Assembly: GCF_037055355.1 (NCBI RefSeq)
Contig: NZ_CP146350.1
Coordinates: 2,131,001-2,195,000, forward strand
Origin: Streptomyces sp. DG1A-41
Lineage (GTDB): Bacteria > Actinomycetota > Actinomycetes > Streptomycetales > Streptomycetaceae
Length of the DNA stretch: 64,000 nucleotides
Direction: 5' to 3'
In this document: positions 1-64,000 of the stretch, one piece after another
Numbering within the stretch: the stretch's first letter is position 1
How the letters are laid out: each line of letters begins with the position of its first letter
Made by a program: the position numbers and the translations under genes
Notes under the pieces: model-generated
The model's input: the letters and a program-made list of their open reading frames with translations, nothing else
Told to the model about the DNA's origin: nothing
Databases searched by the model: none

Positions 1-2247
1 GGGCGGCACACGCGCGTGGAGGTCGTCACGACCGGTGTGCTGGTGCAGCGGGTGCAGCGGGACCAGGAGCTGGCCGGTGCCGATGTGGTGGTGCTCGACG
101 AGTGCCACGAGCGGCACCTGGACGCGGACACGGCGGCGGCGTTCCTGTGGGACGTGCGGCAGACGCTGCGCCCGGAGCTGCGGTTGGTGGCCGCCTCGGC
201 GACGACCGACGCGCAGGGGTGGGCCGCGCTGCTGGGCGGCGCTCCGGTGGTCGAGGCCCAGGGGACGGCGTATCCGGTGGAGGTCGTGTGGGCGCCGCCG
301 GTGCGGCCCGTACGGCCGCCGCACGGGATGCGTGTCGATCCGGCGCTGCTGACGCATGTGGCGTCGGTGGTGCGCCGGGCGCTGGCCGAGCGGGACGGGG
401 ACGTGCTGTGTTTCCTGCCGGGTGTGGGCGAGATCGCCCGGGTCGCCGGGCAGCTCGGGGAGCTCGGGGACGTCGAGGTGCTTCAGGTGCACGGGCGGGC
501 GCCCGCGGCCGTGCAGGACGCCGTGCTGGCCGGCGGGGAACGGCGCCGGGTGGTGCTGGCCACGTCGGTGGCGGAGTCGTCGCTGACGGTTCCCGGTGTG
601 CGTGTGGTCGTCGACTCCGGGCTGGCGCGGGAGCCTCGCGTCGATCACGCGCGCGGGCTGAGCGCGCTGACGACCGTACGGGCGTCGCAGGCGGCCGGGC
701 GGCAGCGGGCGGGGCGGGCCGGGCGTGAGGCGCCGGGGGCGGTGTACCGGTGCTGGGCGGAGGCCGAGGATGCGCGTCTGCCGCGTTTTCCCTCGCCGGA
801 GATCAAGGTGGCCGACCTGACGGCGTTCGGGCTTCAGGTGGCGTGCTGGGGGGATCCGGACGCGTCCGGGCTGGCGTTGCTGGATCTGCCGCCCTCCGGG
901 GGCATGGCGGCGGCTCGAGAGGTGCTGCGGGCTGTGGGGGCGGTCGACTCCGCCGGTCGTGCCACTGAGCGGGGTGTTGCTCTGGCTCGGTTGGGACTGC
1001 ATCCGCGGTTGGGGCGGGCCCTGGTGGATTCCGTGCCGTTCGTGGGGGCTGAGCGGGCCTCGGAAATCGTCGCCCTGTTGAGCGAGGAGGCTCCTCGGGA
1101 GTACGGGGATGATCTGGCGGGTGCGTTGCGTCGTGCTCGGCGTGGGGATGACGCCTATTCCGGACGCTGGCGGGCGGAGGTTCGGCGACTGCGGGCCGTC
1201 GTTTCAGGCGTTTCCCACCCGCCCGCCCGTGTCTCGCATCCAGCGGCACGGTTCGACGCGTGGGCGAACTCCTCGGAAGAACGCCAGGTCGGGCTCGTCG
1301 CCGCTCTCGCCTTTCCCGAGCGTGTCGCCAAGGTCGACGGCGGGTCGTACCTCATGGCGTCCGGAACCCGTGCCGAGGCCGCGGACGGGAGCACGCTGCG
1401 TGGTTCCCCCTGGATTGCTGTCGCCATGGCCGACCGGCCCGTCGGCAAGGGGCACGCGCGCGTGCGGCTGGGGGCCGTGGTCGACGAAGGGGTCGCCCGG
1501 CTCGCCGCGGTGGCGCTGCTTCAGGAGCGGGACGAGGTGCGCTGGGACGGCGGGGACGTCGTGGCGCGGCGGGTGGAGCGGCTGGGAGCCGTGGAGTTGG
1601 CGGTGCGGCCGCTGAAGGACGCCGATCCCGGGCTCGTACGCGGTGCGCTGCTGGACGGGCTGCGGCGGGAGGGGTTCGGGGTACTGCGGTGGTCGCCGGA
1701 GGCCGGTGTTCTGCGGCAGCGGCTCGCGTTTCTGCGGCTGCATCTCGGTGAACCGTGGCCCGACGTTTCCGACGATGCGCTGCACGCGCGCGTGGAGGAG
1801 TGGCTGGAGCCGGAGCTGAGCCGGGCCCGGCGGCGGGCCGACCTGGCGCGGATCAACGCCGGGGAGGCGCTCGCGCGGCTGCTGCCCTGGACCTCCGGGG
1901 AGGCAGGGCGGCTCGACGAGCTCGCCCCGGAGCGGATCACCGTGCCGAGCGGGTCGAGGATCCGCGTCGACTACTCCCGGCCCGAACAGCCTGTGCTGGC
2001 GGTGAAGTTGCAGGAGATGTTCGGGCTCCAGGAGTCGCCGCGGGTCGCGGGGGTGCCGCTGCTCGTCCATCTGCTGTCCCCGGCCGGGCGGCCGGCCGCC
2101 GTCACCGCGGACCTCGCCTCGTTCTGGAAGGACGGCTACAAGGGCGTACGGGCGGAGCTGCGCGGGCGGTATCCGAAGCATCCGTGGCCCGAGGACCCGG
2201 CCGGGGCCAAGCCGACCCGGCACACCAGCGCCCGGCTCAGGCGGTGA
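1..2247 (+). CDS. hrpB: ATP-dependent RNA helicase HrpB, 5' end outside window
   Basis: This is the C-terminal part of a DEAH/DExH-box helicase of the HrpB family. The reading frame is open from the first base, so the start and the Walker A motif lie upstream; compared with the usual length of about 820-850 residues, roughly 80-100 are missing. Visible motifs are the DECH box in LDECHER, motif III in AASATTD, and motif VI in QRAGRAGRE, followed by the helicase-associated region and the HrpB C-terminal domain with a YSRPEQPVLAVKLQE-like stretch. HrpB proteins are predicted cytoplasmic ATP-dependent RNA helicases with no settled role in actinobacteria. It converges on the DUF3068 gene, the two stops being 12 bp apart, with no clear terminator between them. 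Confidence 0.93.
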   Translation, partial: GRHTRVEVVTTGVLVQRVQRDQELAGADVVVLDECHERHLDADTAAAFLWDVRQTLRPELRLVAASATTDAQGWAALLGGAPVVEAQGTAYPVEVVWAPPVRPVRPPHGMRVDPALLTHVASVVRRALAERDGDVLCFLPGVGEIARVAGQLGELGDVEVLQVHGRAPAAVQDAVLAGGERRRVVLATSVAESSLTVPGVRVVVDSGLAREPRVDHARGLSALTTVRASQAAGRQRAGRAGREAPGAVYRCWAEAEDARLPRFPSPEIKVADLTAFGLQVACWGDPDASGLALLDLPPSGGMAAAREVLRAVGAVDSAGRATERGVALARLGLHPRLGRALVDSVPFVGAERASEIVALLSEEAPREYGDDLAGALRRARRGDDAYSGRWRAEVRRLRAVVSGVSHPPARVSHPAARFDAWANSSEERQVGLVAALAFPERVAKVDGGSYLMASGTRAEAADGSTLRGSPWIAVAMADRPVGKGHARVRLGAVVDEGVARLAAVALLQERDEVRWDGGDVVARRVERLGAVELAVRPLKDADPGLVRGALLDGLRREGFGVLRWSPEAGVLRQRLAFLRLHLGEPWPDVSDDALHARVEEWLEPELSRARRRADLARINAGEALARLLPWTSGEAGRLDELAPERITVPSGSRIRVDYSRPEQPVLAVKLQEMFGLQESPRVAGVPLLVHLLSPAGRPAAVTADLASFWKDGYKGVRAELRGRYPKHPWPEDPAGAKPTRHTSARLRR

Positions 2248-2259
2248 CCACCGCCCTGC

Positions 2260-3252
2260 TCATGCGCTGACCGGTGACGGTTCCTCGGCCTCCGTGGGGG
2301 CCGGGCCGGACGGGCGGCGGCTGCGGGCCTCCAGGTACAGCGCGAGGGCCAGCAGGAGGATGCCTAGGGCCAGGGAGCCCCACGGCAGGGAGGACGTCAT
2401 CAGCAGGATGAGCAGGCGTTGGGACTTCACCAGGTCGACTGTGTGCGTGATGTAGTCCTCGCGCATCTTCACGTGCCCGGCGAAGGCGGTCACCTTGTCG
2501 CGGTCGCCGAGGAGGGTGCCGCCGCGCAGTTCCTCCTTGTGGAGTTCCTCGCCGTAGACGGGGGCGCCGGTGAGGGGTTCGACCCAGAACTTGCGGACCG
2601 TGGTGTACCAGCGGGTGGTGCCGGTCTCGGCGACCGACTCGGCGGTGAGGCCCTCCACGGGCAGCGTCTTGGGGATCCTCACCTTGGTCCAGGGGATGGT
2701 CTGCTCGAAGTAGTAGACCTCCAGGCCGCGGAAGTCCTGTGTGCCCTTGTAGTGGATGGGGGCGGTGACGCGGGCCTGGGCGTCGAAGTACTCGTAGTCC
2801 CGTTTCTCCGTGAGGAACGGCCATTTGAACTCGAGGCCCTCGCGGCGCACGGGGTCGCCGTCGACCATCTCGCCGGTGGCGTGGACGGGTTCCTGGGTGT
2901 GGGCGTCGAAGATGTAGCGCTCGGGGATCTTCGACACCATCTCGCCGTCGGGGCCGACCACGTAGGACAGGCCGTCCCAGACGACCACGTCGCGGCCCGC
3001 CGACTCCTCGATCCGCTCGGAGGCCTCGACGTTGCCCTTGAGGGTCTGCACGATCGTGACCTTGGGGACCGTGCGGGCCCGCATCGTGCCGTAGTCGAGG
3101 AGGGTGGCGTTCTCCGCCTCCAGGACCATGTCCTGGTACTGGTTCGCGGGGACCTTGGCGAGGCGCGGGAAGGCGTACCAGCGCAGCAGCGGGGACAGGG
3201 CCGCGAAGAACACGGCGAGGGCGAGCAGGACCAGGCCGGCCTTGCGGCGCAT
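2260..3252 (-). CDS. DUF3068 (PorA-like) membrane-anchored protein
   Basis: A 330-residue protein with an N-terminal membrane segment (about residues 5-25), a long extracytoplasmic beta-rich region, a second membrane segment near residues 285-310 and a short Pro/Glu-rich cytoplasmic tail. This is the DUF3068/PorA-like architecture common in actinobacteria. Function is unknown; the name PorA is inherited from a corynebacterial cell-wall channel and should not be read as proof of pore activity. The ATG at 3252 is preceded by a GGGAGG ribosome binding site. It lies 25 bp downstream of the 44-aa gene and is probably transcribed with it. Confidence 0.85.
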   Translation of the reverse strand: MRRKAGLVLLALAVFFAALSPLLRWYAFPRLAKVPANQYQDMVLEAENATLLDYGTMRARTVPKVTIVQTLKGNVEASERIEESAGRDVVVWDGLSYVVGPDGEMVSKIPERYIFDAHTQEPVHATGEMVDGDPVRREGLEFKWPFLTEKRDYEYFDAQARVTAPIHYKGTQDFRGLEVYYFEQTIPWTKVRIPKTLPVEGLTAESVAETGTTRWYTTVRKFWVEPLTGAPVYGEELHKEELRGGTLLGDRDKVTAFAGHVKMREDYITHTVDLVKSQRLLILLMTSSLPWGSLALGILLLALALYLEARSRRPSGPAPTEAEEPSPVSA

Positions 3253-3277
3253 CTCGGCCTCCCTCCCGGGCGGGCGG

Positions 3278-3412
3278 TCAGGGCTGTGCGGGCACCGTCG
3301 TCAGCAGCGGCTCCGGGGACGTCCCGCCCGAGGGGGTGCCGGGGGCGGTGAGCGTCAGGACCACGGCGAACGCGACGGCGAGACCGGTGGCGGCGGCGAC
3401 GAGGGCGCGCAT
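3278..3412 (-). CDS. Small SPW_0924-family peptide (44 aa)
   Basis: A 44-residue product beginning MRALVAAATGLAVAF, with one hydrophobic segment over residues 4-23 and a short Pro/Thr/Ser-rich tail ending in VPAQP. Length and sequence fit the small streptomycete family known as SPW_0924, whose function is unknown. A strong GGGGAGG site sits just before the ATG at 3412. The frame stays open further upstream, but that extension has no ribosome binding site and atypical composition, so the short form is preferred. The product is probably a secreted or membrane-anchored peptide, and its gene is the likely promoter-proximal member of an operon with the DUF3068 gene. Confidence 0.75.
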   Translation of the reverse strand: MRALVAAATGLAVAFAVVLTLTAPGTPSGGTSPEPLLTTVPAQP

Positions 3413-3504
3413 ACGGGGCCTCCCCACGGGTCGAGCTGATACACCGTCAGCTTTCTCGGCACCGTAGCAACGGGCGGCGGAGATGAGAACACGTTGCACA
3501 CACA

Positions 3505-3536
3505 ACGACGCCCCTCTCTTGAAAGAGGGGCGTCGT
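3505..3536 (-). terminator. Rho-independent-type hairpin after the transglycosylase gene
   Basis: A perfect 13-bp inverted repeat, ACGACGCCCCTCT with AGAGGGGCGTCGT, separated by a 6-nt loop. It begins 16 bp beyond the stop codon of the transglycosylase gene. There is no strong U-tract, as is usual for streptomycete terminators. Confidence 0.8.
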
Positions 3537-3551
3537 CCGTGTACCTGAGAG

Positions 3552-5294
3552 CTACGCGCTCGGACTGGCCGACGGGCTCGGCGAGGACGTTTCGGCCGCC
3601 GCCACGGTGAGTTCGACGGTGAGGGTCGCGCCACCCTCGGTGTCGATGCGGAGCAGGAACGTGCCGGTGGTGTCGTCCGCGTAGAGCTTCGGCAGCTTCA
3701 GCAGGCCCTTCGCGTCCGTCTTCAAACCCGTCAGCGTGCGTACGACCTTGCCGTCGTCGGTCTTGAAGTAGGGACCCTTGTCGTTGACGGTCGGGTCGTC
3801 CGCCGACTTGACCAGCGTGGCGGTGGCCGCGACGCCGTCGGCGACGGCGCCCTTGTAGGTGGCCTTCACCTCGACCTGGTTCGCGAACTCGCCGCCCGGG
3901 GTGCAGGTCAGCGGCGCGTCATCGGTGCGGGCGAGGGCGTCGGCGGCGCGTGCGGTGACGGTGGCCGTGTAGTCGAGGCCCGCGACCATACGGCCCACGA
4001 CGGTGGCCCGGACGGTGACGTCGCCCGTCTTCTCCCCCGCCTGAAGCGCGGGTGCGACGGCCACGCCGGAGCTGTTGGTGGCGACCGTGGCCACGCTCTC
4101 ACCGCCCGGGAACGTGGTGTCCGTGTCGCCGACGATCGTGAAGCGGATCCTGACCTTGGCGACGGCCTTGCCGGCCTTCGTCTCGGCGCGGGTGCTGATC
4201 CGCTGGGTGAACGCGTCGCCCGCCATCGCGGTGAGCTTCGCGGTCCCGGCGTCCTCCAGGTGGTGCACCGTGTCGGTGGGCGTGGGAGAGGTCGAGGGCG
4301 GCGTGCTCGGGGAGTCTGGCGGGGTGGTGGGCGGCTTCGGGGTCGGCGTGCCGCCCCCGCCGGGCTTTTGGGGCTTGGGGGTGGGCTTGGGCTTGGGCTT
4401 GGAGCCGCCCGCAGCCGGCGTGCCGGGCGTGCTCGGCGTGGAGGGGCTGGGGCTCGCCCCACCCCCGTCGTCGCTGCGGTTGTCGGGCAGCGTGCCGGTG
4501 CCGTCGGGGACCTCGTGCGTGCCCTTGCGGTAGTACTCCAGCCACCGCATGACCAGGTTCAGGTACTCACGCGAGTTGTTGTAGCTGAGGATCGCGCGGT
4601 CGAGGTCGTTCTGGTCGGACAGGTCCCAGTTGTTGCGGCACAGGTAGTGGCCGGCGGCGAGCGCGGCGTCGTAGATGTTGTTGGGGTCCTTCTTGCCGTC
4701 GCCGTTGGCGTCGCGGCCCGCCCAGGCCCAGGTGGACGGGATGAACTGCATGGGACCGACGGCCTGGTCGTACGTGCTGTTGCCGTCGTAGGCGCCGTTG
4801 TCGGTGTCCTTGATGAGGGCGAAGCCGTTGCCGTCGAGCTGCGGGCCGAGAATCGGCGAGATGGTGGTGCCCTCGGCATTGACGCGGCCGCCGCGGGCCT
4901 GGCCCGACTCCACCCGGCCGATGGCCGCGAGGAGTTGCCAGGGCAGGTTGCAGCCGGGCTTGGCGTCGCGCAGCGCGGCCTCGGCCTTCTTGTAGGCGTC
5001 GAGGACGGTCGCGGGGATGCCCGCCTCGGAGGTGCCGGCGGTGGGCCCCGGCCCGGTGCTCGGTGACGGGCTCGGGCTGTTGAGCGGGGGCAGGTCCGTG
5101 TAGTACGGCGAGTTGCCGGTGGCGCTGCCGTCGGAGGCACTCGCGTCGGGTGAGGGTGTGGCGTCCGCGGCGGCCTGTCTGCCGTGGTCGTTCACGCCCG
5201 GAGCCTGGGAGGCGGACAGTGCCGCGACCGCTACCGCGGCCACGGCGGTGGTTGCCGCCCCCTTGCGCAGCCTCCTGCCGAATTGCGCCGCCAT
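3552..5294 (-). CDS. Secreted lytic murein transglycosylase (SLT-type), Pro-rich linker
   Basis: A 580-residue exported peptidoglycan lyase. An N-terminal signal sequence (MAAQFGRRLRKG then an Ala/Val-rich core) leads into a Ser/Pro/Thr linker. The transglycosylase domain spans about residues 90-290, with the catalytic Glu129 in AIGRVESGQ and the conserved block AVGPMQFIPSTW. A long Pro/Lys/Thr linker follows (about 300-370), then two probable Ig-like beta domains. The ATG at 5294 is chosen because GGGAGGGG lies 8 bp upstream and the signal peptide starts there; a longer form reaching 5495 is unlikely. The enzyme would cut glycan strands between MurNAc and GlcNAc during wall remodelling. No c-di-AMP (ydaO) riboswitch could be recognised in the 220 bp upstream. 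Confidence 0.9.
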   Translation of the reverse strand: MAAQFGRRLRKGAATTAVAAVAVAALSASQAPGVNDHGRQAAADATPSPDASASDGSATGNSPYYTDLPPLNSPSPSPSTGPGPTAGTSEAGIPATVLDAYKKAEAALRDAKPGCNLPWQLLAAIGRVESGQARGGRVNAEGTTISPILGPQLDGNGFALIKDTDNGAYDGNSTYDQAVGPMQFIPSTWAWAGRDANGDGKKDPNNIYDAALAAGHYLCRNNWDLSDQNDLDRAILSYNNSREYLNLVMRWLEYYRKGTHEVPDGTGTLPDNRSDDGGGASPSPSTPSTPGTPAAGGSKPKPKPTPKPQKPGGGGTPTPKPPTTPPDSPSTPPSTSPTPTDTVHHLEDAGTAKLTAMAGDAFTQRISTRAETKAGKAVAKVRIRFTIVGDTDTTFPGGESVATVATNSSGVAVAPALQAGEKTGDVTVRATVVGRMVAGLDYTATVTARAADALARTDDAPLTCTPGGEFANQVEVKATYKGAVADGVAATATLVKSADDPTVNDKGPYFKTDDGKVVRTLTGLKTDAKGLLKLPKLYADDTTGTFLLRIDTEGGATLTVELTVAAAETSSPSPSASPSA

Positions 5295-5608
5295 AGAGTG
5301 AACCCCTCCCGTGGACGCCCGAGCGCCCGTCTCTGTCTGTCGCGCTCTTCTGATGCGTACGCGTACTTCTGTTGCGTTCGCTCTGTTGTGACGATCGACC
5401 GGCCCGAGTGGTTGCCCTCCCGACAGGCCTGTCTCCTGCCACCGGCACGGTGACCCTGGCGACCCTACGACAACTTCCTTTGCCCGGGCACCCATTCATG
5501 CCCGTTTTTCACTAGTTGGTCACGATGAGCGCGGTGGGCGGCCGGTGTTCGGCATCCCGCATACTGGGCCCTCGATCGCCCTGGCAACAACCGTCACGAG
5601 GAGCCGAG

Positions 5609-6484
5609 TTGCCGTTCACGCTGAGCCACGCGGCAGCCGTACTGCCCGCCGTACGCACCGACGGCACCGGCCGGGGCCCGCTGGTGCCCGCCGTCCTCGT
5701 GGCGGGTTCCTTCGCGCCTGACATGACCTATTACGCGGCGAGTGCGGTGTCCGGGGCGATGGAGTTCGGTGACGTCACGCACTCGTTCCCGGGCGTGTTC
5801 ACGGTCGATGTGCTCATCGCCTGGGCGCTGGCGGGGCTGTGGCTGCTGGTGCGCGAACCGCTGGTGGCGCTGCTGCCGCGGGCCCGGCAGGGGCGGGTTT
5901 CCGCGCTGGTGCGGTGCGGTGCGCCACGCACGCGTGTGCGACCGTCCCTGGTGCTGCGGTGGTACGTGTCCGCGGTGCTCGGCGCGTTGACGCACGTCGT
6001 GTGGGACGCGTTCACGCATCCCGACCGGTGGGGGATACGGGTGTTTCCGGTACTGGGCCGGGAGGTGGCGGGCTCGCCGCTGTACTGGTACTTGCAGTAC
6101 GGCGGTTCGGCGGTGGCCGCCGTCGTGATCGCCGTGTTCGTGGCGCAGGCCGTGCGGCGGGCGCCTGTGCGCGAGCCGGTGGGGGTCCCGGCGCTGTCGG
6201 TACGGGACCGCTGGCTGGCCGGTGCGGTGATCGGCGGCTTCGCGCTGGCGGGGGCGGTGCAGCGGGCGTCGCGGTGGTGGGCCTACTGGGGTTCGATCGC
6301 GAAGCCGTGGGAGATCATTCCGACGGTGTGCTTCGGGGCGGGCGCGGGACTCGTCCCGGCACTGCTGCTGTACGCCGTGGGGGTCAGGGTGTGGCGTCCG
6401 GCTCCGGTCCCGGACCTGGCCCCGGTCCCGGGCGGTCCTGGCCGCGTCGATGACGCGGAGCCGAGCCGGCCGGCCGCTCGCTGA
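5609..6484 (+). CDS. DUF4184 family integral membrane protein
   Basis: A 291-residue protein with six or so hydrophobic segments. The N-terminal PFTLSHAAAVLP and the motifs SFAPDMTYY and HVVWDAFTHP are hallmarks of DUF4184. The start is taken as TTG at 5609 because ACGAGGAG sits 5 bp upstream and family members begin MPFTLSHAA; an upstream ATG in the same frame has no site. The His/Asp residues in the conserved motifs recall membrane hydrolases such as the YdjM/LexA-regulated group, but the function is unknown. Its last 101 bp overlap the oppositely oriented hypothetical gene. Confidence 0.85.
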   Translation: MPFTLSHAAAVLPAVRTDGTGRGPLVPAVLVAGSFAPDMTYYAASAVSGAMEFGDVTHSFPGVFTVDVLIAWALAGLWLLVREPLVALLPRARQGRVSALVRCGAPRTRVRPSLVLRWYVSAVLGALTHVVWDAFTHPDRWGIRVFPVLGREVAGSPLYWYLQYGGSAVAAVVIAVFVAQAVRRAPVREPVGVPALSVRDRWLAGAVIGGFALAGAVQRASRWWAYWGSIAKPWEIIPTVCFGAGAGLVPALLLYAVGVRVWRPAPVPDLAPVPGGPGRVDDAEPSRPAAR

Positions 6485-6977
6485 GGGGCTCGGTGGTCGT
6501 GATGTACACGGTGATGGTGGTGTGGGCGGGGCGGGGCCGTGGCAGCAGGGTGAGGACGAGCGTCAGGTAGCTGCGGGCGAGGTCCGCCCAGGGGCGGGAG
6601 GCCGTGCCGGGTCGATCGGCCCTGCTGGGGTGCTGGGCGGTAGTGGCTGTGCCGCTGGTGAGCCCGAGGATGGCGGACACGTCGGCTGGGCTGGTGAGGC
6701 CTGTGGCGGCGGACACGTCGTCGGCGTCGGCGGGACGCTGGACGGCCATCACGTCGCCGACGGTGCGACCGGTCGCGGCGGACACGTCGCCGACGGCGGT
6801 GGGATCGGGCGGCCGCCACCCGTGAGCCAGGCGCTGCCGGAGGTCCGCCGTCGTGCGGCGCAGGGCCGTGGTGAGGCTGGCGGGGACGCGGACCGTGCTT
6901 GCGGCTGCCGCGAAGGGCGGGACCGGCGGGAGTGCCACGCCTGGGGCCGTGCGGCTGAGGAGCGTGCGTATACCCAT
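6384..6977 (-). CDS. Hypothetical protein with internal DVSAATG repeats
   Basis: A predicted 197-residue protein starting MGIRTLLSRTAPG, resembling small streptomycete proteins with an Arg-rich N-terminal helix region and a conserved LTLLPRPRP block near residue 145. Between these lies a Ser/Ala/Asp-rich stretch with three imperfect copies of DVSAATGLT (residues about 65-110), which looks like an expansion. The C-terminus is Pro/Gly-rich and is read from the strand opposite the DUF4184 3' end. The ATG at 6977 has only a weak purine-rich site, so the start and even the expression of this gene are uncertain. No enzymatic motif was seen. Confidence 0.55.
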   Translation of the reverse strand: MGIRTLLSRTAPGVALPPVPPFAAAASTVRVPASLTTALRRTTADLRQRLAHGWRPPDPTAVGDVSAATGRTVGDVMAVQRPADADDVSAATGLTSPADVSAILGLTSGTATTAQHPSRADRPGTASRPWADLARSYLTLVLTLLPRPRPAHTTITVYITTTEPLSERPAGSAPRHRRGQDRPGPGPGPGPEPDATP

Positions 6978-7125
6978 GCCCGCATCTTTGCGACCGCCGG
7001 GGGCGGTGGCCCTTTCTCGGGGGCCACGCGAGTGACGTTTTCCCACGGGGTGGGGGTGGCGGGTGCCCCCGGCTCAGCGCTCGGCCGGGGGCATACCCGT
7101 GTCGACAACCTCCCGGTCCATACGC

Positions 7126-9852
7126 CTAGTGCGCCGCCGACTCCCAGTCCGAGCCCGCGCCCACCGAGACGCCCAGGGGGACGCGGAGGTGGACGGCGTT
7201 CGCCATCTCGCGGCGGACGAGTTCCTCGGCGGCCGCCCGCTCCCCGGGAGCGATCTCCAGCACGATTTCGTCGTGGACCTGGAGCAGCATGCGGGAGGCG
7301 AGCCCGGCGGCCCTGAGCGCGGTGTCCACCTTGAGCATGGCGATCTTGACGATGTCGGCCGCCGTGCCCTGGATGGGCGCGTTGAGGGCCATCCGCTCGG
7401 CGGCCTCGCGGCGCTGGCGGTTGTCGCTGTTGAGGTCGGGCAGGTAGCGCCGGCGCCCGAAGAGCGTCGCCGTGTAGCCCGTCGCCCGGGCCTCGTCGAC
7501 CGCCCGGCGCAGATAGTCCCGTACGCCGCCGAACCGCTCGAAGTACGCGTCCATCAGGGAGCGGGCCTCCGCCGCCTCGATGTTCAGCTGCTGGGAGAGG
7601 CCGAAGGCGGACAGACCGTAGGCCAGGCCGTACGACATGGCCTTGATCTTGCGGCGCATCTCGGCGTCCACCGCGGTCGGCTCGACCGCGAAGACCTGGG
7701 AGGCGGCCGTGGTGTGCAGGTCCTCGCCGGAGGTGAACGCCTCGATCAGGCCCTCGTCCTCGGAGAGGTGGGCCATCACGCGCAGTTCGATCTGGCTGTA
7801 GTCGGCCGTCATCAGGGACTCGAAGCCCTCGCCGACGACGAAGCCGCGGCGGATCGCGCGGCCCTCGTCGGTGCGGACCGGGATGTTCTGGAGGTTCGGG
7901 TCCGTCGAGGACAGGCGGCCGGTCGCGGCGACCGTCTGGTTGAACGTGGTGTGGATACGGCCGTCCGCGGCGATCGTCTTGATCAGGCCTTCGACGGTGA
8001 CGCGGAGCTTGGCCTGCTCGCGGTGGCGGAGCATGATCACCGGCAGCTCGTTGTCCGTCTGCGTGGCGAGCCAGGCGAGGGCGTCGGCGTCCGTGGTGTA
8101 GCCGGTCTTCGTCCGCTTCGTCTTGGGCAGGGCCAGCTCGCCGAAGAGGACCTCCTGGAGCTGCTTGGGCGAGCCCAGGTTGAACTCGTGCCCGGCTGCC
8201 GCGTGGGCCTCCTTCACGGCCTGCTGGACAGCGCCGGCGAACATCTGCTCCATGGCCTCCAGGTGGGGCCGGTCGGCCGCGATGCCGTGCCGCTCCATGC
8301 GGGCGAGCAGCGCGGACGTGGGCAGCTCCATGTCACGCAGCAGGTCGGCGGCGCCGACCTCCTCCAGGCGGCTCTCGAAGGCCTCGCCCAGGTCGAGGAC
8401 TGCGCGGGCCTGAATCATCAGGGCCTCGGCCTCGGCGCCGTCGTCCGCGCCGAAGGCGAGCTGGCCGTCGGCCGCGGCGGCGGGGGCCAGCTCGCGGTGC
8501 AGGTACTCCAGGGACAGCGCGTCCAGGTCGAAGGAGCGGCGGCCGGGCTTGACGAGGTAGGCGGCGAGCGCGGTGTCCATGGTGACGCCCTCGACGCTCC
8601 AGCCGTGCTCGGCGAAGACGCGCATGGCGCCCTTGGCGTTGTGGAAGATCTTGGGCCGGTCTGCGTCGGCGAGCCAGGCCGCGAAGGCCGTCTCGTCGGC
8701 CTCGTCGAGCTGGGAGGGGTCGAACCAGGCGGCCGCCCCGTCGGGTGCGGCGAGCGCGACCTCGGCGACCGAGCCCGCGCCGAGCGCCCAGGCGTCGACC
8801 GTGGCGACGCCGAGGGGCTGGGTGCCGTGCTCGGTGAGCCAGCCGCCCAGCTCGCCGGGGCCGAGCACCGTGCCGTCCAACTGCACGCCGTCCGTGCTGA
8901 TCGGGGTGGTCTCGGCCTCTTCGGCGCCGGGGTCGACGGCGAAGAGCCGCTCGCGCAGGGAGGGGTTGCGGATCTCCAGGGTGTCCAGGACCATCGCGAC
9001 GGCCTTGCGGTCGTAGGCGGTCCGCTCCAGGTCGGCGACACCCTTGGGGAGCTCGACCCGGCGTTCCAGCTCCGTGAGCCGGCGGTTGAGCTTGACCGCT
9101 TCCAGGTGGTCGCGCAGGTTCTGCCCGGCCTTGCCCTTGACCTCGTCCACGCGCTCGACGAGCTGCGCGAACGAGCCGAACTGGTTGATCCACTTCGCGG
9201 CGGTCTTCTCGCCGACGCCGGGGATGCCGGGGAGGTTGTCGGAGGGGTCGCCGCGCAGGGCCGCGAAGTCGGGGTACTGCGCGGGCGTCAGCCCGTACTT
9301 TTCGAACACCTTCTCGGGGGTGAAGCGGGTCAGCTCGGAGACGCCCTTGGTCGGGTACAGCACGGTCGTGTGCTCGCTGACCAGCTGGAAGGAGTCCCGG
9401 TCGCCGGTGACGATCAGCACCTCGAAGCCCTCGGCCTCGGCCTGCGTGGCGAGCGTGGCGATGACGTCGTCCGCCTCGAAGCCTTCGACCGCGAAGCGGG
9501 CGGCGCCCATCGCGTCGAGCAGCTCGCAGATCAGCTCGACCTGGCCCTTGAACTCGTCGGGGGTCTTGGAGCGGTTCGCCTTGTACTCCGTGAACTCCTG
9601 CGACCGCCAGGTCTTGCGGGAGACGTCGAAGGCGACCGCGAAGTGCGTGGGCGCCTCGTCGCGCAGCGTGTTGGCCAGCATCGACGCGAAGCCGTAGATC
9701 GCGTTCGTCGGCTGTCCCGTCGCGGTGGTGAAGTTCTCCGCTGGCAGCGCGAAGAACGCTCGGTAGGCCAGCGAGTGCCCGTCCATGAGCATCAGTCGCG
9801 GGCGGCTGCCGCCGGAGGTCTTGTCGGTCGTCTTCGATGCTGTCTCTGCCAC
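7126..9852 (-). CDS. polA: DNA polymerase I
   Basis: A 908-residue family A DNA polymerase that fills gaps in repair and removes Okazaki primers. The 5'-nuclease domain covers about residues 20-300 (LMLMDGHSLAYRAFF, with metal-site Asp residues in VEGFEADDVI and VTGDRDSFQL). The central 3'-5' exonuclease-like domain lacks the DxE metal motif (GVATVDAWALG instead), as in other actinobacteria, so proofreading is probably absent. The polymerase domain (about 530-905) carries motif A DYSQIELRVMAHLS, motif B with KAMSYGLAYG, and motif C LQVHDEIVLE. The GTG at 9852 is preferred because AGGA lies 8 bp before it; another GTG 30 bp upstream has no site. Divergent from the molybdopterin oxidoreductase gene. 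Confidence 0.97.
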   Translation of the reverse strand: MAETASKTTDKTSGGSRPRLMLMDGHSLAYRAFFALPAENFTTATGQPTNAIYGFASMLANTLRDEAPTHFAVAFDVSRKTWRSQEFTEYKANRSKTPDEFKGQVELICELLDAMGAARFAVEGFEADDVIATLATQAEAEGFEVLIVTGDRDSFQLVSEHTTVLYPTKGVSELTRFTPEKVFEKYGLTPAQYPDFAALRGDPSDNLPGIPGVGEKTAAKWINQFGSFAQLVERVDEVKGKAGQNLRDHLEAVKLNRRLTELERRVELPKGVADLERTAYDRKAVAMVLDTLEIRNPSLRERLFAVDPGAEEAETTPISTDGVQLDGTVLGPGELGGWLTEHGTQPLGVATVDAWALGAGSVAEVALAAPDGAAAWFDPSQLDEADETAFAAWLADADRPKIFHNAKGAMRVFAEHGWSVEGVTMDTALAAYLVKPGRRSFDLDALSLEYLHRELAPAAAADGQLAFGADDGAEAEALMIQARAVLDLGEAFESRLEEVGAADLLRDMELPTSALLARMERHGIAADRPHLEAMEQMFAGAVQQAVKEAHAAAGHEFNLGSPKQLQEVLFGELALPKTKRTKTGYTTDADALAWLATQTDNELPVIMLRHREQAKLRVTVEGLIKTIAADGRIHTTFNQTVAATGRLSSTDPNLQNIPVRTDEGRAIRRGFVVGEGFESLMTADYSQIELRVMAHLSEDEGLIEAFTSGEDLHTTAASQVFAVEPTAVDAEMRRKIKAMSYGLAYGLSAFGLSQQLNIEAAEARSLMDAYFERFGGVRDYLRRAVDEARATGYTATLFGRRRYLPDLNSDNRQRREAAERMALNAPIQGTAADIVKIAMLKVDTALRAAGLASRMLLQVHDEIVLEIAPGERAAAEELVRREMANAVHLRVPLGVSVGAGSDWESAAH

Positions 9853-10008
9853 GCCCCCGATCCTGCCACGCCCCACTGACACTCGGCCCCGGCCCCGGCA
9901 GCGCGTGCGCCGGGGCGGGCCGCCGGCCCGGCCCGCCCCACCCCTATGTCACTCCCGCGTGCGAGGATCGGAGACGTACCTCACAGTGCAGTCGAAGGGG
10001 AGCGTGCG

Positions 10009-12288
10009 ATGGCGTCGAAACCGCCCAAGAGTGATCCGGTTCAGGACGCGCCGCAGGTAGCCGGGCCGAAGCACGCGGCAGCGGGCCTCCCCGCGATCGG
10101 GCACACCCTGCGCGTCGCCCAGCAGCAGATGGGTGTGAAGCGCACCGCGCTGACGCTGCTGAGCGTGAACCAGAAGGAAGGCTTCGACTGCCCGGGCTGT
10201 GCCTGGCCGGAGCCGGAGCACCGGCACAAGGCGGAGTTCTGCGAGAACGGCGCGAAGGCCGTCGCCGAGGAGGCCACGCTGCGCCGGGTCACGCCCGAGT
10301 TCTTCGCCGCGCACCCGGTCGCCGACCTGGCCGGCCGCAGCGGTTACTGGCTGGGACAGCAGGGGCGCCTCACCCACCCCGTGTATCTCCCCGAGGGCGG
10401 CACGCACTACGAGCCGGTCACCTGGGAGCGCGCCTTCGACATCATCGCCGAGGAGATCGCCGCCCTCGGCTCCCCGGACGAGGCCGTCTTCTACACCTCC
10501 GGGCGCACCAGCAACGAGGCCGCGTTCCTCTACCAGCTGTTCGCCCGCGAGCTCGGCACGAACAACCTGCCCGACTGCTCGAACATGTGCCACGAGTCGT
10601 CCGGCTCGGCCCTGTCGGAGACGATCGGCATCGGCAAGGGCAGCGTCCTGCTGGAGGATCTCTACAAGGCCGACCTGATCATCGTCGCCGGCCAGAACCC
10701 GGGGACCAACCACCCGCGCATGCTCTCCGCCCTGGAGAAGGCCAAGGACAACGGGGCGAGGATCATCAGCGTCAACCCGCTGCCCGAGGCGGGCCTGGAG
10801 CGCTTCAAGAACCCGCAGACCCCGCACGGCATGCTCAAGGGCGCCGCGCTGAGAGACCTGTTCCTCCAGATCCGCATCGGCGGCGACCAGGCCCTGTTCC
10901 GTCTCCTGAACAAGCTGATCGTCGAGACGGAGGGCGCGGTCGACGAGGCGTTCGTGCGGGAGCACACGCACGGCTACGAGGAGTTCGCCGAGACCGCCCG
11001 CGCCGCCGACTGGGACGAGACGCTGAGGGCCACCGGGCTGCCCCGGGAGAAGATCGAGGAAGCCCTCCGCATGGTACTCACCTCGCGGCGCACCATCGTC
11101 TGCTGGGCCATGGGCCTCACCCAGCACAAGCACTCCGTGCCCACGATCAGGGAAGTGGTCAACTTCCTCCTCCTGCGCGGCAACATCGGCCGTCCGGGCG
11201 CGGGCGTGTGCCCGGTGCGCGGCCACTCGAACGTGCAGGGCGACCGCACGATGGGCATCTTCGAGCGCCCCGCCCCGGCGTTCCTGGACGCCCTGGAGCA
11301 GGAGTTCGGCTTCGCCCCGCCGCGCGAGCACGGCTACGACGTCGTACGGGCCATCCGCGCCCTGCGCGACGGCGAGGCGAAGGTCTTCTTCGCCATGGGC
11401 GGCAACTTCGTCTCCGCGTCCCCCGACACGGAGGTCACCGAGGCGGCCATGCGGCGGGCCCGGCTGACCGTACACGTGTCGACGAAGCTGAACCGCTCGC
11501 ACGTGATCACGGGCGCGCGTGCCCTGATCCTCCCGACGCTCGGCCGGACCGAGCGCGACCTCCAGGGCAGCGGCGAGCAGTTCGTGACCGTCGAGGACTC
11601 GATGGGCATGGTGCACGCCTCCCGGGGCCGGCTGGAGCCCGCCAGCCGGCATCTGCTGTCCGAGCCCGCCATCGTCTGCCGCCTGGCCCGCCGCGTACTG
11701 GGCGAGAACAGCGCCACGCCCTGGGAGGAGTTCGAGAAGGACTACGCGACGATCCGGGACCGCATCGCGCGCGTAATCCCCGGCTTCGAGGACTTCAACG
11801 CGCGCGTGGCCCGCCCCGGCGGCTTCACGCTCCCGCACGCCCCGCGCGACGAACGCCGCTTCCCCACGGCCACCGGCAAGGCCAACTTCACCGCCGCGCC
11901 CGTGGAGTACCCGGAGCTGCCCGAGGGCCGCCTGCTGCTCCAGACGGTGCGCTCGCACGACCAGTACAACACCACGGTCTACGGCCTCGACGACCGTTAC
12001 CGGGGCATCAGGAACGGCCGCCGGGTGGTGATGGTCAACCCCGAGGACGCGCGTGCCCTGAAGCTGGCGGACGGCGCTTACGTCGACCTGGTCAGCGAGT
12101 GGAAGGACGGCGTGGAGCGCAGGGCGCCGGGATTCCGCGTCGTGCACTACCCGACGGCCCGGGGCTGCGCCGCCGCGTACTACCCGGAGACCAACGTGCT
12201 GGTGCCCCTCGATGCCACGGCGGACACCAGTAACACCCCGGCCAGCAAGTCCGTCGTGGTGCGTCTGGAACAATCGGCAACCGACTGA
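10009..12288 (+). CDS. FdhF/YdeP family molybdopterin oxidoreductase
   Basis: A 759-residue member of the bis-molybdopterin guanine dinucleotide oxidoreductases related to formate dehydrogenase H and E. coli YdeP. N-terminal cysteines occur in FDCPGCAWPEPEH, the pterin-binding blocks include YTSGRTSNEAAF and DCSNMCHESSG, and the C-terminal molydopterin dinucleotide domain has TVRSHDQYNTTVYG. In this family substrates are unproven: formate oxidation is often suggested, acid resistance is known for YdeP. No fdhD or electron-transfer subunit is adjacent. The ATG at 10009 follows GAAGGGGA by 7 bp. Cytoplasmic, with no signal peptide. Confidence 0.92.
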   Translation: MASKPPKSDPVQDAPQVAGPKHAAAGLPAIGHTLRVAQQQMGVKRTALTLLSVNQKEGFDCPGCAWPEPEHRHKAEFCENGAKAVAEEATLRRVTPEFFAAHPVADLAGRSGYWLGQQGRLTHPVYLPEGGTHYEPVTWERAFDIIAEEIAALGSPDEAVFYTSGRTSNEAAFLYQLFARELGTNNLPDCSNMCHESSGSALSETIGIGKGSVLLEDLYKADLIIVAGQNPGTNHPRMLSALEKAKDNGARIISVNPLPEAGLERFKNPQTPHGMLKGAALRDLFLQIRIGGDQALFRLLNKLIVETEGAVDEAFVREHTHGYEEFAETARAADWDETLRATGLPREKIEEALRMVLTSRRTIVCWAMGLTQHKHSVPTIREVVNFLLLRGNIGRPGAGVCPVRGHSNVQGDRTMGIFERPAPAFLDALEQEFGFAPPREHGYDVVRAIRALRDGEAKVFFAMGGNFVSASPDTEVTEAAMRRARLTVHVSTKLNRSHVITGARALILPTLGRTERDLQGSGEQFVTVEDSMGMVHASRGRLEPASRHLLSEPAIVCRLARRVLGENSATPWEEFEKDYATIRDRIARVIPGFEDFNARVARPGGFTLPHAPRDERRFPTATGKANFTAAPVEYPELPEGRLLLQTVRSHDQYNTTVYGLDDRYRGIRNGRRVVMVNPEDARALKLADGAYVDLVSEWKDGVERRAPGFRVVHYPTARGCAAAYYPETNVLVPLDATADTSNTPASKSVVVRLEQSATD

Positions 12289-12300
12289 GCGTTTGCTCAG
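12285..12300. promoter_or_regulatory. 16-bp inverted repeat, possible TetR-type operator
   Basis: CTGAGC-GTTT-GCTCAG forms a perfect 6-bp inverted repeat overlapping the stop codon of the oxidoreductase gene, 46 bp upstream of the thioesterase start. The form resembles palindromic operators bound by TetR-family repressors, but a short RNA hairpin is an equal possibility. No regulator gene is adjacent. Confidence 0.35.
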
Positions 12301-12345
12301 CCACAGAGGTGACCGCATGATCTGGACGAACGGAGACCGGGCCCC

Positions 12346-12834
12346 ATGGGTGAGCAGCAGCATGTGAAGTTCCCGCAAGAGGTCGTCGACGAGTACGCAG
12401 CACTCGGCGTGGACCTCCCGGCCCTTTTCTCCGCAGGCCACCTCGGGACCCGGATGGGCGTCCAGATCGTCGAGGCGTCGGCGGACCGGGTCGTCGGGAC
12501 GATGCCGGTCGAGGGCAACACCCAGCCCTACGGACTGCTGCACGGCGGAGCCTCCGCGGTGCTGGCCGAGACGCTCGGCTCCGTCGGCTCCATGCTGCAC
12601 GGCGGCAGCTCCAAGATCGCCGTGGGCGTCGACCTGAACTGCACCCACCACCGCGGGGTGCGCTCCGGCCTGGTCACCGGCGTCGCCACACCCGTGCACC
12701 GAGGACGCTCGACCGCCACCTACGAAATCGTCATAACGGATGAACACGACAAAAGGGTGTGCACGGCCCGGCTGACCTGCCTGCTGCGCGATGTGAACCC
12801 GGGCGACGAGGAGCTCATCCGCGCCGCGAGCTGA
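12346..12834 (+). CDS. PaaI-type hotdog-fold acyl-CoA thioesterase
   Basis: A 162-residue single-domain hotdog protein. The signature NTQPYGLLHGGASAVLAE (residues about 58-75) holds the HGG turn and the acidic residue that activate water in PaaI/YbgC-type thioesterases; VDLNCTHHRGV forms the central strand. Such enzymes hydrolyse acyl- or aryl-CoA thioesters in the cytoplasm, often of phenylacetyl-CoA or related compounds, but no pathway genes lie nearby. The ATG at 12346 has GGAG about 10 bp upstream. It is probably read from its own promoter in the 57-bp gap after the oxidoreductase gene. Confidence 0.88.
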   Translation: MGEQQHVKFPQEVVDEYAALGVDLPALFSAGHLGTRMGVQIVEASADRVVGTMPVEGNTQPYGLLHGGASAVLAETLGSVGSMLHGGSSKIAVGVDLNCTHHRGVRSGLVTGVATPVHRGRSTATYEIVITDEHDKRVCTARLTCLLRDVNPGDEELIRAAS

Positions 12835-12988
12835 CGGGCATCGAGCTGATACCGGCGTCGAGCCGGCCGACGTAGGGAAAACCCTGGAGGGGCGGGCGCG
12901 CTCTTGTCGCGGCCGCCCCCGGGCGTTTCACTGACGACGCCCCACCCCCCACAGGAGTAGACCCGTCCCACCCCTAGAAGGGTTTCTC

Positions 12989-13861
12989 TTGACCTCCGTA
13001 CGCGCCCTCGCCGTCACCGCCGCGGCCGGTGCCGCCGTGCTCGCCACCGCGCTGCCGTCGTCCGCCATCAACTCCTACAACGCCACTCCCGCCCCCGAAC
13101 GCACCGAGGTCGGCGCGCTCGTGGCCTCCTGGGACGACGACGACAACCCCGCGACCCCCGACCGGGTCGACTGGGTCTGCTCCGGCACCATGATCGACGC
13201 GGACACCTTCCTGACCGCCGCGCACTGCACCACCGACTGGCCCGACAACGTGCGGTTCTACGTCTCCCTGGACCAGGACGTGCAGTCCGGGCTCGACGCG
13301 GCGGCGAAGAAGCACCCGGGCGACCCGGCCGCGCAGGCCGCCGCCGTCGCCGTCCAGGGCACCGCCCACTCGCACCCCGACTACCCGGGACCCGCCTCCG
13401 ACACCCACGACATCGCGGTGGTCGAACTGCCCGCCGCCCAGGTCAAGGCACGCTGGAGCTTCACCCCCGCCACCCTGCCCACCGCGAACCAGCTCGGCAG
13501 GCTCGGCCCGCAGGGCCTGAACACCACCGACTGGCTCGTCGCCGGCTACGGCACCCAGGAGGCCGTCAACGGCCCCGGCGGCCAGACCCACCCCGGCGGC
13601 GGCGTCCGCATGAAGGCACCCGTCACCTTCAACGCCCTCAACGACTCCTGGGCCCGTCTGGCGATGACCGCCCCGCAAGGCAACGGAGGCGCCTGCTACG
13701 GCGACTCGGGCGGTCCCAACTTCGCCGTCATCGGCGGGCGGAACATCCTCGCCGCCACCACCATCACCGGCGACGCCCCCTGCTACGCGACCAACGTGAC
13801 GTACCGCCTGGACACCCCCGGCGCCCGCGCCTTCCTGGCGCCGTTCGTGAAGCTCCCGTAA
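12989..13861 (+). CDS. Secreted trypsin-like serine protease (S1 family)
   Basis: A 290-residue exported protease. The signal peptide runs to about residue 26 (cleavage after PSSA). The catalytic triad is visible: His in FLTAAHC, Asp in HDIAVVEL, and Ser in GDSGGP. Paired cysteines (VCSG/AAHC, GACYGDSGG/APCYA) fit two disulfides. An Asp-rich loop (WDDDDNPATPDRVDW) could bind calcium. The start is TTG at 12989, six bp after AGAAGGG, giving a well-formed signal sequence. No propeptide is obvious. A GC-rich hairpin follows the gene. Confidence 0.9.
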   Translation: MTSVRALAVTAAAGAAVLATALPSSAINSYNATPAPERTEVGALVASWDDDDNPATPDRVDWVCSGTMIDADTFLTAAHCTTDWPDNVRFYVSLDQDVQSGLDAAAKKHPGDPAAQAAAVAVQGTAHSHPDYPGPASDTHDIAVVELPAAQVKARWSFTPATLPTANQLGRLGPQGLNTTDWLVAGYGTQEAVNGPGGQTHPGGGVRMKAPVTFNALNDSWARLAMTAPQGNGGACYGDSGGPNFAVIGGRNILAATTITGDAPCYATNVTYRLDTPGARAFLAPFVKLP

Positions 13862-13898
13862 CCCCGGGACGGCACCGGCCGCCCCGCACGAGCGACCG

Positions 13899-13933
13899 CC
13901 CCGCCGCAACGCGCACCGCGCGGAGCGGCGGGG
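13899..13933 (+). terminator. GC-rich hairpin after protease gene
   Basis: CCCCGCCGC pairs with GCGGCGGGG (9 bp, 17-nt loop) 38 bp after the protease stop codon. No U-tract follows. Confidence 0.5.
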
Positions 13934-14331
13934 CACCGCTCGCCTTCCCCCTCCTGCCCCACTGCCGCCCCTCGAGGCTGCGGCCATGAGCGGCACCGGG
14001 CCCGTCGAACCCGTCAACCCGCCGCGGAACAAAGCTGTTCGGAAATCCCCCTCGCTGCGGACCACCCTTTCTCTCCGTAACGCTCCGTAACACGCGCGCA
14101 ATACAACACCACAGTCCTATCTCCGGCCGCGCCCACTCCCGGGGCCTTTCCGATCCGGTCCGCGCCGCCCGTACCCCGGCAATCACGAGATCTCACCCGC
14201 GGCCAACCGGAAGTGCGCGTTCTCAGAATGCGGACTTCGGAGAAAGCCCACCAAACCCACCGAGAGGGCCCTCCGCCGAAGCCGGGCATCCATCGCGTCA
14301 TAACAAGAAAGTCACAAGCCAGCCCACGCCG

Positions 14332-14360
14332 CTGACCCTGCCTCCACACGGGCTTAGAGT
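14332..14360 (+). promoter_or_regulatory. Likely livK promoter (-35 CTGACC, -10 TAGAGT)
   Basis: CTGACC at 14332-14337 and TAGAGT at 14355-14360 are spaced by 17 bp. The -10 fits the TAGRRT form favoured by the main sigma factor HrdB in Streptomyces and the -35 differs from TTGAC by one base. It would give a leader of about 80 nt before livK. Confidence 0.5.
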
Positions 14361-14449
14361 CACGGCCAGTCACCGCTCCATCGGGAGTTCGGTATCAGCG
14401 CGGCACTCACCCCCCGACCAGGGCGGGCCTGCCTGTGAAAGGACTGATT

Positions 14450-15694
14450 GTGCGACAGCGTTCCTTGGTGATTCTTACCTCCGTTCTCACGACCGGAGCT
14501 CTGACTCTCACCGCCTGCGGCTCCCGAGACGACAGCGGTAACAAGAGCGGAGACAGCGGCGACGCCACCACGCTGACCATCGGCGTGGACGCGCCCCTGT
14601 CCGGTGAGAACTCCACCACCGGCCTCGGCATCCAGTACGGCGCCCAGATCGCCGTCGACGACGCCAACAAGAACAACTGGGTCCCGGGCGTGAAATTCAA
14701 GCTCAAGGCCCTGGACGACAAGGCGCAGCCCGCCACCGGCCAGTCCAACGCCACCAGCCTCACCGGCGACAAGACCGTCGTCGGCGCAGTCGGCCCGCTG
14801 AACTCCGGCGTCGCCCAGACGATGCAGCAGGTGTTCGCCTCGGCCAACATGGTCCAGATCTCCCCGGCCAACACCAACCCCGAGCTGACCCAGGGCAAGA
14901 ACTGGCAGACGGACAAGAAGCGTCCCTACAAGACGTACTTCCGCACCGCCACCACCGACGAACTCCAGGGCAGCTTCGCCGCCGGCTACGCGTACAACGG
15001 CCTCAAGAAGAAGAAGGCCTTCGTCGTCGACGACAAGCAGACCTACGGCGCCGGCCTCGCGAAGATCTTCGCGGAGCAGTACAAGAAGTTCGGCGGCAGC
15101 GTCGTCGGCACCGACCACGTCAACACCGGCGACAAGGACTTCGGCTCCCTCGTCACGAAGATCAAGAACTCCGGTGCCGACCTGCTCTACTACGGCGGCC
15201 AGTACGACGAGTCCGCGCTGATCACCAAGCAGCTCAAGGACGCCGGCGTCAAGATCCCGCTCTTCGGCGGCGACGGCATGTTCGCCTCCACCTACATCGA
15301 GGCCGCCGGCAAGGCCTCCGAGGGCGACCTCGCCACCGCCATCGGCGTCCCCGCCGACACCCTGCCCGCCGCCAAGCAGTTCATCCAGACGTACAAGGAC
15401 AAGGGCTACAAGGGCGACTACGGCGCCTACGGCGCCTACGCCTACGACGCCACCACGGCCATCATCAAGGCCGTCAAGGCCGCGGCCGACGCCAACGGCG
15501 GCAAGGTGCCCACCGACATCAACGACCTGCGCTCCAAGGTCGTCGACGGAGTCCAGAAGTCCGACTTCGAAGGCCTCACCGGCAAGATCTCCTTCGACCA
15601 GTACGGCGACACCACCAACAAGCAGCTGACGGTGTACCAGGTCGAAAAGGGTGCCTGGAAGGACGTCGAGACCGGCACCGCCGACCTCAAGTAG
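14450..15694 (+). CDS. livK: Branched-chain amino acid ABC transporter, substrate-binding lipoprotein
   Basis: A 414-residue periplasmic-binding-protein type I lipoprotein that captures Leu/Ile/Val or related ligands outside the membrane and feeds them to the LivHM permease. The signal peptide ends in the lipobox LTAC with Cys23 as the lipidated residue, followed by a Ser/Gly/Asp spacer. The Peripla_BP_6 fold spans residues about 45-400, with IGVDAPLSGENS at the start. The GTG at 14450 is chosen over one 15 bp upstream because AAAGGA lies 6 bp before it. First gene of a five-gene transporter locus; a strong terminator follows, which probably raises its expression relative to the membrane genes. 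Confidence 0.95.
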   Translation: MRQRSLVILTSVLTTGALTLTACGSRDDSGNKSGDSGDATTLTIGVDAPLSGENSTTGLGIQYGAQIAVDDANKNNWVPGVKFKLKALDDKAQPATGQSNATSLTGDKTVVGAVGPLNSGVAQTMQQVFASANMVQISPANTNPELTQGKNWQTDKKRPYKTYFRTATTDELQGSFAAGYAYNGLKKKKAFVVDDKQTYGAGLAKIFAEQYKKFGGSVVGTDHVNTGDKDFGSLVTKIKNSGADLLYYGGQYDESALITKQLKDAGVKIPLFGGDGMFASTYIEAAGKASEGDLATAIGVPADTLPAAKQFIQTYKDKGYKGDYGAYGAYAYDATTAIIKAVKAAADANGGKVPTDINDLRSKVVDGVQKSDFEGLTGKISFDQYGDTTNKQLTVYQVEKGAWKDVETGTADLK

Positions 15695-15718
15695 TCCCGG
15701 CCCCCCACTAGTGGCACC

Positions 15719-15760
15719 CGGGCCGCGCGGGAGGAGGACCCCGACCGCGCGGCCCGTTTT
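15719..15760 (+). terminator. Intra-operon terminator/attenuator between livK and livH
   Basis: CGGGCCGCGCGG and CCGCGCGGCCCG form a perfect 12-bp stem with a 14-nt loop, followed directly by TTTT. It lies 25 bp after livK and 73 bp before livH. Partial read-through would give more binding protein than permease. Confidence 0.8.
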
Positions 15761-15832
15761 CACACCCCCACCCAGCACGCGACCACGCACGCATCCAGTG
15801 CACACGACCACCAGCGACATGGAGGCCATGCG

Positions 15833-16762
<930 letters not shown>

Positions 16763-16767
16763 TCTCG

Positions 16768-18555
16768 ATGACCGACACCACCAAGACCACCCCCGCCGCC
16801 CGCGGACTCATCCCGCTCCCCCGCGCCGCGGCCCGCGCGCTCCTCCTCGCCGGAGGCATCGCCACCGCCGCCACCGCCTTCCTCGCCTGGACCTGGACCG
16901 ACGAGTTCCCCGGCGACCTCACCATCAACGGCTACCCCGGCGGCCTGCAATGGCTCACCTTCGCCGCCGGCCTCCTCACCGCCCTCTTCGCCCTCGCCCT
17001 CTACGGCGTCCGCGGCACCGGCTGGCTCCTGCCCGCCCGCAACAACGCCCCCCTCACCCTCGCGGCCCTCGGCAGCTTCGGCACCACCTGGTTCACCGTC
17101 ATCGCCATCAGCGTCGAACTCGGCGGCGTCGTCAACCTCGAACCCGGCGCCTGGGCAGCGGCCATCGCCTCCCTGCTGCCCGTCCTGGGCGCCTTCGCCC
17201 TCCCCCAACAGGGCATCGGCCAGGACAGCACCAGGGAAAGCCTGAAGGCGTACATCGCCAAGCCCGACGCGATCCCCGCACCCCAGCCCCTCTCCCCCTG
17301 GCTGGAACGCGCCGCCATCACCCTCGCCACCATCCTCGGCCTCGCCGTCTTCACCTACGGCATCGACACCGCGTACGGCGAACTCTTCATCGGCTACCTC
17401 ATCGTCGTCGTCTTCTTCGTCTGGGCCATGCACACCGCCGGCCTCATGGACCGCTTCTCCCGCCTCGTCGCCCACAACCGCAGCTTCACGCTCGCCATGG
17501 GCTTCCTCGCGGCGATAGCGTTCCCCTTCACCCAGACCGACGACCACTACGCCAACATCGGCGTCAACATCCTGATCTTCGGGACCGTCGCCCTCGGCCT
17601 CAACATCGTCGTCGGCCTCGCCGGCCTCCTCGACCTCGGATACGTCGCCTTCCTCGGCGTCGGCGCCTACACCGCCGCCCTGGTCTCCGGCTCCGAGTTC
17701 TCCACCTTCTCCGGCGTCCAGTTCCCCTTCTGGGCCGCCGCCCTCACCGGCGCCGCCGCCTCCCTGATCTTCGGCGTCCTCATCGGCGCCCCGACCCTGC
17801 GGCTGCGCGGCGATTACCTCGCCATCGTCACCCTCGGCTTCGGAGAGATCTTCCGCATCGCCGTCAACAACATGGATGGCGACTCCGGCCCCGACGTCAC
17901 CAACGGGCCCAACGGCATCCCGTCCATCCCCGACCTGAACATGTTCGGGTTCAACTTCGGCCAGGCCCACGACATCGGCGGATTCACCCTCGGCCGATTC
18001 GCCAACTACTACCTGCTGATGGTCCTCATCATGGCCATCGTGGTCCTGGTGTACACGCGTGCGGCGGACTCCCGCATCGGCCGCTCCTGGATCGCCATCC
18101 GCGAGGACGAGACCGCCGCCACCGCCATGGGCATCAACGGCTTCCGCGTCAAACTCGTCGCCTTCGCCCTCGGCGCCGCCCTCGCCGGCCTCGCCGGCAC
18201 CGTCAGCGCCCACGTCACCTACAGCGTGGTCCCCACGCCGTACCAGTTCGCCGGCTCCACCCCGCCCAACTCCGCGTTCCTCCTGGCCGCGGTCGTCCTC
18301 GGCGGCATGGGCACGGTCGCCGGACCGCTCCTCGGCGCGGCCCTGCTCTACCTGCTCCCCGAGAAGCTGGTCTTCCTCCAGGACAAGTCGCTCCTCGCCT
18401 TCGGCATCGCGCTCATCCTGCTGATGCGCTTCCGCCCCGAAGGCATCATCGCCAACCGCCGGCGCCAGCTCGAATTCCACGAGACCGGCCAACTCGACGT
18501 ACCCAAACAGACCACGCTGACCGACGAACCGGCCGTCACCAAGGCGGGGGCGTAA
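16768..18555 (+). CDS. livM: Branched-chain amino acid ABC transporter permease LivM
   Basis: A 595-residue permease, longer than typical LivM (about 350-450) because of an extra N-terminal part with several membrane segments (residues 1-200); the conserved LivM core starts near residue 240 with VNILIFGTVALGLNIVVGLAG. The EAA-like loop occurs at ADSRIGRSWIAIREDE. The ATG at 16768 has AGGG 10 bp upstream; a GTG at 16759, overlapping the livH stop, is a possible alternative start. Forms the channel with LivH. Confidence 0.93.
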   Translation: MTDTTKTTPAARGLIPLPRAAARALLLAGGIATAATAFLAWTWTDEFPGDLTINGYPGGLQWLTFAAGLLTALFALALYGVRGTGWLLPARNNAPLTLAALGSFGTTWFTVIAISVELGGVVNLEPGAWAAAIASLLPVLGAFALPQQGIGQDSTRESLKAYIAKPDAIPAPQPLSPWLERAAITLATILGLAVFTYGIDTAYGELFIGYLIVVVFFVWAMHTAGLMDRFSRLVAHNRSFTLAMGFLAAIAFPFTQTDDHYANIGVNILIFGTVALGLNIVVGLAGLLDLGYVAFLGVGAYTAALVSGSEFSTFSGVQFPFWAAALTGAAASLIFGVLIGAPTLRLRGDYLAIVTLGFGEIFRIAVNNMDGDSGPDVTNGPNGIPSIPDLNMFGFNFGQAHDIGGFTLGRFANYYLLMVLIMAIVVLVYTRAADSRIGRSWIAIREDETAATAMGINGFRVKLVAFALGAALAGLAGTVSAHVTYSVVPTPYQFAGSTPPNSAFLLAAVVLGGMGTVAGPLLGAALLYLLPEKLVFLQDKSLLAFGIALILLMRFRPEGIIANRRRQLEFHETGQLDVPKQTTLTDEPAVTKAGA

Positions 18556-18560
18556 CCATC

Positions 18561-19423
<863 letters not shown>

Positions 19424-19427
<4 letters not shown>

Positions 19428-20140
19428 CCGCACTCCTCGAGGTCGAAGACCTCCGGGTCTCCTACGGCAAGATCGAAGCCGTCAAAGGCATCTCCTTCAG
19501 CGTCGAGGCCGGCCAGGTCGTCACCCTCATCGGCACCAACGGCGCCGGCAAGACGACCACGCTGCGCACGCTGTCCGGCCTGCTGAAGCCCACCTCCGGA
19601 AAGATCGTCTTCGACGGCAAGCCCCTGACCGGGGTCCCCGCCCACAAGATCGTCTCACTGGGCCTCGCCCACTCCCCCGAAGGCCGGCACATCTTCCCCC
19701 GCCTCACCATCGCGGAGAACCTCCAGCTCGGCGCGTTCCTCCGCAAGGACAAGGAAGGCATCGAGAAGGACATCCAGCGCGCCTACGACCTCTTCCCCAT
19801 CCTCGGGGAACGCCGTAAGCAAGCCGCGGGAACCCTCTCCGGCGGCGAGCAGCAGATGCTCGCCATGGGCCGCGCCCTGATGTCCCAGCCCAAGCTCCTC
19901 ATGCTCGACGAGCCCTCCATGGGCCTCTCGCCGATCATGATGCAGAAGATCATGGCCACGATCTCCGAGCTGAAGTCCCAGGGCACGACCATCCTGCTCG
20001 TCGAACAGAACGCCCAGGCGGCGCTCTCGCTCGCCGACCAGGGCCACGTCATGGAAGTCGGCAACGTCGTCCTCTCCGGGACGGGGCAGGACCTGCTGCA
20101 CGACGAGTCGGTGCGGAAGGCGTACCTCGGCGAGGACTGA
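19424..20140 (+). CDS. livF: Branched-chain amino acid ABC transporter ATP-binding protein LivF
   Basis: A 238-residue ABC ATPase, partner of LivG. Walker A is GTNGAGKTT, the Q-loop region has LGLAHSPEGRHIFP, the signature is LSGGEQQMLAMGRAL, Walker B is LLMLDEP and the switch His position is replaced by Gln in LLVEQNA, as is normal for LivF. The start GTG at 19424 overlaps the livG stop (GTGA) and has AGGGAG 7 bp upstream, so the two ATPases are translationally coupled. Last gene of the transporter locus. Confidence 0.95.
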
Positions 20141-20163
20141 GGTCCGGCCTGTACGTGCATACG

Positions 20164-20200
20164 AAGAGGCCCGCCCCCATTCGAAGGGGGCGGGCCTCTT
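20164..20200. terminator. Bidirectional terminator between livF and pdtaR
   Basis: AAGAGGCCCGCCCCC pairs perfectly over 15 bp with GGGGGCGGGCCTCTT across a 7-nt loop (ATTCGAA). It sits between two converging genes, 23 bp after livF and 9 bp after the pdtaR stop, and serves both strands. Confidence 0.9.
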
Positions 20201-20209
20201 GTTCCGCTC

Positions 20210-20866
20210 TCAGCCCTTGTTCGCCTTCTTCTCCTCGGCGTCCTGGATGACCGCCTCCGCGACCTGCTGCATCGACATCCGCCGGTCCATCGACGTCTTC
20301 TGGATCCACCGGAACGCGGCGGGCTCGGTCAGCCCGTACTCCGTCTGGAGGATCGACTTGGCCCGGTCCACGAGCTTGCGCGTCTCCAGCCGCAGCGTGA
20401 GGTCCGCGACCTCCTTCTCCAGCTCCTTCAGCTCCGTGAAACGCGAGACGGCCATCTCGATCGCCGGCACGACGTCCGTCTTGCTGAACGGCTTCACCAG
20501 ATAGGCCATGGCACCCGCGTCCCGGGCCCGCTCCACGAGGTCGCGCTGCGAGAAGGCGGTCAGCATCAGCACCGGCGCGATGCTCTCCTCGGCGATCTTC
20601 TCCGCCGCGGAGATACCGTCCAGCTTCGGCATCTTCACGTCCAGGATCACCAGGTCGGGCCGGTGCTCACGAGCCAGCTCCACGGCCTGCTCCCCGTCCC
20701 CGGCCTCACCGACGACGGTGTAGCCCTCCTCCTCCAGCATCTCTTTGAGATCGAGCCGGATCAGGGCCTCGTCCTCGGCGATGACGACCCGCGTCGTCAT
20801 CGGAGGCACGTGCGACTTGTCCTCATCAGGCACGTCAACAGGCTGGGGCGACTCGGGGGCGCTCAC
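20210..20866 (-). CDS. pdtaR: ANTAR-domain response regulator PdtaR
   Basis: A 218-residue response regulator with a short N-terminal extension, a receiver domain (residues about 25-145; phospho-acceptor Asp76 in LVILDVKMP, Lys in YLVKPFS) and a C-terminal ANTAR RNA-binding domain (about 150-210; LVDRAKSILQTEYGLTEPAA). ANTAR regulators bind paired hairpins in nascent RNA and prevent termination; the mycobacterial PdtaS/PdtaR system is the closest characterised relative. The kinase gene is not in the window. The GTG at 20866 follows AAGGAG by 6 bp. Next to it upstream lies a tRNA gene on the other strand. Confidence 0.95.
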   Translation of the reverse strand: MSAPESPQPVDVPDEDKSHVPPMTTRVVIAEDEALIRLDLKEMLEEEGYTVVGEAGDGEQAVELAREHRPDLVILDVKMPKLDGISAAEKIAEESIAPVLMLTAFSQRDLVERARDAGAMAYLVKPFSKTDVVPAIEMAVSRFTELKELEKEVADLTLRLETRKLVDRAKSILQTEYGLTEPAAFRWIQKTSMDRRMSMQQVAEAVIQDAEEKKANKG

Positions 20867-20969
20867 GTGGGCTCCTTGGTACGGGGCAGGCCGGTACTGC
20901 TCCCAAGAGCGTACCTAGCTGCGGTATGGTGGTCAGGCGGAGGGTCGAGGTCAACCTTCGATTCACCGG

Positions 20970-21044
20970 GCCCCGGTAGCCCAATTGGCAGCAGGCAATG
21001 GATTCAAAACCCATACAGTGTCGGTTCGAGTCCGACCCGGGGCA
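20970..21044 (+). tRNA. tRNA with CAA (Leu) anticodon on a class I body
   Basis: A 75-nt cloverleaf: acceptor GCCCCGG/CCGGGGC with discriminator A, D-arm GCCC/AGGC with a GG in the loop, anticodon stem ATGGA/CCCAT with one A-C pair next to the loop, loop TTCAAAA (anticodon CAA at 21005-21007), variable loop only 5 nt (ACAGT), and T-arm GTCGG-TTCGAGT-CCGAC. CCA is not encoded. CAA should read UUG leucine codons, but bacterial leucine tRNAs are class II with a long variable arm, which is absent here. The true amino-acid identity is therefore open. A terminator hairpin follows 36 bp downstream. Confidence 0.85.
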
Positions 21045-21079
21045 CTTTTCCTTAGTTTCCAAGGTCACCACTTAGAAGT

Positions 21080-21111
21080 GGATGTCCACGTTCTCGTGAA
21101 CATCCGCTTTT
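21080..21111 (+). terminator. Terminator hairpin after the tRNA gene
   Basis: GGATGTCCACG and CGTGAACATCC pair over 11 positions with a single C-A mismatch and a TTCT loop, then GCTTTT. It lies between the tRNA and the LAGLIDADG gene, so the two are probably separate transcripts. Confidence 0.7.
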
Positions 21112-21149
21112 GCTGCGTGTCGACGTGATCACAGTCCCACAGTGGCCAT

Positions 21150-21896
21150 ATGTACGACCTCAGCACGCGCAAGCGAGCACTCGCGCTGGTAGCTCAGGGC
21201 CGCAGCCTGAACTCGGTGAGCCGCGAAACGGGCATCTCCCGGGCGGCGATCCGCTCCTGGCAGGACCGTCTCGAGCCGAGGACCCGACTGGCGCAGCCAG
21301 ACCCCGGGCCGCCCGCCGACGAGGGCGCGTACGCCTACCTACTGGGCCTCTATCTCGGCGATGGCTGCATCAGCGGCCACCCCCGCGGCACCGGCTATTA
21401 CCTGAGAATCGCGTGCGCGAACTCTTGGCCGGGTCTGATCGAAGCATGCGAAGGCGCCATGCGCACCATCAACCCGACCGGGTGCGCCTCTCGCGTTCAA
21501 GCACAGGGATACGTCTCAGTGGTCAGCTACAGCAGGCACTGGCCGTACCTCTTCCCCCAGCACGGGCCCGGCAAGAAACACGAACGCCGCATCGCCCTCG
21601 AACCCTGGCAACAGGTCATCGTCGACAACCACCCCTGGGAGTTCATCCGGGGGCTTATCCACTCCGACGGCTGCCGGATCACCAACTGGACGACCCGCCT
21701 CGTGGGCGGTGAGCGGAAGCGCTACGAATATCCCCGGTACTTCTTCACCAACCTCTCGGCCGACATCATCCGACTTTTTACCATCACCCTCGACCAGGTC
21801 GGCGTCGAATGGAAGCAGACCAACGCACGCAACATCTCCGTCGCCCGCAAAGCCTCCGTAGCCCTCATGGACGCCCACGTAGGACCCAAGTACTGA
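21150..21896 (+). CDS. Free-standing HTH + LAGLIDADG endonuclease-like protein
   Basis: A 248-residue protein. Residues about 8-42 form a transposase/Hin-like helix-turn-helix (ALALVAQGRSLNSVSRETG). Two LAGLIDADG motifs follow: YLLGLYLGDGC (Asp71) and FIRGLIHSDGC (Asp173), spaced by 102 residues as in monomeric homing endonucleases. Both catalytic-type acidic residues are kept, so cleavage is possible. The gene is not inside an intron or intein. Related HTH-LAGLIDADG proteins recur in actinobacteria; WhiA has the same two parts in reverse order and acts as a regulator. The ATG at 21150 has no good ribosome binding site. It starts 105 bp after the unusual tRNA and ends 7 bp from pyk. Confidence 0.8.
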   Translation: MYDLSTRKRALALVAQGRSLNSVSRETGISRAAIRSWQDRLEPRTRLAQPDPGPPADEGAYAYLLGLYLGDGCISGHPRGTGYYLRIACANSWPGLIEACEGAMRTINPTGCASRVQAQGYVSVVSYSRHWPYLFPQHGPGKKHERRIALEPWQQVIVDNHPWEFIRGLIHSDGCRITNWTTRLVGGERKRYEYPRYFFTNLSADIIRLFTITLDQVGVEWKQTNARNISVARKASVALMDAHVGPKY

Positions 21897-21903
21897 CGAC
21901 GCG

Positions 21904-23340
21904 CTACTTCGGGCTGTCGTCCTCGCCGATGTGGTGGACGCGGACCATGTTCGTCGAGCCGGAGACGCCGGGAGGGGAGCCGGCCGTGATGACAACCGTG
22001 TCGCCCTTTTGGCAGCGGCCGTAGCGCAGGAGCAGTTCGTCGACCTGGTCGACCATCGCGTCCGTGGAGTCCACGCATGGCCCGAGGAAGGTCTCGACGC
22101 CCCAGGTGAGGCTGAGTTGGGAGCGGGTGGCCTGGTCGGGGGTGAAGGCGAGGAGGGGGATCGGGGAGCGGTAGCGGGAGAGGCGGCGGGCTGTGTCGCC
22201 GGATTGAGTGAAGGCGACCAGGAATCGCGCGCCGAGGAAGTCGCCCATTTCGGCTGCCGCTCGGGCTACCGCGCCGCCCTGGGTGCGGGGTTTGTTGCGT
22301 TCCGTCAGGGGCGGGAGGCCTTTGGCCAGGATATCTTCCTCGGCCGCTTCGACGATGCGGGCCATGGTGGTGACCGTTTCGATCGCGTGTTTGCCGACGC
22401 TTGTTTCGCCGGAGAGCATGACGGCGTCTGTGCCGTCGATGACGGCGTTGGCGACGTCGGAGGCCTCCGCGCGGGTCGGGCGGGCGTTGTCGATCATCGA
22501 GTCGAGCATTTGTGTGGCGACGATGACGGGTTTGGCGTTGCGCTTGGCCAGTTTGATGGCGCGCTTTTGGACGATGGGGACCTGTTCCAGCGGCATTTCG
22601 ACGCCGAGGTCTCCGCGCGCGACCATGATGCCGTCGAATGCCGCGACGATGTCGTCGATGTTCTCCACTGCCTGGGGTTTTTCGACCTTGGCGATGACGG
22701 GGAGGCGGCGGCCTTCCTCGTCCATGATGCGGTGGACGTCCTGGATGTCGCGGCCGGTGCGGACGAAGGAGAGGGCGATGACGTCGGCGCCGGTGCGCAG
22801 GGCCCAGCGGAGGTCGTCCTCGTCCTTTTTGGAGAGGGCGGGGACGGAGACGGCGGCGCCGGGGAGGTTGAGGCCCTTGTGGTCGGAGATGACGCCGCCT
22901 TCGACGACGGTGGTGTGGACGCTGGGGCCGTCGACCTCGGTGACTTCCAGGCAGACCTTGCCGTCGTCGACGAGGATGCGTTCGCCGGTGGTGACGTCGT
23001 CGGCGAGGCCGGCGTAGGTGGTGCCGCAGGTGGTGCGGTCGCCTTCGACGCCTTCTTCGACGGTGAGGGTGAAGGTGTCGCCGCGTTCGAGGAGTACGGG
23101 GCCTTCGGCGAAGCGGCCGAGCCGGATTTTCGGGCCTTGAAGGTCGGCGAGGACGCCGACGCTGCGGCCGGTTTCGTCGGCGGCCTTGCGTACCCGGTGG
23201 TAGCGCTCCTCGTGTTCGGCGTGTTCGCCGTGGCTGAGGTTGAAGCGTGCTACGTCCATTCCGGCGTCGACCAGGGCTTTGATCTGGTCGTACGAGTCGG
23301 TGGCGGGCCCAAGAGTGCAGACGATCTTTGCTCGGCGCAT
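21904..23340 (-). CDS. pyk: Pyruvate kinase
   Basis: A 478-residue pyruvate kinase, converting phosphoenolpyruvate and ADP to pyruvate and ATP in glycolysis. The N-terminus RRAKIVCTLGPAT, the metal/PEP site IAKVEKPQAVENIDDI (active-site Lys in this block), the MVARGDLGVE motif and the C-terminal allosteric domain (from about residue 360) are all present. Length is typical. Streptomycetes usually have two pyk genes; which paralogue this is cannot be proven from the window. Both its neighbours are oriented such that it is a single-gene unit; the ribosome binding site before the ATG at 23340 is weak. Confidence 0.97.
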   Translation of the reverse strand: MRRAKIVCTLGPATDSYDQIKALVDAGMDVARFNLSHGEHAEHEERYHRVRKAADETGRSVGVLADLQGPKIRLGRFAEGPVLLERGDTFTLTVEEGVEGDRTTCGTTYAGLADDVTTGERILVDDGKVCLEVTEVDGPSVHTTVVEGGVISDHKGLNLPGAAVSVPALSKKDEDDLRWALRTGADVIALSFVRTGRDIQDVHRIMDEEGRRLPVIAKVEKPQAVENIDDIVAAFDGIMVARGDLGVEMPLEQVPIVQKRAIKLAKRNAKPVIVATQMLDSMIDNARPTRAEASDVANAVIDGTDAVMLSGETSVGKHAIETVTTMARIVEAAEEDILAKGLPPLTERNKPRTQGGAVARAAAEMGDFLGARFLVAFTQSGDTARRLSRYRSPIPLLAFTPDQATRSQLSLTWGVETFLGPCVDSTDAMVDQVDELLLRYGRCQKGDTVVITAGSPPGVSGSTNMVRVHHIGEDDSPK

Positions 23341-23496
23341 GGTCCGAGCCTATGAGTTACCGACCGGTAGAGAATTGGTCGAGCGTGACGACTCAACAGA
23401 CTTTGAGTGAAGCGTTATTGACAAGCGTTGAATTGTGCGGCGGCGTGCTCCGATGAGCACCCCGGGGAATTCGGTCGGGTTCTCGAAACGGTCCGG

Positions 23497-24216
23497 CTAG
23501 AGCTGCGGCGGCACCATCGTGAAGCGGGCGTTGATCTGGGCGTGGACCCGCTGGCGTTGGGGTTCGAGGTCGAGGGGGGCCGCCGGGGCGGCCTCGGCGG
23601 CGCTGCCGAAGGCGGCGGAGCGTGCGCGGCCGGGGGCCTGGGGGTAGGGCGGCTGGGTGTTCTCGGCGCCGATGTCGGCGAGTTCGACGAGGGAGGCGAG
23701 GGTGGTGCCGAGGGCCTCGGCGTATTCGCGGGCGCGCTGGACGGCTTCCTGTACGGCCTTCTTGCGGGCTTCGCGGTGGGCGGGTGAGTCGGGGCGCAGG
23801 GCCCACCAGGGGCCGTCGACGCGGGTGAGTTCGAGGTCGGCGAGGCGGGTGGTGAGTTCGCCGAGGGCGGTGAAGTCGGTGAGTTCGGCGGTGACGTGGA
23901 CGGTGCCGTGGTAGGTGCGGACGCGTTCGCCGCGGCCGTGTTTGGTGAGTTCGGGGGTGATGGAGAAGGCGCCGGTCTCCAGGCGTTCGACGGCGTCGCC
24001 GTAGGACTTGACGAGGTCGAGGACGCCGGTGTTGCGGTGGGTGAGGTCGTCGAGGGCGGAGCGGCGGTCGCGGCCGCGGGCGGCGATGGTGATGCCTATG
24101 CGGGCGATCTCGGGGTCGACTTCGAGGCGGGCCTCGCCGCGGACGGCGATGCGGGGGGCGTCGGGCGTGCCGTAGGGGACGGCGGGCTGGGAGGCGTCTG
24201 ACGTGGGTGCGGTCAT
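23497..24216 (-). CDS. SIMPL (DUF541) domain protein
   Basis: A 239-residue protein made almost entirely of a SIMPL/DUF541 domain: VRGEARLEVDPEIARIGITI at the start and ARKKAVQEAVQRAREYAEALG near residue 150. No signal peptide or membrane segment is evident, so unlike many family members it is probably cytoplasmic. The family (BP26, YggE) is linked to oxidative stress but has no proven biochemical activity. The ATG at 24216 is chosen because the conserved region begins soon after; an upstream extension to 24312 lacks family similarity. Divergent from the 5'-nucleotidase gene. Confidence 0.85.
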   Translation of the reverse strand: MTAPTSDASQPAVPYGTPDAPRIAVRGEARLEVDPEIARIGITIAARGRDRRSALDDLTHRNTGVLDLVKSYGDAVERLETGAFSITPELTKHGRGERVRTYHGTVHVTAELTDFTALGELTTRLADLELTRVDGPWWALRPDSPAHREARKKAVQEAVQRAREYAEALGTTLASLVELADIGAENTQPPYPQAPGRARSAAFGSAAEAAPAAPLDLEPQRQRVHAQINARFTMVPPQL

Positions 24217-24306
24217 ACGTCCCACTCTGTCATGTCTTGGCTGGCCACAGGCGTGGAGCGGGCGGGCCGAGTCATCAGATCGCAACCTGTTGGGGCTGTT
24301 GCGGCC

Positions 24307-24361
24307 GGTCATGAGCGGGTCAGAATCTACGCGCGTTATCTACGCGCGTCGTTCACAGATT
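24307..24361 (+). promoter_or_regulatory. Possible PHO box and tandem 12-bp repeat upstream of the 5'-nucleotidase gene
   Basis: Two adjacent 11-nt units, GGTCATGAGCG and GGTCAGAATCT (24307-24328), match the GKTCA core of the Streptomyces PhoP direct repeat; a third core, GTTCA at 24351, is in the same 11-nt phase. Between them ATCTACGCGCGT is repeated (24325-24336 and 24338-24349). The site lies 17-70 bp upstream of the nucleotidase ATG. PhoP control is an inference. Confidence 0.4.
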
Positions 24362-24377
24362 CCTCGAGGAGCCAGAC

Positions 24378-26183
24378 ATGCCGTTGAACCGCCGGAAGTT
24401 CCTGGAGAAGTCCGCCGTGACCGGGGCGGGGGTGGCGCTGGCCGGTGCGGTCCCGGCGCCGGGTGCGCAGGCGGCCGAGGCGCGCGAGGGCGAGCGGGGT
24501 GTGAAGCGGTACGCCTTCACCGTGCTGGGGACGACGGACCTGCACGGCAATGTCTTCAACTGGGACTACTTCACGGACAAGGAGTTCGACGACAGGGACC
24601 ACAACGACGTCGGTCTGGCCAAGGTCTCGACTCTGGTGAACCGTGTCCGCGAGGAGAAGGGCCGCCGCAACACGCTGTTGATCGACGCGGGCGACACCAT
24701 CCAGGGCACGCAGTTGTCGTACTACTACGCGAAGGTCGACCCGATCACGGCCGAGGGCGGCCCGGTGCACCCGATGGCGCAGGCGATGAACGCCATGGGC
24801 TACGACGCGGCGGCGCTGGGCAACCACGAGTTCAACTACGGCATCCCGGTGCTGCGGAAGTTCGAGCAGCAGTGCCGTTTCCCGCTGCTGGGGGCGAACG
24901 CGCTGGACGCGAAGACGCTGCGGCCGGCGTTCGCGCCGTACAGCATGCACCGGCTGCGCACGCCGTTCGGGCGGGATGTGAAGGTGGCGGTGCTGGGTCT
25001 GACGAACCCGGGGATCGCGATCTGGGACAAGGCGAACGTGCAGGGGAAGATGACGTTCCCGGGTCTGGAGGAGCAGGCGGCGAAGTGGGTGCCGAAGCTG
25101 CGGTCGATGGGCGCGGACGTCGTCATCGTGTCGGCGCACAGTGGTTCGTCGGGGACGTCGTCCTACGGTGACCAGCTGCCGTACATCGAGAACGCGGCGG
25201 GGCTGGTGGCGGAGCAGGTGCCGGGCATCGACGCGATCCTGGTCGGGCACGCGCACACGGAGATTCCCGAGTACTTCGTGACGAACAAGAGGACGGGCAA
25301 GCAGGTCGTGCTGTCCGAGCCGCTGAAGTGGGGGCAGCGGCTGACGCTCTTCGACTTCGAGCTGGTCTGGGAGAAGGGCTGCTGGAAGGTCGAGAAGGTG
25401 GGCGCTCAGGTCCTGAACTCCAACACCGTGGAGGAGGACCCGAAGATCGTGGCGCTGCTGTCGGACGAGCACGAGAAGGTCGTGGCGTACGTCAACCAGG
25501 TCATCGGCACGAACGCGGCGGAGATGACGTCGGCCGAGGCGCCGTACAAGGATGTACCGATCATCGATCTGATCAACCACATCCAGGCGGACACGGTGAA
25601 GCGGGCCCTGGCGGGCACGGAGCACGCCGCGCTGCCGGTGCTGTCGCAGGCGGCGTGCTTCTCGCGCTCCGCACGGATTCCGGCGGGCGAGGTGACGATC
25701 CGGGACGTGGCGGGTCTGTATGTCTTCGAGAACACGCTGGAGGCGCGTCTGATGACAGGTGCGCAGATGAAGGCGTATCTGGAGTTCTCGGCGAACTACT
25801 TCGTGCAGACGGCGCCGGGTGCTCCGGTGGATCCGGCGAAGCTGACCAACGCGAACGGCACGCCGGACTACAACTACGACGTGGTGAGCGGTCTTTCGTA
25901 CGAGATCGACATCGCGAAGCCGGCCGGTTCGCGGGTGACGAATGTGCGGTTCGAGGGGCAGCCCCTCGCGGACGACGCGACGTTCGTGTTCGCGGTGAAC
26001 AACTACCGGGCCAACGGCGGCGGCAACTTCCCGCACGTCGCCGCCGCGCGGTTGCTGTGGTCGAACTCGGACGAGATCCGCAACACCATGATCGCCTGGG
26101 TGAAGGCGAAGGGGGCCATCGATCCGGCCGGGTTCGCGGCGGTGGACTGGAAGCTCACGCGGAACGGCACGCCCGTCTTCTGA
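24378..26183 (+). CDS. Tat-exported bifunctional metallophosphatase/5'-nucleotidase
   Basis: A 601-residue UshA/CpdB-type enzyme that releases phosphate from extracellular nucleotides. The N-terminus NRRKFLEKSAVTGAG is a twin-arginine signal with AQA cleavage near residue 35. The calcineurin-like metallophosphatase domain shows TTDLHGN, DAGDTIQG, GNHEFNYG, an HSG-containing block and GHAHTEIP, supplying the two-metal ligands. The C-terminal 5'-nucleotidase domain (from about residue 370) contains the substrate-stacking region SYEIDIAKPAG and NNYRANGGGNFPH. GAGGAG lies 6 bp before the ATG. It converges on the DesB-like gene. Confidence 0.93.
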   Translation: MPLNRRKFLEKSAVTGAGVALAGAVPAPGAQAAEAREGERGVKRYAFTVLGTTDLHGNVFNWDYFTDKEFDDRDHNDVGLAKVSTLVNRVREEKGRRNTLLIDAGDTIQGTQLSYYYAKVDPITAEGGPVHPMAQAMNAMGYDAAALGNHEFNYGIPVLRKFEQQCRFPLLGANALDAKTLRPAFAPYSMHRLRTPFGRDVKVAVLGLTNPGIAIWDKANVQGKMTFPGLEEQAAKWVPKLRSMGADVVIVSAHSGSSGTSSYGDQLPYIENAAGLVAEQVPGIDAILVGHAHTEIPEYFVTNKRTGKQVVLSEPLKWGQRLTLFDFELVWEKGCWKVEKVGAQVLNSNTVEEDPKIVALLSDEHEKVVAYVNQVIGTNAAEMTSAEAPYKDVPIIDLINHIQADTVKRALAGTEHAALPVLSQAACFSRSARIPAGEVTIRDVAGLYVFENTLEARLMTGAQMKAYLEFSANYFVQTAPGAPVDPAKLTNANGTPDYNYDVVSGLSYEIDIAKPAGSRVTNVRFEGQPLADDATFVFAVNNYRANGGGNFPHVAAARLLWSNSDEIRNTMIAWVKAKGAIDPAGFAAVDWKLTRNGTPVF

Positions 26184-26196
26184 GCCGCGGGCTTCG

Positions 26197-27663
26197 TCAC
26201 CTTCGGTCGACGAGCGGGGTGAGTGCCGGTGCCTCGCGGGGCGGCGGGACCTGCTGCCGCGGTGTGAGGCCGAAGGTGGTGAAGGCGGTGCGGCGCGGGA
26301 GTGCGTACGCCTCCCTGCCGGTCAGGGAGTTGAGGATGGTCGCGCTGCGCCAGGCGGCGAGGCCGAGGTCCGGGGCGCCGACGCCGTGGGTGTGTGTCTC
26401 GGCGTTCTGGACGTACGCCGTGCCGGTGACGGACGGGTCGAGGACGAGGCGGTGGTCCTCGTCGATGCGCGGCCGTTCCTGGCTGTCGCGGCGCATGTAG
26501 GGGTCGAGGCCGGCGAGGATGCGGTCGAGGGGGCGTTCGCGGTAGCCGGTGGCGAGGACGACGGCGTCGGTGGTGAGGCGGGAGCGGCTGTCCTGCGGGC
26601 CGTGTTCCAGATGCAGTTCGACTTTGGTCGTGGCGACGCGGCCGGCGGTGCGGACGCGGACGCCTGGGGTGAGCACGGCGTCGGGCCAGCCGCCGTGGAG
26701 GGTGCGGCGGTAGAGCTCGTCGTGGATGGCGGCGATGGTGGTGGTGTCGATGCCCTGGTGCAGTTGCCACTGTCCGGCGACGAGCCGGTCGCGGGCGGGC
26801 TCGGGCAGGGCGTGGAAGTAGCGGGTGTGGTCGGGGGTGAAGTGCTCCAGGCCGAGCTTGGAGTACTCCATCGGTGCGAAGGACTCGGTGCGGCCCAGCC
26901 AGTGGAGCTTCTCGCGCCCCGCGGGCCTGCCCCGCAGCAGGTCGAGGAAGATCTCGGCGCCGGACTGTCCGATGCCGACGACGGTGACGTGCTCGGCGGC
27001 GAGGAGGTCCGCGCGGTGGTCGAGGTAGTCGGCGGCGTGCACGACGGGCACGCCGGGGGCTTCGACGAGGGGTTTGAGGGGGTCTGGGACGTAGGGTTCG
27101 GTGCCGATGCCGAGGACGACGTTGCGCGCGTAGGTACGGCCGAGGGCTTCTGCTTCTCCGTCGGTGTCGAGCTGGGTGAAGTCGACCTCGAAGACGTCTC
27201 GTTCGGGGTTCCAGCGGACGGCGTCGACCTGGTGGCCGAAGTGCAGCGCGGGGAGGTTCTCGCAGACCCAGCGGCAGTAGGCGTCGTACTCGGCGCGCTG
27301 GATGTGGAAGCGCTCGGCGAAGTAGAAGGGGAAGAGCCGCTCGCGGGACCTGAGGTAGTTGAGGAAGGTCCAGGGGCTGGTGGGGTCGGCGAGGGTCACC
27401 AGGTCGGCGAGGAACGGGACTTGGATGGTGGCGCCCTCGATGAGCAAACCGGAGTGCCAGCCGAAGGCCGGGCGCTGTTCGTAGAAGGCGGTGTCGAGTT
27501 CGCCGAGCGGGTGGGCGAGCGCGGCGAGGGACAGGTTGAACGGGCCGATGCCGATGCCGACCAGGTCGCGGGGTGCGTCGGGCTCGTGGTGCGGGTGCTG
27601 GGGCGGGGTGGCCGGGGCGGGGTTCGGCTTGCCGTGCGGCTGGGGACGCGGCGCGGGGTTCAT
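26197..27663 (-). CDS. DesB/IucD-like amine N-monooxygenase
   Basis: A 488-residue flavin N-hydroxylating monooxygenase of the lysine/ornithine/cadaverine class. The FAD site is GIGPFNLSLA (after a 35-residue Pro/His-rich leader), the NADPH site GIGQSGAEIFLDLL, and the conserved C-terminal ATGY is present. The body is closely similar, from memory, to DesB, which hydroxylates cadaverine in desferrioxamine synthesis. Its start ATG at 27663 overlaps the stop of the decarboxylase gene (ATGA), so the pair is coupled. Acyltransferase (desC) and NIS synthetase (desD) genes are not next to it, so the end product is unknown. Confidence 0.88.
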   Translation of the reverse strand: MNPAPRPQPHGKPNPAPATPPQHPHHEPDAPRDLVGIGIGPFNLSLAALAHPLGELDTAFYEQRPAFGWHSGLLIEGATIQVPFLADLVTLADPTSPWTFLNYLRSRERLFPFYFAERFHIQRAEYDAYCRWVCENLPALHFGHQVDAVRWNPERDVFEVDFTQLDTDGEAEALGRTYARNVVLGIGTEPYVPDPLKPLVEAPGVPVVHAADYLDHRADLLAAEHVTVVGIGQSGAEIFLDLLRGRPAGREKLHWLGRTESFAPMEYSKLGLEHFTPDHTRYFHALPEPARDRLVAGQWQLHQGIDTTTIAAIHDELYRRTLHGGWPDAVLTPGVRVRTAGRVATTKVELHLEHGPQDSRSRLTTDAVVLATGYRERPLDRILAGLDPYMRRDSQERPRIDEDHRLVLDPSVTGTAYVQNAETHTHGVGAPDLGLAAWRSATILNSLTGREAYALPRRTAFTTFGLTPRQQVPPPREAPALTPLVDRR

Positions 27664-29066
27664 CGGGGGGTGTGTCCTTCCACGAGTGTCGCTTGCCGCG
27701 CTGCCACGAGGTGCAGCAGCGCGGCCAGGTCGTCGGGTTCGGTGGCGGGGTTGAGGAAGGTGGCCTTGAGCCAGAGCCGGCCGTCGAGGCGGGCCCGGCC
27801 GAGGACGGCGCGGCCGTCGGTGAGGAGTGCGCGGCGTACGACGGCCACGGTGTCGTCGGTGGCGCCCTGGGGCCGGAACAGGACCGTGCTGATGGCGGGC
27901 CGGGTGCGGAGTTCGAAGCCGGGGTGCTCGTCGACGAGGGCGGCGAACTCCCGGGCCCGGGCGCAGACCTGGTCGACGAGCGTGCCGAGGCCGTTGCGGC
28001 CGAGGGTCTTGAGGGTGACGGCGAGTTTGAGGACGTCGGGGCGTCGGGTGGTGCGCAGGGACCGGCCGAGAAGGTCCGGCAGGCCGGCCTCGGTGTCGTC
28101 GTCGGCGTTGAGGTAGTCGGCGCGGTGCCGCAGGGCGGTGAGGTCGTGGGGGTTCTTGACGGCCAGGATGCCGGCGGCGACCGGCTGCCAGCCGAGTTTG
28201 TGCAGGTCGAGGGTGACGGTGTCGGCGGTGTCGAGCCCTGCGAGCCGGTTGCGGTGGCGGTCGCTGAAGAGGAGGCCTCCGCCGTAGGCGGCGTCGATGT
28301 GCAGCCGGGCGCCGTGGGCCGCGCAGCGAGCGGCGATCTCGGGCAGGGGGTCGATGAGTCCGGCGTCGGTGGTGCCGGCCGTGACGGCGACGAGCAGCGG
28401 GCCGGGCAGCTGGGTGAGGGCTTCGTCGAGCGCGGCGGGGTGGAGCGTGCCGGCCGGGGCGGGTACGACGACGGGTTCGGGCAGTCCGAGCAGCCAGGCG
28501 GCCCGGGCCAGCGAGTGGTGGGCGTTCGCCCCGCACACCAGCCGCACGGATCCGCCGTAGGCCTCCCGTGCGAGGAGGAGGGCGAGCTGGTTGGACTCGG
28601 TGCCGCCGGTGGTGATCAGGGAGCCGGGGTCCGTGCCCGGGTCTGCCCCGGGCCCGTAGATCTCCCTGGCCAGTTCCCCCGCCACCAGCTGCTCCAGTTC
28701 CGATGCCGCCGGGGCCTGGTCCCAGGAGTCGAGGGAGGGGTTGAGGGCGGAGGCGGCGAGGTCGGCTGCGGTGGCGATGGCCAGGGGCGGGCAGTGGAGG
28801 TGGGCGGCGCACAGGGGGTGTGCCGGGTCGGCGGCGCCCTCGGCGAACGCGCGGACCAGGGTGCGCAGGGCGCGCGGGTCGCCCTGGCGGGGCAGGGCCT
28901 CCCCCACCGCCTCCCGCAGCCGGGCCGCGACGACGTCCGGCCCGCCCGCCGGCAGCGGCCCGCCGCGCGCCCGGGTGCCCTCGTCCAGCGCTTGGAGCAC
29001 GGTGTCGAGCAACGGCCGCAGGGCGCGGGGGCCTTCGGGGCCTGAGGCGAGGGGTGGCGTGCTCAT
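27660..29066 (-). CDS. PLP-dependent group II decarboxylase (DesA/DDC-like)
   Basis: A 468-residue group II PLP decarboxylase. Diagnostic residues are NPSLDSWDQ near the N-terminus, TTGGTESNQLALLLAR, the PLP-stacking His in NAHHSLARAAW, the Asp in IDAAYGGGLLF and the Schiff-base Lys in LDLHKLGW. Relatives decarboxylate lysine, 2,4-diaminobutyrate or aromatic amino acids. Pairing with a DesB-like monooxygenase suggests a diamine that is then N-hydroxylated, as in siderophore synthesis, but this one looks clearly diverged from DesA. The ATG at 29066 has GGAGGAA 7 bp upstream. Two 20-bp direct repeats lie in its upstream region, and no DmdR-type iron box was found there. Confidence 0.88.
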   Translation of the reverse strand: MSTPPLASGPEGPRALRPLLDTVLQALDEGTRARGGPLPAGGPDVVAARLREAVGEALPRQGDPRALRTLVRAFAEGAADPAHPLCAAHLHCPPLAIATAADLAASALNPSLDSWDQAPAASELEQLVAGELAREIYGPGADPGTDPGSLITTGGTESNQLALLLAREAYGGSVRLVCGANAHHSLARAAWLLGLPEPVVVPAPAGTLHPAALDEALTQLPGPLLVAVTAGTTDAGLIDPLPEIAARCAAHGARLHIDAAYGGGLLFSDRHRNRLAGLDTADTVTLDLHKLGWQPVAAGILAVKNPHDLTALRHRADYLNADDDTEAGLPDLLGRSLRTTRRPDVLKLAVTLKTLGRNGLGTLVDQVCARAREFAALVDEHPGFELRTRPAISTVLFRPQGATDDTVAVVRRALLTDGRAVLGRARLDGRLWLKATFLNPATEPDDLAALLHLVAARQATLVEGHTPR

Positions 29067-29125
29067 GGGCGTTCCTCCGGGGAGCGGGGCGACGCGCCCG
29101 GAAAGCTCAACGACCGGACCCGGAG

Positions 29126-29174
29126 GGAGGTACTTCCGTACGGGAGAACCGGATGGAGGTACTTCCGTACGGGA
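29126..29174. repeat. Two direct copies of a 20-bp element upstream of the decarboxylase gene
   Basis: GGAGGTACTTCCGTACGGGA occurs at 29126-29145 and again at 29155-29174, identical in both copies, start-to-start distance 29 bp. Each contains GTAC-TTCC-GTAC and the near-palindrome TTCCGTACGGGA. The location, 60-108 bp upstream of the decarboxylase ATG, and helical phasing of about three turns suggest paired regulator sites. GTAC-rich operators are seen for HxlR/DUF24 regulators, but the protein is unknown. Confidence 0.7.
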
Positions 29175-29203
29175 ATACCCGTGGAAGGGTTCCGGACCGT
29201 GTG

Positions 29204-30034
29204 TCAGCCCTTGAAGTCGTCCACGTGGTCCTCGGCCCAGGCCGCGAAGGGACGGGCCTGGCCGGTGATCTCCCCTACCGTGCCGGTGGTTTCCGGTGGT
29301 GTGCCGACCGACTCGGCGAAGGTGTCCATCAGGGCCCGGAGCATGCCCGGCGGGACGTGCGGGAACAGTTCGGGGCCCGCCTCGTCCGGTGAGATCTCGG
29401 TGAAGCGCAGCTCGCGGCCGAGGGCCCGGCCGATCGCCGCGACCTGCCCGGAGTTGGTGATCGCCTCGGGCCCGGTGAGGCGGTGGGCCGCGCCCTCGTG
29501 GCCGTCGTCGAGGAGGGCGCGTTCGGCGACGGCGGCGATGTCGTCCTCGTGGATGGGGGCGGACTGCCCGTCGGCGAAGATGCCTCGGACGGTGTCGCCG
29601 GTGCGGATCTGCGGGGCCCACTGGAAGGCGTTGGCGGCGAATGCGTTGGGGCGCAGGAAGGTCCACTCCAGACCGCTGTCGCGAACCTGCTGCTCGGCGG
29701 TGGCGTGCATGACGTGGATGGGGTGGGTCTCGTCGGCGCCGGAGCCGATGATCCCGGAGGACAGCAGGACCACGTGACGCACTCCGGCGGCACGGGCCGC
29801 GGCCAGGAGGGCGGCCGTGCGGTCGCCGCCCGCCTGGACGTACAGGAACAGCTTGGTGGCGCCTTCGAACTGGACGGCCGGCTCGTCGAGGTCGAGTCGT
29901 ACCGTCTCGGTGCCCGCGGGCAGGCGGGCACGTTGCGGGTCGCGGGTGAGCGCCCGCACGGGCTGTCCGGCGGCGGCGAGGCGTTCGGCAAGGGCACGAC
30001 CGACGTTTCCGGTGGGGCCGGTCGCTACGATCAC
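29204..30034 (-). CDS. NmrA-like NAD(P)-binding protein
   Basis: A 276-residue atypical short-chain dehydrogenase. The N-terminal Rossmann motif is ATGPTGNVGRALAERL, followed by a VVLLSSG strand and a LEWTFLRPNAF block typical of NmrA/azoreductase-like proteins (QOR2-type). The Tyr-x-x-x-Lys catalytic pair is absent, so it may be a redox sensor or quinone reductase. The start GTG at 30034 has GAGGAG 7 bp upstream. It precedes the decarboxylase/monooxygenase pair on the same strand with a 137-bp gap containing the 20-bp repeats, so it could be co-regulated with it. Confidence 0.85.
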   Translation of the reverse strand: MIVATGPTGNVGRALAERLAAAGQPVRALTRDPQRARLPAGTETVRLDLDEPAVQFEGATKLFLYVQAGGDRTAALLAAARAAGVRHVVLLSSGIIGSGADETHPIHVMHATAEQQVRDSGLEWTFLRPNAFAANAFQWAPQIRTGDTVRGIFADGQSAPIHEDDIAAVAERALLDDGHEGAAHRLTGPEAITNSGQVAAIGRALGRELRFTEISPDEAGPELFPHVPPGMLRALMDTFAESVGTPPETTGTVGEITGQARPFAAWAEDHVDDFKG

Positions 30035-30147
30035 GAAGGGCTCCTCGGGCTTGATCGTCCTTGTCTGCCCGAGGCTACGAAGGGCGACCGGCCCGCCGCA
30101 TCGTCGAAAGGGACCAGCCGCCCCGCCCGCGGCCTATGCCGTCGGTC

Positions 30148-32643
30148 CTAGACCTCCTTGCCCTGGCGGACCCGCAGCGCCCGTGCCAGATCGTCGAGTT
30201 GGTCGGCGAGCTTGCGGCGCAGCGCCGGGATCGGTGCGGCGTCGCGCAGGCACTCCTCGCCGAGGCGGAGGGTCTCGGGGTCGACGGCGTGCGCGGGGAA
30301 GGCCCAGCGGCCGGCGGCTTCGGCGATGGCGGGGCCGCGGCGGTCGGCGACGTCGACCGCGTCCGTGTAGTAGCGGGGAACGTACGCGCGTACCAGGTCG
30401 GCCTGTTCGGGCTGCCAGAAGCCCTGGGCGGTGGCGGTGAACAGGTAGTTGGACAGGTGGTCGGAGGCGAACATCTCCTGCCAGGCGCGAGCCTTGGCCT
30501 CCGGGTCGGGCAGGGCGGCCCGGCAGCGGGCGGCGCCTTCCAGGCCGGTGGCGCTCGGGTCGCGTTCCAGTTCGGCGGCGATGGCGGCCTCGTCGGTGGC
30601 GCCGAGGACGGCGAGCCTGCCCAGGACGCGCCAGCGCAGCTCGGGGTCGAGCTCCGGGCCGCCGGGCACGGTGCCGTCGGTGAGCCAGGCGGCGATGGTG
30701 TCCGGGTGGGCGGTGACGTCGATGCGGTGGCGTACGGCGATCAGGCGCAGACCGGGGTTGTCGCCGTCCTCGGTGCGGCGGATGAGGTCGCGGCACAGCT
30801 CGGAGAGTGTGGCGAGTGCGGTGGGCCGCTCCTCGGGCGTGATGTAGCGGTCGGTGATGTACGTGGACGCGAAGGCGAGCACGCCCTGGACGATCGCGAG
30901 GTCGGTCTCCAGAGGGAGATGGGTCCGGGCGGTCTCCAGGTAGGCGGCGGGCGCCAGTTCGCCGTCGCGGACGGCGTCGCGCAGGGCGTTCCAGACGACC
31001 GCGCGGGTGAGGGGTTCGGGCAGGCCGGACAGGTCCTTGCGGATGGTCTCGAAGGACTCGGGGTCGAAGCGGACCTTGGCGTAGCTGAGGTCGCCGTCGT
31101 TGAGGAGGAGCAGCGCGGGGCGCTTGCCGATGGGCTGGGCGCCGGTCCGCGGCAGGTCCAGGTGGAGGCGTTCGCGCAGGACGAGGTGTCCGCCGTCGTC
31201 GCCGAGGTCCCGGTCGTAGAGGCCAACGGCGATGCGGTGCGGGCGGCTGCCGGTGCGGTCGACGGTGAGGGCACAGGTGCCGTTCTCGCCGGGGGCGATG
31301 CGTGGGGTGAGGGTGTCGACGCCGGTCGTGCGCAGCCAGGCGTCGGCCCAGGCGTGGACGTCGCGTTCGGTGGCGCCGGCGAGGGAGTCGATGAAATCGG
31401 CGAGGGTGGCGTTGGCGAACCTGTGCCGGGCGAAGTGGGTGTTGATGCCGGCCAGGAAGTCCTTGTCGCCGAGCCAGGCGACCAGTTGCCGCAGGGCGCT
31501 GGCGCCCTTGGCGTAGGAGATGCCGTCGAAGTTGAGCAGCGCGGAGGCGGTGTCGTCGACTGCTTCGGGGGCGACGGGGTGGGTGGTGGGGCGCTGGTCT
31601 GCGTCGTAGCCCCAGGTCTTGCGGTTGACGCCGAAGTCGGTCCAGGTGTCGGTGAAGCGGGTGGCCTCGGTGAGGGTCTGGTAGCCCATGTACTCGGCGA
31701 AGGACTCGTTCAGCCAGATGTCGTCCCACCACTTGAGGGTGACGAGGTCGCCGAACCACATGTGGGCCATCTCGTGGGCGATGACCATGGCGCGGGTCTG
31801 GCGTTCGGTGTCGGTGACGGCGGAGCGGTAGACGAACTCGTCGCGGAAGGTGACCAGTCCGGGGTTCTCCATGGCGCCCGCGTTGAACTCGGGGACGAAG
31901 GCCTGGTCGTAGGAGTCGAAGGGGTACGGCTCGTCGAACTTCTCGTGGTAGCGGTCGAAGCACGCGCGCGTGATGTCGAGGAGCTCGTCGGCGTCGGTGT
32001 CCAGGTAGGGGGCCAGCGAGCGGCGGCAGTGCAGGCCGAAGGGCAGGCCGCGGTGCTCGGTGCGCACGGAGTGCCAGGGGCCCGCGGCGACGGCGACGAG
32101 GTAGGTGGAGATCAGCGGGGTGGCGGCGGCTTTCCAGAGGCCGTCGCCGGTGTGCTCGGTGATGCCGTTGGCGAGGACGGTCCAGCCCTGCGGGGCCTTC
32201 ACCGACAGTTCGAAGACGGCTTTCAGGTCGGGCTGGTCGAAGGCGGCGAAGACGCGCTGGACGTCCTCCATGAACAGTTGGGTGTAGACGTAGGTCTCGC
32301 CGTCGGTGGGGTCGGTGAAGCGGTGCATGCCCTCGCCGGTGCGGGAGTAGCGCATGTGCGCGTGCACGCGCAGTTCGTGCTCGCCGGCGGTGAGGTTCTT
32401 CAGGGGCAGCCGGTTGCCGTCCAGGGCTTCCGGGTCCAGGGGTTGTCCGTCGAGGGTGGCGGAGCGCAGCTCGGCGGGCCTGACCTCGACGAAGGTGTCC
32501 CCGTCCGCGCGGGCGCTGAACCTGATCAGGGTGCGGGAGTCGAAGGTCTCGTTCCCGGTGGTCAGGTCGAGTTCGATCGTGTAGCGGTGGACGTCGAGGA
32601 GCCCTGCTCGGGTCTGCGCTTCGTCGCGCGTCAGTACGGACAT
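30148..32643 (-). CDS. pepN: Aminopeptidase N (M1 family zinc metallopeptidase)
   Basis: An 831-residue M1 aminopeptidase that removes N-terminal residues from peptides. The substrate-anchoring GAMEN motif is in FNAGAMENPG, the zinc site is HEMAHMWFG with the third ligand Glu in WLNESFAEY, and the transition-state Tyr lies in the region around residue 380. The C-terminal ERAP1-like helical domain occupies roughly residues 520-820. No signal peptide is seen, so it is cytoplasmic, as in other actinobacterial PepN. The ATG at 32643 matches the usual start MSVLTRDEAQ; an ATG 9 bp upstream has a better-spaced AGG and is a possible alternative. Confidence 0.95.
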   Translation of the reverse strand: MSVLTRDEAQTRAGLLDVHRYTIELDLTTGNETFDSRTLIRFSARADGDTFVEVRPAELRSATLDGQPLDPEALDGNRLPLKNLTAGEHELRVHAHMRYSRTGEGMHRFTDPTDGETYVYTQLFMEDVQRVFAAFDQPDLKAVFELSVKAPQGWTVLANGITEHTGDGLWKAAATPLISTYLVAVAAGPWHSVRTEHRGLPFGLHCRRSLAPYLDTDADELLDITRACFDRYHEKFDEPYPFDSYDQAFVPEFNAGAMENPGLVTFRDEFVYRSAVTDTERQTRAMVIAHEMAHMWFGDLVTLKWWDDIWLNESFAEYMGYQTLTEATRFTDTWTDFGVNRKTWGYDADQRPTTHPVAPEAVDDTASALLNFDGISYAKGASALRQLVAWLGDKDFLAGINTHFARHRFANATLADFIDSLAGATERDVHAWADAWLRTTGVDTLTPRIAPGENGTCALTVDRTGSRPHRIAVGLYDRDLGDDGGHLVLRERLHLDLPRTGAQPIGKRPALLLLNDGDLSYAKVRFDPESFETIRKDLSGLPEPLTRAVVWNALRDAVRDGELAPAAYLETARTHLPLETDLAIVQGVLAFASTYITDRYITPEERPTALATLSELCRDLIRRTEDGDNPGLRLIAVRHRIDVTAHPDTIAAWLTDGTVPGGPELDPELRWRVLGRLAVLGATDEAAIAAELERDPSATGLEGAARCRAALPDPEAKARAWQEMFASDHLSNYLFTATAQGFWQPEQADLVRAYVPRYYTDAVDVADRRGPAIAEAAGRWAFPAHAVDPETLRLGEECLRDAAPIPALRRKLADQLDDLARALRVRQGKEV

Positions 32644-32710
32644 GCAGGACATGCTGCCTGATGGCACCGGCACGGCACAGAGGCGGATCGGTATGCGCCC
32701 GATGTCCGGT

Positions 32711-33346
32711 CTATGTGCGGTCCTTTTCGAGCTCCCCGGCGTGCGCCCCCATGGGCCGCTGGGGCGGCACAAGCACGTCGGGGTGGGGCAGGGCGGGCGG
32801 CCGGGGGTGTGAGGCGGTCTCGGTGTACGACAGGCCGGGCCGTTCGGGGTGCGGGGCGGTCTCGGTGTACGACAGGCCGGGCCGCTGGGAGCGTGGGGCG
32901 GTCTCGGTGTGCTCCCGGACTCGGGCGCGCAGTCGGCGCACCTCCTGTTCCAGGGCGAGGTGGTGCTGGTGAGCGTCGTAGAGGTAGCGGACCTTGGTGC
33001 GCAGGGCCCAGGGGTCCACGGGTTTCATGACGAGGTCGGCGACGCCGAGGCCGAAGGCGGTGGTGCTCAGTTCCTGGTCGGGGCCGAAGCCGGTGAGCAG
33101 GATCACCGGGATGTGCTGGGTCTGTTCCACGCGCCGCATGTAGCGCACGACCTCGAGTCCGCTGACGCCGGGCATGCGCACGTCGAGCAGGAGCAGGCCG
33201 ACCTGGCCGCGCAGTACCTGCTTGAGCGCCTCGTCGCCGCTGGTGGCCCGGCCGAGCAGATAGCCCAGCGGGGCCAGGGCGCTCTCGAGTGCGTACAGCG
33301 TGTCCTCGTGGTCGTCGACGATGAGGATCCTGGTATCCGACGGCAT
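32711..33346 (-). CDS. Single-domain-type response regulator with repeat tail
   Basis: A 211-residue response regulator. The receiver domain (residues 5-125) has DD at 11-12, phospho-acceptor Asp55 in LLLLDVRMP and Lys in LVMKPVD. A short coiled-coil-like stretch (about 130-150) is followed by a tail with 14-residue repeats, TETAPRSQRPGLSY then TETAPHPERPGLSY then TETASHP. There is no DNA-binding domain, so it should act through protein contacts. No sensor kinase is adjacent. The ATG at 33346 is chosen because the conserved domain starts there. An inverted repeat ATGCTG-9 nt-CAGCAT lies about 75 bp upstream. Confidence 0.85.
   Translation of the reverse strand: MPSDTRILIVDDHEDTLYALESALAPLGYLLGRATSGDEALKQVLRGQVGLLLLDVRMPGVSGLEVVRYMRRVEQTQHIPVILLTGFGPDQELSTTAFGLGVADLVMKPVDPWALRTKVRYLYDAHQHHLALEQEVRRLRARVREHTETAPRSQRPGLSYTETAPHPERPGLSYTETASHPRPPALPHPDVLVPPQRPMGAHAGELEKDRT
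32813..32884. repeat. Tandem 42-bp-period repeat in response regulator gene
   Basis: A 30-bp segment at 32813-32842 is repeated exactly at 32855-32884, a period of 42 bp; a third, shortened copy begins at 32897. The period is a multiple of three and encodes the 14-residue tail repeats of the response regulator. Confidence 0.85.
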
Positions 33347-33488
33347 GGCCCGACGTCCCCTCCCTGTGGAGGAACCAGAGTAAGCCCGGGACACTGACGC
33401 GCAGTGCTCGTCAGCTGACATGCTGTGCACAGCGCAGCATGCCCCGCGCGGGCCGCCGTGTCACTCCCCCGGGGGCGGTCGCGCGAGG

Positions 33489-33839
33489 TCAGTTGCGGCC
33501 GGGCGCCGAGCCGTTGAGTTCCTCGTCTGCGATGCGCTCGTGGTGGCGGATGACCTCGGCGACGATGAAGTTCAGGAACTTCTCCGCGAAGGCCGGGTCC
33601 AGTTTGGCGTTCTCGGCGAGCGCGCGCAGCCGGGCGATCTGGCGGGCCTCACGGGCCGGGTCGGCGGGCGGCAGCTGATGCCGGGCCTTGAGGAGGCCGA
33701 CCTGCTGGGTGCACTTGAAGCGCTCGGCGAGCATGTGGACGACGGCCGCGTCGATGTTGTCGATGCTGTCGCGCAGGCGGGCGAGTTCCTCACGGACGGC
33801 AGGGTCGACGTCACCGGTGCCGGTGTTGCTGGTGGTCAT
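33489..33839 (-). CDS. Chorismate mutase (AroQ class)
   Basis: A 116-residue all-helical monofunctional chorismate mutase that converts chorismate to prephenate for Phe and Tyr synthesis. The first helix LARLRDSIDNIDAAVVHMLAERF supplies the catalytic Arg and the later AREARQIARLRALAEN the second helix; split here these are the AroQ signature regions. No signal peptide is present, so it is the cytoplasmic type rather than the secreted mycobacterial form. The ATG at 33839 has only a weak ribosome binding site. Other shikimate genes are not adjacent. Confidence 0.9.
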   Translation of the reverse strand: MTTSNTGTGDVDPAVREELARLRDSIDNIDAAVVHMLAERFKCTQQVGLLKARHQLPPADPAREARQIARLRALAENAKLDPAFAEKFLNFIVAEVIRHHERIADEELNGSAPGRN

Positions 33840-33901
33840 GGCAGGTCAGCCTAAGGGGCGCGCGCCGGGCGGTCGCGGCCCGTCTCACGACTCGGCAGGG
33901 C

Positions 33902-33970
33902 TCAGCCGCTTGTGGAAGCGCCGAATCAGCCGTTTGTGGAAGCGCCGCTCAGCCGCTTGTGGAAGTAGAC
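33902..33970. repeat. Three tandem copies of a 23-24 bp element at the GNAT 3' end
   Basis: TCAGCCGCTTGTGGAAGCGC-type units begin at 33902 (24 bp), 33926 (23 bp) and 33949. The innermost copy lies in the acetyltransferase coding end, and the stop codon falls at the start of the second. Because the units are not multiples of three, the duplication changes the reading frame. Confidence 0.8.
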
Positions 33971-34381
33971 GTCCTCGTGTCCGCCGGGCAGGCCCTCGAT
34001 GCGGGCCCGTTCCCGGAAGCCGAGCCGCGGGTAGAAGCCGGGCGCCTGGAAGCTGTACGTGGAGACGATCATGTCCGTGCAGCCGCGCCGGACGGCTTCG
34101 GCCTCCGCGGCGCGCATCAGCCGGCCGCCCCAGCCGGCATGCCGCTGGTCCGCGCGCACCCAGAGCATGTCCACGGAGCACAGGCTGCCCCAGGTCCAGG
34201 CGGTGAGCCCGCCGATCAGATCGCCGGTCTCGTCGGTGACGCGGACGGAGAGCGGCTCGGTCGTGGCACCGGCGGCGGCGTTGTTGAAGGCGGTCAGCTC
34301 CTCGTCGAGCCGCTTCTCGAGTTCGTCGTCCTGGCCGCCCACCTGGAGCGAGGCGGCGACGGAGCGCTGTTCGCTGGTCAC
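33926..34381 (-). CDS. GNAT family N-acetyltransferase
   Basis: A 151-residue single-domain acetyltransferase. The acetyl-CoA binding loop is in RADQRHAGWGGRLMRAAEAE (the usual Q/RxxGxG/A signature read as RHAGWGGRL), followed by MIVSTYSFQAPGFYPRLGF. The protein substrate is unknown. The start is GTG at 34381. The last residues (SGASTNG) appear to result from a frame-shifting tandem duplication: in another frame the same repeat would continue as FHKRLSPAES, probably the older C-terminus. The catalytic core is unaffected. Confidence 0.88.
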   Translation of the reverse strand: MTSEQRSVAASLQVGGQDDELEKRLDEELTAFNNAAAGATTEPLSVRVTDETGDLIGGLTAWTWGSLCSVDMLWVRADQRHAGWGGRLMRAAEAEAVRRGCTDMIVSTYSFQAPGFYPRLGFRERARIEGLPGGHEDVYFHKRLSGASTNG

Positions 34382-34503
34382 GGCCCGGATTCTGCCGGCG
34401 GCCGGGGGCGGCGACGACCGGTTTTCGCGGCGGCGGCGCGGCCCCGGGCCGTCACACTTTCGTACAGTGGAACCGGGTTCAGGACGTCTTTTGGGGGTGA
34501 GGC

Positions 34504-35391
34504 GTGGCGAACGACGGGCCGGTCGAGCACGGCTACCCGCATCTGGAGACGGTGCGGGCCGCCATCACGGCGCTGTACAAGCGGCTGTCGTACGACACGA
34601 TCCAGACGTTCGCGACCAGTGTGGTCCCCGCCGACGTGGCGTTCTGCGACACCGACGACCTGTATCTGGGGGCGCAGCGCGTGGCGCGTGAGCTGGTGCG
34701 GCACTACCGGCTGCCGGACGCCCGGCTGATCGTGAGCTTCCGGGAGATGCGGCACGCGGCGAACGTCGAGCTCGCGGCCGGGCCGGAGTACTTCGTGGAG
34801 CTGAACGACCGGTTCCGTACGCATCGGCGGGACATCGGGGCGGCCCTGGCGCACGAGGTGATGCATGTGTACCTGCACCGCCTCGGCCTGTCCTTCCCGG
34901 GCGTGCGCGACAACGAGATCCTGACGGACACGGCGACGACGTATCTGGGCGCGGGCTGGCTGCTGCTGGACGCGTACCGGGAGGATGGGGCGTCGTCCCA
35001 GAAGCTGGGGTATCTCACGCCGGAGGAGTTCGGGTACGTGCTGGCCAAGCGCGCGCTGGTCTTCGGGGAGGACCCGTCGGTGTGGTTCACCAGTCCGCAG
35101 GCGTACACGGCGTATGTGAAGGGGAGGGAGCTGGCCCGTCGCGATGAGCAGCAGCCGCCGTTGACCGCGGCGGGGTGGGCGGGGCGGCGGCGGTACGCGC
35201 GCGATCGACGGCATGCGTCGGCCGGGCCGCCGCAGCCGGGTGTGCGGTACTCGTTCACTCCCGACGGGGGTGGGCGGTTGCGGGTGTCGTTTCCGTGTCC
35301 GACCTGTCATCAGCGGATCAGGGTGCCGGTGCGGGGGCGGGTCCGGGCGCGGTGTGCGTTGTGCCGGAGCGTGTTGGAGTGCGACACGTAG
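34504..35391 (+). CDS. Putative zinc metalloprotein with HExxH motif and zinc ribbon
   Basis: A 295-residue protein of unknown function. The central part has AHEVMHVYLHRLG, an HExxH metal motif (His117, Glu118, His121), with acidic residues 16-25 further on in NEILTDTATTYLG that could be the third ligand, as in gluzincins. The C-terminus has CPTC and CALC about 20 residues apart, a zinc ribbon. No signal peptide is present, so a cytoplasmic metal-dependent peptidase or maturation factor is possible. The GTG at 34504 follows GGGGGTGAGG. It flanks the steroid-type cluster but points away from any obvious operon partner. Confidence 0.75.
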   Translation: MANDGPVEHGYPHLETVRAAITALYKRLSYDTIQTFATSVVPADVAFCDTDDLYLGAQRVARELVRHYRLPDARLIVSFREMRHAANVELAAGPEYFVELNDRFRTHRRDIGAALAHEVMHVYLHRLGLSFPGVRDNEILTDTATTYLGAGWLLLDAYREDGASSQKLGYLTPEEFGYVLAKRALVFGEDPSVWFTSPQAYTAYVKGRELARRDEQQPPLTAAGWAGRRRYARDRRHASAGPPQPGVRYSFTPDGGGRLRVSFPCPTCHQRIRVPVRGRVRARCALCRSVLECDT

Positions 35392-35432
35392 GAGTGCGCC
35401 GGGATGGGGAAAAGGATCGCTCGCCCGTCGTC

Positions 35433-36362
35433 CTACGCCCCGTACACGCGCCCGGGATCGACCGCCTCCGCCAGGAGTTTCCGCGCCGCCTCCCCCGCCT
35501 CCGCCGGGGCCCACCGCTCGCCCTTGTCCAGGCTCGGGCCCGGGCGCCAGCCCTCCATCACCGTGATCCGGCCGCCCTCCGCCTCGAAGACCCGGCCCGT
35601 CACCCCCGCGCTCGCGGCCGAGCCGAGCCAGACGACCAGGGGGGAGACGTTCTCCGGGGCCATCGCGTCGAAGCCCGAGTCGGGTGCCGCCATGGTGTCG
35701 GCGAAGGCGCGCTCCGTCATGCGGGTCCGGGCGGCGGGGGCGATCGCGTTGACCTGGACGCCGTAGCGGCGCAGTTCGGCCGCCGCAACCAGGGTCAGGG
35801 CGACGATCCCGGCCTTGGCGGCGCTGTAGTTGCCCTGGCCGACCGAGCCCAGCAGGCCCGCGCCGCTGCTCGTGTTGACGATCCGGGCTTCGGGCGGGCG
35901 GCCCGCCTTGGCCTCGGACCGCCAGTGTGCGGCGGCGTGCCGCAGGGGCAGGAAGTGGCCCTTGAGGTGGACGCGTACGACGGCCTCGAAGTCGTCCTCG
36001 TCGAGGTTGACGAGCATCCGGTCGCGCAGGAAGCCCGCGTTGTTGACGAGCGTGTCGAGCCTGCCGTACGTCTCCAGGGCCGTCCGGACGAGGGAGGCGG
36101 CGCCCTCGGTGGTGGCGATGTCGCCGCCGTGCGGCACCGCCTCGCCGCCCGCCGCGCGGATCTCCTCGGCGACGCGGGCGGCCGGGCTGCGGGGTCCGGG
36201 GCCGGGCGTCCCGTCGGCTCCGGGGGTGCCGTCGAGGCCGACGCCGAGGTCGTTGACGACGAGCCGCGCGCCCTCGGCGGCGAACGCGAGGGCGTGGGCG
36301 CGGCCGAGCCCGCGGCCCGCGCCGGTGACGACGACGACCCGCCCGTCGCAGATTCCGCTCAT
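35433..36362 (-). CDS. SDR oxidoreductase, Rv3548c-like (steroid-ring cluster)
   Basis: A 309-residue short-chain dehydrogenase/reductase. The NAD(P) site is VVVTGAGRGLGRAHALAF, followed by NNAG and the catalytic Ser and YSAAK. Position, strand and length match Rv3548c of the M. tuberculosis KstR2 regulon (about 304 residues). It has the extended N-terminal loop and C-terminal region seen in MaoC-type multifunctional SDRs. The exact step in HIP degradation is not settled. The start ATG at 36362 is 18 bp after the upstream SDR gene, so both are read from the divergent promoter near 37200. Confidence 0.88.
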   Translation of the reverse strand: MSGICDGRVVVVTGAGRGLGRAHALAFAAEGARLVVNDLGVGLDGTPGADGTPGPGPRSPAARVAEEIRAAGGEAVPHGGDIATTEGAASLVRTALETYGRLDTLVNNAGFLRDRMLVNLDEDDFEAVVRVHLKGHFLPLRHAAAHWRSEAKAGRPPEARIVNTSSGAGLLGSVGQGNYSAAKAGIVALTLVAAAELRRYGVQVNAIAPAARTRMTERAFADTMAAPDSGFDAMAPENVSPLVVWLGSAASAGVTGRVFEAEGGRITVMEGWRPGPSLDKGERWAPAEAGEAARKLLAEAVDPGRVYGA

Positions 36363-36380
36363 CTCGGGTGTCCTTTCATC

Positions 36381-37193
36381 TCAGGTCCCCTTGTTCGCGG
36401 TCGAGGCGTCGTTCGTGGTCGAAGCGTCGTCCGCAGTCGAGACGTCGTTCACGGTCGAGACGTCGTTCACGGTCGAGGCGTCCAGGAACGCGGGGCGCTC
36501 CCCGCCCCCGTGGACGAGCAGACTCGCCCCGCTGATGTAGGCGGCGGCGTCCGAGGCGAGGAAGACCGCGGCCCGGCCGACGTCGGACGGCTCGGCGAGA
36601 CGGCCGAGCGGGACGGTGCGGGCGACGGCGGCGACGCCGTCCTGGTCGCCGTAGTGGAGGTGGGACAGTTCGGTGCGGACCATGCCGGCGACGAGGGTGT
36701 TGACCCGGATGTCGGGCGCCCACTCCACGGCCATCGAGCGGGCGAGGTTCTCCAGGCCCGCCTTGGCGGCGCCATAGGCGGCGGTCCCCGGGGAGGGGCG
36801 GCCTCCGCTGACGCTGCCGATCATGACGATGGAGCCCCTGGCCCGCCGGAGGTGCTCGTACGCGGCGAGGGACACGGTCAGCGGAGCCACGAGGTTGAGC
36901 TCCACCACGCGCGCGTGCCGGTCGGCGCCGGCGTGGGTGAGCGGGCGGTGGGGGCCTCCGCCCGCGTTGTTGACGAGGACGTCCAGCCGGGGCAGCTCGC
37001 CGCACAGGCGCCGGACGGCCTCGGCGTCCCGGACGTCCAGCGGCAGGAACTCCGTTCCGGGCACCGGCACTTCCGGCGGCCGACGGGCACAGACCACGAC
37101 CTCGGCGCCCGCCCGCACGAAGGCACGCGCGATGCCGGCACCGACGCCCCGGGTCCCGCCCGTGACGACGGCGACCTTCCCGTCCAGCTCCAT
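36381..37193 (-). CDS. SDR oxidoreductase, Rv3549c-like, with hexapeptide-repeat tail
   Basis: A 270-residue short-chain dehydrogenase/reductase with cofactor motif VVTGGTRGVGAGIARAF, NNAGGG, a Ser in IGSVSGG and the catalytic YGAAK. It occupies the place of Rv3549c in the mycobacterial HIP cluster. After the normal end of the fold (about residue 238) it carries an unusual tail of five DASTVN-type hexapeptides. The ATG at 37193 lies just inside a palindromic operator region, so the gene is probably repressed by the KstR2-like regulator. Substrate unproven; a steroid-ring intermediate is inferred from context. Confidence 0.87.
   Translation of the reverse strand: MELDGKVAVVTGGTRGVGAGIARAFVRAGAEVVVCARRPPEVPVPGTEFLPLDVRDAEAVRRLCGELPRLDVLVNNAGGGPHRPLTHAGADRHARVVELNLVAPLTVSLAAYEHLRRARGSIVMIGSVSGGRPSPGTAAYGAAKAGLENLARSMAVEWAPDIRVNTLVAGMVRTELSHLHYGDQDGVAAVARTVPLGRLAEPSDVGRAAVFLASDAAAYISGASLLVHGGGERPAFLDASTVNDVSTVNDVSTADDASTTNDASTANKGT
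36399..36488. repeat. Five 18-bp tandem units in the SDR C-terminal coding region
   Basis: Imperfect 18-bp units such as GGTCGAGACGTCGTTCAC repeat five times in phase with the reading frame and encode the hexapeptide D-(A/V)-S-T-x-(N/D). Two neighbouring units are identical over at least 17 bp. Confidence 0.85.
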
Positions 37194-37199
37194 TCACTG

Positions 37200-37236
37200 C
37201 TACCTTCCACCTAACAAACGTTTGGTGGAAAGGTAG
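37200..37236. promoter_or_regulatory. KstR2-like operator in divergent SDR/echA20 promoter
   Basis: The 14-mer AACAAACGTTTGGT at 37213-37226 agrees with 8 of the 10 fixed positions of the KstR2 motif AnCAAGnnCTTGnT. It sits within a larger imperfect inverted repeat, CTACCTTCCACC (37200-37211) against GGTGGAAAGGTAG (37224-37236). It lies only 7 bp from one start codon and 12 bp from the other, ideal for repressing both directions. Confidence 0.65.
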
Positions 37237-37247
37237 CTGATGCGGCC

Positions 37248-37991
37248 ATGGGTGTCTCCACCTCGTGCGGAGAAAAGGGCATAGCCGTCGTCACGGTCGA
37301 CTTCCCGCCGGTGAACGCCCTGCCGGTGGCCGGCTGGTTCGCCCTGGCCGACGCGATGCGCGCGGCCGGGCGCGGCCCGGAGGTGCGGTGCGTGGTGCTG
37401 ACGGCCGAGGGGCGCGGGTTCAACGCGGGCGTGGACATCAAGGAGTTGCAGAAGGATGGGAACAGTGCGCTGATCGGCGCCAACCACGCCTGCGCGGAGG
37501 CCTTCGCCGCGGTGTACGACTGCGCCGTGCCGGTCGTGGCGGCGGTGCACGGTTTCTGCCTGGGCGGCGGTATCGGGCTGGTGGGCAACGCGGACGTGAT
37601 CGTGGCGAGCGAGGACGCCGTCTTCGGGCTGCCCGAGCTGGACCGGGGCGCGCTGGGCGCGGCCACCCATCTGGCCCGGCTGGTCCCCCAGCACCTGATG
37701 CGCGCCCTGTATTACACCTCGCGCACGGCGACCGCGGCCGAGTTGCACGCGCACGGCTCGGTGTGGCGGGTGGTGCCGCGCGGCGAACTGCGCCCGGCCG
37801 CCCTGGAACTGGCCCGCGAGATCGCCGCCAAGGACGGGCAGCTGTTGCGCCTGGCCAAGGCCGCCCTCAACGGCATCGATCCGGTCGACGTGCGCCGCAG
37901 CTACCGCTTCGAGCAGGGCTTCACCTTCGAGGCGGGTCTCAGCGGGGTGGGCGCGCGGGTGCGCGGCACCTTCGGCAAGGGGGGAGCGTGA
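37248..37991 (+). CDS. echA20: EchA20-like CoA-thioester ring D hydrolase
   Basis: A 247-residue crotonase-fold protein. It resembles M. tuberculosis EchA20 strongly: PPVNALP near the start, the oxyanion-hole blocks GRGFNAGVDIKE and HGFCLGGGIGLVGN, and RLVPQHLMR and YRFEQGFTFE later. In the HIP pathway EchA20 opens ring D hydrolytically in a methyl-dioxo-indene-carboxyl-CoA intermediate. Like EchA20, and unlike ordinary enoyl-CoA hydratases, it belongs to the hydrolase type. First gene of a four-gene operon (echA20-ipdA-ipdB-ipdC); its stop overlaps the ipdA start by one base. No strong ribosome binding site precedes the ATG at 37248, so translation may be near-leaderless. Confidence 0.88.
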   Translation: MGVSTSCGEKGIAVVTVDFPPVNALPVAGWFALADAMRAAGRGPEVRCVVLTAEGRGFNAGVDIKELQKDGNSALIGANHACAEAFAAVYDCAVPVVAAVHGFCLGGGIGLVGNADVIVASEDAVFGLPELDRGALGAATHLARLVPQHLMRALYYTSRTATAAELHAHGSVWRVVPRGELRPAALELAREIAAKDGQLLRLAKAALNGIDPVDVRRSYRFEQGFTFEAGLSGVGARVRGTFGKGGA

Positions 37992-38827
37992 TGAGGGACA
38001 AGACGATGACGGCCGACGAGGCCGTGTCCCGACTGTCCAGCGGCATGACCCTCGGCATCGGCGGCTGGGGCTCGCGCCGCAAGCCGATGGCCCTGGTGAG
38101 AGCACTGCTCCGGTCCCGTATCACCGATCTCACGGTCGTCTCGTACGGCGGCCCGGACGTCGGCATGCTGGCCGCCGCCGGGCGGATCCGGAAGCTGGTC
38201 ACGGCCTTCGTCACCCTCGACTCGATCCCCCTGGAGCCGCACTACCGCGCGGCCCGCGAGCGTGGCGCCTTCGCGCTGACGGAGATCGACGAGGCGATGT
38301 TCCTGTGGGGCCTGCAAGCGGCGGCGAACCGGCTGCCGTTCCTGCCGGTGCGGGCCGGCCTCGGCTCGGACGTGATGCGGGTCAACCCCGATTTACGGAC
38401 GGTCACTTCGCCCTACGAGGACGGGGAGACGTTCGTGGCGATGCCCGCCCTGCGGCTCGACGCGGCCCTGGTGCACATGAACCGCGCCGACCGGCTGGGC
38501 AACGGCCAGTACCTGGGCCCGGACCCGTACTTCGACGACCTGTTCTGCGAGGCGGCGGACACGGCGTACGTCAGCTGCGAACGGATCGTCGACACGGCCG
38601 AGCTGACGAAGGCGGCGGCGCCGCAGACCCTGCTGGTCAAGCGGCACACGGTGACGGGCGTCGTGGAGGCCCCGCACGGGGCGCACTTCACGTCCTGCGC
38701 GCCCGACTACGGCCGGGACGAGGCCTTCCAGAAGACGTACGCGACGACACCCTGGCCGGAGTTCGCGGCCCGGTTCCTCGCCGAGGACGAGCAGGCGTAC
38801 CAGTCGGCCGTCGGGGAGGGGACATGA
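37991..38827 (+). CDS. ipdA: IpdA-like subunit of ring C hydrolase IpdAB; contains a TTA codon
   Basis: A 278-residue class I CoA-transferase-fold protein matching IpdA (Rv3551): WGSRRKPMALVRALLRS, TVVSYGGPDVGML, GLQAAANRLPFLPVRAGLG and PDYGRDEAFQ. IpdAB is not a transferase but hydrolyses the last carbocyclic ring in COCHEA-CoA. Acidic residues Glu98 to Glu101 (TEIDEAM) correspond to the region of the essential IpdA Glu. Codon 135 is TTA (38393-38395), a rare codon in Streptomyces that needs the bldA tRNA. Start ATG at 37991 in a TGATG junction; GGGGAG lies just upstream. Confidence 0.92.
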   Translation: MRDKTMTADEAVSRLSSGMTLGIGGWGSRRKPMALVRALLRSRITDLTVVSYGGPDVGMLAAAGRIRKLVTAFVTLDSIPLEPHYRAARERGAFALTEIDEAMFLWGLQAAANRLPFLPVRAGLGSDVMRVNPDLRTVTSPYEDGETFVAMPALRLDAALVHMNRADRLGNGQYLGPDPYFDDLFCEAADTAYVSCERIVDTAELTKAAAPQTLLVKRHTVTGVVEAPHGAHFTSCAPDYGRDEAFQKTYATTPWPEFAARFLAEDEQAYQSAVGEGT

Positions 38828-39543
38828 CCGGGGCCACCCGCGCGGAGTACTGCGTGATCGCGTGCGCCGAGGCCTGGCGGGGCGACGGCGAGGTGCTCGC
38901 GAGCCCCATGGGGCTGATCCCCTCCCTCGGGGCCCGGCTCGCCCGGCTCACCTTCGCGCCGGACCTGCTGCTGACCGACGGCGAGGCGCTGCTGGTCCGC
39001 CCGGACGGGACGACGGAGGGCTGGCTGCCGTACCGGCAGCATCTGGCCCTGGTCATGGGCGGCCGGCGGCACGTGATGATGGGCGCGAGCCAGATCGACC
39101 GGTTCGGCAACCAGAACATCTCGTGCATCGGCGACTGGGAGCGGCCGAGGCGGCAGCTGCTCGGGGTGCGCGGCGCGCCGGTCAACACCCTCAACCATCC
39201 GACCAGTTACTGGATCCCGAGGCATTCCCGGCGGGTCTTCGTCGAGCGGGTCGACATGGTCTGCGGCGTCGGGTACGACCACGCGGCCGGCGCGTGTCAC
39301 CACCGCATCCCGCGGGTCGTCTCCGACCTGGGTGTCTTCGACTTCGTCACCCCCGACCACTCGATGCGGCTGGCCTCGCTGCACCCGGGTGTCACGGCGG
39401 AGCAGGTCAGGGAGGCGACGGGCTGTGAACTGACCGTCCCGGACGAGGTGCCGCCGACCCGTGAGCCGACCGCGGAGGAGCTCCGGCTGATCCGCGAGGT
39501 CGTCGACCCGGCCGGCACTCGGACCAGGGAGGTCGCCTCGTGA
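38824..39543 (+). CDS. ipdB: IpdB-like subunit of ring C hydrolase IpdAB
   Basis: A 239-residue partner of IpdA, matching Rv3552: LASPMGLIPSLGARLARLTF, LLLTDGEA, GRRHVMMGASQIDRFGNQNIS, LNHPTSYW, SDLGVFDF and SLHPGVT. Together with IpdA it would open ring C to give a linear CoA thioester. The ATG at 38824 overlaps the ipdA stop (ATGA), which favours equal synthesis of the two subunits, with GAGGGG just upstream. Confidence 0.92.
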   Translation: MTGATRAEYCVIACAEAWRGDGEVLASPMGLIPSLGARLARLTFAPDLLLTDGEALLVRPDGTTEGWLPYRQHLALVMGGRRHVMMGASQIDRFGNQNISCIGDWERPRRQLLGVRGAPVNTLNHPTSYWIPRHSRRVFVERVDMVCGVGYDHAAGACHHRIPRVVSDLGVFDFVTPDHSMRLASLHPGVTAEQVREATGCELTVPDEVPPTREPTAEELRLIREVVDPAGTRTREVAS

Positions 39544-40592
39544 TGGAGACGGCGCTGACCCGGCTGACCGGCGTCCGCCATCCCCTCGTGCAGACCGGGA
39601 TGGGCTGGGTGGCGGGCCCGCGCCTGGTCTCCGCCACGGCGAACGCGGGCGCTCTCGGCATCCTGGCCTCGGCGACGATGACGCTCGACCGGTTGCGCGC
39701 GGCCGTCCGGGAGGTCCGGGCCCGTACCGACGCGCCGTTCGGTGTGAACCTGCGCGCCGACGCGGCGGACGCCGGCGACCGCGTGCGGATCCTGATCGAG
39801 GAGGGTGTCCGGGTCGCCTCCTTCGCCCTGGCCCCCTCCCGGGAGCTGATCGGCGAGCTCAAGGAGGCCGGTGTGGTCGTCATGCCGACCGTGGGGGCGC
39901 GGCGGCACGCCGAGAAGGTCGCCGGCTGGGGCGCGGACGCGGTGCTCGTGCAGGGCGCGGAGGGCGGCGGACACACCGGCGAGGTGGCCACGACGGTGCT
40001 GCTGCCGCAGGTCGTCGACGCCGTGGACATACCGGTCGTGGCGGCGGGCGGCTTCTTCGACGGGCGGGGCCTGGTCGCGGCGCTGGCCTATGGTGCGGCG
40101 GGCGTCGCCATGGGCACGCGGTTCCTGCTCACCTCGGACTCGACCGTGCCCGGGGCGGTGAAGGCGCGGTATCTGGCGGCGACGGTGCGGGATGTGACGG
40201 TCACCAGGGCGGTGGACGGGCTGCCTCACCGCATGCTGCGGACGGAACTGGTCGACGCGCTGGAGCGGTCGGGCCGGGTGACCGGCGTCCTCCGGGCGGT
40301 CCGCAGGGCGGCGGGCTACCGGAAGCTGTCCGGCACGAGCTGGCGCCGCATGCTCCGGGACGGCCGCGCGTTCAGACACGGCAAGGACCTGACCTGGAGC
40401 CAGGTCCTGCTCGCCGCGAACACCCCGATGCTGCTCAAGGCGTCCATGGTGGACGGCCGTACGGATCTGGGGGTGATGACGTCCGGGCAGGTCGCCGGAG
40501 TGATCGACGACCTGCCCTCGTGCGCGGAGCTGGTGGAACGGATCATGAAGGAGGCCGAGGACACCCGTCGGCGTCTCACAGCCTCTCGATGA
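39540..40592 (+). CDS. ipdC: IpdC-like flavin-dependent oxidoreductase (NPD/2-nitropropane dioxygenase fold)
   Basis: A 350-residue FMN-dependent TIM-barrel protein of the nitronate monooxygenase superfamily, matching IpdC (Rv3553): HPLVQTGMGWVAGPRLVSAT, FGVNLRADAADAGDRV, VQGAEGGGHTGEVAT and AAGGFFDGRGLVAALAYGAA. In HIP catabolism IpdC acts on a dioxo-indane carboxyl-CoA intermediate before ring opening. The GTG at 39540 overlaps the ipdB stop and has AGGGAGG 7 bp upstream; ATG at 39543 is an alternative. Its 3' end overlaps the convergent thiolase gene by 17 bp. The mycobacterial fdxB that follows ipdC is missing here. Confidence 0.9.
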   Translation: MMETALTRLTGVRHPLVQTGMGWVAGPRLVSATANAGALGILASATMTLDRLRAAVREVRARTDAPFGVNLRADAADAGDRVRILIEEGVRVASFALAPSRELIGELKEAGVVVMPTVGARRHAEKVAGWGADAVLVQGAEGGGHTGEVATTVLLPQVVDAVDIPVVAAGGFFDGRGLVAALAYGAAGVAMGTRFLLTSDSTVPGAVKARYLAATVRDVTVTRAVDGLPHRMLRTELVDALERSGRVTGVLRAVRRAAGYRKLSGTSWRRMLRDGRAFRHGKDLTWSQVLLAANTPMLLKASMVDGRTDLGVMTSGQVAGVIDDLPSCAELVERIMKEAEDTRRRLTASR

Positions 40593-41733
40593 TCGTCGCA
40601 TTGGCCTGTCCGCCGCCCTCGCACATGGTCTGGAGGCCGAACCGGCCGCCGGTGCGTTCCAGTTCGTGCAGCAGGGTCGTCATCAGCTTCACGCCGGTCG
40701 CGCCGAGCGGATGGCCCAGGGCGATGGCACCGCCGTTGACGTTGACCTTCTCCGGGTCCGCGCCCGTCTCCTTGAGCCAGGCCAGGACGACCGGGGCGAA
40801 GGCCTCGTTGATCTCGACGAGGTCGATGTCGCCGATAATCATGCCGGTCTTCTTCAGGGCGTGGGCGGTGGCCGGGATGGGAGCGGTGAGCATGCGGATC
40901 GGGTCCTCGCCGCGCACCGAGAGATGGTGCACACGCGCGCGTGGGGTGAGCCCGTGTTCGCGCACCGCCCGCTCGGAGGCCAGCAGCATCGCCGCCGCCC
41001 CGTCGGAGACCTGCGAGGAACAGGCGGCGGTGATCGTGCCGCCGTCGAGGACCGGCTTGAGGCCGGCCATCTTCTCCAGGGAGGTGTCCCGGCGCGGACC
41101 CTCGTCGGCGGTGACGTCCCCGTACGGCACGGTCTCGCGGTCGAAGCGGCCCTCGTCGATCGCCCGGACCGCCCGCCGATGGGACCGCAGGGCGAACTCC
41201 TCCTGGTCGCGCCGGCTGATCCCCCATGTGGCGGCGATCATCTCGGCGCCCGCGAACTGGTTGACGGGCTTGTCCCCGTACCGCGCCCGCCAGCCCGTAC
41301 TGCCCGCGAACGGGCCCTGGGTCAGCCCGAGCGGCTCGGCGGCCTGCCGGGTGGCGAAGGCAATGGGGATCATCGACATGTTCTGCACCCCGCCTGCGAC
41401 CACCAGGTCCTGAGTGCCGGACAGCACGGCCTGCGCCGCGAAGTGCACGGCCTGCTGCGAGGAACCGCACTGCCGGTCGACGGTCACGCCCGGCACCTCC
41501 TCGGGCAGCCCGGCCGCCAGCCAGCAGGTCCGCGCGATGTCCCCGGCCTGCGGCCCCACGGCGTCCAGACAGCCGAGGACGACGTCCTCCACGGCGGCCG
41601 GATCGACGCCCGAGCGGCTCATCAGCTCCTTCAGCACATGTGCGCCGAGGTCGGCCGGATGGACCGCGCTCAGTCCTCCGCCGCGCCGCCCGGCGGGCGT
41701 GCGGACCGCTTCGACGATGTAGGCCTCGGCCAT
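40576..41733 (-). CDS. fadA6: FadA6-like acetyl-CoA acetyltransferase (thiolase)
   Basis: A 385-residue thiolase with nucleophile Cys in VDRQCGSSQQAVHFA, His in GHPLGATG and the second Cys in MCEGGGQANA. Equivalent to FadA6 (Rv3556c), which removes acetyl-CoA in the final beta-oxidation steps after ring opening. The ATG at 41733 follows GGGAG by 6 bp. It is the third gene of the ipdF-kstR2-fadA6 operon, 23 bp after the regulator gene. An upstream extension of the frame runs into the regulator and is not coding. Confidence 0.92.
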   Translation of the reverse strand: MAEAYIVEAVRTPAGRRGGGLSAVHPADLGAHVLKELMSRSGVDPAAVEDVVLGCLDAVGPQAGDIARTCWLAAGLPEEVPGVTVDRQCGSSQQAVHFAAQAVLSGTQDLVVAGGVQNMSMIPIAFATRQAAEPLGLTQGPFAGSTGWRARYGDKPVNQFAGAEMIAATWGISRRDQEEFALRSHRRAVRAIDEGRFDRETVPYGDVTADEGPRRDTSLEKMAGLKPVLDGGTITAACSSQVSDGAAAMLLASERAVREHGLTPRARVHHLSVRGEDPIRMLTAPIPATAHALKKTGMIIGDIDLVEINEAFAPVVLAWLKETGADPEKVNVNGGAIALGHPLGATGVKLMTTLLHELERTGGRFGLQTMCEGGGQANATIIERL

Positions 41734-41756
41734 GGCAACTCCCTCGTAGGAAAGGG

Positions 41757-42380
41757 CTATTCGCGTACGGCGATCCCGTCCAGCACCATCGACAGGTACT
41801 GCCGGGCGATCTCGTCCGGGCTGTGCCGGCCGCCCGGCCGGTACCAGGACGCGGCCACCCACACCGTGTCGCGCACGAACCGGTAGGTGAGCCGGACGTC
41901 CAGGTCGGCCCGGAAGGCCCGCTCGGCGACGCCGCGCTCCAGCGTGGACAGCCACGCCTTCTCGAATCTGCGCTGCGACTCGGCGAGGAACGCGAACCGC
42001 TCCTGCGCCACGAGCTGCTTGCTCTCCTTCTGGTAGATCGCGACGGCCGCGCGATGCCGGTCGATCTCCCGGAACGACTCGGTGACCAGGGCCTGAAGCG
42101 TCTCGCGCGGGCCGAGTCCGGCGCCCAGCACGGCGTCGTAGCCGTCCCAGAGCTCGTCGAGGAAGGTGCGCAGGATCTCTTCCAGCATCGACTCCTTGGA
42201 GTCGAAGTGGTAGTAGAGGCTGCCCGCGAGCATCCCCGCGTGGTCCGCGATCTTGCGGACGGTGGTGGCGTTGTAGCCCTGCTCGGCGAAGACCTCGGCG
42301 GCGGTGCCGAGGAGTTCGCGACGACGGGCGGGGGCTGCGGTCACCTGGGGTTTCTTCTTCGTAGGAGGCACAGGTCCCAT
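41757..42380 (-). CDS. kstR2: TetR-family repressor, KstR2-like
   Basis: A 207-residue TetR regulator. The N-terminal helix-turn-helix is EVFAEQGYNATTVRKIADHAG followed by GSLYYHFDSKE. The ligand domain carries VAIYQKESKQLV and YRFVRDTVWVAASWYRPGG, both strikingly close to M. tuberculosis KstR2, which releases DNA on binding HIP-CoA. The two palindromes in this cluster are its likely targets, including its own operon promoter at 43183-43206. Start ATG 42380, 7 bp after ipdF. Confidence 0.88.
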   Translation of the reverse strand: MGPVPPTKKKPQVTAAPARRRELLGTAAEVFAEQGYNATTVRKIADHAGMLAGSLYYHFDSKESMLEEILRTFLDELWDGYDAVLGAGLGPRETLQALVTESFREIDRHRAAVAIYQKESKQLVAQERFAFLAESQRRFEKAWLSTLERGVAERAFRADLDVRLTYRFVRDTVWVAASWYRPGGRHSPDEIARQYLSMVLDGIAVRE

Positions 42381-42387
42381 TGTCGTC

Positions 42388-43173
42388 CTAGGGGTGCCTG
42401 CTGCTGACGGACACCACTTCCCCCGTCATGTACGAGGAGTAGCCGGAGGCCAGGAACACGATCACGTTGGCCACCTCCCAGGGCTCGGCGTACCGCCCGT
42501 AGGCCTCGCGGGCGGTCAGCTCGGCGAGCAGCTCGGGCGTGGTCACCTTCACCAGGTGCGGATGCAGGGCGAGGCTGGGCGCGACGGCGTTGACGCGCAC
42601 CCCGTACTCGGCCGCCTCGACGGCCGCGCACCGGGTCAGCGCCATCACGCCCGCCTTCGCGGCGGCGTAGTGGGCCTGCCCGGCCTGGGCGCGCCAGCCC
42701 ATGACGGAGGCGTTGTTGACGATCACCCCGCCGCTCTCCCGCATGCGGCGGAGCGCGGCCCGCACGCACCGGAACGTGCCGTTCAGCGTGACGTCCAGGA
42801 CGCGGGACCACTGGTCGTCGGTCATGTCGACGAGGTCCGCGGTGCCGCCGAGACCGGCGTTGTTGACCACGACGTCGAGCCGTCCGTGTTCCCGTACGGC
42901 CGTGTCGAAGAGGGCGCGTACCTGCGTCTCGTCTGTGACGTCGCAGGGCACCGCGGCGACCGATGCCGCGCCGAACTCGCCGGCCAGCTGCGCCTCGTGG
43001 TCCTTGAGCCGCCGTACGTGCGCGTCGCTGATCAGGACGCGTGCGCCCTCCTCCAGGAAGCGGCGCGCGGTGGACCCGCCGATCCCCGCGCCGGCCGCGG
43101 CGGTGAGGACGGCGGTCCGCCCCTTCAGCACGCCGTGGCCGGGCACGTACGACGGACTCTCGACGTCTGTCAT
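42388..43173 (-). CDS. ipdF: IpdF-like SDR reductase
   Basis: A 261-residue short-chain dehydrogenase/reductase matching IpdF (Rv3559c): LKGRTAVLTAAAGAGIGGST as cofactor site, NNAGLGG, and the catalytic YAAAK. IpdF oxidises the 5-hydroxyl of a hydroxy-HIC-CoA intermediate. The ATG at 43173 is the first gene of its operon and sits 10 bp from the operator palindrome. In M. tuberculosis the equivalent gene is close to, but not fused in an operon with, kstR2. Confidence 0.88.
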   Translation of the reverse strand: MTDVESPSYVPGHGVLKGRTAVLTAAAGAGIGGSTARRFLEEGARVLISDAHVRRLKDHEAQLAGEFGAASVAAVPCDVTDETQVRALFDTAVREHGRLDVVVNNAGLGGTADLVDMTDDQWSRVLDVTLNGTFRCVRAALRRMRESGGVIVNNASVMGWRAQAGQAHYAAAKAGVMALTRCAAVEAAEYGVRVNAVAPSLALHPHLVKVTTPELLAELTAREAYGRYAEPWEVANVIVFLASGYSSYMTGEVVSVSSRHP

Positions 43174-43182
43174 GGGCTCACG

Positions 43183-43206
43183 CTAACCTACCAAACACTT
43201 GTTAGG
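43183..43206. promoter_or_regulatory. KstR2-like operator in divergent ipdF/fadE30 promoter
   Basis: ACCAAACACTTGTT at 43190-43203 agrees with 9 of the 10 fixed positions of the KstR2 motif AnCAAGnnCTTGnT and is flanked by CTAAC and TTAGG. It lies between the start codons of ipdF (10 bp) and fadE30 (15 bp). Confidence 0.7.
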
Positions 43207-43220
43207 GAAGGAGGGTGGTC

Positions 43221-44360
43221 GTGGATCTCGCGTTCTCACCGGCCGACGAGGAGTTCCGCACCGAGGTGCGGGAGTGGCTGCACGCGCGTGTGCCGCGCGA
43301 GCCCCTGCCCTCCCTGGAGACGGCGGAGGGCTTCGCGGCCCACCGCGCCTGGGAGGCGGAGCTGGCCGCGGAGGGCTGGTCGGTGGTCGACTGGCCGGCG
43401 GAGTACGGCGGGCGGGACGCGGGGCTCCTGCGATGGCTGCTCTTCGAGGAGGAGTACTGGGCGGCGGGCGCCCCGGGGCGCGTCGGGCAGAACGGCATCC
43501 ATCTGCTCGCCCCGACCCTCTTCGCCCACGGCACCGGGGAGCAGCGGGCCCGGGTGCTGCCCCCGATGGCCTCCGGAGAGGTGATCTGGGCTCAGGCCTG
43601 GTCGGAGCCCGAGGCCGGTTCGGACCTGGCGTCCCTGCGGGCGAGGGCCGTGCGCACGGATGGCGGCTGGCTCCTCAGCGGCCAGAAGACCTGGTCCTCG
43701 CGTGCCGCGTTCGCCGACCGTGCGTTCGGCCTGTTCCGCAGCGACCCGGACACGGCCAAGCCCCACCAGGGCCTGACGTACCTCATGTTCGACCTGCGCG
43801 CACCGGGCGTCACGGTCCGCCCGATCGCCCGCCTCGACGGCAAGCCGGCGTTCGCGGAGCTGTTCCTGGACGAGGTCTTCGTGCCCGACGAGGACGTGAT
43901 CGGCGAACCCGGCCAGGGCTGGCGGATCGCGATGGCGACGGCCGGTGACGAACGCGGGCTGATGCTCCGCTCCCCGGGCCGTTTCCTCGCTGCCGCGCGC
44001 CGGCTGGAGGGGCTGTGGCGGGAGCGGGGCGGTCCGGTGTCCGAGCGGGACCGGGTGGCCGACGCTCTGATGGGCGCCCGCGCCTACCAGCTCTTCACGT
44101 ACGCGGCCGCCTCCCGCTTCATCGACGGCGAAACGGTCGGCCCGGAATCGAGCCTGAACAAGGTCTTCTGGTCCGAACTGGACATCGCGCTGCACGAGAC
44201 GGCCCTCGATCTCCTCGGCCCGGAGGGCGAGCCGGCCGACACCGACTGGGCGGAGCGGTACGTCTTCGCACTCGCCGGCCCGATCTACGCGGGCACGAAC
44301 GAGATCCAGCGCGACATCATCGCCGAGCGCCTGCTCGGCCTGCCGAAGGGACGCCGCTGA
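43221..44360 (+). CDS. fadE30: FadE30-like acyl-CoA dehydrogenase
   Basis: A 379-residue acyl-CoA dehydrogenase with the FAD/substrate blocks AQAWSEPEAGSDLASL, DGGWLLSGQKTWSS and the C-terminal YAGTNEIQRDIIAERLLG. The Glu that precedes this GT in medium-chain enzymes is Ala here, as in several steroid-type FadE proteins. In the HIP pathway FadE30 oxidises the propionyl side-chain or ring CoA thioester. The GTG at 43221 is chosen because AGGAGG lies 6 bp upstream. FadE31 is of similar length and cannot be excluded without alignment. Coupled to the next gene (TGATG). Confidence 0.82.
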   Translation: MDLAFSPADEEFRTEVREWLHARVPREPLPSLETAEGFAAHRAWEAELAAEGWSVVDWPAEYGGRDAGLLRWLLFEEEYWAAGAPGRVGQNGIHLLAPTLFAHGTGEQRARVLPPMASGEVIWAQAWSEPEAGSDLASLRARAVRTDGGWLLSGQKTWSSRAAFADRAFGLFRSDPDTAKPHQGLTYLMFDLRAPGVTVRPIARLDGKPAFAELFLDEVFVPDEDVIGEPGQGWRIAMATAGDERGLMLRSPGRFLAAARRLEGLWRERGGPVSERDRVADALMGARAYQLFTYAAASRFIDGETVGPESSLNKVFWSELDIALHETALDLLGPEGEPADTDWAERYVFALAGPIYAGTNEIQRDIIAERLLGLPKGRR

Positions 44361-45325
44361 TGCGTTTCCTCCTCGACGCCGAGCAGCGCGCCTTCGCCGC
44401 CTCGCTGGACGCCCTGCTGACGGCGGCGGGCACACCGGCGGTGGTGCGGGACTGGAGCCGGGGCGACCATACGAGCGGGCGGGCGCTGTGGTCCCGTATC
44501 GCGGAGGCCGGCGTGTTCGCGCCGGCGGTTCCACAGACGTACGAAGGCGGCCTGGGGCCGCGTCCGGTCGGACTGGCCGTCGCCTTCGTCGAGTTGGGCC
44601 GCCACGCGGTACCGGGCCCGCTGGTCGAGACGGTCACGGCGGCGGTGCTGCTCACCGGGGCCGACCCGGGTGTCGCCAAGCGGCTGCTGCCGGGGCTGGC
44701 GTCCGGGGAGACGATGGCGACGGTGGCACCCGCGGGCGGGTACGCCCTGGACGGCGACGCTGCCACCCTCCGGCTCTCCTGGGAGCCCGACGGCATCCGC
44801 CTCTCCCCCGGCCACGGTCCCGTCCGCCCCTCCCTCGACCCCGCCCGTCGCCTCACCCCCCTCGCCCCCGGCGGCGAGCTCCTCGACGCCCCCACCGGAC
44901 AGGCCCTCGCCTGGGCCCGTCTCGCCACCGCCGCCCAAGCCCTCGGGGTGGGCCTGGCACTCCTCGACAGAACCGTCGGATACGTCAGGCAACGCACCCA
45001 GTTCGGCGTCCCCGTCGGGTCGTTCCAGGCGGTCAAGCACCGGCTGGCCGACGCGAAGATCGCCCTGGAGTTCGCTCGCCCGCTGGTCTTCGGTGCCGCC
45101 CTGACGATGCGGCCGGCCGATGCCGCCGCCGCCAAGGCCGCCGCGTGCGAGGCGGCGTACACCACCGCCCGCACCGCGCTGCACCTGCACGGCGCGATCG
45201 GCTACACGGCGGAGTACGACCTGTCGCTATGGCTGACCAAGGCCCGGGCCCTGCGCACCGCCTGGGGCGATCCCCACGCGTGCCGGGCCCTGGTCGTCAG
45301 TGCGGCTGGTGATCGCCGCTGGTGA
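44360..45325 (+). CDS. Short acyl-CoA dehydrogenase-family subunit (FadE32/33-like)
   Basis: A 321-residue protein with the C-terminal acyl-CoA dehydrogenase helical domain (QRTQFGVPVGSFQAVKHRLAD, LHGAIGYTAEYDLSLWL) and a reduced N-terminal part. Short subunits of this size (FadE32, FadE33) pair with longer ones such as FadE31 in actinobacterial steroid heterotetramers, so it probably forms an alpha2beta2 enzyme with the upstream protein. A tract from about 44800 to 44950 is especially C-rich. The ATG overlaps the fadE30 stop by one base; the 3' end overlaps the cytochrome b gene by 29 bp. Confidence 0.82.
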   Translation: MRFLLDAEQRAFAASLDALLTAAGTPAVVRDWSRGDHTSGRALWSRIAEAGVFAPAVPQTYEGGLGPRPVGLAVAFVELGRHAVPGPLVETVTAAVLLTGADPGVAKRLLPGLASGETMATVAPAGGYALDGDAATLRLSWEPDGIRLSPGHGPVRPSLDPARRLTPLAPGGELLDAPTGQALAWARLATAAQALGVGLALLDRTVGYVRQRTQFGVPVGSFQAVKHRLADAKIALEFARPLVFGAALTMRPADAAAAKAAACEAAYTTARTALHLHGAIGYTAEYDLSLWLTKARALRTAWGDPHACRALVVSAAGDRRW

Positions 45326-46955
45326 TCTCCCGGTACTCCTCCACCGTCGGCTTCTCGATCCGCGCGTCCGGCCCGAACATCGCCTTCGCGAGCCGGGCAC
45401 GCAGCCGCTCGGACCGCTTGACCTTCCGGCGGACGCCCCCCGCGTCGACCTCGGGCCCCTCCTCGTACGGCGGGTTCTGCTCGTGCTGGGTGAGGGTGAA
45501 CAGCTCGGCCCGCGAGAGGGGCTCGTGCACCTCGATGTACTCGCCGTTCGGCAGCCGTTTGATGGTGCCGGTCTCCCTGCCGTGCAGCACCTTTGCGCGG
45601 TCGCGGCGCTGGAGGCCCATGCAGATCTTCTTCGTGACGATGAAGGCGACGACCGGCAGCACGAAGACGCCGATCCGCACGAACCAGGTGATCACGTTGA
45701 TGGACAGATGCAGATGCGTGGCCACGATGTCGTTGCCGCCGCCGATCAGCAGCACCGCGTACAGGGTCAGCCAGGCCACGCCCAGGCCGGTGCGCACGGG
45801 CGCGTTGCGCGGCCGGTCCAGGATGTGGTGCTCGCGTTTGTCGCCGGTGATCCACGCCTCGATGAAGGGATAGGCGCCGATGGCGAGCATGACCAGCGGG
45901 AAGAGCGCGAACGGGATGAACACGCCGAGGACCAGCGTGTGGCCCCACATGTTGATCTCCCATCCCGGCATCACCCGGATCAGCCCCTCGGAGAACCCGA
46001 GGTACCAGTCGGGCTGGGCGCCCGTGGTGACCAGGTCGGGGCGGTAGGGGCCGAAAGCCCACACGGGGTTGATCTGGGCGATCGCGCCCATGATGGTCAG
46101 AACGCCGAAGACGAGGAAGAAGAAGCCGCCCGCCTTGGCCATGTAGACCGGCAGGAAGGGCATCCCGACGACCGACCGCTCCTTGCGTCCGGGGCCCGGG
46201 AACTGGGTGTGCTTGTGGTAGAAGACCAGGATCAGATGGACGGTCACCAGGCCCAGCATGATCCCGGGCAGCAGCAGCACATGGACCGGGAAGAGGCGCG
46301 AGATGATGTCGTCGCCCGGGAACTCCCCGCCGAAGAGGAAGAACGCCACATACGTCCCGACGATCGGGATCGACAGGATCGCGCCGTGCGCGAAGCGCAG
46401 GCCGGTGCCGGACAGCAGGTCGTCCGGGAGGGAGTAGCCGGTCAGGCCGGTGATGATGCCGAGCATCAGCAGGGTCCAGCCGAAGACCCAGTTGAGCTCG
46501 CGGGGCTTGCGGAAGGCGCCGGTGAAGAACACCCGCATCATGTGCACCATCATGCCGGTGATGAAGACCAGCGCCGCCCAGTGGTGGACCTGCCGCATCA
46601 ACAGCCCGCCGCGCACGTCGAAGCTGATGTCCAGCGTGGACTCGAACGCCCTGGACATGAGCACGCCGTTGAGCTCCGTGTAGGACCCCTGGTAGACGAC
46701 CTCCTGCATGCTCGGCTCGAAGAACAGGGTGAGGTAGACACCGGTGAGGATCAGGACGATGAAGCTGTAGAGGGTGATCTCGCCCAGCATGAAGGACCAG
46801 TGGTCCGGGAAGACCTTGCGCATGTTGGCCTTGGCCAGCCCGTAGAGCCCGAGCCGCCCGTCCGCCCAGTCGGCGAGCTTCTCGCCCTTGCCGGCGGGAG
46901 GTCTCCTGCGAGCGGAAGCCGTCCCGTACACCCGTCGTGCGCCGTCGTCGCCCAT
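45297..46955 (-). CDS. Orphan cytochrome bc1 subunit b (QcrB-like)
   Basis: A 552-residue membrane protein with the eight-helix cytochrome b core. Heme-ligand histidines are in RQVHHWAALVF and RFAHGAILSIP and in the later helix with VTVHLILVFYHKH; the Qo-site PDWY motif occurs in GAQPDWYLG. The actinobacterial C-terminal cytoplasmic extension (about residue 430 on) is present. It resembles QcrB, which transfers electrons from menaquinol to heme c in the bcc-aa3 supercomplex, but qcrC, qcrA and ctaE are absent here, so it is a second, isolated copy. ATG at 46955 follows GGAGG by 9 bp. Confidence 0.9.
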   Translation of the reverse strand: MGDDGARRVYGTASARRRPPAGKGEKLADWADGRLGLYGLAKANMRKVFPDHWSFMLGEITLYSFIVLILTGVYLTLFFEPSMQEVVYQGSYTELNGVLMSRAFESTLDISFDVRGGLLMRQVHHWAALVFITGMMVHMMRVFFTGAFRKPRELNWVFGWTLLMLGIITGLTGYSLPDDLLSGTGLRFAHGAILSIPIVGTYVAFFLFGGEFPGDDIISRLFPVHVLLLPGIMLGLVTVHLILVFYHKHTQFPGPGRKERSVVGMPFLPVYMAKAGGFFFLVFGVLTIMGAIAQINPVWAFGPYRPDLVTTGAQPDWYLGFSEGLIRVMPGWEINMWGHTLVLGVFIPFALFPLVMLAIGAYPFIEAWITGDKREHHILDRPRNAPVRTGLGVAWLTLYAVLLIGGGNDIVATHLHLSINVITWFVRIGVFVLPVVAFIVTKKICMGLQRRDRAKVLHGRETGTIKRLPNGEYIEVHEPLSRAELFTLTQHEQNPPYEEGPEVDAGGVRRKVKRSERLRARLAKAMFGPDARIEKPTVEEYREITSGDHQPH

Positions 46956-47076
46956 ACGTCGTCGCCTCCCCGTGGCTCCTTCCCAGCGTGGCACGGCACG
47001 ACGGCGGTGCAAACGGGGCGCAGGGGCGGCTAGGCCAAGGGGCGGGCCGGTTAGGCCACGGGGGCGAGCAGATGGC

Positions 47077-47811
47077 TCAGCGGCTGCGGGGATCCCTCAC
47101 GATCCCCTGGGCCCTGGCGGCCATCAGCCACTTCGGGAACTCACCCACCAGTCGGTCGTACAGCTCGCCGTCCGGAACCTTCCGCGGCTCCTCACCCGCG
47201 TGGAAGAACCCGGCGTTGTCGACGACCCGCCTGCCCGGCACGGGCAGCTCGTCCAGCTTGCGCAGGAATTCGAACTGCTTGCTGCCCGGGTCACCGAAGC
47301 CGATGAACTGCCAGAACAGCGGCAGCCTCGCCGCCTTGCACAGGTACCGCTCCGCCGCGAGCTTGTTGATGGGCCCGCCGTCGGTCTGGAAGACCACGAG
47401 GGCCGGCTCGGTCGCCCCGCTGTCGACGTAGTGGTCGATGACGGCGTCCATCGCCAGGTGGTAGCTGGTCTTCCCCATGTGCCCGAGCCCGGCCGCGATC
47501 CGCTCGACCTTCCCCTGATGGTCGGCGAGCGCGATATCGGTGACGGCGTCGACGTCGGTGGAGAAGAACACGACCGGTACGGTGCCGTCGTCGTCGAGAT
47601 GCGCCGACAGCCCGAGCACCCGGTCGGCGAGCGCCTGCACGCTGCCGTCCCGGTAGTACGGCCTCATCGAGCCGGAGTAGTCGACGACGAGGTAGACCGC
47701 GGCCCGCAGCCCGTCGAGGCCGTGCTTCGTGAGGGAGACCCCGGCGCTCTTGTACAGGTCGACCAGCGTCGGCGCGGTCTCCTCGAAGGTGCGCAGATTG
47801 ATCGCGGCCAT
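47077..47811 (-). CDS. von Willebrand factor A domain protein (TerF/TerY-like)
   Basis: A 244-residue single VWA domain. The MIDAS metal site is DYSGSM (LVVDYSGSM) with later Thr in GKTSY and Asp in FQTDGG, so it should bind Mg2+. The surrounding sequence is like the tellurium-resistance-associated vWA proteins (TerF C-terminal part), which work with TerD-type proteins, but no ter genes are adjacent. Cytoplasmic. The ATG at 47811 begins a 206-bp divergent intergenic region shared with the chitosanase-like gene. Confidence 0.88.
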   Translation of the reverse strand: MAAINLRTFEETAPTLVDLYKSAGVSLTKHGLDGLRAAVYLVVDYSGSMRPYYRDGSVQALADRVLGLSAHLDDDGTVPVVFFSTDVDAVTDIALADHQGKVERIAAGLGHMGKTSYHLAMDAVIDHYVDSGATEPALVVFQTDGGPINKLAAERYLCKAARLPLFWQFIGFGDPGSKQFEFLRKLDELPVPGRRVVDNAGFFHAGEEPRKVPDGELYDRLVGEFPKWLMAARAQGIVRDPRSR

Positions 47812-48017
47812 ACGTGTCCCCCTGGATCACCGGACGTGCATGTCGAAAGTATGCCTCGGCGACCTGCCGGTGGAGGCGCGCGGACGACGGCGTACGCTTG
47901 CCCGCCTCTGGGCCGGCGCCGCGCGCAGGTGCGGGCGGGGCGTGCGCCGGGCCGCTGGTGCTCCGGGCGGCCGGGACGGTGGGGAAAGTTACGGAGCTGA
48001 CAGGCAGGGTGGTCCCA

Positions 48018-48923
48018 GTGAAGCGTGCCGGTGTGGTGTTCTTCGTCGCTGTTCCCGTGGTCGCCACGGCGGTGGCCTACTTCGTCGCACCCACGGACTC
48101 CGCCGAGCCCACCGCGAAACCCTCCGTGTCTGACGCCCAGGCGGCCCGGGAAGAGGCCAAGGACCGGGCCGAGGAGGAGCGGGCGGAGGACGACAAGGTG
48201 ATCGCGGGGCTGCCCGCGGGCCTGGCCGCCCCGGAGAAGAAGGAGCTGGCGCAGCGGATCGTGGCGAGCGCCCACCAGTCGACGCTGAACTGGCGCGCCC
48301 TCTACGGCTCCATCGAGGATCTGGGGGACGGCCGGGGCTACACCGCCGGGATCGTCGGCTTCTGCACCGGCACCCACGACCTGCTCGCCCTTGTCGAGCG
48401 CTACACCGAAACCCACCCTGGCAACGGCCTGGCCCGCTACCTGCCGGCCCTGCGCGAGGTCGACGGCACGGACTCCCACGAGGGCCTGGACCCCGGCTTC
48501 ACCGCGGCCTGGAAGGCGGAGGCGAAGCTCCCGGCCTTCCGCAGGGCCCAGGACGAGCACCGTGACCGTGTCTCCTTCGACCCGGCGGTCCGCCTCGCCA
48601 AGCTGGACGGACTGGGCACGCTCGGCCAGTTCGTCTACTACGACGCACTGGTCTTCCACGGCCCCGACACCAGCCCCGAAGGCTTCTACGGCCTGCGCGA
48701 ACGCGTGCTGCGCGTGGCGGACACACCGGCCGAGGGCGGCAGTGAGAAGGCGTACCTGGACACCTTCCTCGACATCCGCCGCACCACCATGGCCACCGAG
48801 CGCCCCGGCGCGGACACGAGCCGTGTCGACACCGCCCAGCGCCGTTTCCTGAACGAGGGCAACCTACGTCTCGAGACGCCGCTGGAGTGGGCCGTCTACG
48901 GGGACACGTACAAGGTGCCGTGA
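48018..48923 (+). CDS. GH46 chitosanase-like exported protein, catalytic Glu replaced
   Basis: A 301-residue protein whose residues about 70-300 are a GH46 domain: LYGSIEDLGDGRGYTAG, GFCTGTHDLL, YLPALREVDGTDSH and LGTLGQFVYYDALVFHGP. N-terminal hydrophobic segment (5-23) and an acidic Glu/Ala stretch (38-60) precede it, so it is secreted or membrane-anchored. In the N174 enzyme the acid/base Glu22 lies in AENSSLDW; here the position reads AHQSTLNW, i.e. His86. The nucleophile-side Asp (Asp104, in GDGRGY) is kept. Normal chitosanase activity is therefore doubtful. Start GTG 48018 with AGGGTGG upstream. Confidence 0.88.
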   Translation: MKRAGVVFFVAVPVVATAVAYFVAPTDSAEPTAKPSVSDAQAAREEAKDRAEEERAEDDKVIAGLPAGLAAPEKKELAQRIVASAHQSTLNWRALYGSIEDLGDGRGYTAGIVGFCTGTHDLLALVERYTETHPGNGLARYLPALREVDGTDSHEGLDPGFTAAWKAEAKLPAFRRAQDEHRDRVSFDPAVRLAKLDGLGTLGQFVYYDALVFHGPDTSPEGFYGLRERVLRVADTPAEGGSEKAYLDTFLDIRRTTMATERPGADTSRVDTAQRRFLNEGNLRLETPLEWAVYGDTYKVP

Positions 48924-48964
48924 CCAGGACCGTACAAGGTGCCGCGCCGGCCAGAGGAAAGCGG

Positions 48965-49009
48965 CGGCGCCTGCCCGTTCGTCCGGTCGGGGACAAGGGG
49001 CAGGCGCCG
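48965..49009. terminator. Hairpin between chitosanase-like gene and gltD
   Basis: CGGCGCCTGCCC pairs with GGGCAGGCGCCG (12 bp) across a 21-nt loop, between two converging genes. No U-tract. Confidence 0.7.
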
Positions 49010-49106
49010 TCTCGGGGGGTCTGGGGAATCCCCCCAGATATCCCGCCCGTACGCCTTTGTACGGGTTGTCTGTGAGTGACCGTCAGGTCAGTCCGTCACC
49101 AGGCTC

Positions 49107-50562
49107 TCAGACCATCAGCGCGCGGTCCGTCGGCCGGATCGGCGCCGGCAGTTCGCTGGCGCCCGTGAGGTGGCGGTCCACCCCGCGTGCCGCCGAGCGG
49201 CCCTCGGCGATCGCCCACACGATGAGCGACTGGCCGCGGCCCGCGTCACCGGCGACGAACACGCCCGGCACGTTGGTCTGGTAGTCGTCGTCGCGGGCGA
49301 TGTTGCCGCGCTCGTCGAGCTCCAGGCCGAACTGCTCGACCAGGCCGTTCTCCCGGTCTGTGCCGGTGAAGCCCATGGCGAGGGTGACCAGCTGGGCGGG
49401 GATCTTGCGCTCGGTGCCCGGCTTCGGGGTCAGCCGGCCGTCGATGAACTCCACCTCGGTGAGGTGCAGCCACTGGACGTTGCCGTCCTCGTCGCCCTCG
49501 AAGTGGGTCGTCGAGACCGAGTAGACGCGCTCGCCGCCCTCCTCGTGGGCCGAGGTGACCTTGTAGAGCATCGGGAAGGTCGGCCAGGGCTGGTTGATCG
49601 GGTGCCGCTCGTCGTTCGGGCGGGGCATGATCTCCAGCTGCGTCACGGAGGCCGCGCCCTGGCGGTGGGCCGTACCGACGCAGTCGGCACCGGTGTCGCC
49701 GCCGCCGATGACCACGACGTGCTTGCCCTCGGCCGAGATGGGGGGCGCCACGAAGTCGCCCTCCTGCACCTTGTTGGCCAGGGGCAGGTACTCCATGGCC
49801 TGGTAGATGCCCTTGAGCTCGCGGCCGGGCACCGGCAGATCACGGGCCGTGGTCGCGCCGACGGCCAGGACGACCGCGTCGTAGCGCTTCTTCAGGTCCG
49901 TCGCCTTCAGGTCGCGGCCGATCTCGATGCCCGTGCGGAAGCGGGTGCCCTCCGCGCGCATCTGCTCGATACGGCGGTTGATGTGCCGCTTCTCCATCTT
50001 GAACTCGGGGATGCCGTAGCGGAGGAGGCCTCCGATGCGGTCCGCGCGCTCGTAGACGGCGACGGTGTGGCCGGCCCGGGTCAGCTGCTGGGCGGCGGCC
50101 AATCCCGCGGGGCCGGAGCCGATGACGGCGACGGTCTTGCCGGACAGGCGCTCCGGGATCTGCGGGGCGACGTCCCCGGTCTCCCAGGCCTTGTCGATGA
50201 TCGAGACCTCGACGTTCTTGATGGTGACCGGCGGCTGGTTGATCCCGAGCACACACGCCGACTCACAGGGAGCGGGGCACAGGCGGCCCGTGAACTCCGG
50301 GAAGTTGTTCGTCGCGTGCAGCCGCTCCGAGGCGGCGGCCCAGTCCTCGCGGTAGGCGTAGTCGTTCCACTCGGGGATGAGGTTCCCGAGCGGGCAGCCG
50401 TTGTGGCAGAACGGGATGCCGCAGTCCATGCAGCGGCTGGCCTGCTTGCTGATGATGGGCAGCAGGGAGCCGGGGACGTAGACCTCGTTCCAGTCCTTGA
50501 CGCGCTCCTCGACGGGGCGGGACTTGGCGACCTCGCGCCCGTGGTTCAAAAAGCCCTTCGGG

Positions 50563-50570
<8 letters not shown>
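49107..50570 (-). CDS. gltD: Glutamate synthase small subunit
   Basis: A 487-residue NADPH-oxidising subunit of glutamate synthase. It has the N-terminal Fe-S cysteines ([14 protein letters not shown] and CPAPCESAC), the FAD site [15 protein letters not shown] and the NADPH site [11 protein letters not shown]. It passes electrons to GltB to reduce 2-oxoglutarate plus glutamine-derived ammonia to two glutamates. The ATG at 50570 overlaps the end of gltB by 8 bp, so translation is coupled. Confidence 0.97.
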
Positions 50571-55167
<4,597 letters not shown>

Positions 55168-55229
55168 CGGCTCTCCCGTCGTCGTCATGTGGCATATGCA
55201 TGGTGCCGAGGGACGACGTTGGCCCTCGC

Positions 55230-55256
55230 GTGATCGCAAAATTTCGTGCAGGTTAC
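55230..55256 (-). promoter_or_regulatory. Possible GlnR box upstream of gltB
   Basis: Read on the gene strand, GTAAC-6 nt-GAAAT-6 nt-ATCAC follows the GlnR pattern GTnAC-n6-GAAAC-n6-GTnAC with correct spacing and single-base differences in the second and third elements; the fourth is poor. It ends 63 bp before the start codon. GlnR is the global nitrogen regulator of actinobacteria. Confidence 0.45.
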
Positions 55257-55503
55257 ATGATGGAGCGGTTCTCGGGAACCGGGATAATCCGTTCCAACAT
55301 GCGGACACCGACGGCTCGCGGCAGGGGTACCGCACCGACGGTGGAAGCTATGGGGGCCAGCACGGAACGACCGGGTGAGATCGATGCCCGTCGGGCCGGA
55401 GGGCGGGACGGGCGCCTTCGCCCACCCCGCTGATCGCGCCCACGGGCCTCGTTGCCCGCAGCGCTTACGGCTCATGCCCCGTGGTTGCGCATTCGAAACC
55501 AGC

Positions 55504-55538
55504 AAGTAACGGCTACTTATGCGGCCCAACGCATAAGT
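55504..55538. promoter_or_regulatory. Overlapping inverted repeats downstream of VIT gene
   Basis: AAGTA-ACGGC-TACTT (55504-55518) overlaps ACTTATGCG-6 nt-CGCATAAGT (55515-55538), a perfect 9-bp repeat. The arms are unusually AT-rich for this genome, which argues for a protein site over a terminator, though it lies just after the VIT stop codon. Confidence 0.4.
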
Positions 55539-55548
55539 CCGAGCCGAG

Positions 55549-56280
55549 TTATCCTACGGCCGTTCCGAACACTGTGCCCAGGGCGTACGTCACACCGGCC
55601 GCCGCACCTCCCAGGAACAGCTGCCGCAGCCCGCTGTACCACCAGGTGCGTGCCGTCACCTTGGCCACGACCGCGCCGCACAGGAAGAGGCCGAACAGAG
55701 CCAGCAGCACGGCCGGCCAGAGGCTGCTCGCACCCAGCAGGTACGGCAGTACGGGAATCAGCGCGCCCAGCGCGAAGGAGCCGAAGCTCGACACCGCGGC
55801 CACGGTGGGCGAGGGCAGATCGCCGGGATCGATGCCCAGCTCCTCCCGGGCGTGGATCTCCAGCGCCTGCTCGGGGTCCTTCGACAGCTGCCGGGCGACC
55901 TCACTGGCCAGCCGCGGCTCGACTCCTCTCGCCCGGTAGAGCGCGGCGAGCTCGGCCTCCTCGCACTTCGGGTGCTTGCGCAGCTCGCGCCGCTCCACGT
56001 CCAGCTCCGCCTCGACGAGCTCACGCTGCGAGGCGACGGAGGTGTACTCGCCGGCGGCCATCGAGAAGGCGCCGGCGGCCAGGCCCGCGAGTCCACTGAG
56101 GACGACGGTGTGCTGACTGACCGAGCCACCCGCGACACCGGTCATCAGGGCCAGGTTGGAGACGAGGCCGTCCATCGCACCGAACACCGCGGGGCGCAGC
56201 CAGCCGCCGTTCACATCCCGGTGGGTGTGGTTGTCGCGGTGCGCCTCGTGGAGCGCCGCCTCGGTCTCGATGATGGCCAT
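55549..56280 (-). CDS. VIT1/CCC1-type iron/manganese transporter
   Basis: A 243-residue membrane protein of the vacuolar iron transporter family. It has five likely membrane helices: two near the N-terminus (GAMDGLVSNLALMTGVAGG; SGLAGLAAGAFSMAAGEY) with the conserved Asp, Gly and Glu residues, a cytoplasmic metal-binding helical region (about 75-140, Glu-rich ERRELRKHPKCEEAEL), and three C-terminal helices. Family members move Fe2+ or Mn2+ out of the cytoplasm, using a proton gradient. ATG at 56280; a possible iron-box lies about 100 bp upstream. Confidence 0.9.
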   Translation of the reverse strand: MAIIETEAALHEAHRDNHTHRDVNGGWLRPAVFGAMDGLVSNLALMTGVAGGSVSQHTVVLSGLAGLAAGAFSMAAGEYTSVASQRELVEAELDVERRELRKHPKCEEAELAALYRARGVEPRLASEVARQLSKDPEQALEIHAREELGIDPGDLPSPTVAAVSSFGSFALGALIPVLPYLLGASSLWPAVLLALFGLFLCGAVVAKVTARTWWYSGLRQLFLGGAAAGVTYALGTVFGTAVG

Positions 56281-56380
56281 GAAAGATCCCCGATTCCCTT
56301 ACCGAGCAGGCTTCTTTGGACAAGTTCCAGATTTTTACAACAGCCAAAGTACGCCGTGAATTCCGGCGCCGCCAGCAAGG

Positions 56381-56399
56381 AAAGGCTGCGCTAACCTGC
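56381..56399. promoter_or_regulatory. Weak DtxR/IdeR iron-box-like sequence
   Basis: AAAGGCTGCGCTAACCTGC agrees at 12 of 19 positions with the DtxR-type consensus TTAGGTTAGGCTAACCTAA, with an exact GCTAACCT half. It is between the VIT transporter and the first ADP-ribosylglycohydrolase gene. Confidence 0.3.
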
Positions 56400-56506
56400 G
56401 GTTTTACCCTCTGCGCTCACTTGATGATGATCTCGCACAGATGTCGACCGGGTGATGCTGTGGTTCCCGAGGCTCGGGCCGGCCGCCGGAGTGGGACACA
56501 TTCCGT

Positions 56507-57568
56507 ATGGCATCCATCGCCTGTATCCCCTCCGTCCCGGCGCCCGGGGACGCCGCCGAACTCCGCGCACGGGCCCGCGGCGCACTGCTCGGCCTGGCCG
56601 TCGGCGACGCGCTCGGGGCTCCGGCCGAGAACATGAAGCCCTCCGAGATCCGCGCGCGGTGGGGCCGTATCACCGGATACGTCGCCGAGCACCCCGCCGG
56701 CACGGACGACACCGAGTACGCGATCTTCTCCGGCCTCCTCCTGGCCCGGCACGGCTCGGCACTGACCCCCGCGCACGTGGAAGCGGCCTGGCATGAATGG
56801 ATCGCCGACCGCGACGAGGGCCCCTTCCGGGGCGCCGGCTTCAGCGAACGCGGCACCCTGGAGAACCTCCGCCGTGGCCTGGCGGCCCCCATCTCCGCCC
56901 AGCACCGGCACGCCTGGAGCGACGGTCTGGCCATGCGCGCGGCCCCCTTCGGGGTGTTCGCGCCCGGCCGCCCGGCGGAGGCGGCCCGGCTGGTGGCGAT
57001 CGACGGCTCGGTGAGCCATGACGGCGAGGGCATCTACGGCGGCCAGGCGGTGGCGGCGGGCGTGGCGGCGGCGATGGCGGGCGCCCAGCCGGTCGCGGTC
57101 GTGGCCGCCGCCCTCGCGGTCGTGCCCGACGACTCCTGGACGGCCCGCTGCCTGCGCCGCGCGGTGGCGGTGGCCCACCGCGGCGAACGCGCGGTCCGCT
57201 CCGCGGTCGTCATCGGCGGCTACCCCTGGACCGACCTGGCCCCCGAGGCGGTCGCCCTCGCCTTCGGCGCGTACGCGGCGGCCGACGGCGACTTCGGACA
57301 GTCCGTCCTGACGGCGGTGAACATGGGCCGCGACGCGGACACGACGGCGGCGGTCGCGGGCGCCCTGGCGGGCGCGACGCGGGGTGTGTCGGCGATCCCG
57401 AAGGCCTGGACGACCCCCATCGGCCCGGTCCGCGGCCGGTGCCTGCCGGCGATGGCGGGCTACCACGTACTGGACGTGGCGGACCTGCTGACACCGGCGG
57501 TACGCGACGAGGAGCCGGTGCCGACGGACTTCGCCCTGGCGGGCGACGGAACGGAGGCCCCCTCATGA
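56507..57568 (+). CDS. ADP-ribosylglycohydrolase family protein 1
   Basis: A 353-residue ARH/DraG-fold protein. GALLGLAVGDALGAPAE opens the fold, the first metal motif is GTDDTEYAIF (Thr66, Asp67, Asp68, Thr69), and the second is NMGRDADTTAAVAGALAG. All metal ligands typical of two-magnesium ARH enzymes are present, so hydrolase activity is likely, either on ADP-ribosylated protein or small ADP-ribose or nucleoside compounds. First of four paralogues; the next gene begins in its stop codon (ATGA). The ATG at 56507 has no strong ribosome binding site. Confidence 0.9.
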   Translation: MASIACIPSVPAPGDAAELRARARGALLGLAVGDALGAPAENMKPSEIRARWGRITGYVAEHPAGTDDTEYAIFSGLLLARHGSALTPAHVEAAWHEWIADRDEGPFRGAGFSERGTLENLRRGLAAPISAQHRHAWSDGLAMRAAPFGVFAPGRPAEAARLVAIDGSVSHDGEGIYGGQAVAAGVAAAMAGAQPVAVVAAALAVVPDDSWTARCLRRAVAVAHRGERAVRSAVVIGGYPWTDLAPEAVALAFGAYAAADGDFGQSVLTAVNMGRDADTTAAVAGALAGATRGVSAIPKAWTTPIGPVRGRCLPAMAGYHVLDVADLLTPAVRDEEPVPTDFALAGDGTEAPS

Positions 57569-58773
57569 CGCCGCACGAACCGGCAGCCGCCGACGGCGAA
57601 GTCGCCCCACGGGAGACCAGGACCCCTCGGGTGACAGTTGCGGGCGGTGCGCGGGTGGGAGACAAAAAGGCCGAAGGCCTCCTGCTCGGACTCGCCGCAG
57701 GGGACGCGGCAGGCTGGCCGGCGGCCCGCCACAGAGCCGCCCGCATGCCCGACTGGACCCGCCGCCTCACCCGCGAACTGGACACCTTCGCCGAGCACAA
57801 CGCCACGACCACCCTCCCCGTTCCCATCGCCCTGAACCAACCCCCCGAGCCCCTCCGCCTGGGCCCCTCCGACGACGCCGAATGGGCGGCCTTCGCCGCG
57901 GAAGCCCTCCTCCGAGCCGGCGACGACACCGCCTTCAACGACCTCAGCCGGGAACGCCGCACCCGAGCCGCGATCGACCTCACCTGGAACGCCATCGCCT
58001 GCGAGGTGGCCGCGGCAGCGGACCGCGCTCCGGAGATCGAGTCCGCCGTCCTCCCCCTGCGCGCCCGCATCTCCGTCCGCGCCGGCCTCGGCAACCTCGC
58101 CACCGGCCTGCGCCCGCCCGCCACCGGCCACGACAACCCCCACTACTTCGACGACGCGGCCTGCGTACGCGCCTGCGTCCTGGCCGTGGCCCACCCGGGC
58201 GACCCCCGACGCGCCGCCGACCTCGCCGAGTTCGACGCCCGCTACACCCAGGACGGCGACGGCGTCCACGGCGCCCGGGCGATGGCGGCGGCCCTCGCCC
58301 TCGCCCTGGCCGGCGCGGACGTCGACGCCTGCGTCACGGCGGCCCTCGCCGAACTCCCCGAGGAGACGGAGATCGGCCGCAACGCCCGGCACGCCCTGAA
58401 GCTCGCGGCCGACGCGGACAGCGCCTTCTCCCTGGTCCCGCCCCTGGAACACCAGATCGTCGACCACGTCTACAGCTACGGCATCGCCGCCGCCGAAACG
58501 GTCCCGGTCGCCCTAGCCCTGGCCACAGCGGCCCGCGGCCGCATCGCGGAGGCGGTCCCGGCGGCGGCCTGCCTGTCCCGCGTCGCGGACTCCGCCCCGG
58601 CCCTGGCGGGCGCCCTCACCGGCGCGCTGGGCGGCGGCGCCTCGATCCCGGCCTCCTGGCGGGAGACCTGCCGCACCCTCTCCGGCTGCGTCCTCCCCCG
58701 CCTCACCGGCACCGACCTCGTGGAACTCGCCGAACTCCTGGAAGCCGCACAACCGGCCCGCCCCGGTGGATGA
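57565..58773 (+). CDS. ADP-ribosylglycohydrolase family protein 2, degenerate metal site
   Basis: A 402-residue ARH paralogue. The N-terminal glycine block is GLLLGLAAGDAAGWPAAR, but the first metal motif reads PSDDAEWAAF and the second LSRVADSAPALAGALTGAL, in both cases without the full set of TDDT and DxDT/S ligands. It may be catalytically weak or have a scaffold or regulatory role. The ATG at 57565 overlaps the stop of the preceding gene, with GGAGGC 10 bp upstream, so both are coupled. Confidence 0.85.
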   Translation: MTPHEPAAADGEVAPRETRTPRVTVAGGARVGDKKAEGLLLGLAAGDAAGWPAARHRAARMPDWTRRLTRELDTFAEHNATTTLPVPIALNQPPEPLRLGPSDDAEWAAFAAEALLRAGDDTAFNDLSRERRTRAAIDLTWNAIACEVAAAADRAPEIESAVLPLRARISVRAGLGNLATGLRPPATGHDNPHYFDDAACVRACVLAVAHPGDPRRAADLAEFDARYTQDGDGVHGARAMAAALALALAGADVDACVTAALAELPEETEIGRNARHALKLAADADSAFSLVPPLEHQIVDHVYSYGIAAAETVPVALALATAARGRIAEAVPAAACLSRVADSAPALAGALTGALGGGASIPASWRETCRTLSGCVLPRLTGTDLVELAELLEAAQPARPGG

Positions 58774-58780
58774 TGCGGCC

Positions 58781-59950
58781 ATGAAGCCCAAACCGCACCA
58801 AAACGCCACACTGGACGAGCGGATCACCGGAGCCCTGGTCGGAGCCGCCGTCGGCGACGCCCTCGGCGGCCCCGTGGAGGGCTACTCGCCCGAGCAGATC
58901 CTGGAACGCCACGGCGGCCGCGTCCACGGCATCGTCGGCCCCTGGCACGGCGAGGCCTGGCGCACCGCCCGTCCCCTCGCCCCGTACCACAAGGGCGACG
59001 GCCACGTCACCGACGACACCTTGATGACCCACGCCCTGATCCGGGTCTACGCACGGGTCCGCGACCACCTCGACGCCTACGCGGTCGCCGACCACCTGGT
59101 CCCCGACCTCATGACCGAGCCGCGCTGGATCCCGGAACTGGAGACCGAGGCGCTCCCGCTGCACCGCATCTTCCTGGCGGAGAAATGGCTGGTGACGAGG
59201 ATCCACTACGGCCATGCCGACCCACGCGAGGCCGGCACCGGCAACATCGTCAACTGCGGTGCGGCGATGTACATGCCCCCGGTCGGCCTGGTCAACGCCG
59301 CCAACCCGCGGGCGGCCTACGCCGAGGCCCTCGACATCGCCGGCGCGCACCAGTCGTCGTACGGCCGCGAGGCGGCGGGCGTCCTGGCCGCGGCGGTCGC
59401 GGCGGCGTGCACCCCGGGAGCCACCCCGGACTCGGTCGTCTCGGCCTGCCTGTCCCTGGCGAAGGACGGCACGCGCACCGCCATCGAGCGGGTCTGCGAG
59501 AAGGCCTCCCGCCACACGGACTTCGAGTCGGCGCTGGGCCCCCTGCGCGAGGCGGTCGCCCCCTACGACACGGTGGGCCCCGACTACCGCGCCCCTTCCC
59601 TCGGCGCCCGTCGCCCCTCCCGCCTCCACGCGATCGAGGAACTCCCCGTAGCCCTGGGCATGTTGCTCGTGGCCCGGGGCGACTACCGCCACGCGGTCCT
59701 CGGCGCCGTCAACTACGGACGCGACTGCGACTCCATCGCCACGATGGCCGGCGCCCTGGCCGGCGCCCTCGGCTCTCCGATCCCCCAGGACTGGGCCAAG
59801 ACGGTCGCGGAGGCCAGCCGCCTGGACCTCTGGGAACCGGCCACGACCCTCACGGCCGTGACCCGCGAGATCTTCACCCGAGACACCTCCCGCCGCCGCA
59901 CCCACGAACACGCCTTCGCATCCCTCGGAGGCCCGGAATGCTCCGCCTGA
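58781..59950 (+). CDS. ADP-ribosylglycohydrolase family protein 3
   Basis: A 389-residue ARH paralogue with canonical motifs: GALVGAAVGDALGGPVEGY, HVTDDTLMT (Thr77 to Thr80) and NYGRDCDSIATMAGALAGAL. This set predicts an intact metal centre. The ATG at 58781 has GGTGGA 10 bp upstream; a GTG at 58766 in frame would overlap the previous stop and is an alternative. Its last 13 bp overlap the fourth paralogue's start. Confidence 0.9.
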   Translation: MKPKPHQNATLDERITGALVGAAVGDALGGPVEGYSPEQILERHGGRVHGIVGPWHGEAWRTARPLAPYHKGDGHVTDDTLMTHALIRVYARVRDHLDAYAVADHLVPDLMTEPRWIPELETEALPLHRIFLAEKWLVTRIHYGHADPREAGTGNIVNCGAAMYMPPVGLVNAANPRAAYAEALDIAGAHQSSYGREAAGVLAAAVAAACTPGATPDSVVSACLSLAKDGTRTAIERVCEKASRHTDFESALGPLREAVAPYDTVGPDYRAPSLGARRPSRLHAIEELPVALGMLLVARGDYRHAVLGAVNYGRDCDSIATMAGALAGALGSPIPQDWAKTVAEASRLDLWEPATTLTAVTREIFTRDTSRRRTHEHAFASLGGPECSA

Positions 59951-61374
59951 CCTGGGTCCAGCCGGAAGACCTCCTCGGCCACGAACTCCGCCAGGCGACC
60001 CAGGACGGCCGCGAACCAAAAGCAATCGCAGCCCGCTGGCGCTCGGCGGGCGGCCCAGAGGCCCCCGCCACCGCAGGCGCATCCCCCACCCCGGCGTCCC
60101 GCTACCTCCGCCAACTGGCAGAAGACCTCCTGGACGAACTGGCGGACCTGCCCAGCGCCTTGGCGGACGACGAGCCAACGGACCTGGAGAAGATCAGGTC
60201 GCTATGCCCCGAATGGCCACCTAGCCGCGGGCAGTCGTGCCACTGGGGCGGCACCCGTCCCGAAGAGGGCGGCACCCCGCCGGCGCGGGCGAGCGCCCCA
60301 ACCTCGACCCCGGCCACACCCGAGCAGCACTTGGAATCCGCCTGGCTAGGCCGAGCCGTCGGCTGCCTCCTAGGCAAACCAGTGGAAAAACTCCCCCTGG
60401 AAGCCATCCGCCAACTGGCCAAGTCCACCGGCAACTGGCCCCTCACCACCTACTTCACAGCCCGCGGCGTCCCCGAAGAACTCCTCGCCGCACACCCCTG
60501 GAACCGCCGCTCGGAAAAAACCTCCCTCGCCGAAAACATCGACGGCATGCCCGAGGACGACGACCTCAGCTACCCCCTCCTCAACCTCATCCTCCTCCAA
60601 CGCCACGGCAAATCCTTCACCCCCACGGACGTGGCCCGCACCTGGCTCGACGAACTCCCCGCCGGCCGCACCTTCACCGCCGAACGCATCGCCTACCGCA
60701 ACCTCCTCACCGGCCTGGAACCCCCGCGCACCGCCCGCCACCGTAACCCCTTCCGCGAATGGATCGGCGCCCTGATCCGCGCCGACGTCCACGGCTGGAC
60801 CAACCCCGGCGACCCGGCCGCCGCCGCGGAACAGGCCCACCGCGACGCCACCCTCACCCACACCGCCAACGGCGTCTACGCGGCGATGTTCACGGCGGCC
60901 ACCATCGCGAAGGCCGCGACAGGCGGACACGACGTCCACGACTGCCTGCGCACCGGCCTCACCGTCGTCCCGCCAGGCTCCCGCCTCGCCCGAGCCGTCC
61001 ACCACGCCATCCAACTGGCCCAGGAACACGACGACTTCGACACGATCGTCGACGCACTGCACGCCACCCACGCCGGCACCCACCACTGGGTGCACGCCGT
61101 CCCCAACACCGCCCTCATCGCCGCCGCCCTCACTCACGCCGACGGCGACTTCTCCGCCTCGATCTGCCGCGCCGTGAGCGGCGGCTGGGACACCGACTCC
61201 AACGGCGCGACCGCCGGCAGCATCGCGGGCCTGCTGACCGGCGACCCCGCGGCCCTGCCCGGCCACTGGACGGCCCCCCTGAAGAACCGCCTGTCCACCT
61301 CCATCGGCGACTTCAACGGCATCGGCTTCGACACCCTCGCCCACCTCACACACCGGGAGACCCACCGCTCATGA
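59938..61374 (+). CDS. ADP-ribosylglycohydrolase family protein 4, with N-terminal extension
   Basis: A 478-residue ARH paralogue. Residues 1-130 form an extra, Pro/Ala-rich N-terminal region with a helical part (LRQLAEDLLDELADL). The ARH fold then begins at LESAWLGRAVGCLLGKPVEK. The first metal motif is PEDDDLSY in place of TDDT, and the second is SGGWDTDSNGATAGSIAGLL, so the ligand set differs from paralogues 1 and 3 but stays acidic. GGAG lies 7 bp before the ATG at 59938. Coupled to the CoA-transferase gene by ATGA. Confidence 0.87.
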   Translation: MLRLTWVQPEDLLGHELRQATQDGREPKAIAARWRSAGGPEAPATAGASPTPASRYLRQLAEDLLDELADLPSALADDEPTDLEKIRSLCPEWPPSRGQSCHWGGTRPEEGGTPPARASAPTSTPATPEQHLESAWLGRAVGCLLGKPVEKLPLEAIRQLAKSTGNWPLTTYFTARGVPEELLAAHPWNRRSEKTSLAENIDGMPEDDDLSYPLLNLILLQRHGKSFTPTDVARTWLDELPAGRTFTAERIAYRNLLTGLEPPRTARHRNPFREWIGALIRADVHGWTNPGDPAAAAEQAHRDATLTHTANGVYAAMFTAATIAKAATGGHDVHDCLRTGLTVVPPGSRLARAVHHAIQLAQEHDDFDTIVDALHATHAGTHHWVHAVPNTALIAAALTHADGDFSASICRAVSGGWDTDSNGATAGSIAGLLTGDPAALPGHWTAPLKNRLSTSIGDFNGIGFDTLAHLTHRETHRS

Positions 61375-62558
61375 CCGCGCCCCTCACCGGCCTCCGCGTC
61401 CTGGACCTCGCCACCCTCTTCGCCGGGCCGCTCGCCGCCACCCTGCTCGGCGACTTCGGCGCGGAGGTCGTCAAGGTCGAGCACCCGGCGAAACCGGACC
61501 CGTCCCGCGGCCACGGCCCGTCGAAGGACGGCGTGGGCCTGTGGTGGAAGATGCTCGGCCGCAACAAGCGCACCATCACCCTCGACCTGTCGAAGCCCGG
61601 CGGCCGCACCACCCTCCTGCGCCTCGCCACCGGCGCCGACGTGATCATCGAGAACTTCCGCCCCGGCACCCTGGAGAAGTGGGACCTGGGCTGGCCGGAG
61701 CTGTCGGCCGTCAACCCCCGCCTGGTCCTGGCCCGCGTCACCGGCTTCGGCCAGTTCGGCCCCTACGCGCACCGCCCCGGCTTCGGCACCCTCGCCGAGG
61801 CGATGAGCGGCTTCGCCGCGATCACCGGCGAACCGGACGCGCCCCCGACGCTCCCGCCGTTCGGCCTGGCCGACTCCATCACGGGCCTGACGACGGCGTA
61901 CGCCGTGCTGACGGCGCTCGCCGCCCGGGACAGGACCGGCGAGGGCCAGGTCGTCGACATGGCTCTGATCGAACCGATCCTGGCCGCGCTCGGCCCCCAG
62001 CCCCTCTGGTACGACCAGCTCGGCCACGTCCAGCCCCGCACCGGCAACCGCTCCCCCAACAACGCCCCGCGCGGCGTCTACCGCACCGCGGACGGCACCT
62101 GGGTCGCCGTCTCGACGTCGGCCCAGTCGGTCGCGGAACGCGTGATGCGTCTGGTGGGCCGCCCGGAACTGATCGACGAGCCGTGGTTCGCCACGGGCGC
62201 CGACCGCGCCCGCCACGCCGACGTCCTGGACGAGGCGGTCGGCTCCTGGATCGCCGCACGCACCCGCACGGACGTTCTGTCGGCCTTCGAGAAGGCCGAG
62301 GCGGCCGTTGCCCCCGTCCAGGACATCCGGGACGTGATGGCGGACCCGCAGTACCAGGCCCTGAACACCATCACCACCGTCGACGACCCGGAACTGGGCC
62401 CCCTGCGCATGCAGAACGTCCTCTTCCGGCTCTCCGCCACGCCCGGCGCGATCCGCTGGGCCGGCCGCCCCCACGGCGCGGACACCGACGAGGTCCTCAC
62501 CGAACTGGGCCTGTCCCCGGCCGACCTCACGGCGCTGCGCGCGGAGGGCGCCCTGTGA
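61371..62558 (+). CDS. CaiB/BaiF family CoA-transferase
   Basis: A 395-residue class III CoA-transferase that moves CoA between carboxylic acids. Features: GLRVLDLATLFAGPLAATLLGDFGA at the N-terminus, VKVEHP, GRNKRTITLDLSKPGG, NFRPGTLEKWDLG, and the catalytic Asp in FGLADSITG. Length is normal. Substrate unknown. With the following CitE-like gene it could activate and split a dicarboxylic or hydroxy acid, as in itaconate or citramalate pathways. Overlaps neighbours at both ends (ATGA, GTGA), so it belongs to the same operon as the ARH genes. Confidence 0.92.
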   Translation: MTAPLTGLRVLDLATLFAGPLAATLLGDFGAEVVKVEHPAKPDPSRGHGPSKDGVGLWWKMLGRNKRTITLDLSKPGGRTTLLRLATGADVIIENFRPGTLEKWDLGWPELSAVNPRLVLARVTGFGQFGPYAHRPGFGTLAEAMSGFAAITGEPDAPPTLPPFGLADSITGLTTAYAVLTALAARDRTGEGQVVDMALIEPILAALGPQPLWYDQLGHVQPRTGNRSPNNAPRGVYRTADGTWVAVSTSAQSVAERVMRLVGRPELIDEPWFATGADRARHADVLDEAVGSWIAARTRTDVLSAFEKAEAAVAPVQDIRDVMADPQYQALNTITTVDDPELGPLRMQNVLFRLSATPGAIRWAGRPHGADTDEVLTELGLSPADLTALRAEGAL

Positions 62559-63379
62559 CTGCGGCGTTCCCGCTCACCTGGCTCTACGCCCCGGGCGACC
62601 GCCCCCACGTGGTGGCCAAGGCCCTCACCTCCGGCGCCGACATCGTCGTCGTCGACCTGGAGGACGCGGTCGCCCCCGACCGGAAGGCGTACGCCCGTGC
62701 CGCCACCGCCGAGCTGCTCGCCGAGCTGCCGCCGGTGCCGGTCCACGTCCGCGTCAACGCCCTGGACAGCCCCTGGGCCGGACTGGACCTCGCCGCCGTG
62801 GCCCCGGCTCCCGGCCTCTGCGCCCTGCGGCTCCCCAAGATCACCTCGCCCGCCGAGGTCGTCCGGATCGCCCAGCACGCCGTGCCCACCGGGCTGCCCC
62901 TGTACGCCCTCCTGGAGACGGCCCTCGGCGTGGAACAGGCGTACGCCGTCGCCACGGCCCACCCGTCCCTGCGGGGCATCGCGCTCGGGGAGGCGGATCT
63001 ACGGGCCGACCTGGGCGTATGTGAGGACGCGGGGCTCGACTGGTCCCGCTCCCGGGTGATCGTGGCCGCCCGGGCCGCGGGTCTGCCGCCGCCGGCGCAG
63101 TCGGTCCACCCGGACGTCCGCGACGTGGAGGGGCTGGCCGCCTCCTGTGCCCATGGCCGCGCCCTGGGCTTTCTGGGCCGGGCCGCGATCCACCCCCGCC
63201 AGCTCCCGGTCATCGAGCGGGCCTTCCTCCCCACGGAGGAGGAGATCGAGCAAGCGGAGACGATCGTCAAGGCTGCTGCTGCGGAGCAGGGCGGCCAGGC
63301 CCTCCTGGACGGCCGCTTCATCGACACGGCCGTGGCGACGGCGGCCCAGCGCACCCTGTTCCTGGCACGCCGCCGCTGA
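62555..63379 (+). CDS. CitE/HpcH-type CoA-ester lyase
   Basis: A 274-residue TIM-barrel protein of the citrate lyase beta/malyl-CoA lyase family. Key blocks are LYAPGDRPHVVAKAL, VVVDLEDAVAPDRK (metal-binding acid region), VRVNALDSPWAG, ALLETALGVEQAY (catalytic Glu), and QSVHPDVRDVEG with AIHPRQLPVI. Stand-alone members cleave or hydrolyse 3-hydroxyacyl-CoA thioesters such as citramalyl- or malyl-CoA. The GTG at 62555 overlaps the CoA-transferase stop, suggesting consecutive reactions. Last gene of the six-gene operon; a terminator follows. Confidence 0.92.
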   Translation: MTAAFPLTWLYAPGDRPHVVAKALTSGADIVVVDLEDAVAPDRKAYARAATAELLAELPPVPVHVRVNALDSPWAGLDLAAVAPAPGLCALRLPKITSPAEVVRIAQHAVPTGLPLYALLETALGVEQAYAVATAHPSLRGIALGEADLRADLGVCEDAGLDWSRSRVIVAARAAGLPPPAQSVHPDVRDVEGLAASCAHGRALGFLGRAAIHPRQLPVIERAFLPTEEEIEQAETIVKAAAAEQGGQALLDGRFIDTAVATAAQRTLFLARRR

Positions 63380-63400
63380 CACCGCCCATCCCGGAAAACG

Positions 63401-63434
63401 CCGAGGGCGCCCGGCGATCTTCGGGCGCCCTCGG
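63401..63434. terminator. Bidirectional terminator between CoA-ester lyase gene and lgt
   Basis: CCGAGGGCGCCCG pairs perfectly with CGGGCGCCCTCGG (13 bp) with an 8-nt loop, between converging genes. Confidence 0.9.
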
Positions 63435-63451
63435 TCGCATACGGCAGACGA

Positions 63452-64000
63452 TCAGGTCTTCTTCGCCGATCCGGCCTCGTCACCGGCCTCGCTCTCGGCC
63501 CCGTCCTCGCCGGACTCCGCCTCGTCCTCGGCCGCGGAGTCCCCGCCGGTCTCACCATCGGAGGTCTCCGCACCCGGTTCCACCACGGCCTCCCGGCCCG
63601 GCCGCTTCTTCGCCGAGATCACGAGGTACGTGACCGCGAGCAGGAAGACGAGCATCGCGGTCCACACGTTCAGCCGGAGGCCCAGGATGTGGTGGGCGTC
63701 GTCGACACGCATGTACTCGATCCACGCCCGGCCCGTGCAGTACGCGGCGACGTACAGCGCGAACGCCCGGCCGTGTCCCAGCCCGAAGCGCCGGTCCGCC
63801 CAGATGACCAGGACCGCGACGCCGATGCACCACAGCGACTCGTACAGGAACGTCGGGTGGTACGTGCCCGGCACCCGCCCGTCCGCGGAGGACGTGATCT
63901 CCAGGGCCCACGGCAGGTCGGTGGGCTTGCCGTAGAGCTCCTGGTTGAACCAGTTGCCCCAGCGGCCGATCGCCTGCGCGAGGGCGATACCGGGGGCGAT
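63452..64000 (-). CDS. lgt: Prolipoprotein diacylglyceryl transferase, 5' end outside window
   Basis: The C-terminal 182 residues of Lgt, the membrane enzyme that adds diacylglycerol from phosphatidylglycerol to the lipobox Cys of prolipoproteins such as LivK. The Lgt signature GRWGNWFNQELYG, with its essential Arg and Asn, is present close to the window edge, followed by HPTFLYESLW and three membrane helices. The C-terminus is an acidic Glu/Ala/Asp/Ser-rich cytoplasmic tail of about 60 residues (from about RPGREAVVEPGAE), usual in streptomycetes. The start codon lies beyond position 64000. Confidence 0.95.
   Translation of the reverse strand: MAPGIALAQAIGRWGNWFNQELYGKPTDLPWALEITSSADGRVPGTYHPTFLYESLWCIGVAVLVIWADRRFGLGHGRAFALYVAAYCTGRAWIEYMRVDDAHHILGLRLNVWTAMLVFLLAVTYLVISAKKRPGREAVVEPGAETSDGETGGDSAAEDEAESGEDGAESEAGDEAGSAKKT

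Follow-up and report, generated by a model that had tools for sequence, protein, structure and literature searches.

Most of the Streptomyces species sampled here carry, as judged from their genome sequences, an apparently regulated gene set for the steroid rings C and D at a conserved chromosomal place. In Streptomyces sp. DG1A-41 this locus is probably the KstR2 regulon in its streptomycete version, with the side-chain enzymes encoded remotely and with HIP or a close relative of it, derived from other organisms, as the most likely substrate.

The locus occupies positions 35433-45325 of the window, which is the whole stretch of 64,000 nucleotides of contig NZ_CP146350.1 that was analysed. ORF calls and protein comparison gave eleven uninterrupted ORFs, ordered as in the KstR2 regulon of mycobacteria (Table 1). 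Ten of the proteins correspond, in the same order and at 46.6-69% identity, to those at the mycobacterial Rv3548c, Rv3549c, echA20, ipdA, ipdB, ipdC, fadA6, ipdF, fadE31 and fadE32 positions, and kstR2 shows 46-50% identity to its mycobacterial counterpart in tblastn. The synteny with mycobacteria proposed in the original prediction is thereby confirmed, as is its recognition of IpdC and EchA20, of KstR2, and of IpdA and IpdB, which match the solved IpdAB-type chains. The IpdB protein has a DGEA motif with Gly where CoA-transferases have Glu (the place was counted by hand along the 6co6_B alignment), and PMC5380842 describes Gly57-beta as the IpdB residue that replaces the transferase Glu. The Rv3548c counterpart is listed in PMC8399759 as a hydroxyacyl-CoA dehydrogenase of HIP side-chain degradation, and the same paper lists a ScdN-type hydratase as another enzyme of the HIC part.

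Table 1. Genes and putative operators of the locus in window coordinates (percentages are identities to mycobacterial proteins; loci are the 40 mapped Streptomyces loci)
Feature	Position	Strand	Evidence
Rv3548c-like SDR	35433..36362	-	63% to mycobacterial Rv3548c-position protein; NF005861 over cut-off; tblastn match in 40/40 loci
Rv3549c-like SDR	36381..37193	-	54%; NF005893 over cut-off; 36/40 loci
KstR2-type operator 1 (AACAAACGTTTGGT), putative	37213..37226		divergent Rv3549c/echA20 promoter; motif relaxed after the fact
echA20, ring-D hydrolase	37248..37991	+	63%; NF005925 over cut-off; 40/40 loci
ipdA, COCHEA-CoA hydrolase alpha	37991..38827	+	334 bits to 6co6_A; 56% to mycobacterial IpdA
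ipdB, COCHEA-CoA hydrolase beta	38824..39543	+	290 bits to 6co6_B; 51%
ipdC, 5-OH-HIC-CoA reductase	39540..40592	+	69%; FabK-related, under the FabK model's cut-off
fadA6, thiolase	40576..41733	-	64%; NF005865 over cut-off
kstR2, TetR repressor	41757..42380	-	232 bits to 2ibd and 194 to 4w97 KstR2, the next-best match having 80; 40/40 loci
ipdF, 5-oxo-HIC-CoA oxidoreductase	42388..43173	-	62%; NF005880 over cut-off
KstR2-type operator 2 (ACCAAACACTTGTT), putative	43190..43203		divergent ipdF/fadE31 promoter
fadE31, acyl-CoA dehydrogenase	43215..44360	+	62.6% to FadE31 vs 38.0% to FadE30; tree 100/98
fadE32, acyl-CoA dehydrogenase (MOODA-CoA dehydrogenase per literature)	44360..45325	+	46.6% to FadE32 vs 34.1% to FadE33

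The labels given earlier to the Rv3548c, Rv3549c, echA20, ipdA-C, fadA6, kstR2 and ipdF counterparts stand, while the gene at 43215-44360, formerly called fadE30, had to be renamed. Identity and tree placement (Table 1) assign it to FadE31, the tree being midpoint-rooted and accompanied by a program warning that the long branches by which the FadE31 and FadE30 groups are connected may be misplaced; the mycobacterial fadE30 adjoins ipdF on the ipdF strand. Since alignments of <300 residues were excluded, the remote FadE30-like gene of DG1A-41 itself is missing from the tree, in which its near relative from genome G009 is included. The short FadE predicted at the end of the cluster is indeed present and is identified as FadE32 rather than FadE33; with the IpdE2/FadE33 model it reaches 138.5 bits, compared with 136.7 for mycobacterial FadE32 and 586.8 for FadE33. 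The solved pair 6wy8/6wy9 was considered for labelling the FadEs but dropped, since its matches to those of the window are weak (126 and 80 bits). With this relabelling, the predicted part for opening of rings D and C and for MOODA-CoA is therefore present. The locus thus contains clustered echA20, ipdC, ipdF, fadA6, fadE31 and fadE32 orthologs, as expected of a KstR2-controlled C/D-ring (HIC-CoA to MOODA-CoA) locus, together with an IpdAB with Gly for Glu, a predicted KstR2 repressor and, in both divergent promoters, operator-like sites. No FadD3 HIP-CoA ligase was found among the locus ORFs, which agrees with the earlier statement that fadD3 is missing, and neither FadE30 (IpdE1) nor FadE33 (IpdE2) is in the locus. 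The description as a complete-looking HIP cluster is not supported: the locus holds the predicted HIC-CoA part, which would open rings D and C and process MOODA-CoA, and the proteins for activation and shortening of the HIP side chain are not in it.

The gene set is widespread. The ipdB gene was found in 277 of 392 Streptomyces genomes, all at E 1e-81 or better, after 15 weak matches (E 1e-21 to 1e-46) out of 292 had been dropped by reading the table. Forty loci were mapped, taken from long contigs among the higher-ranking ipdB matches and hence not a random sample, with presence defined as a tblastn match. A comparison of the locus between Streptomyces genomes had been proposed earlier, and gene order and strand proved to be kept in 40/40 loci, often with the same neighbours; all eleven genes had matches in 36/40. 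The GC content of the locus (0.72-0.74) lies inside the range of the window. The suggestion of a strain-specific acquisition is not supported by these results.

The motif ANCAARNNYTTGNT occurs at four places in the 8.99-Mb genome, two of them being the two divergent promoters and the other two lying inside predicted ORFs. It had been relaxed, with A allowed in place of G and T in place of C, once both promoters had been seen, and its shuffle result is therefore not a blind test. Free of this flaw, and supporting operator 2 only, is the comparison with the M. tuberculosis Rv3560c/Rv3561 EMSA probe, to which positions 43182-43211 are identical at 24/30, the best unrelated stretch of the window reaching 17/30. 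The Rv3549c/Rv3550 24-mer did not stand out at operator 1, and its best score in the window (16/24) falls at operator 2. Operator 1 precedes echA20 by <=150 bp in 37/40 mapped loci, and operator 2 <=150 bp from the start in 38/40.

The proposed function can be outlined as follows. KstR2 would repress the divergent promoters Rv3549c/echA20 and ipdF/fadE31 through the two palindromic operators, until a CoA thioester formed from the substrate, which in mycobacteria is HIP-CoA, released it. The CoA ligase and the first acyl-CoA dehydrogenase for the side chain would be encoded in a region not linked to the locus, at a distance of about 1.75-1.79 Mb. IpdF and IpdC would convert 5-OH-HIC-CoA to HIEC-CoA, EchA20 would hydrolyse ring D and IpdAB then ring C, FadA6 would remove acetyl-CoA to give MOODA-CoA, and FadE31-FadE32 would dehydrogenate the latter. 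Rings A and B would not be degraded by 9,10-seco enzymes of DG1A-41, and it is for this reason that HIP or a closely related compound set free by other organisms would be the most likely substrate. Hashimoto and Hayakawa are said to have described in 1977 how Streptomyces rubescens degrades HIP to MOODA, the acid whose CoA ester is expected between the IpdAB/FadA6 and the FadE31-FadE32 steps.

A FadD3-family ligase is encoded at G000:C1:3921789-3923354, about 1.75 Mb from the locus (785.6 bits, cut-off 657), and a FadE30-like gene at G000:C1:3966324-3967465; the latter aligns in two frames and may be damaged or mis-sequenced. No KstR2-type sites were found in G000:C1:3900001-4000000. Co-occurrence was scored in 61 genomes, ignoring phylogeny, from tables read by eye, with identity limits (51% for FadD3, 52% for FadE30) set afterwards and several matches partial. 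FadD3 and ipdB occurred together in 42 genomes, ipdB only in two (G008, G020), FadD3 only in one and neither in 16, and the corresponding numbers for FadE30 were 43, one (G032), one and 16. The ipdB-negative genome G001 is 79% complete, and the FadD3 counted in G012 sits near its own C/D locus rather than remotely. Among the 44 ipdB-positive genomes FadE30 was remote only in 36, in the locus only in six, at both sites in one and at neither in one. The in-locus copies were mapped in all seven of these 44 genomes that were counted as having one; the remote copy was mapped directly in eight genomes (G000, G008, G009, G013, G020, G034, G049, G059) and elsewhere assigned from coordinates and identity class. 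IpdE2/FadE33 was over the NF050027 cut-off in 0/61 genomes, a cut-off which also misses the FadE33-like gene of the A/B cluster of G023 (188 bits).

The original prediction implied that the strain degrades whole steroids, and a KstD-like protein (55%) encoded at C1:5389601-5391229 would fit with A/B genes elsewhere in the genome. This is very improbable, since at the thresholds used no such pathway was found: KshA gave no match in DG1A-41 at 1e-15 (a search without its own positive control), nor did HsaC at 1e-8 (206-residue query, likewise without its own control) or at 1e-40 (family), nor HsaA at 1e-80, and no hsa genes were found within the 60 kb around the KstD-like gene. At these thresholds the genome shows neither KshA nor HsaC, by which PMC4810484 defines 9,10-seco degraders, nor HsaA. 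The same HsaA and HsaC models do find other Streptomyces. HsaA matched 94 genomes at 1e-80, and only the 40 over the cut-off, all ipdB-positive, were counted out of 392; HsaC matched 100 at 1e-40, none over the cut-off, and the 38 with at least 329 bits were counted. In tblastn the KshA query recovers KshA in L159 and L173. Because 14 named control genomes gave no HsaA or HsaC match and none over the cut-off for IpdE2, the Streptomyces matches and the mycobacterial proteins served as positive controls. The rarity of A/B genes might also point to a decaying remnant of a former steroid pathway, as might the lack of FadE30 in 39/40 mapped loci although other Streptomyces retain it where mycobacteria have it. 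With the eleven genes, their order and strand and the operators conserved to the extent described above, decay is extremely improbable.

A rather unlikely alternative, though less improbable than these two, is that the remote FadD3/FadE30-like set activates and shortens a hydrindane- or terpenoid-derived acid other than HIP, which then joins the HIC-CoA route. The remote proteins are divergent from the mycobacterial ones (51-53% for FadD3 and 54-57% for the FadE30-like protein, in loci aligned full length), the six remote FadE30-like proteins in the tree form their own clade beside FadE30 (joint clade 100/97), and Rv3548c-like, Ltp/thiolase-like and ChsH2-like genes are also present in the remote region itself. 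Moreover, in G023 and G259, which have ring A/B genes, a FadD3-FadE33-FadE30 set adjoins these genes, and G023 also carries the remote types, so that the remote set may be meant for something other than HIP. Against this speak the conservation of KstR2 and of operator 2 towards mycobacteria, the score of the remote ligase over the FadD3 equivalog cut-off, and the 1977 streptomycete, cited in PMC5380842 as using HIP for growth. With the same reservation, it is conceivable that most Streptomyces keep KstR2 and the Ipd proteins for such an unrecognised soil acid and that about one species in ten has full steroid degradation in addition.

The mycobacterial/rhodococcal KstR2 regulon (Rv3548c-Rv3564; PMC5380842 and PMC3068626) has the same eleven orthologs, order and divergent promoters, with operators likewise at the echA20 promoter and, in place of that before fadE31, before fadD3 in mycobacteria. 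The Streptomyces locus differs by the lack of fadD3, fadE30 and fadE33, of detected linked A/B genes and of a detected separate kstR2 operator, and its operator core is CAAA..TTTG or CAAA..CTTG instead of CAAG..CTTG. Amycolatopsis mediterranei and Thermomonospora curvata have split clusters (PMC4810484) in which the C/D genes also lie away from the A/B genes, but these genomes have the A/B pathway, which was not found in DG1A-41. According to PMC8708139 and PMC9782250, Saccharopolyspora hirsuta resembles DG1A-41 in having its fadD3 ortholog outside the clusters and fadE31/fadE32 orthologs; unlike in DG1A-41, fadE30 adjoins ipdF, and cholesterol is degraded.

The locus is best read as part of a route for HIP-like remnants of steroids that is common in streptomycetes and not coupled to the degradation of whole steroids. 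This is in line with the 1977 report, cited in PMC5380842, according to which a streptomycete grew on HIP and accumulated MOODA. In PMC4810484, steroid degraders are those with KshA and HsaC both among the hits, and 55/57 Streptomyces are listed without the pathway; genomes with the C/D part alone would therefore be missed. The ipdB-positive Streptomyces are about seven times as many as those with HsaA over the cut-off, and since most that carry the C/D genes lack ring A/B genes, they may live on half-digested steroid remains from other microbes. If so, a widespread soil genus would consume steroid remnants, the biochemical observation of 1977 would gain candidate genes, and a non-pathogenic setting would be available in which to study KstR2 and the HIC-CoA enzymes.

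All eleven open reading frames of the steroid C/D-ring cluster are uninterrupted, and their products were compared with those of a mycobacterium-type genome (G428), whose IpdB shares 96% identity with the Mycolicibacterium rhodesiae protein (stretch L181) and whose gene order is that of M. tuberculosis as given in PMC5380842. With solved IpdAB-type chains, IpdA scores 334 bits and IpdB 290 bits; the corresponding scores with glutaconate CoA-transferase are 85 and 60 bits. The best structure match of KstR2 is 2ibd (232 bits), followed by the KstR2 chains 4w97/4w1u (194 bits) and then by a match at 80 bits.

Features of the cluster, its surroundings and the remote regions of the DG1A-41 contig (C1)
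Feature	Coordinates	Strand	Observation
C/D-ring cluster	35433-45325
Rv3548c-like protein			63% identity to G428 counterpart
Rv3549c-like protein			54% identity to G428 counterpart
EchA20			63% identity to G428 counterpart
IpdA			56% identity to G428 counterpart
IpdB			51% identity to G428 counterpart
IpdC			69% identity to G428 counterpart
FadA6			64% identity to G428 counterpart
IpdF			62% identity to G428 counterpart
KstR2			46-50% identity (tblastn; six mycobacterial loci where kstR2 was seen)
Candidate operator 1	37213-37226		Rv3549c/echA20 promoter
KstR2-type operator 2	43190-43203		ipdF/fadE31 promoter
Probe-like stretch	43182-43211		24/30 identical to M. tuberculosis Rv3560c/Rv3561 probe
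Flanking ORF, 295 aa	34504-35391	+	no NCBIfam/Pfam match at 0.001
QcrB-type gene (cytochrome bc1)	45297-47012	-	end overlaps fadE32 end by 29 bases, tail to tail
Two consecutive overlapping ORFs	56507-58773	+	each matches ADP-ribosylglycohydrolase
FadD3-family ligase	C1:3921789-3923354		54% identity; 785.6 bits, equivalog cut-off 657
FadE30-like protein	C1:3966324-3967465 (L129:6324-7465)
Further FadE pair	C1:3971018-3972957 (L129:11018-12957)		36-39% to FadE33, FadE30/31
KstD-like gene	C1:5389481-5391238 (L133:9481-11238)		55% identity; the one KstD-like protein of the genome

The first FadE of the window, labelled FadE30 in the original prediction, is FadE31: its identity with FadE31 is 62.6%, with FadE30 38.0%, and it groups with mycobacterial FadE31 (support 100/98), apart from FadE30, in a midpoint-rooted maximum-likelihood tree of 60 rows for which the program warned of long branches between groups. 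The second, short FadE is closer to FadE32 (46.6%) than to FadE33 (34.1%), and the IpdE2 model gives it 138.5 bits, compared with 136.7 for FadE32 and 586.8 for FadE33 of G428; according to PMC8708139, FadE30 is IpdE1 and FadE33 is IpdE2. A pathway table in PMC8399759 assigns FadD3, the dehydrogenase pair RS22390/RS22415 (fadE33/fadE30 in the PMC5380842 listing) and RS22710 (Rv3548c in that listing) to the HIP side-chain part, and IpdC, IpdF, EchA20, IpdAB, FadA6, FadE31, FadE32 and a hydratase to the HIC part. Of the HIC part, the window holds IpdC, IpdF, EchA20, IpdAB, FadA6, FadE31 and FadE32; it also holds the Rv3548c counterpart. FadD3, FadE30 and FadE33 are absent from it.

Each of the two divergent promoters carries a KstR2-type palindrome. 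The motif as published in PMC3068626 is AnCAAGnnCTTGnT; relaxed by one base per side, after both sites had been seen, it matches twice in the window (0.00 expected from shuffles) and at four places in the 8.99-Mb genome, two within the locus and two inside predicted ORFs. KstR2 binding to the Rv3560c/Rv3561 probe has been seen in EMSA, and the best unrelated stretch of the window reaches 17/30 identity with this probe. Operator 1 is a candidate suggested by the relaxed motif and conservation. Since kstR2 starts 7 bases after ipdF, operator 2 probably serves kstR2 as well.

IpdB matches were found in 292 of 392 Streptomyces genomes (E <= 1e-20), or 277 after removal of 15 weak ones, and IpdA matches in 25 of 198 genomes of the phylum (15 of 147 genera). 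Gene order and strand agree in all 40 mapped Streptomyces loci, chosen from the upper part of the IpdB match list; by tblastn the eleven-gene set is complete in 36, Rv3549c being missing in four. Operator 1 is no more than 150 bp away from echA20 in 37/40 loci, and the same limit holds for operator 2 and fadE31 in 38/40. The neighbours recur as well: the flanking 295-aa protein (tblastn, 37 loci), which we regard as a conserved unknown, chorismate mutase (31), a TerF-like protein (27), QcrB (25) and PepN (22). The QcrB-type gene adjoins fadE32 and the TerF-like gene, not QcrA/QcrC. The presence of ipdB in 277 genomes and the constant order and strand speak against the strain-specific acquisition originally suggested, and we infer that the locus is old and inherited by descent within the genus rather than recently acquired.

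The remote FadD3 and FadE30-like genes lie 1.75-1.79 Mb from the window. Among 61 genomes, FadD3 (at least 51% identity) and ipdB are both present in 42 and both missing in 16, with ipdB alone in two and FadD3 alone in one; for FadE30 (at least 52%) the numbers are 43, 16, one and one, the tests in both cases ignoring shared ancestry. The FadD3 of G012, included in the count, lies close to the C/D locus of that genome and is thus not remote. FadE30 is in-locus in seven of the 44 ipdB-positive genomes (G002, G004, G012, G015, G021, G025, G041), between ipdF and operator 2 as in mycobacteria; six have this form only, 36 the remote form only, one both and one neither. In the tree, a clade of six remote FadE30-like sequences sits next to FadE30 (100/97). 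It looks, from these sequences, as if a remote relative has replaced the in-locus FadE30. Counted against replacement are the lack of IpdE2 above cut-off in all 61 genomes (a cut-off that also misses the FadE33-like gene of the G023 A/B cluster, at 188 bits), the lack of an operator motif in the remote 100 kb, the alignment of the DG1A-41 FadE30-like gene in two reading frames, attributable to damage or sequencing error, and a separate FadD3-FadE33-FadE30 set beside the A/B genes in G023 and G259, of which G023 additionally carries the remote types. In G009, a relative of DG1A-41, the FadE30-like gene (L161) aligns in one frame. Each of the other seven mapped remote loci (L161, L163, L164, L167, L170, L172, L174) has a FadE pair like the one near the DG1A-41 gene.

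Of the 392 Streptomyces genomes, 94 have a match at 1e-80 to the ring A/B enzyme HsaA; it exceeds the model cut-off in 40, all within the ipdB-positive set (Fisher p 5e-7, shared ancestry ignored). HsaC matches 100 genomes at 1e-40, none above the 450-bit cut-off; the 38 scoring 329-387 bits all fall among the 40 HsaA genomes. Paired adjacent HsaA-type genes, both above cut-off, were seen in ten genomes (G076, G268, G291, G305, G307, G310, G318, G346, G371, G386). Searches of DG1A-41 itself found no HsaA at 1e-80, no KshA at 1e-15 and, with a partial query, no HsaC at 1e-8. Close to its KstD-like gene are stretches resembling SDRs, thiolases and ligases; neither hsa nor other ring A/B genes were found within 60 kb. 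The survey in PMC4810484, whose criterion was a minimum of six out of eight key enzymes with both KshA and HsaC among them, reported 55 of 57 Streptomyces without a pathway; this does not conflict with our counts, because the C/D part alone would go uncounted.

A full-text search covering few subscription papers gave, as a weak negative, no title or abstract opening describing this locus in Streptomyces. According to PMC5380842, a streptomycete growing on HIP accumulated MOODA (Hashimoto and Hayakawa, 1977), as does an M. smegmatis fadE32 mutant; the 1977 strain may have possessed A/B genes. For hsaA-negative Streptomyces, HIP is a candidate substrate. The best supported reading has KstR2 controlling a route that leads from HIC-CoA to MOODA-CoA and further, with an unlinked side-chain set supplying the substrate, by which Streptomyces would use HIP-like steroid remnants released by other degraders.
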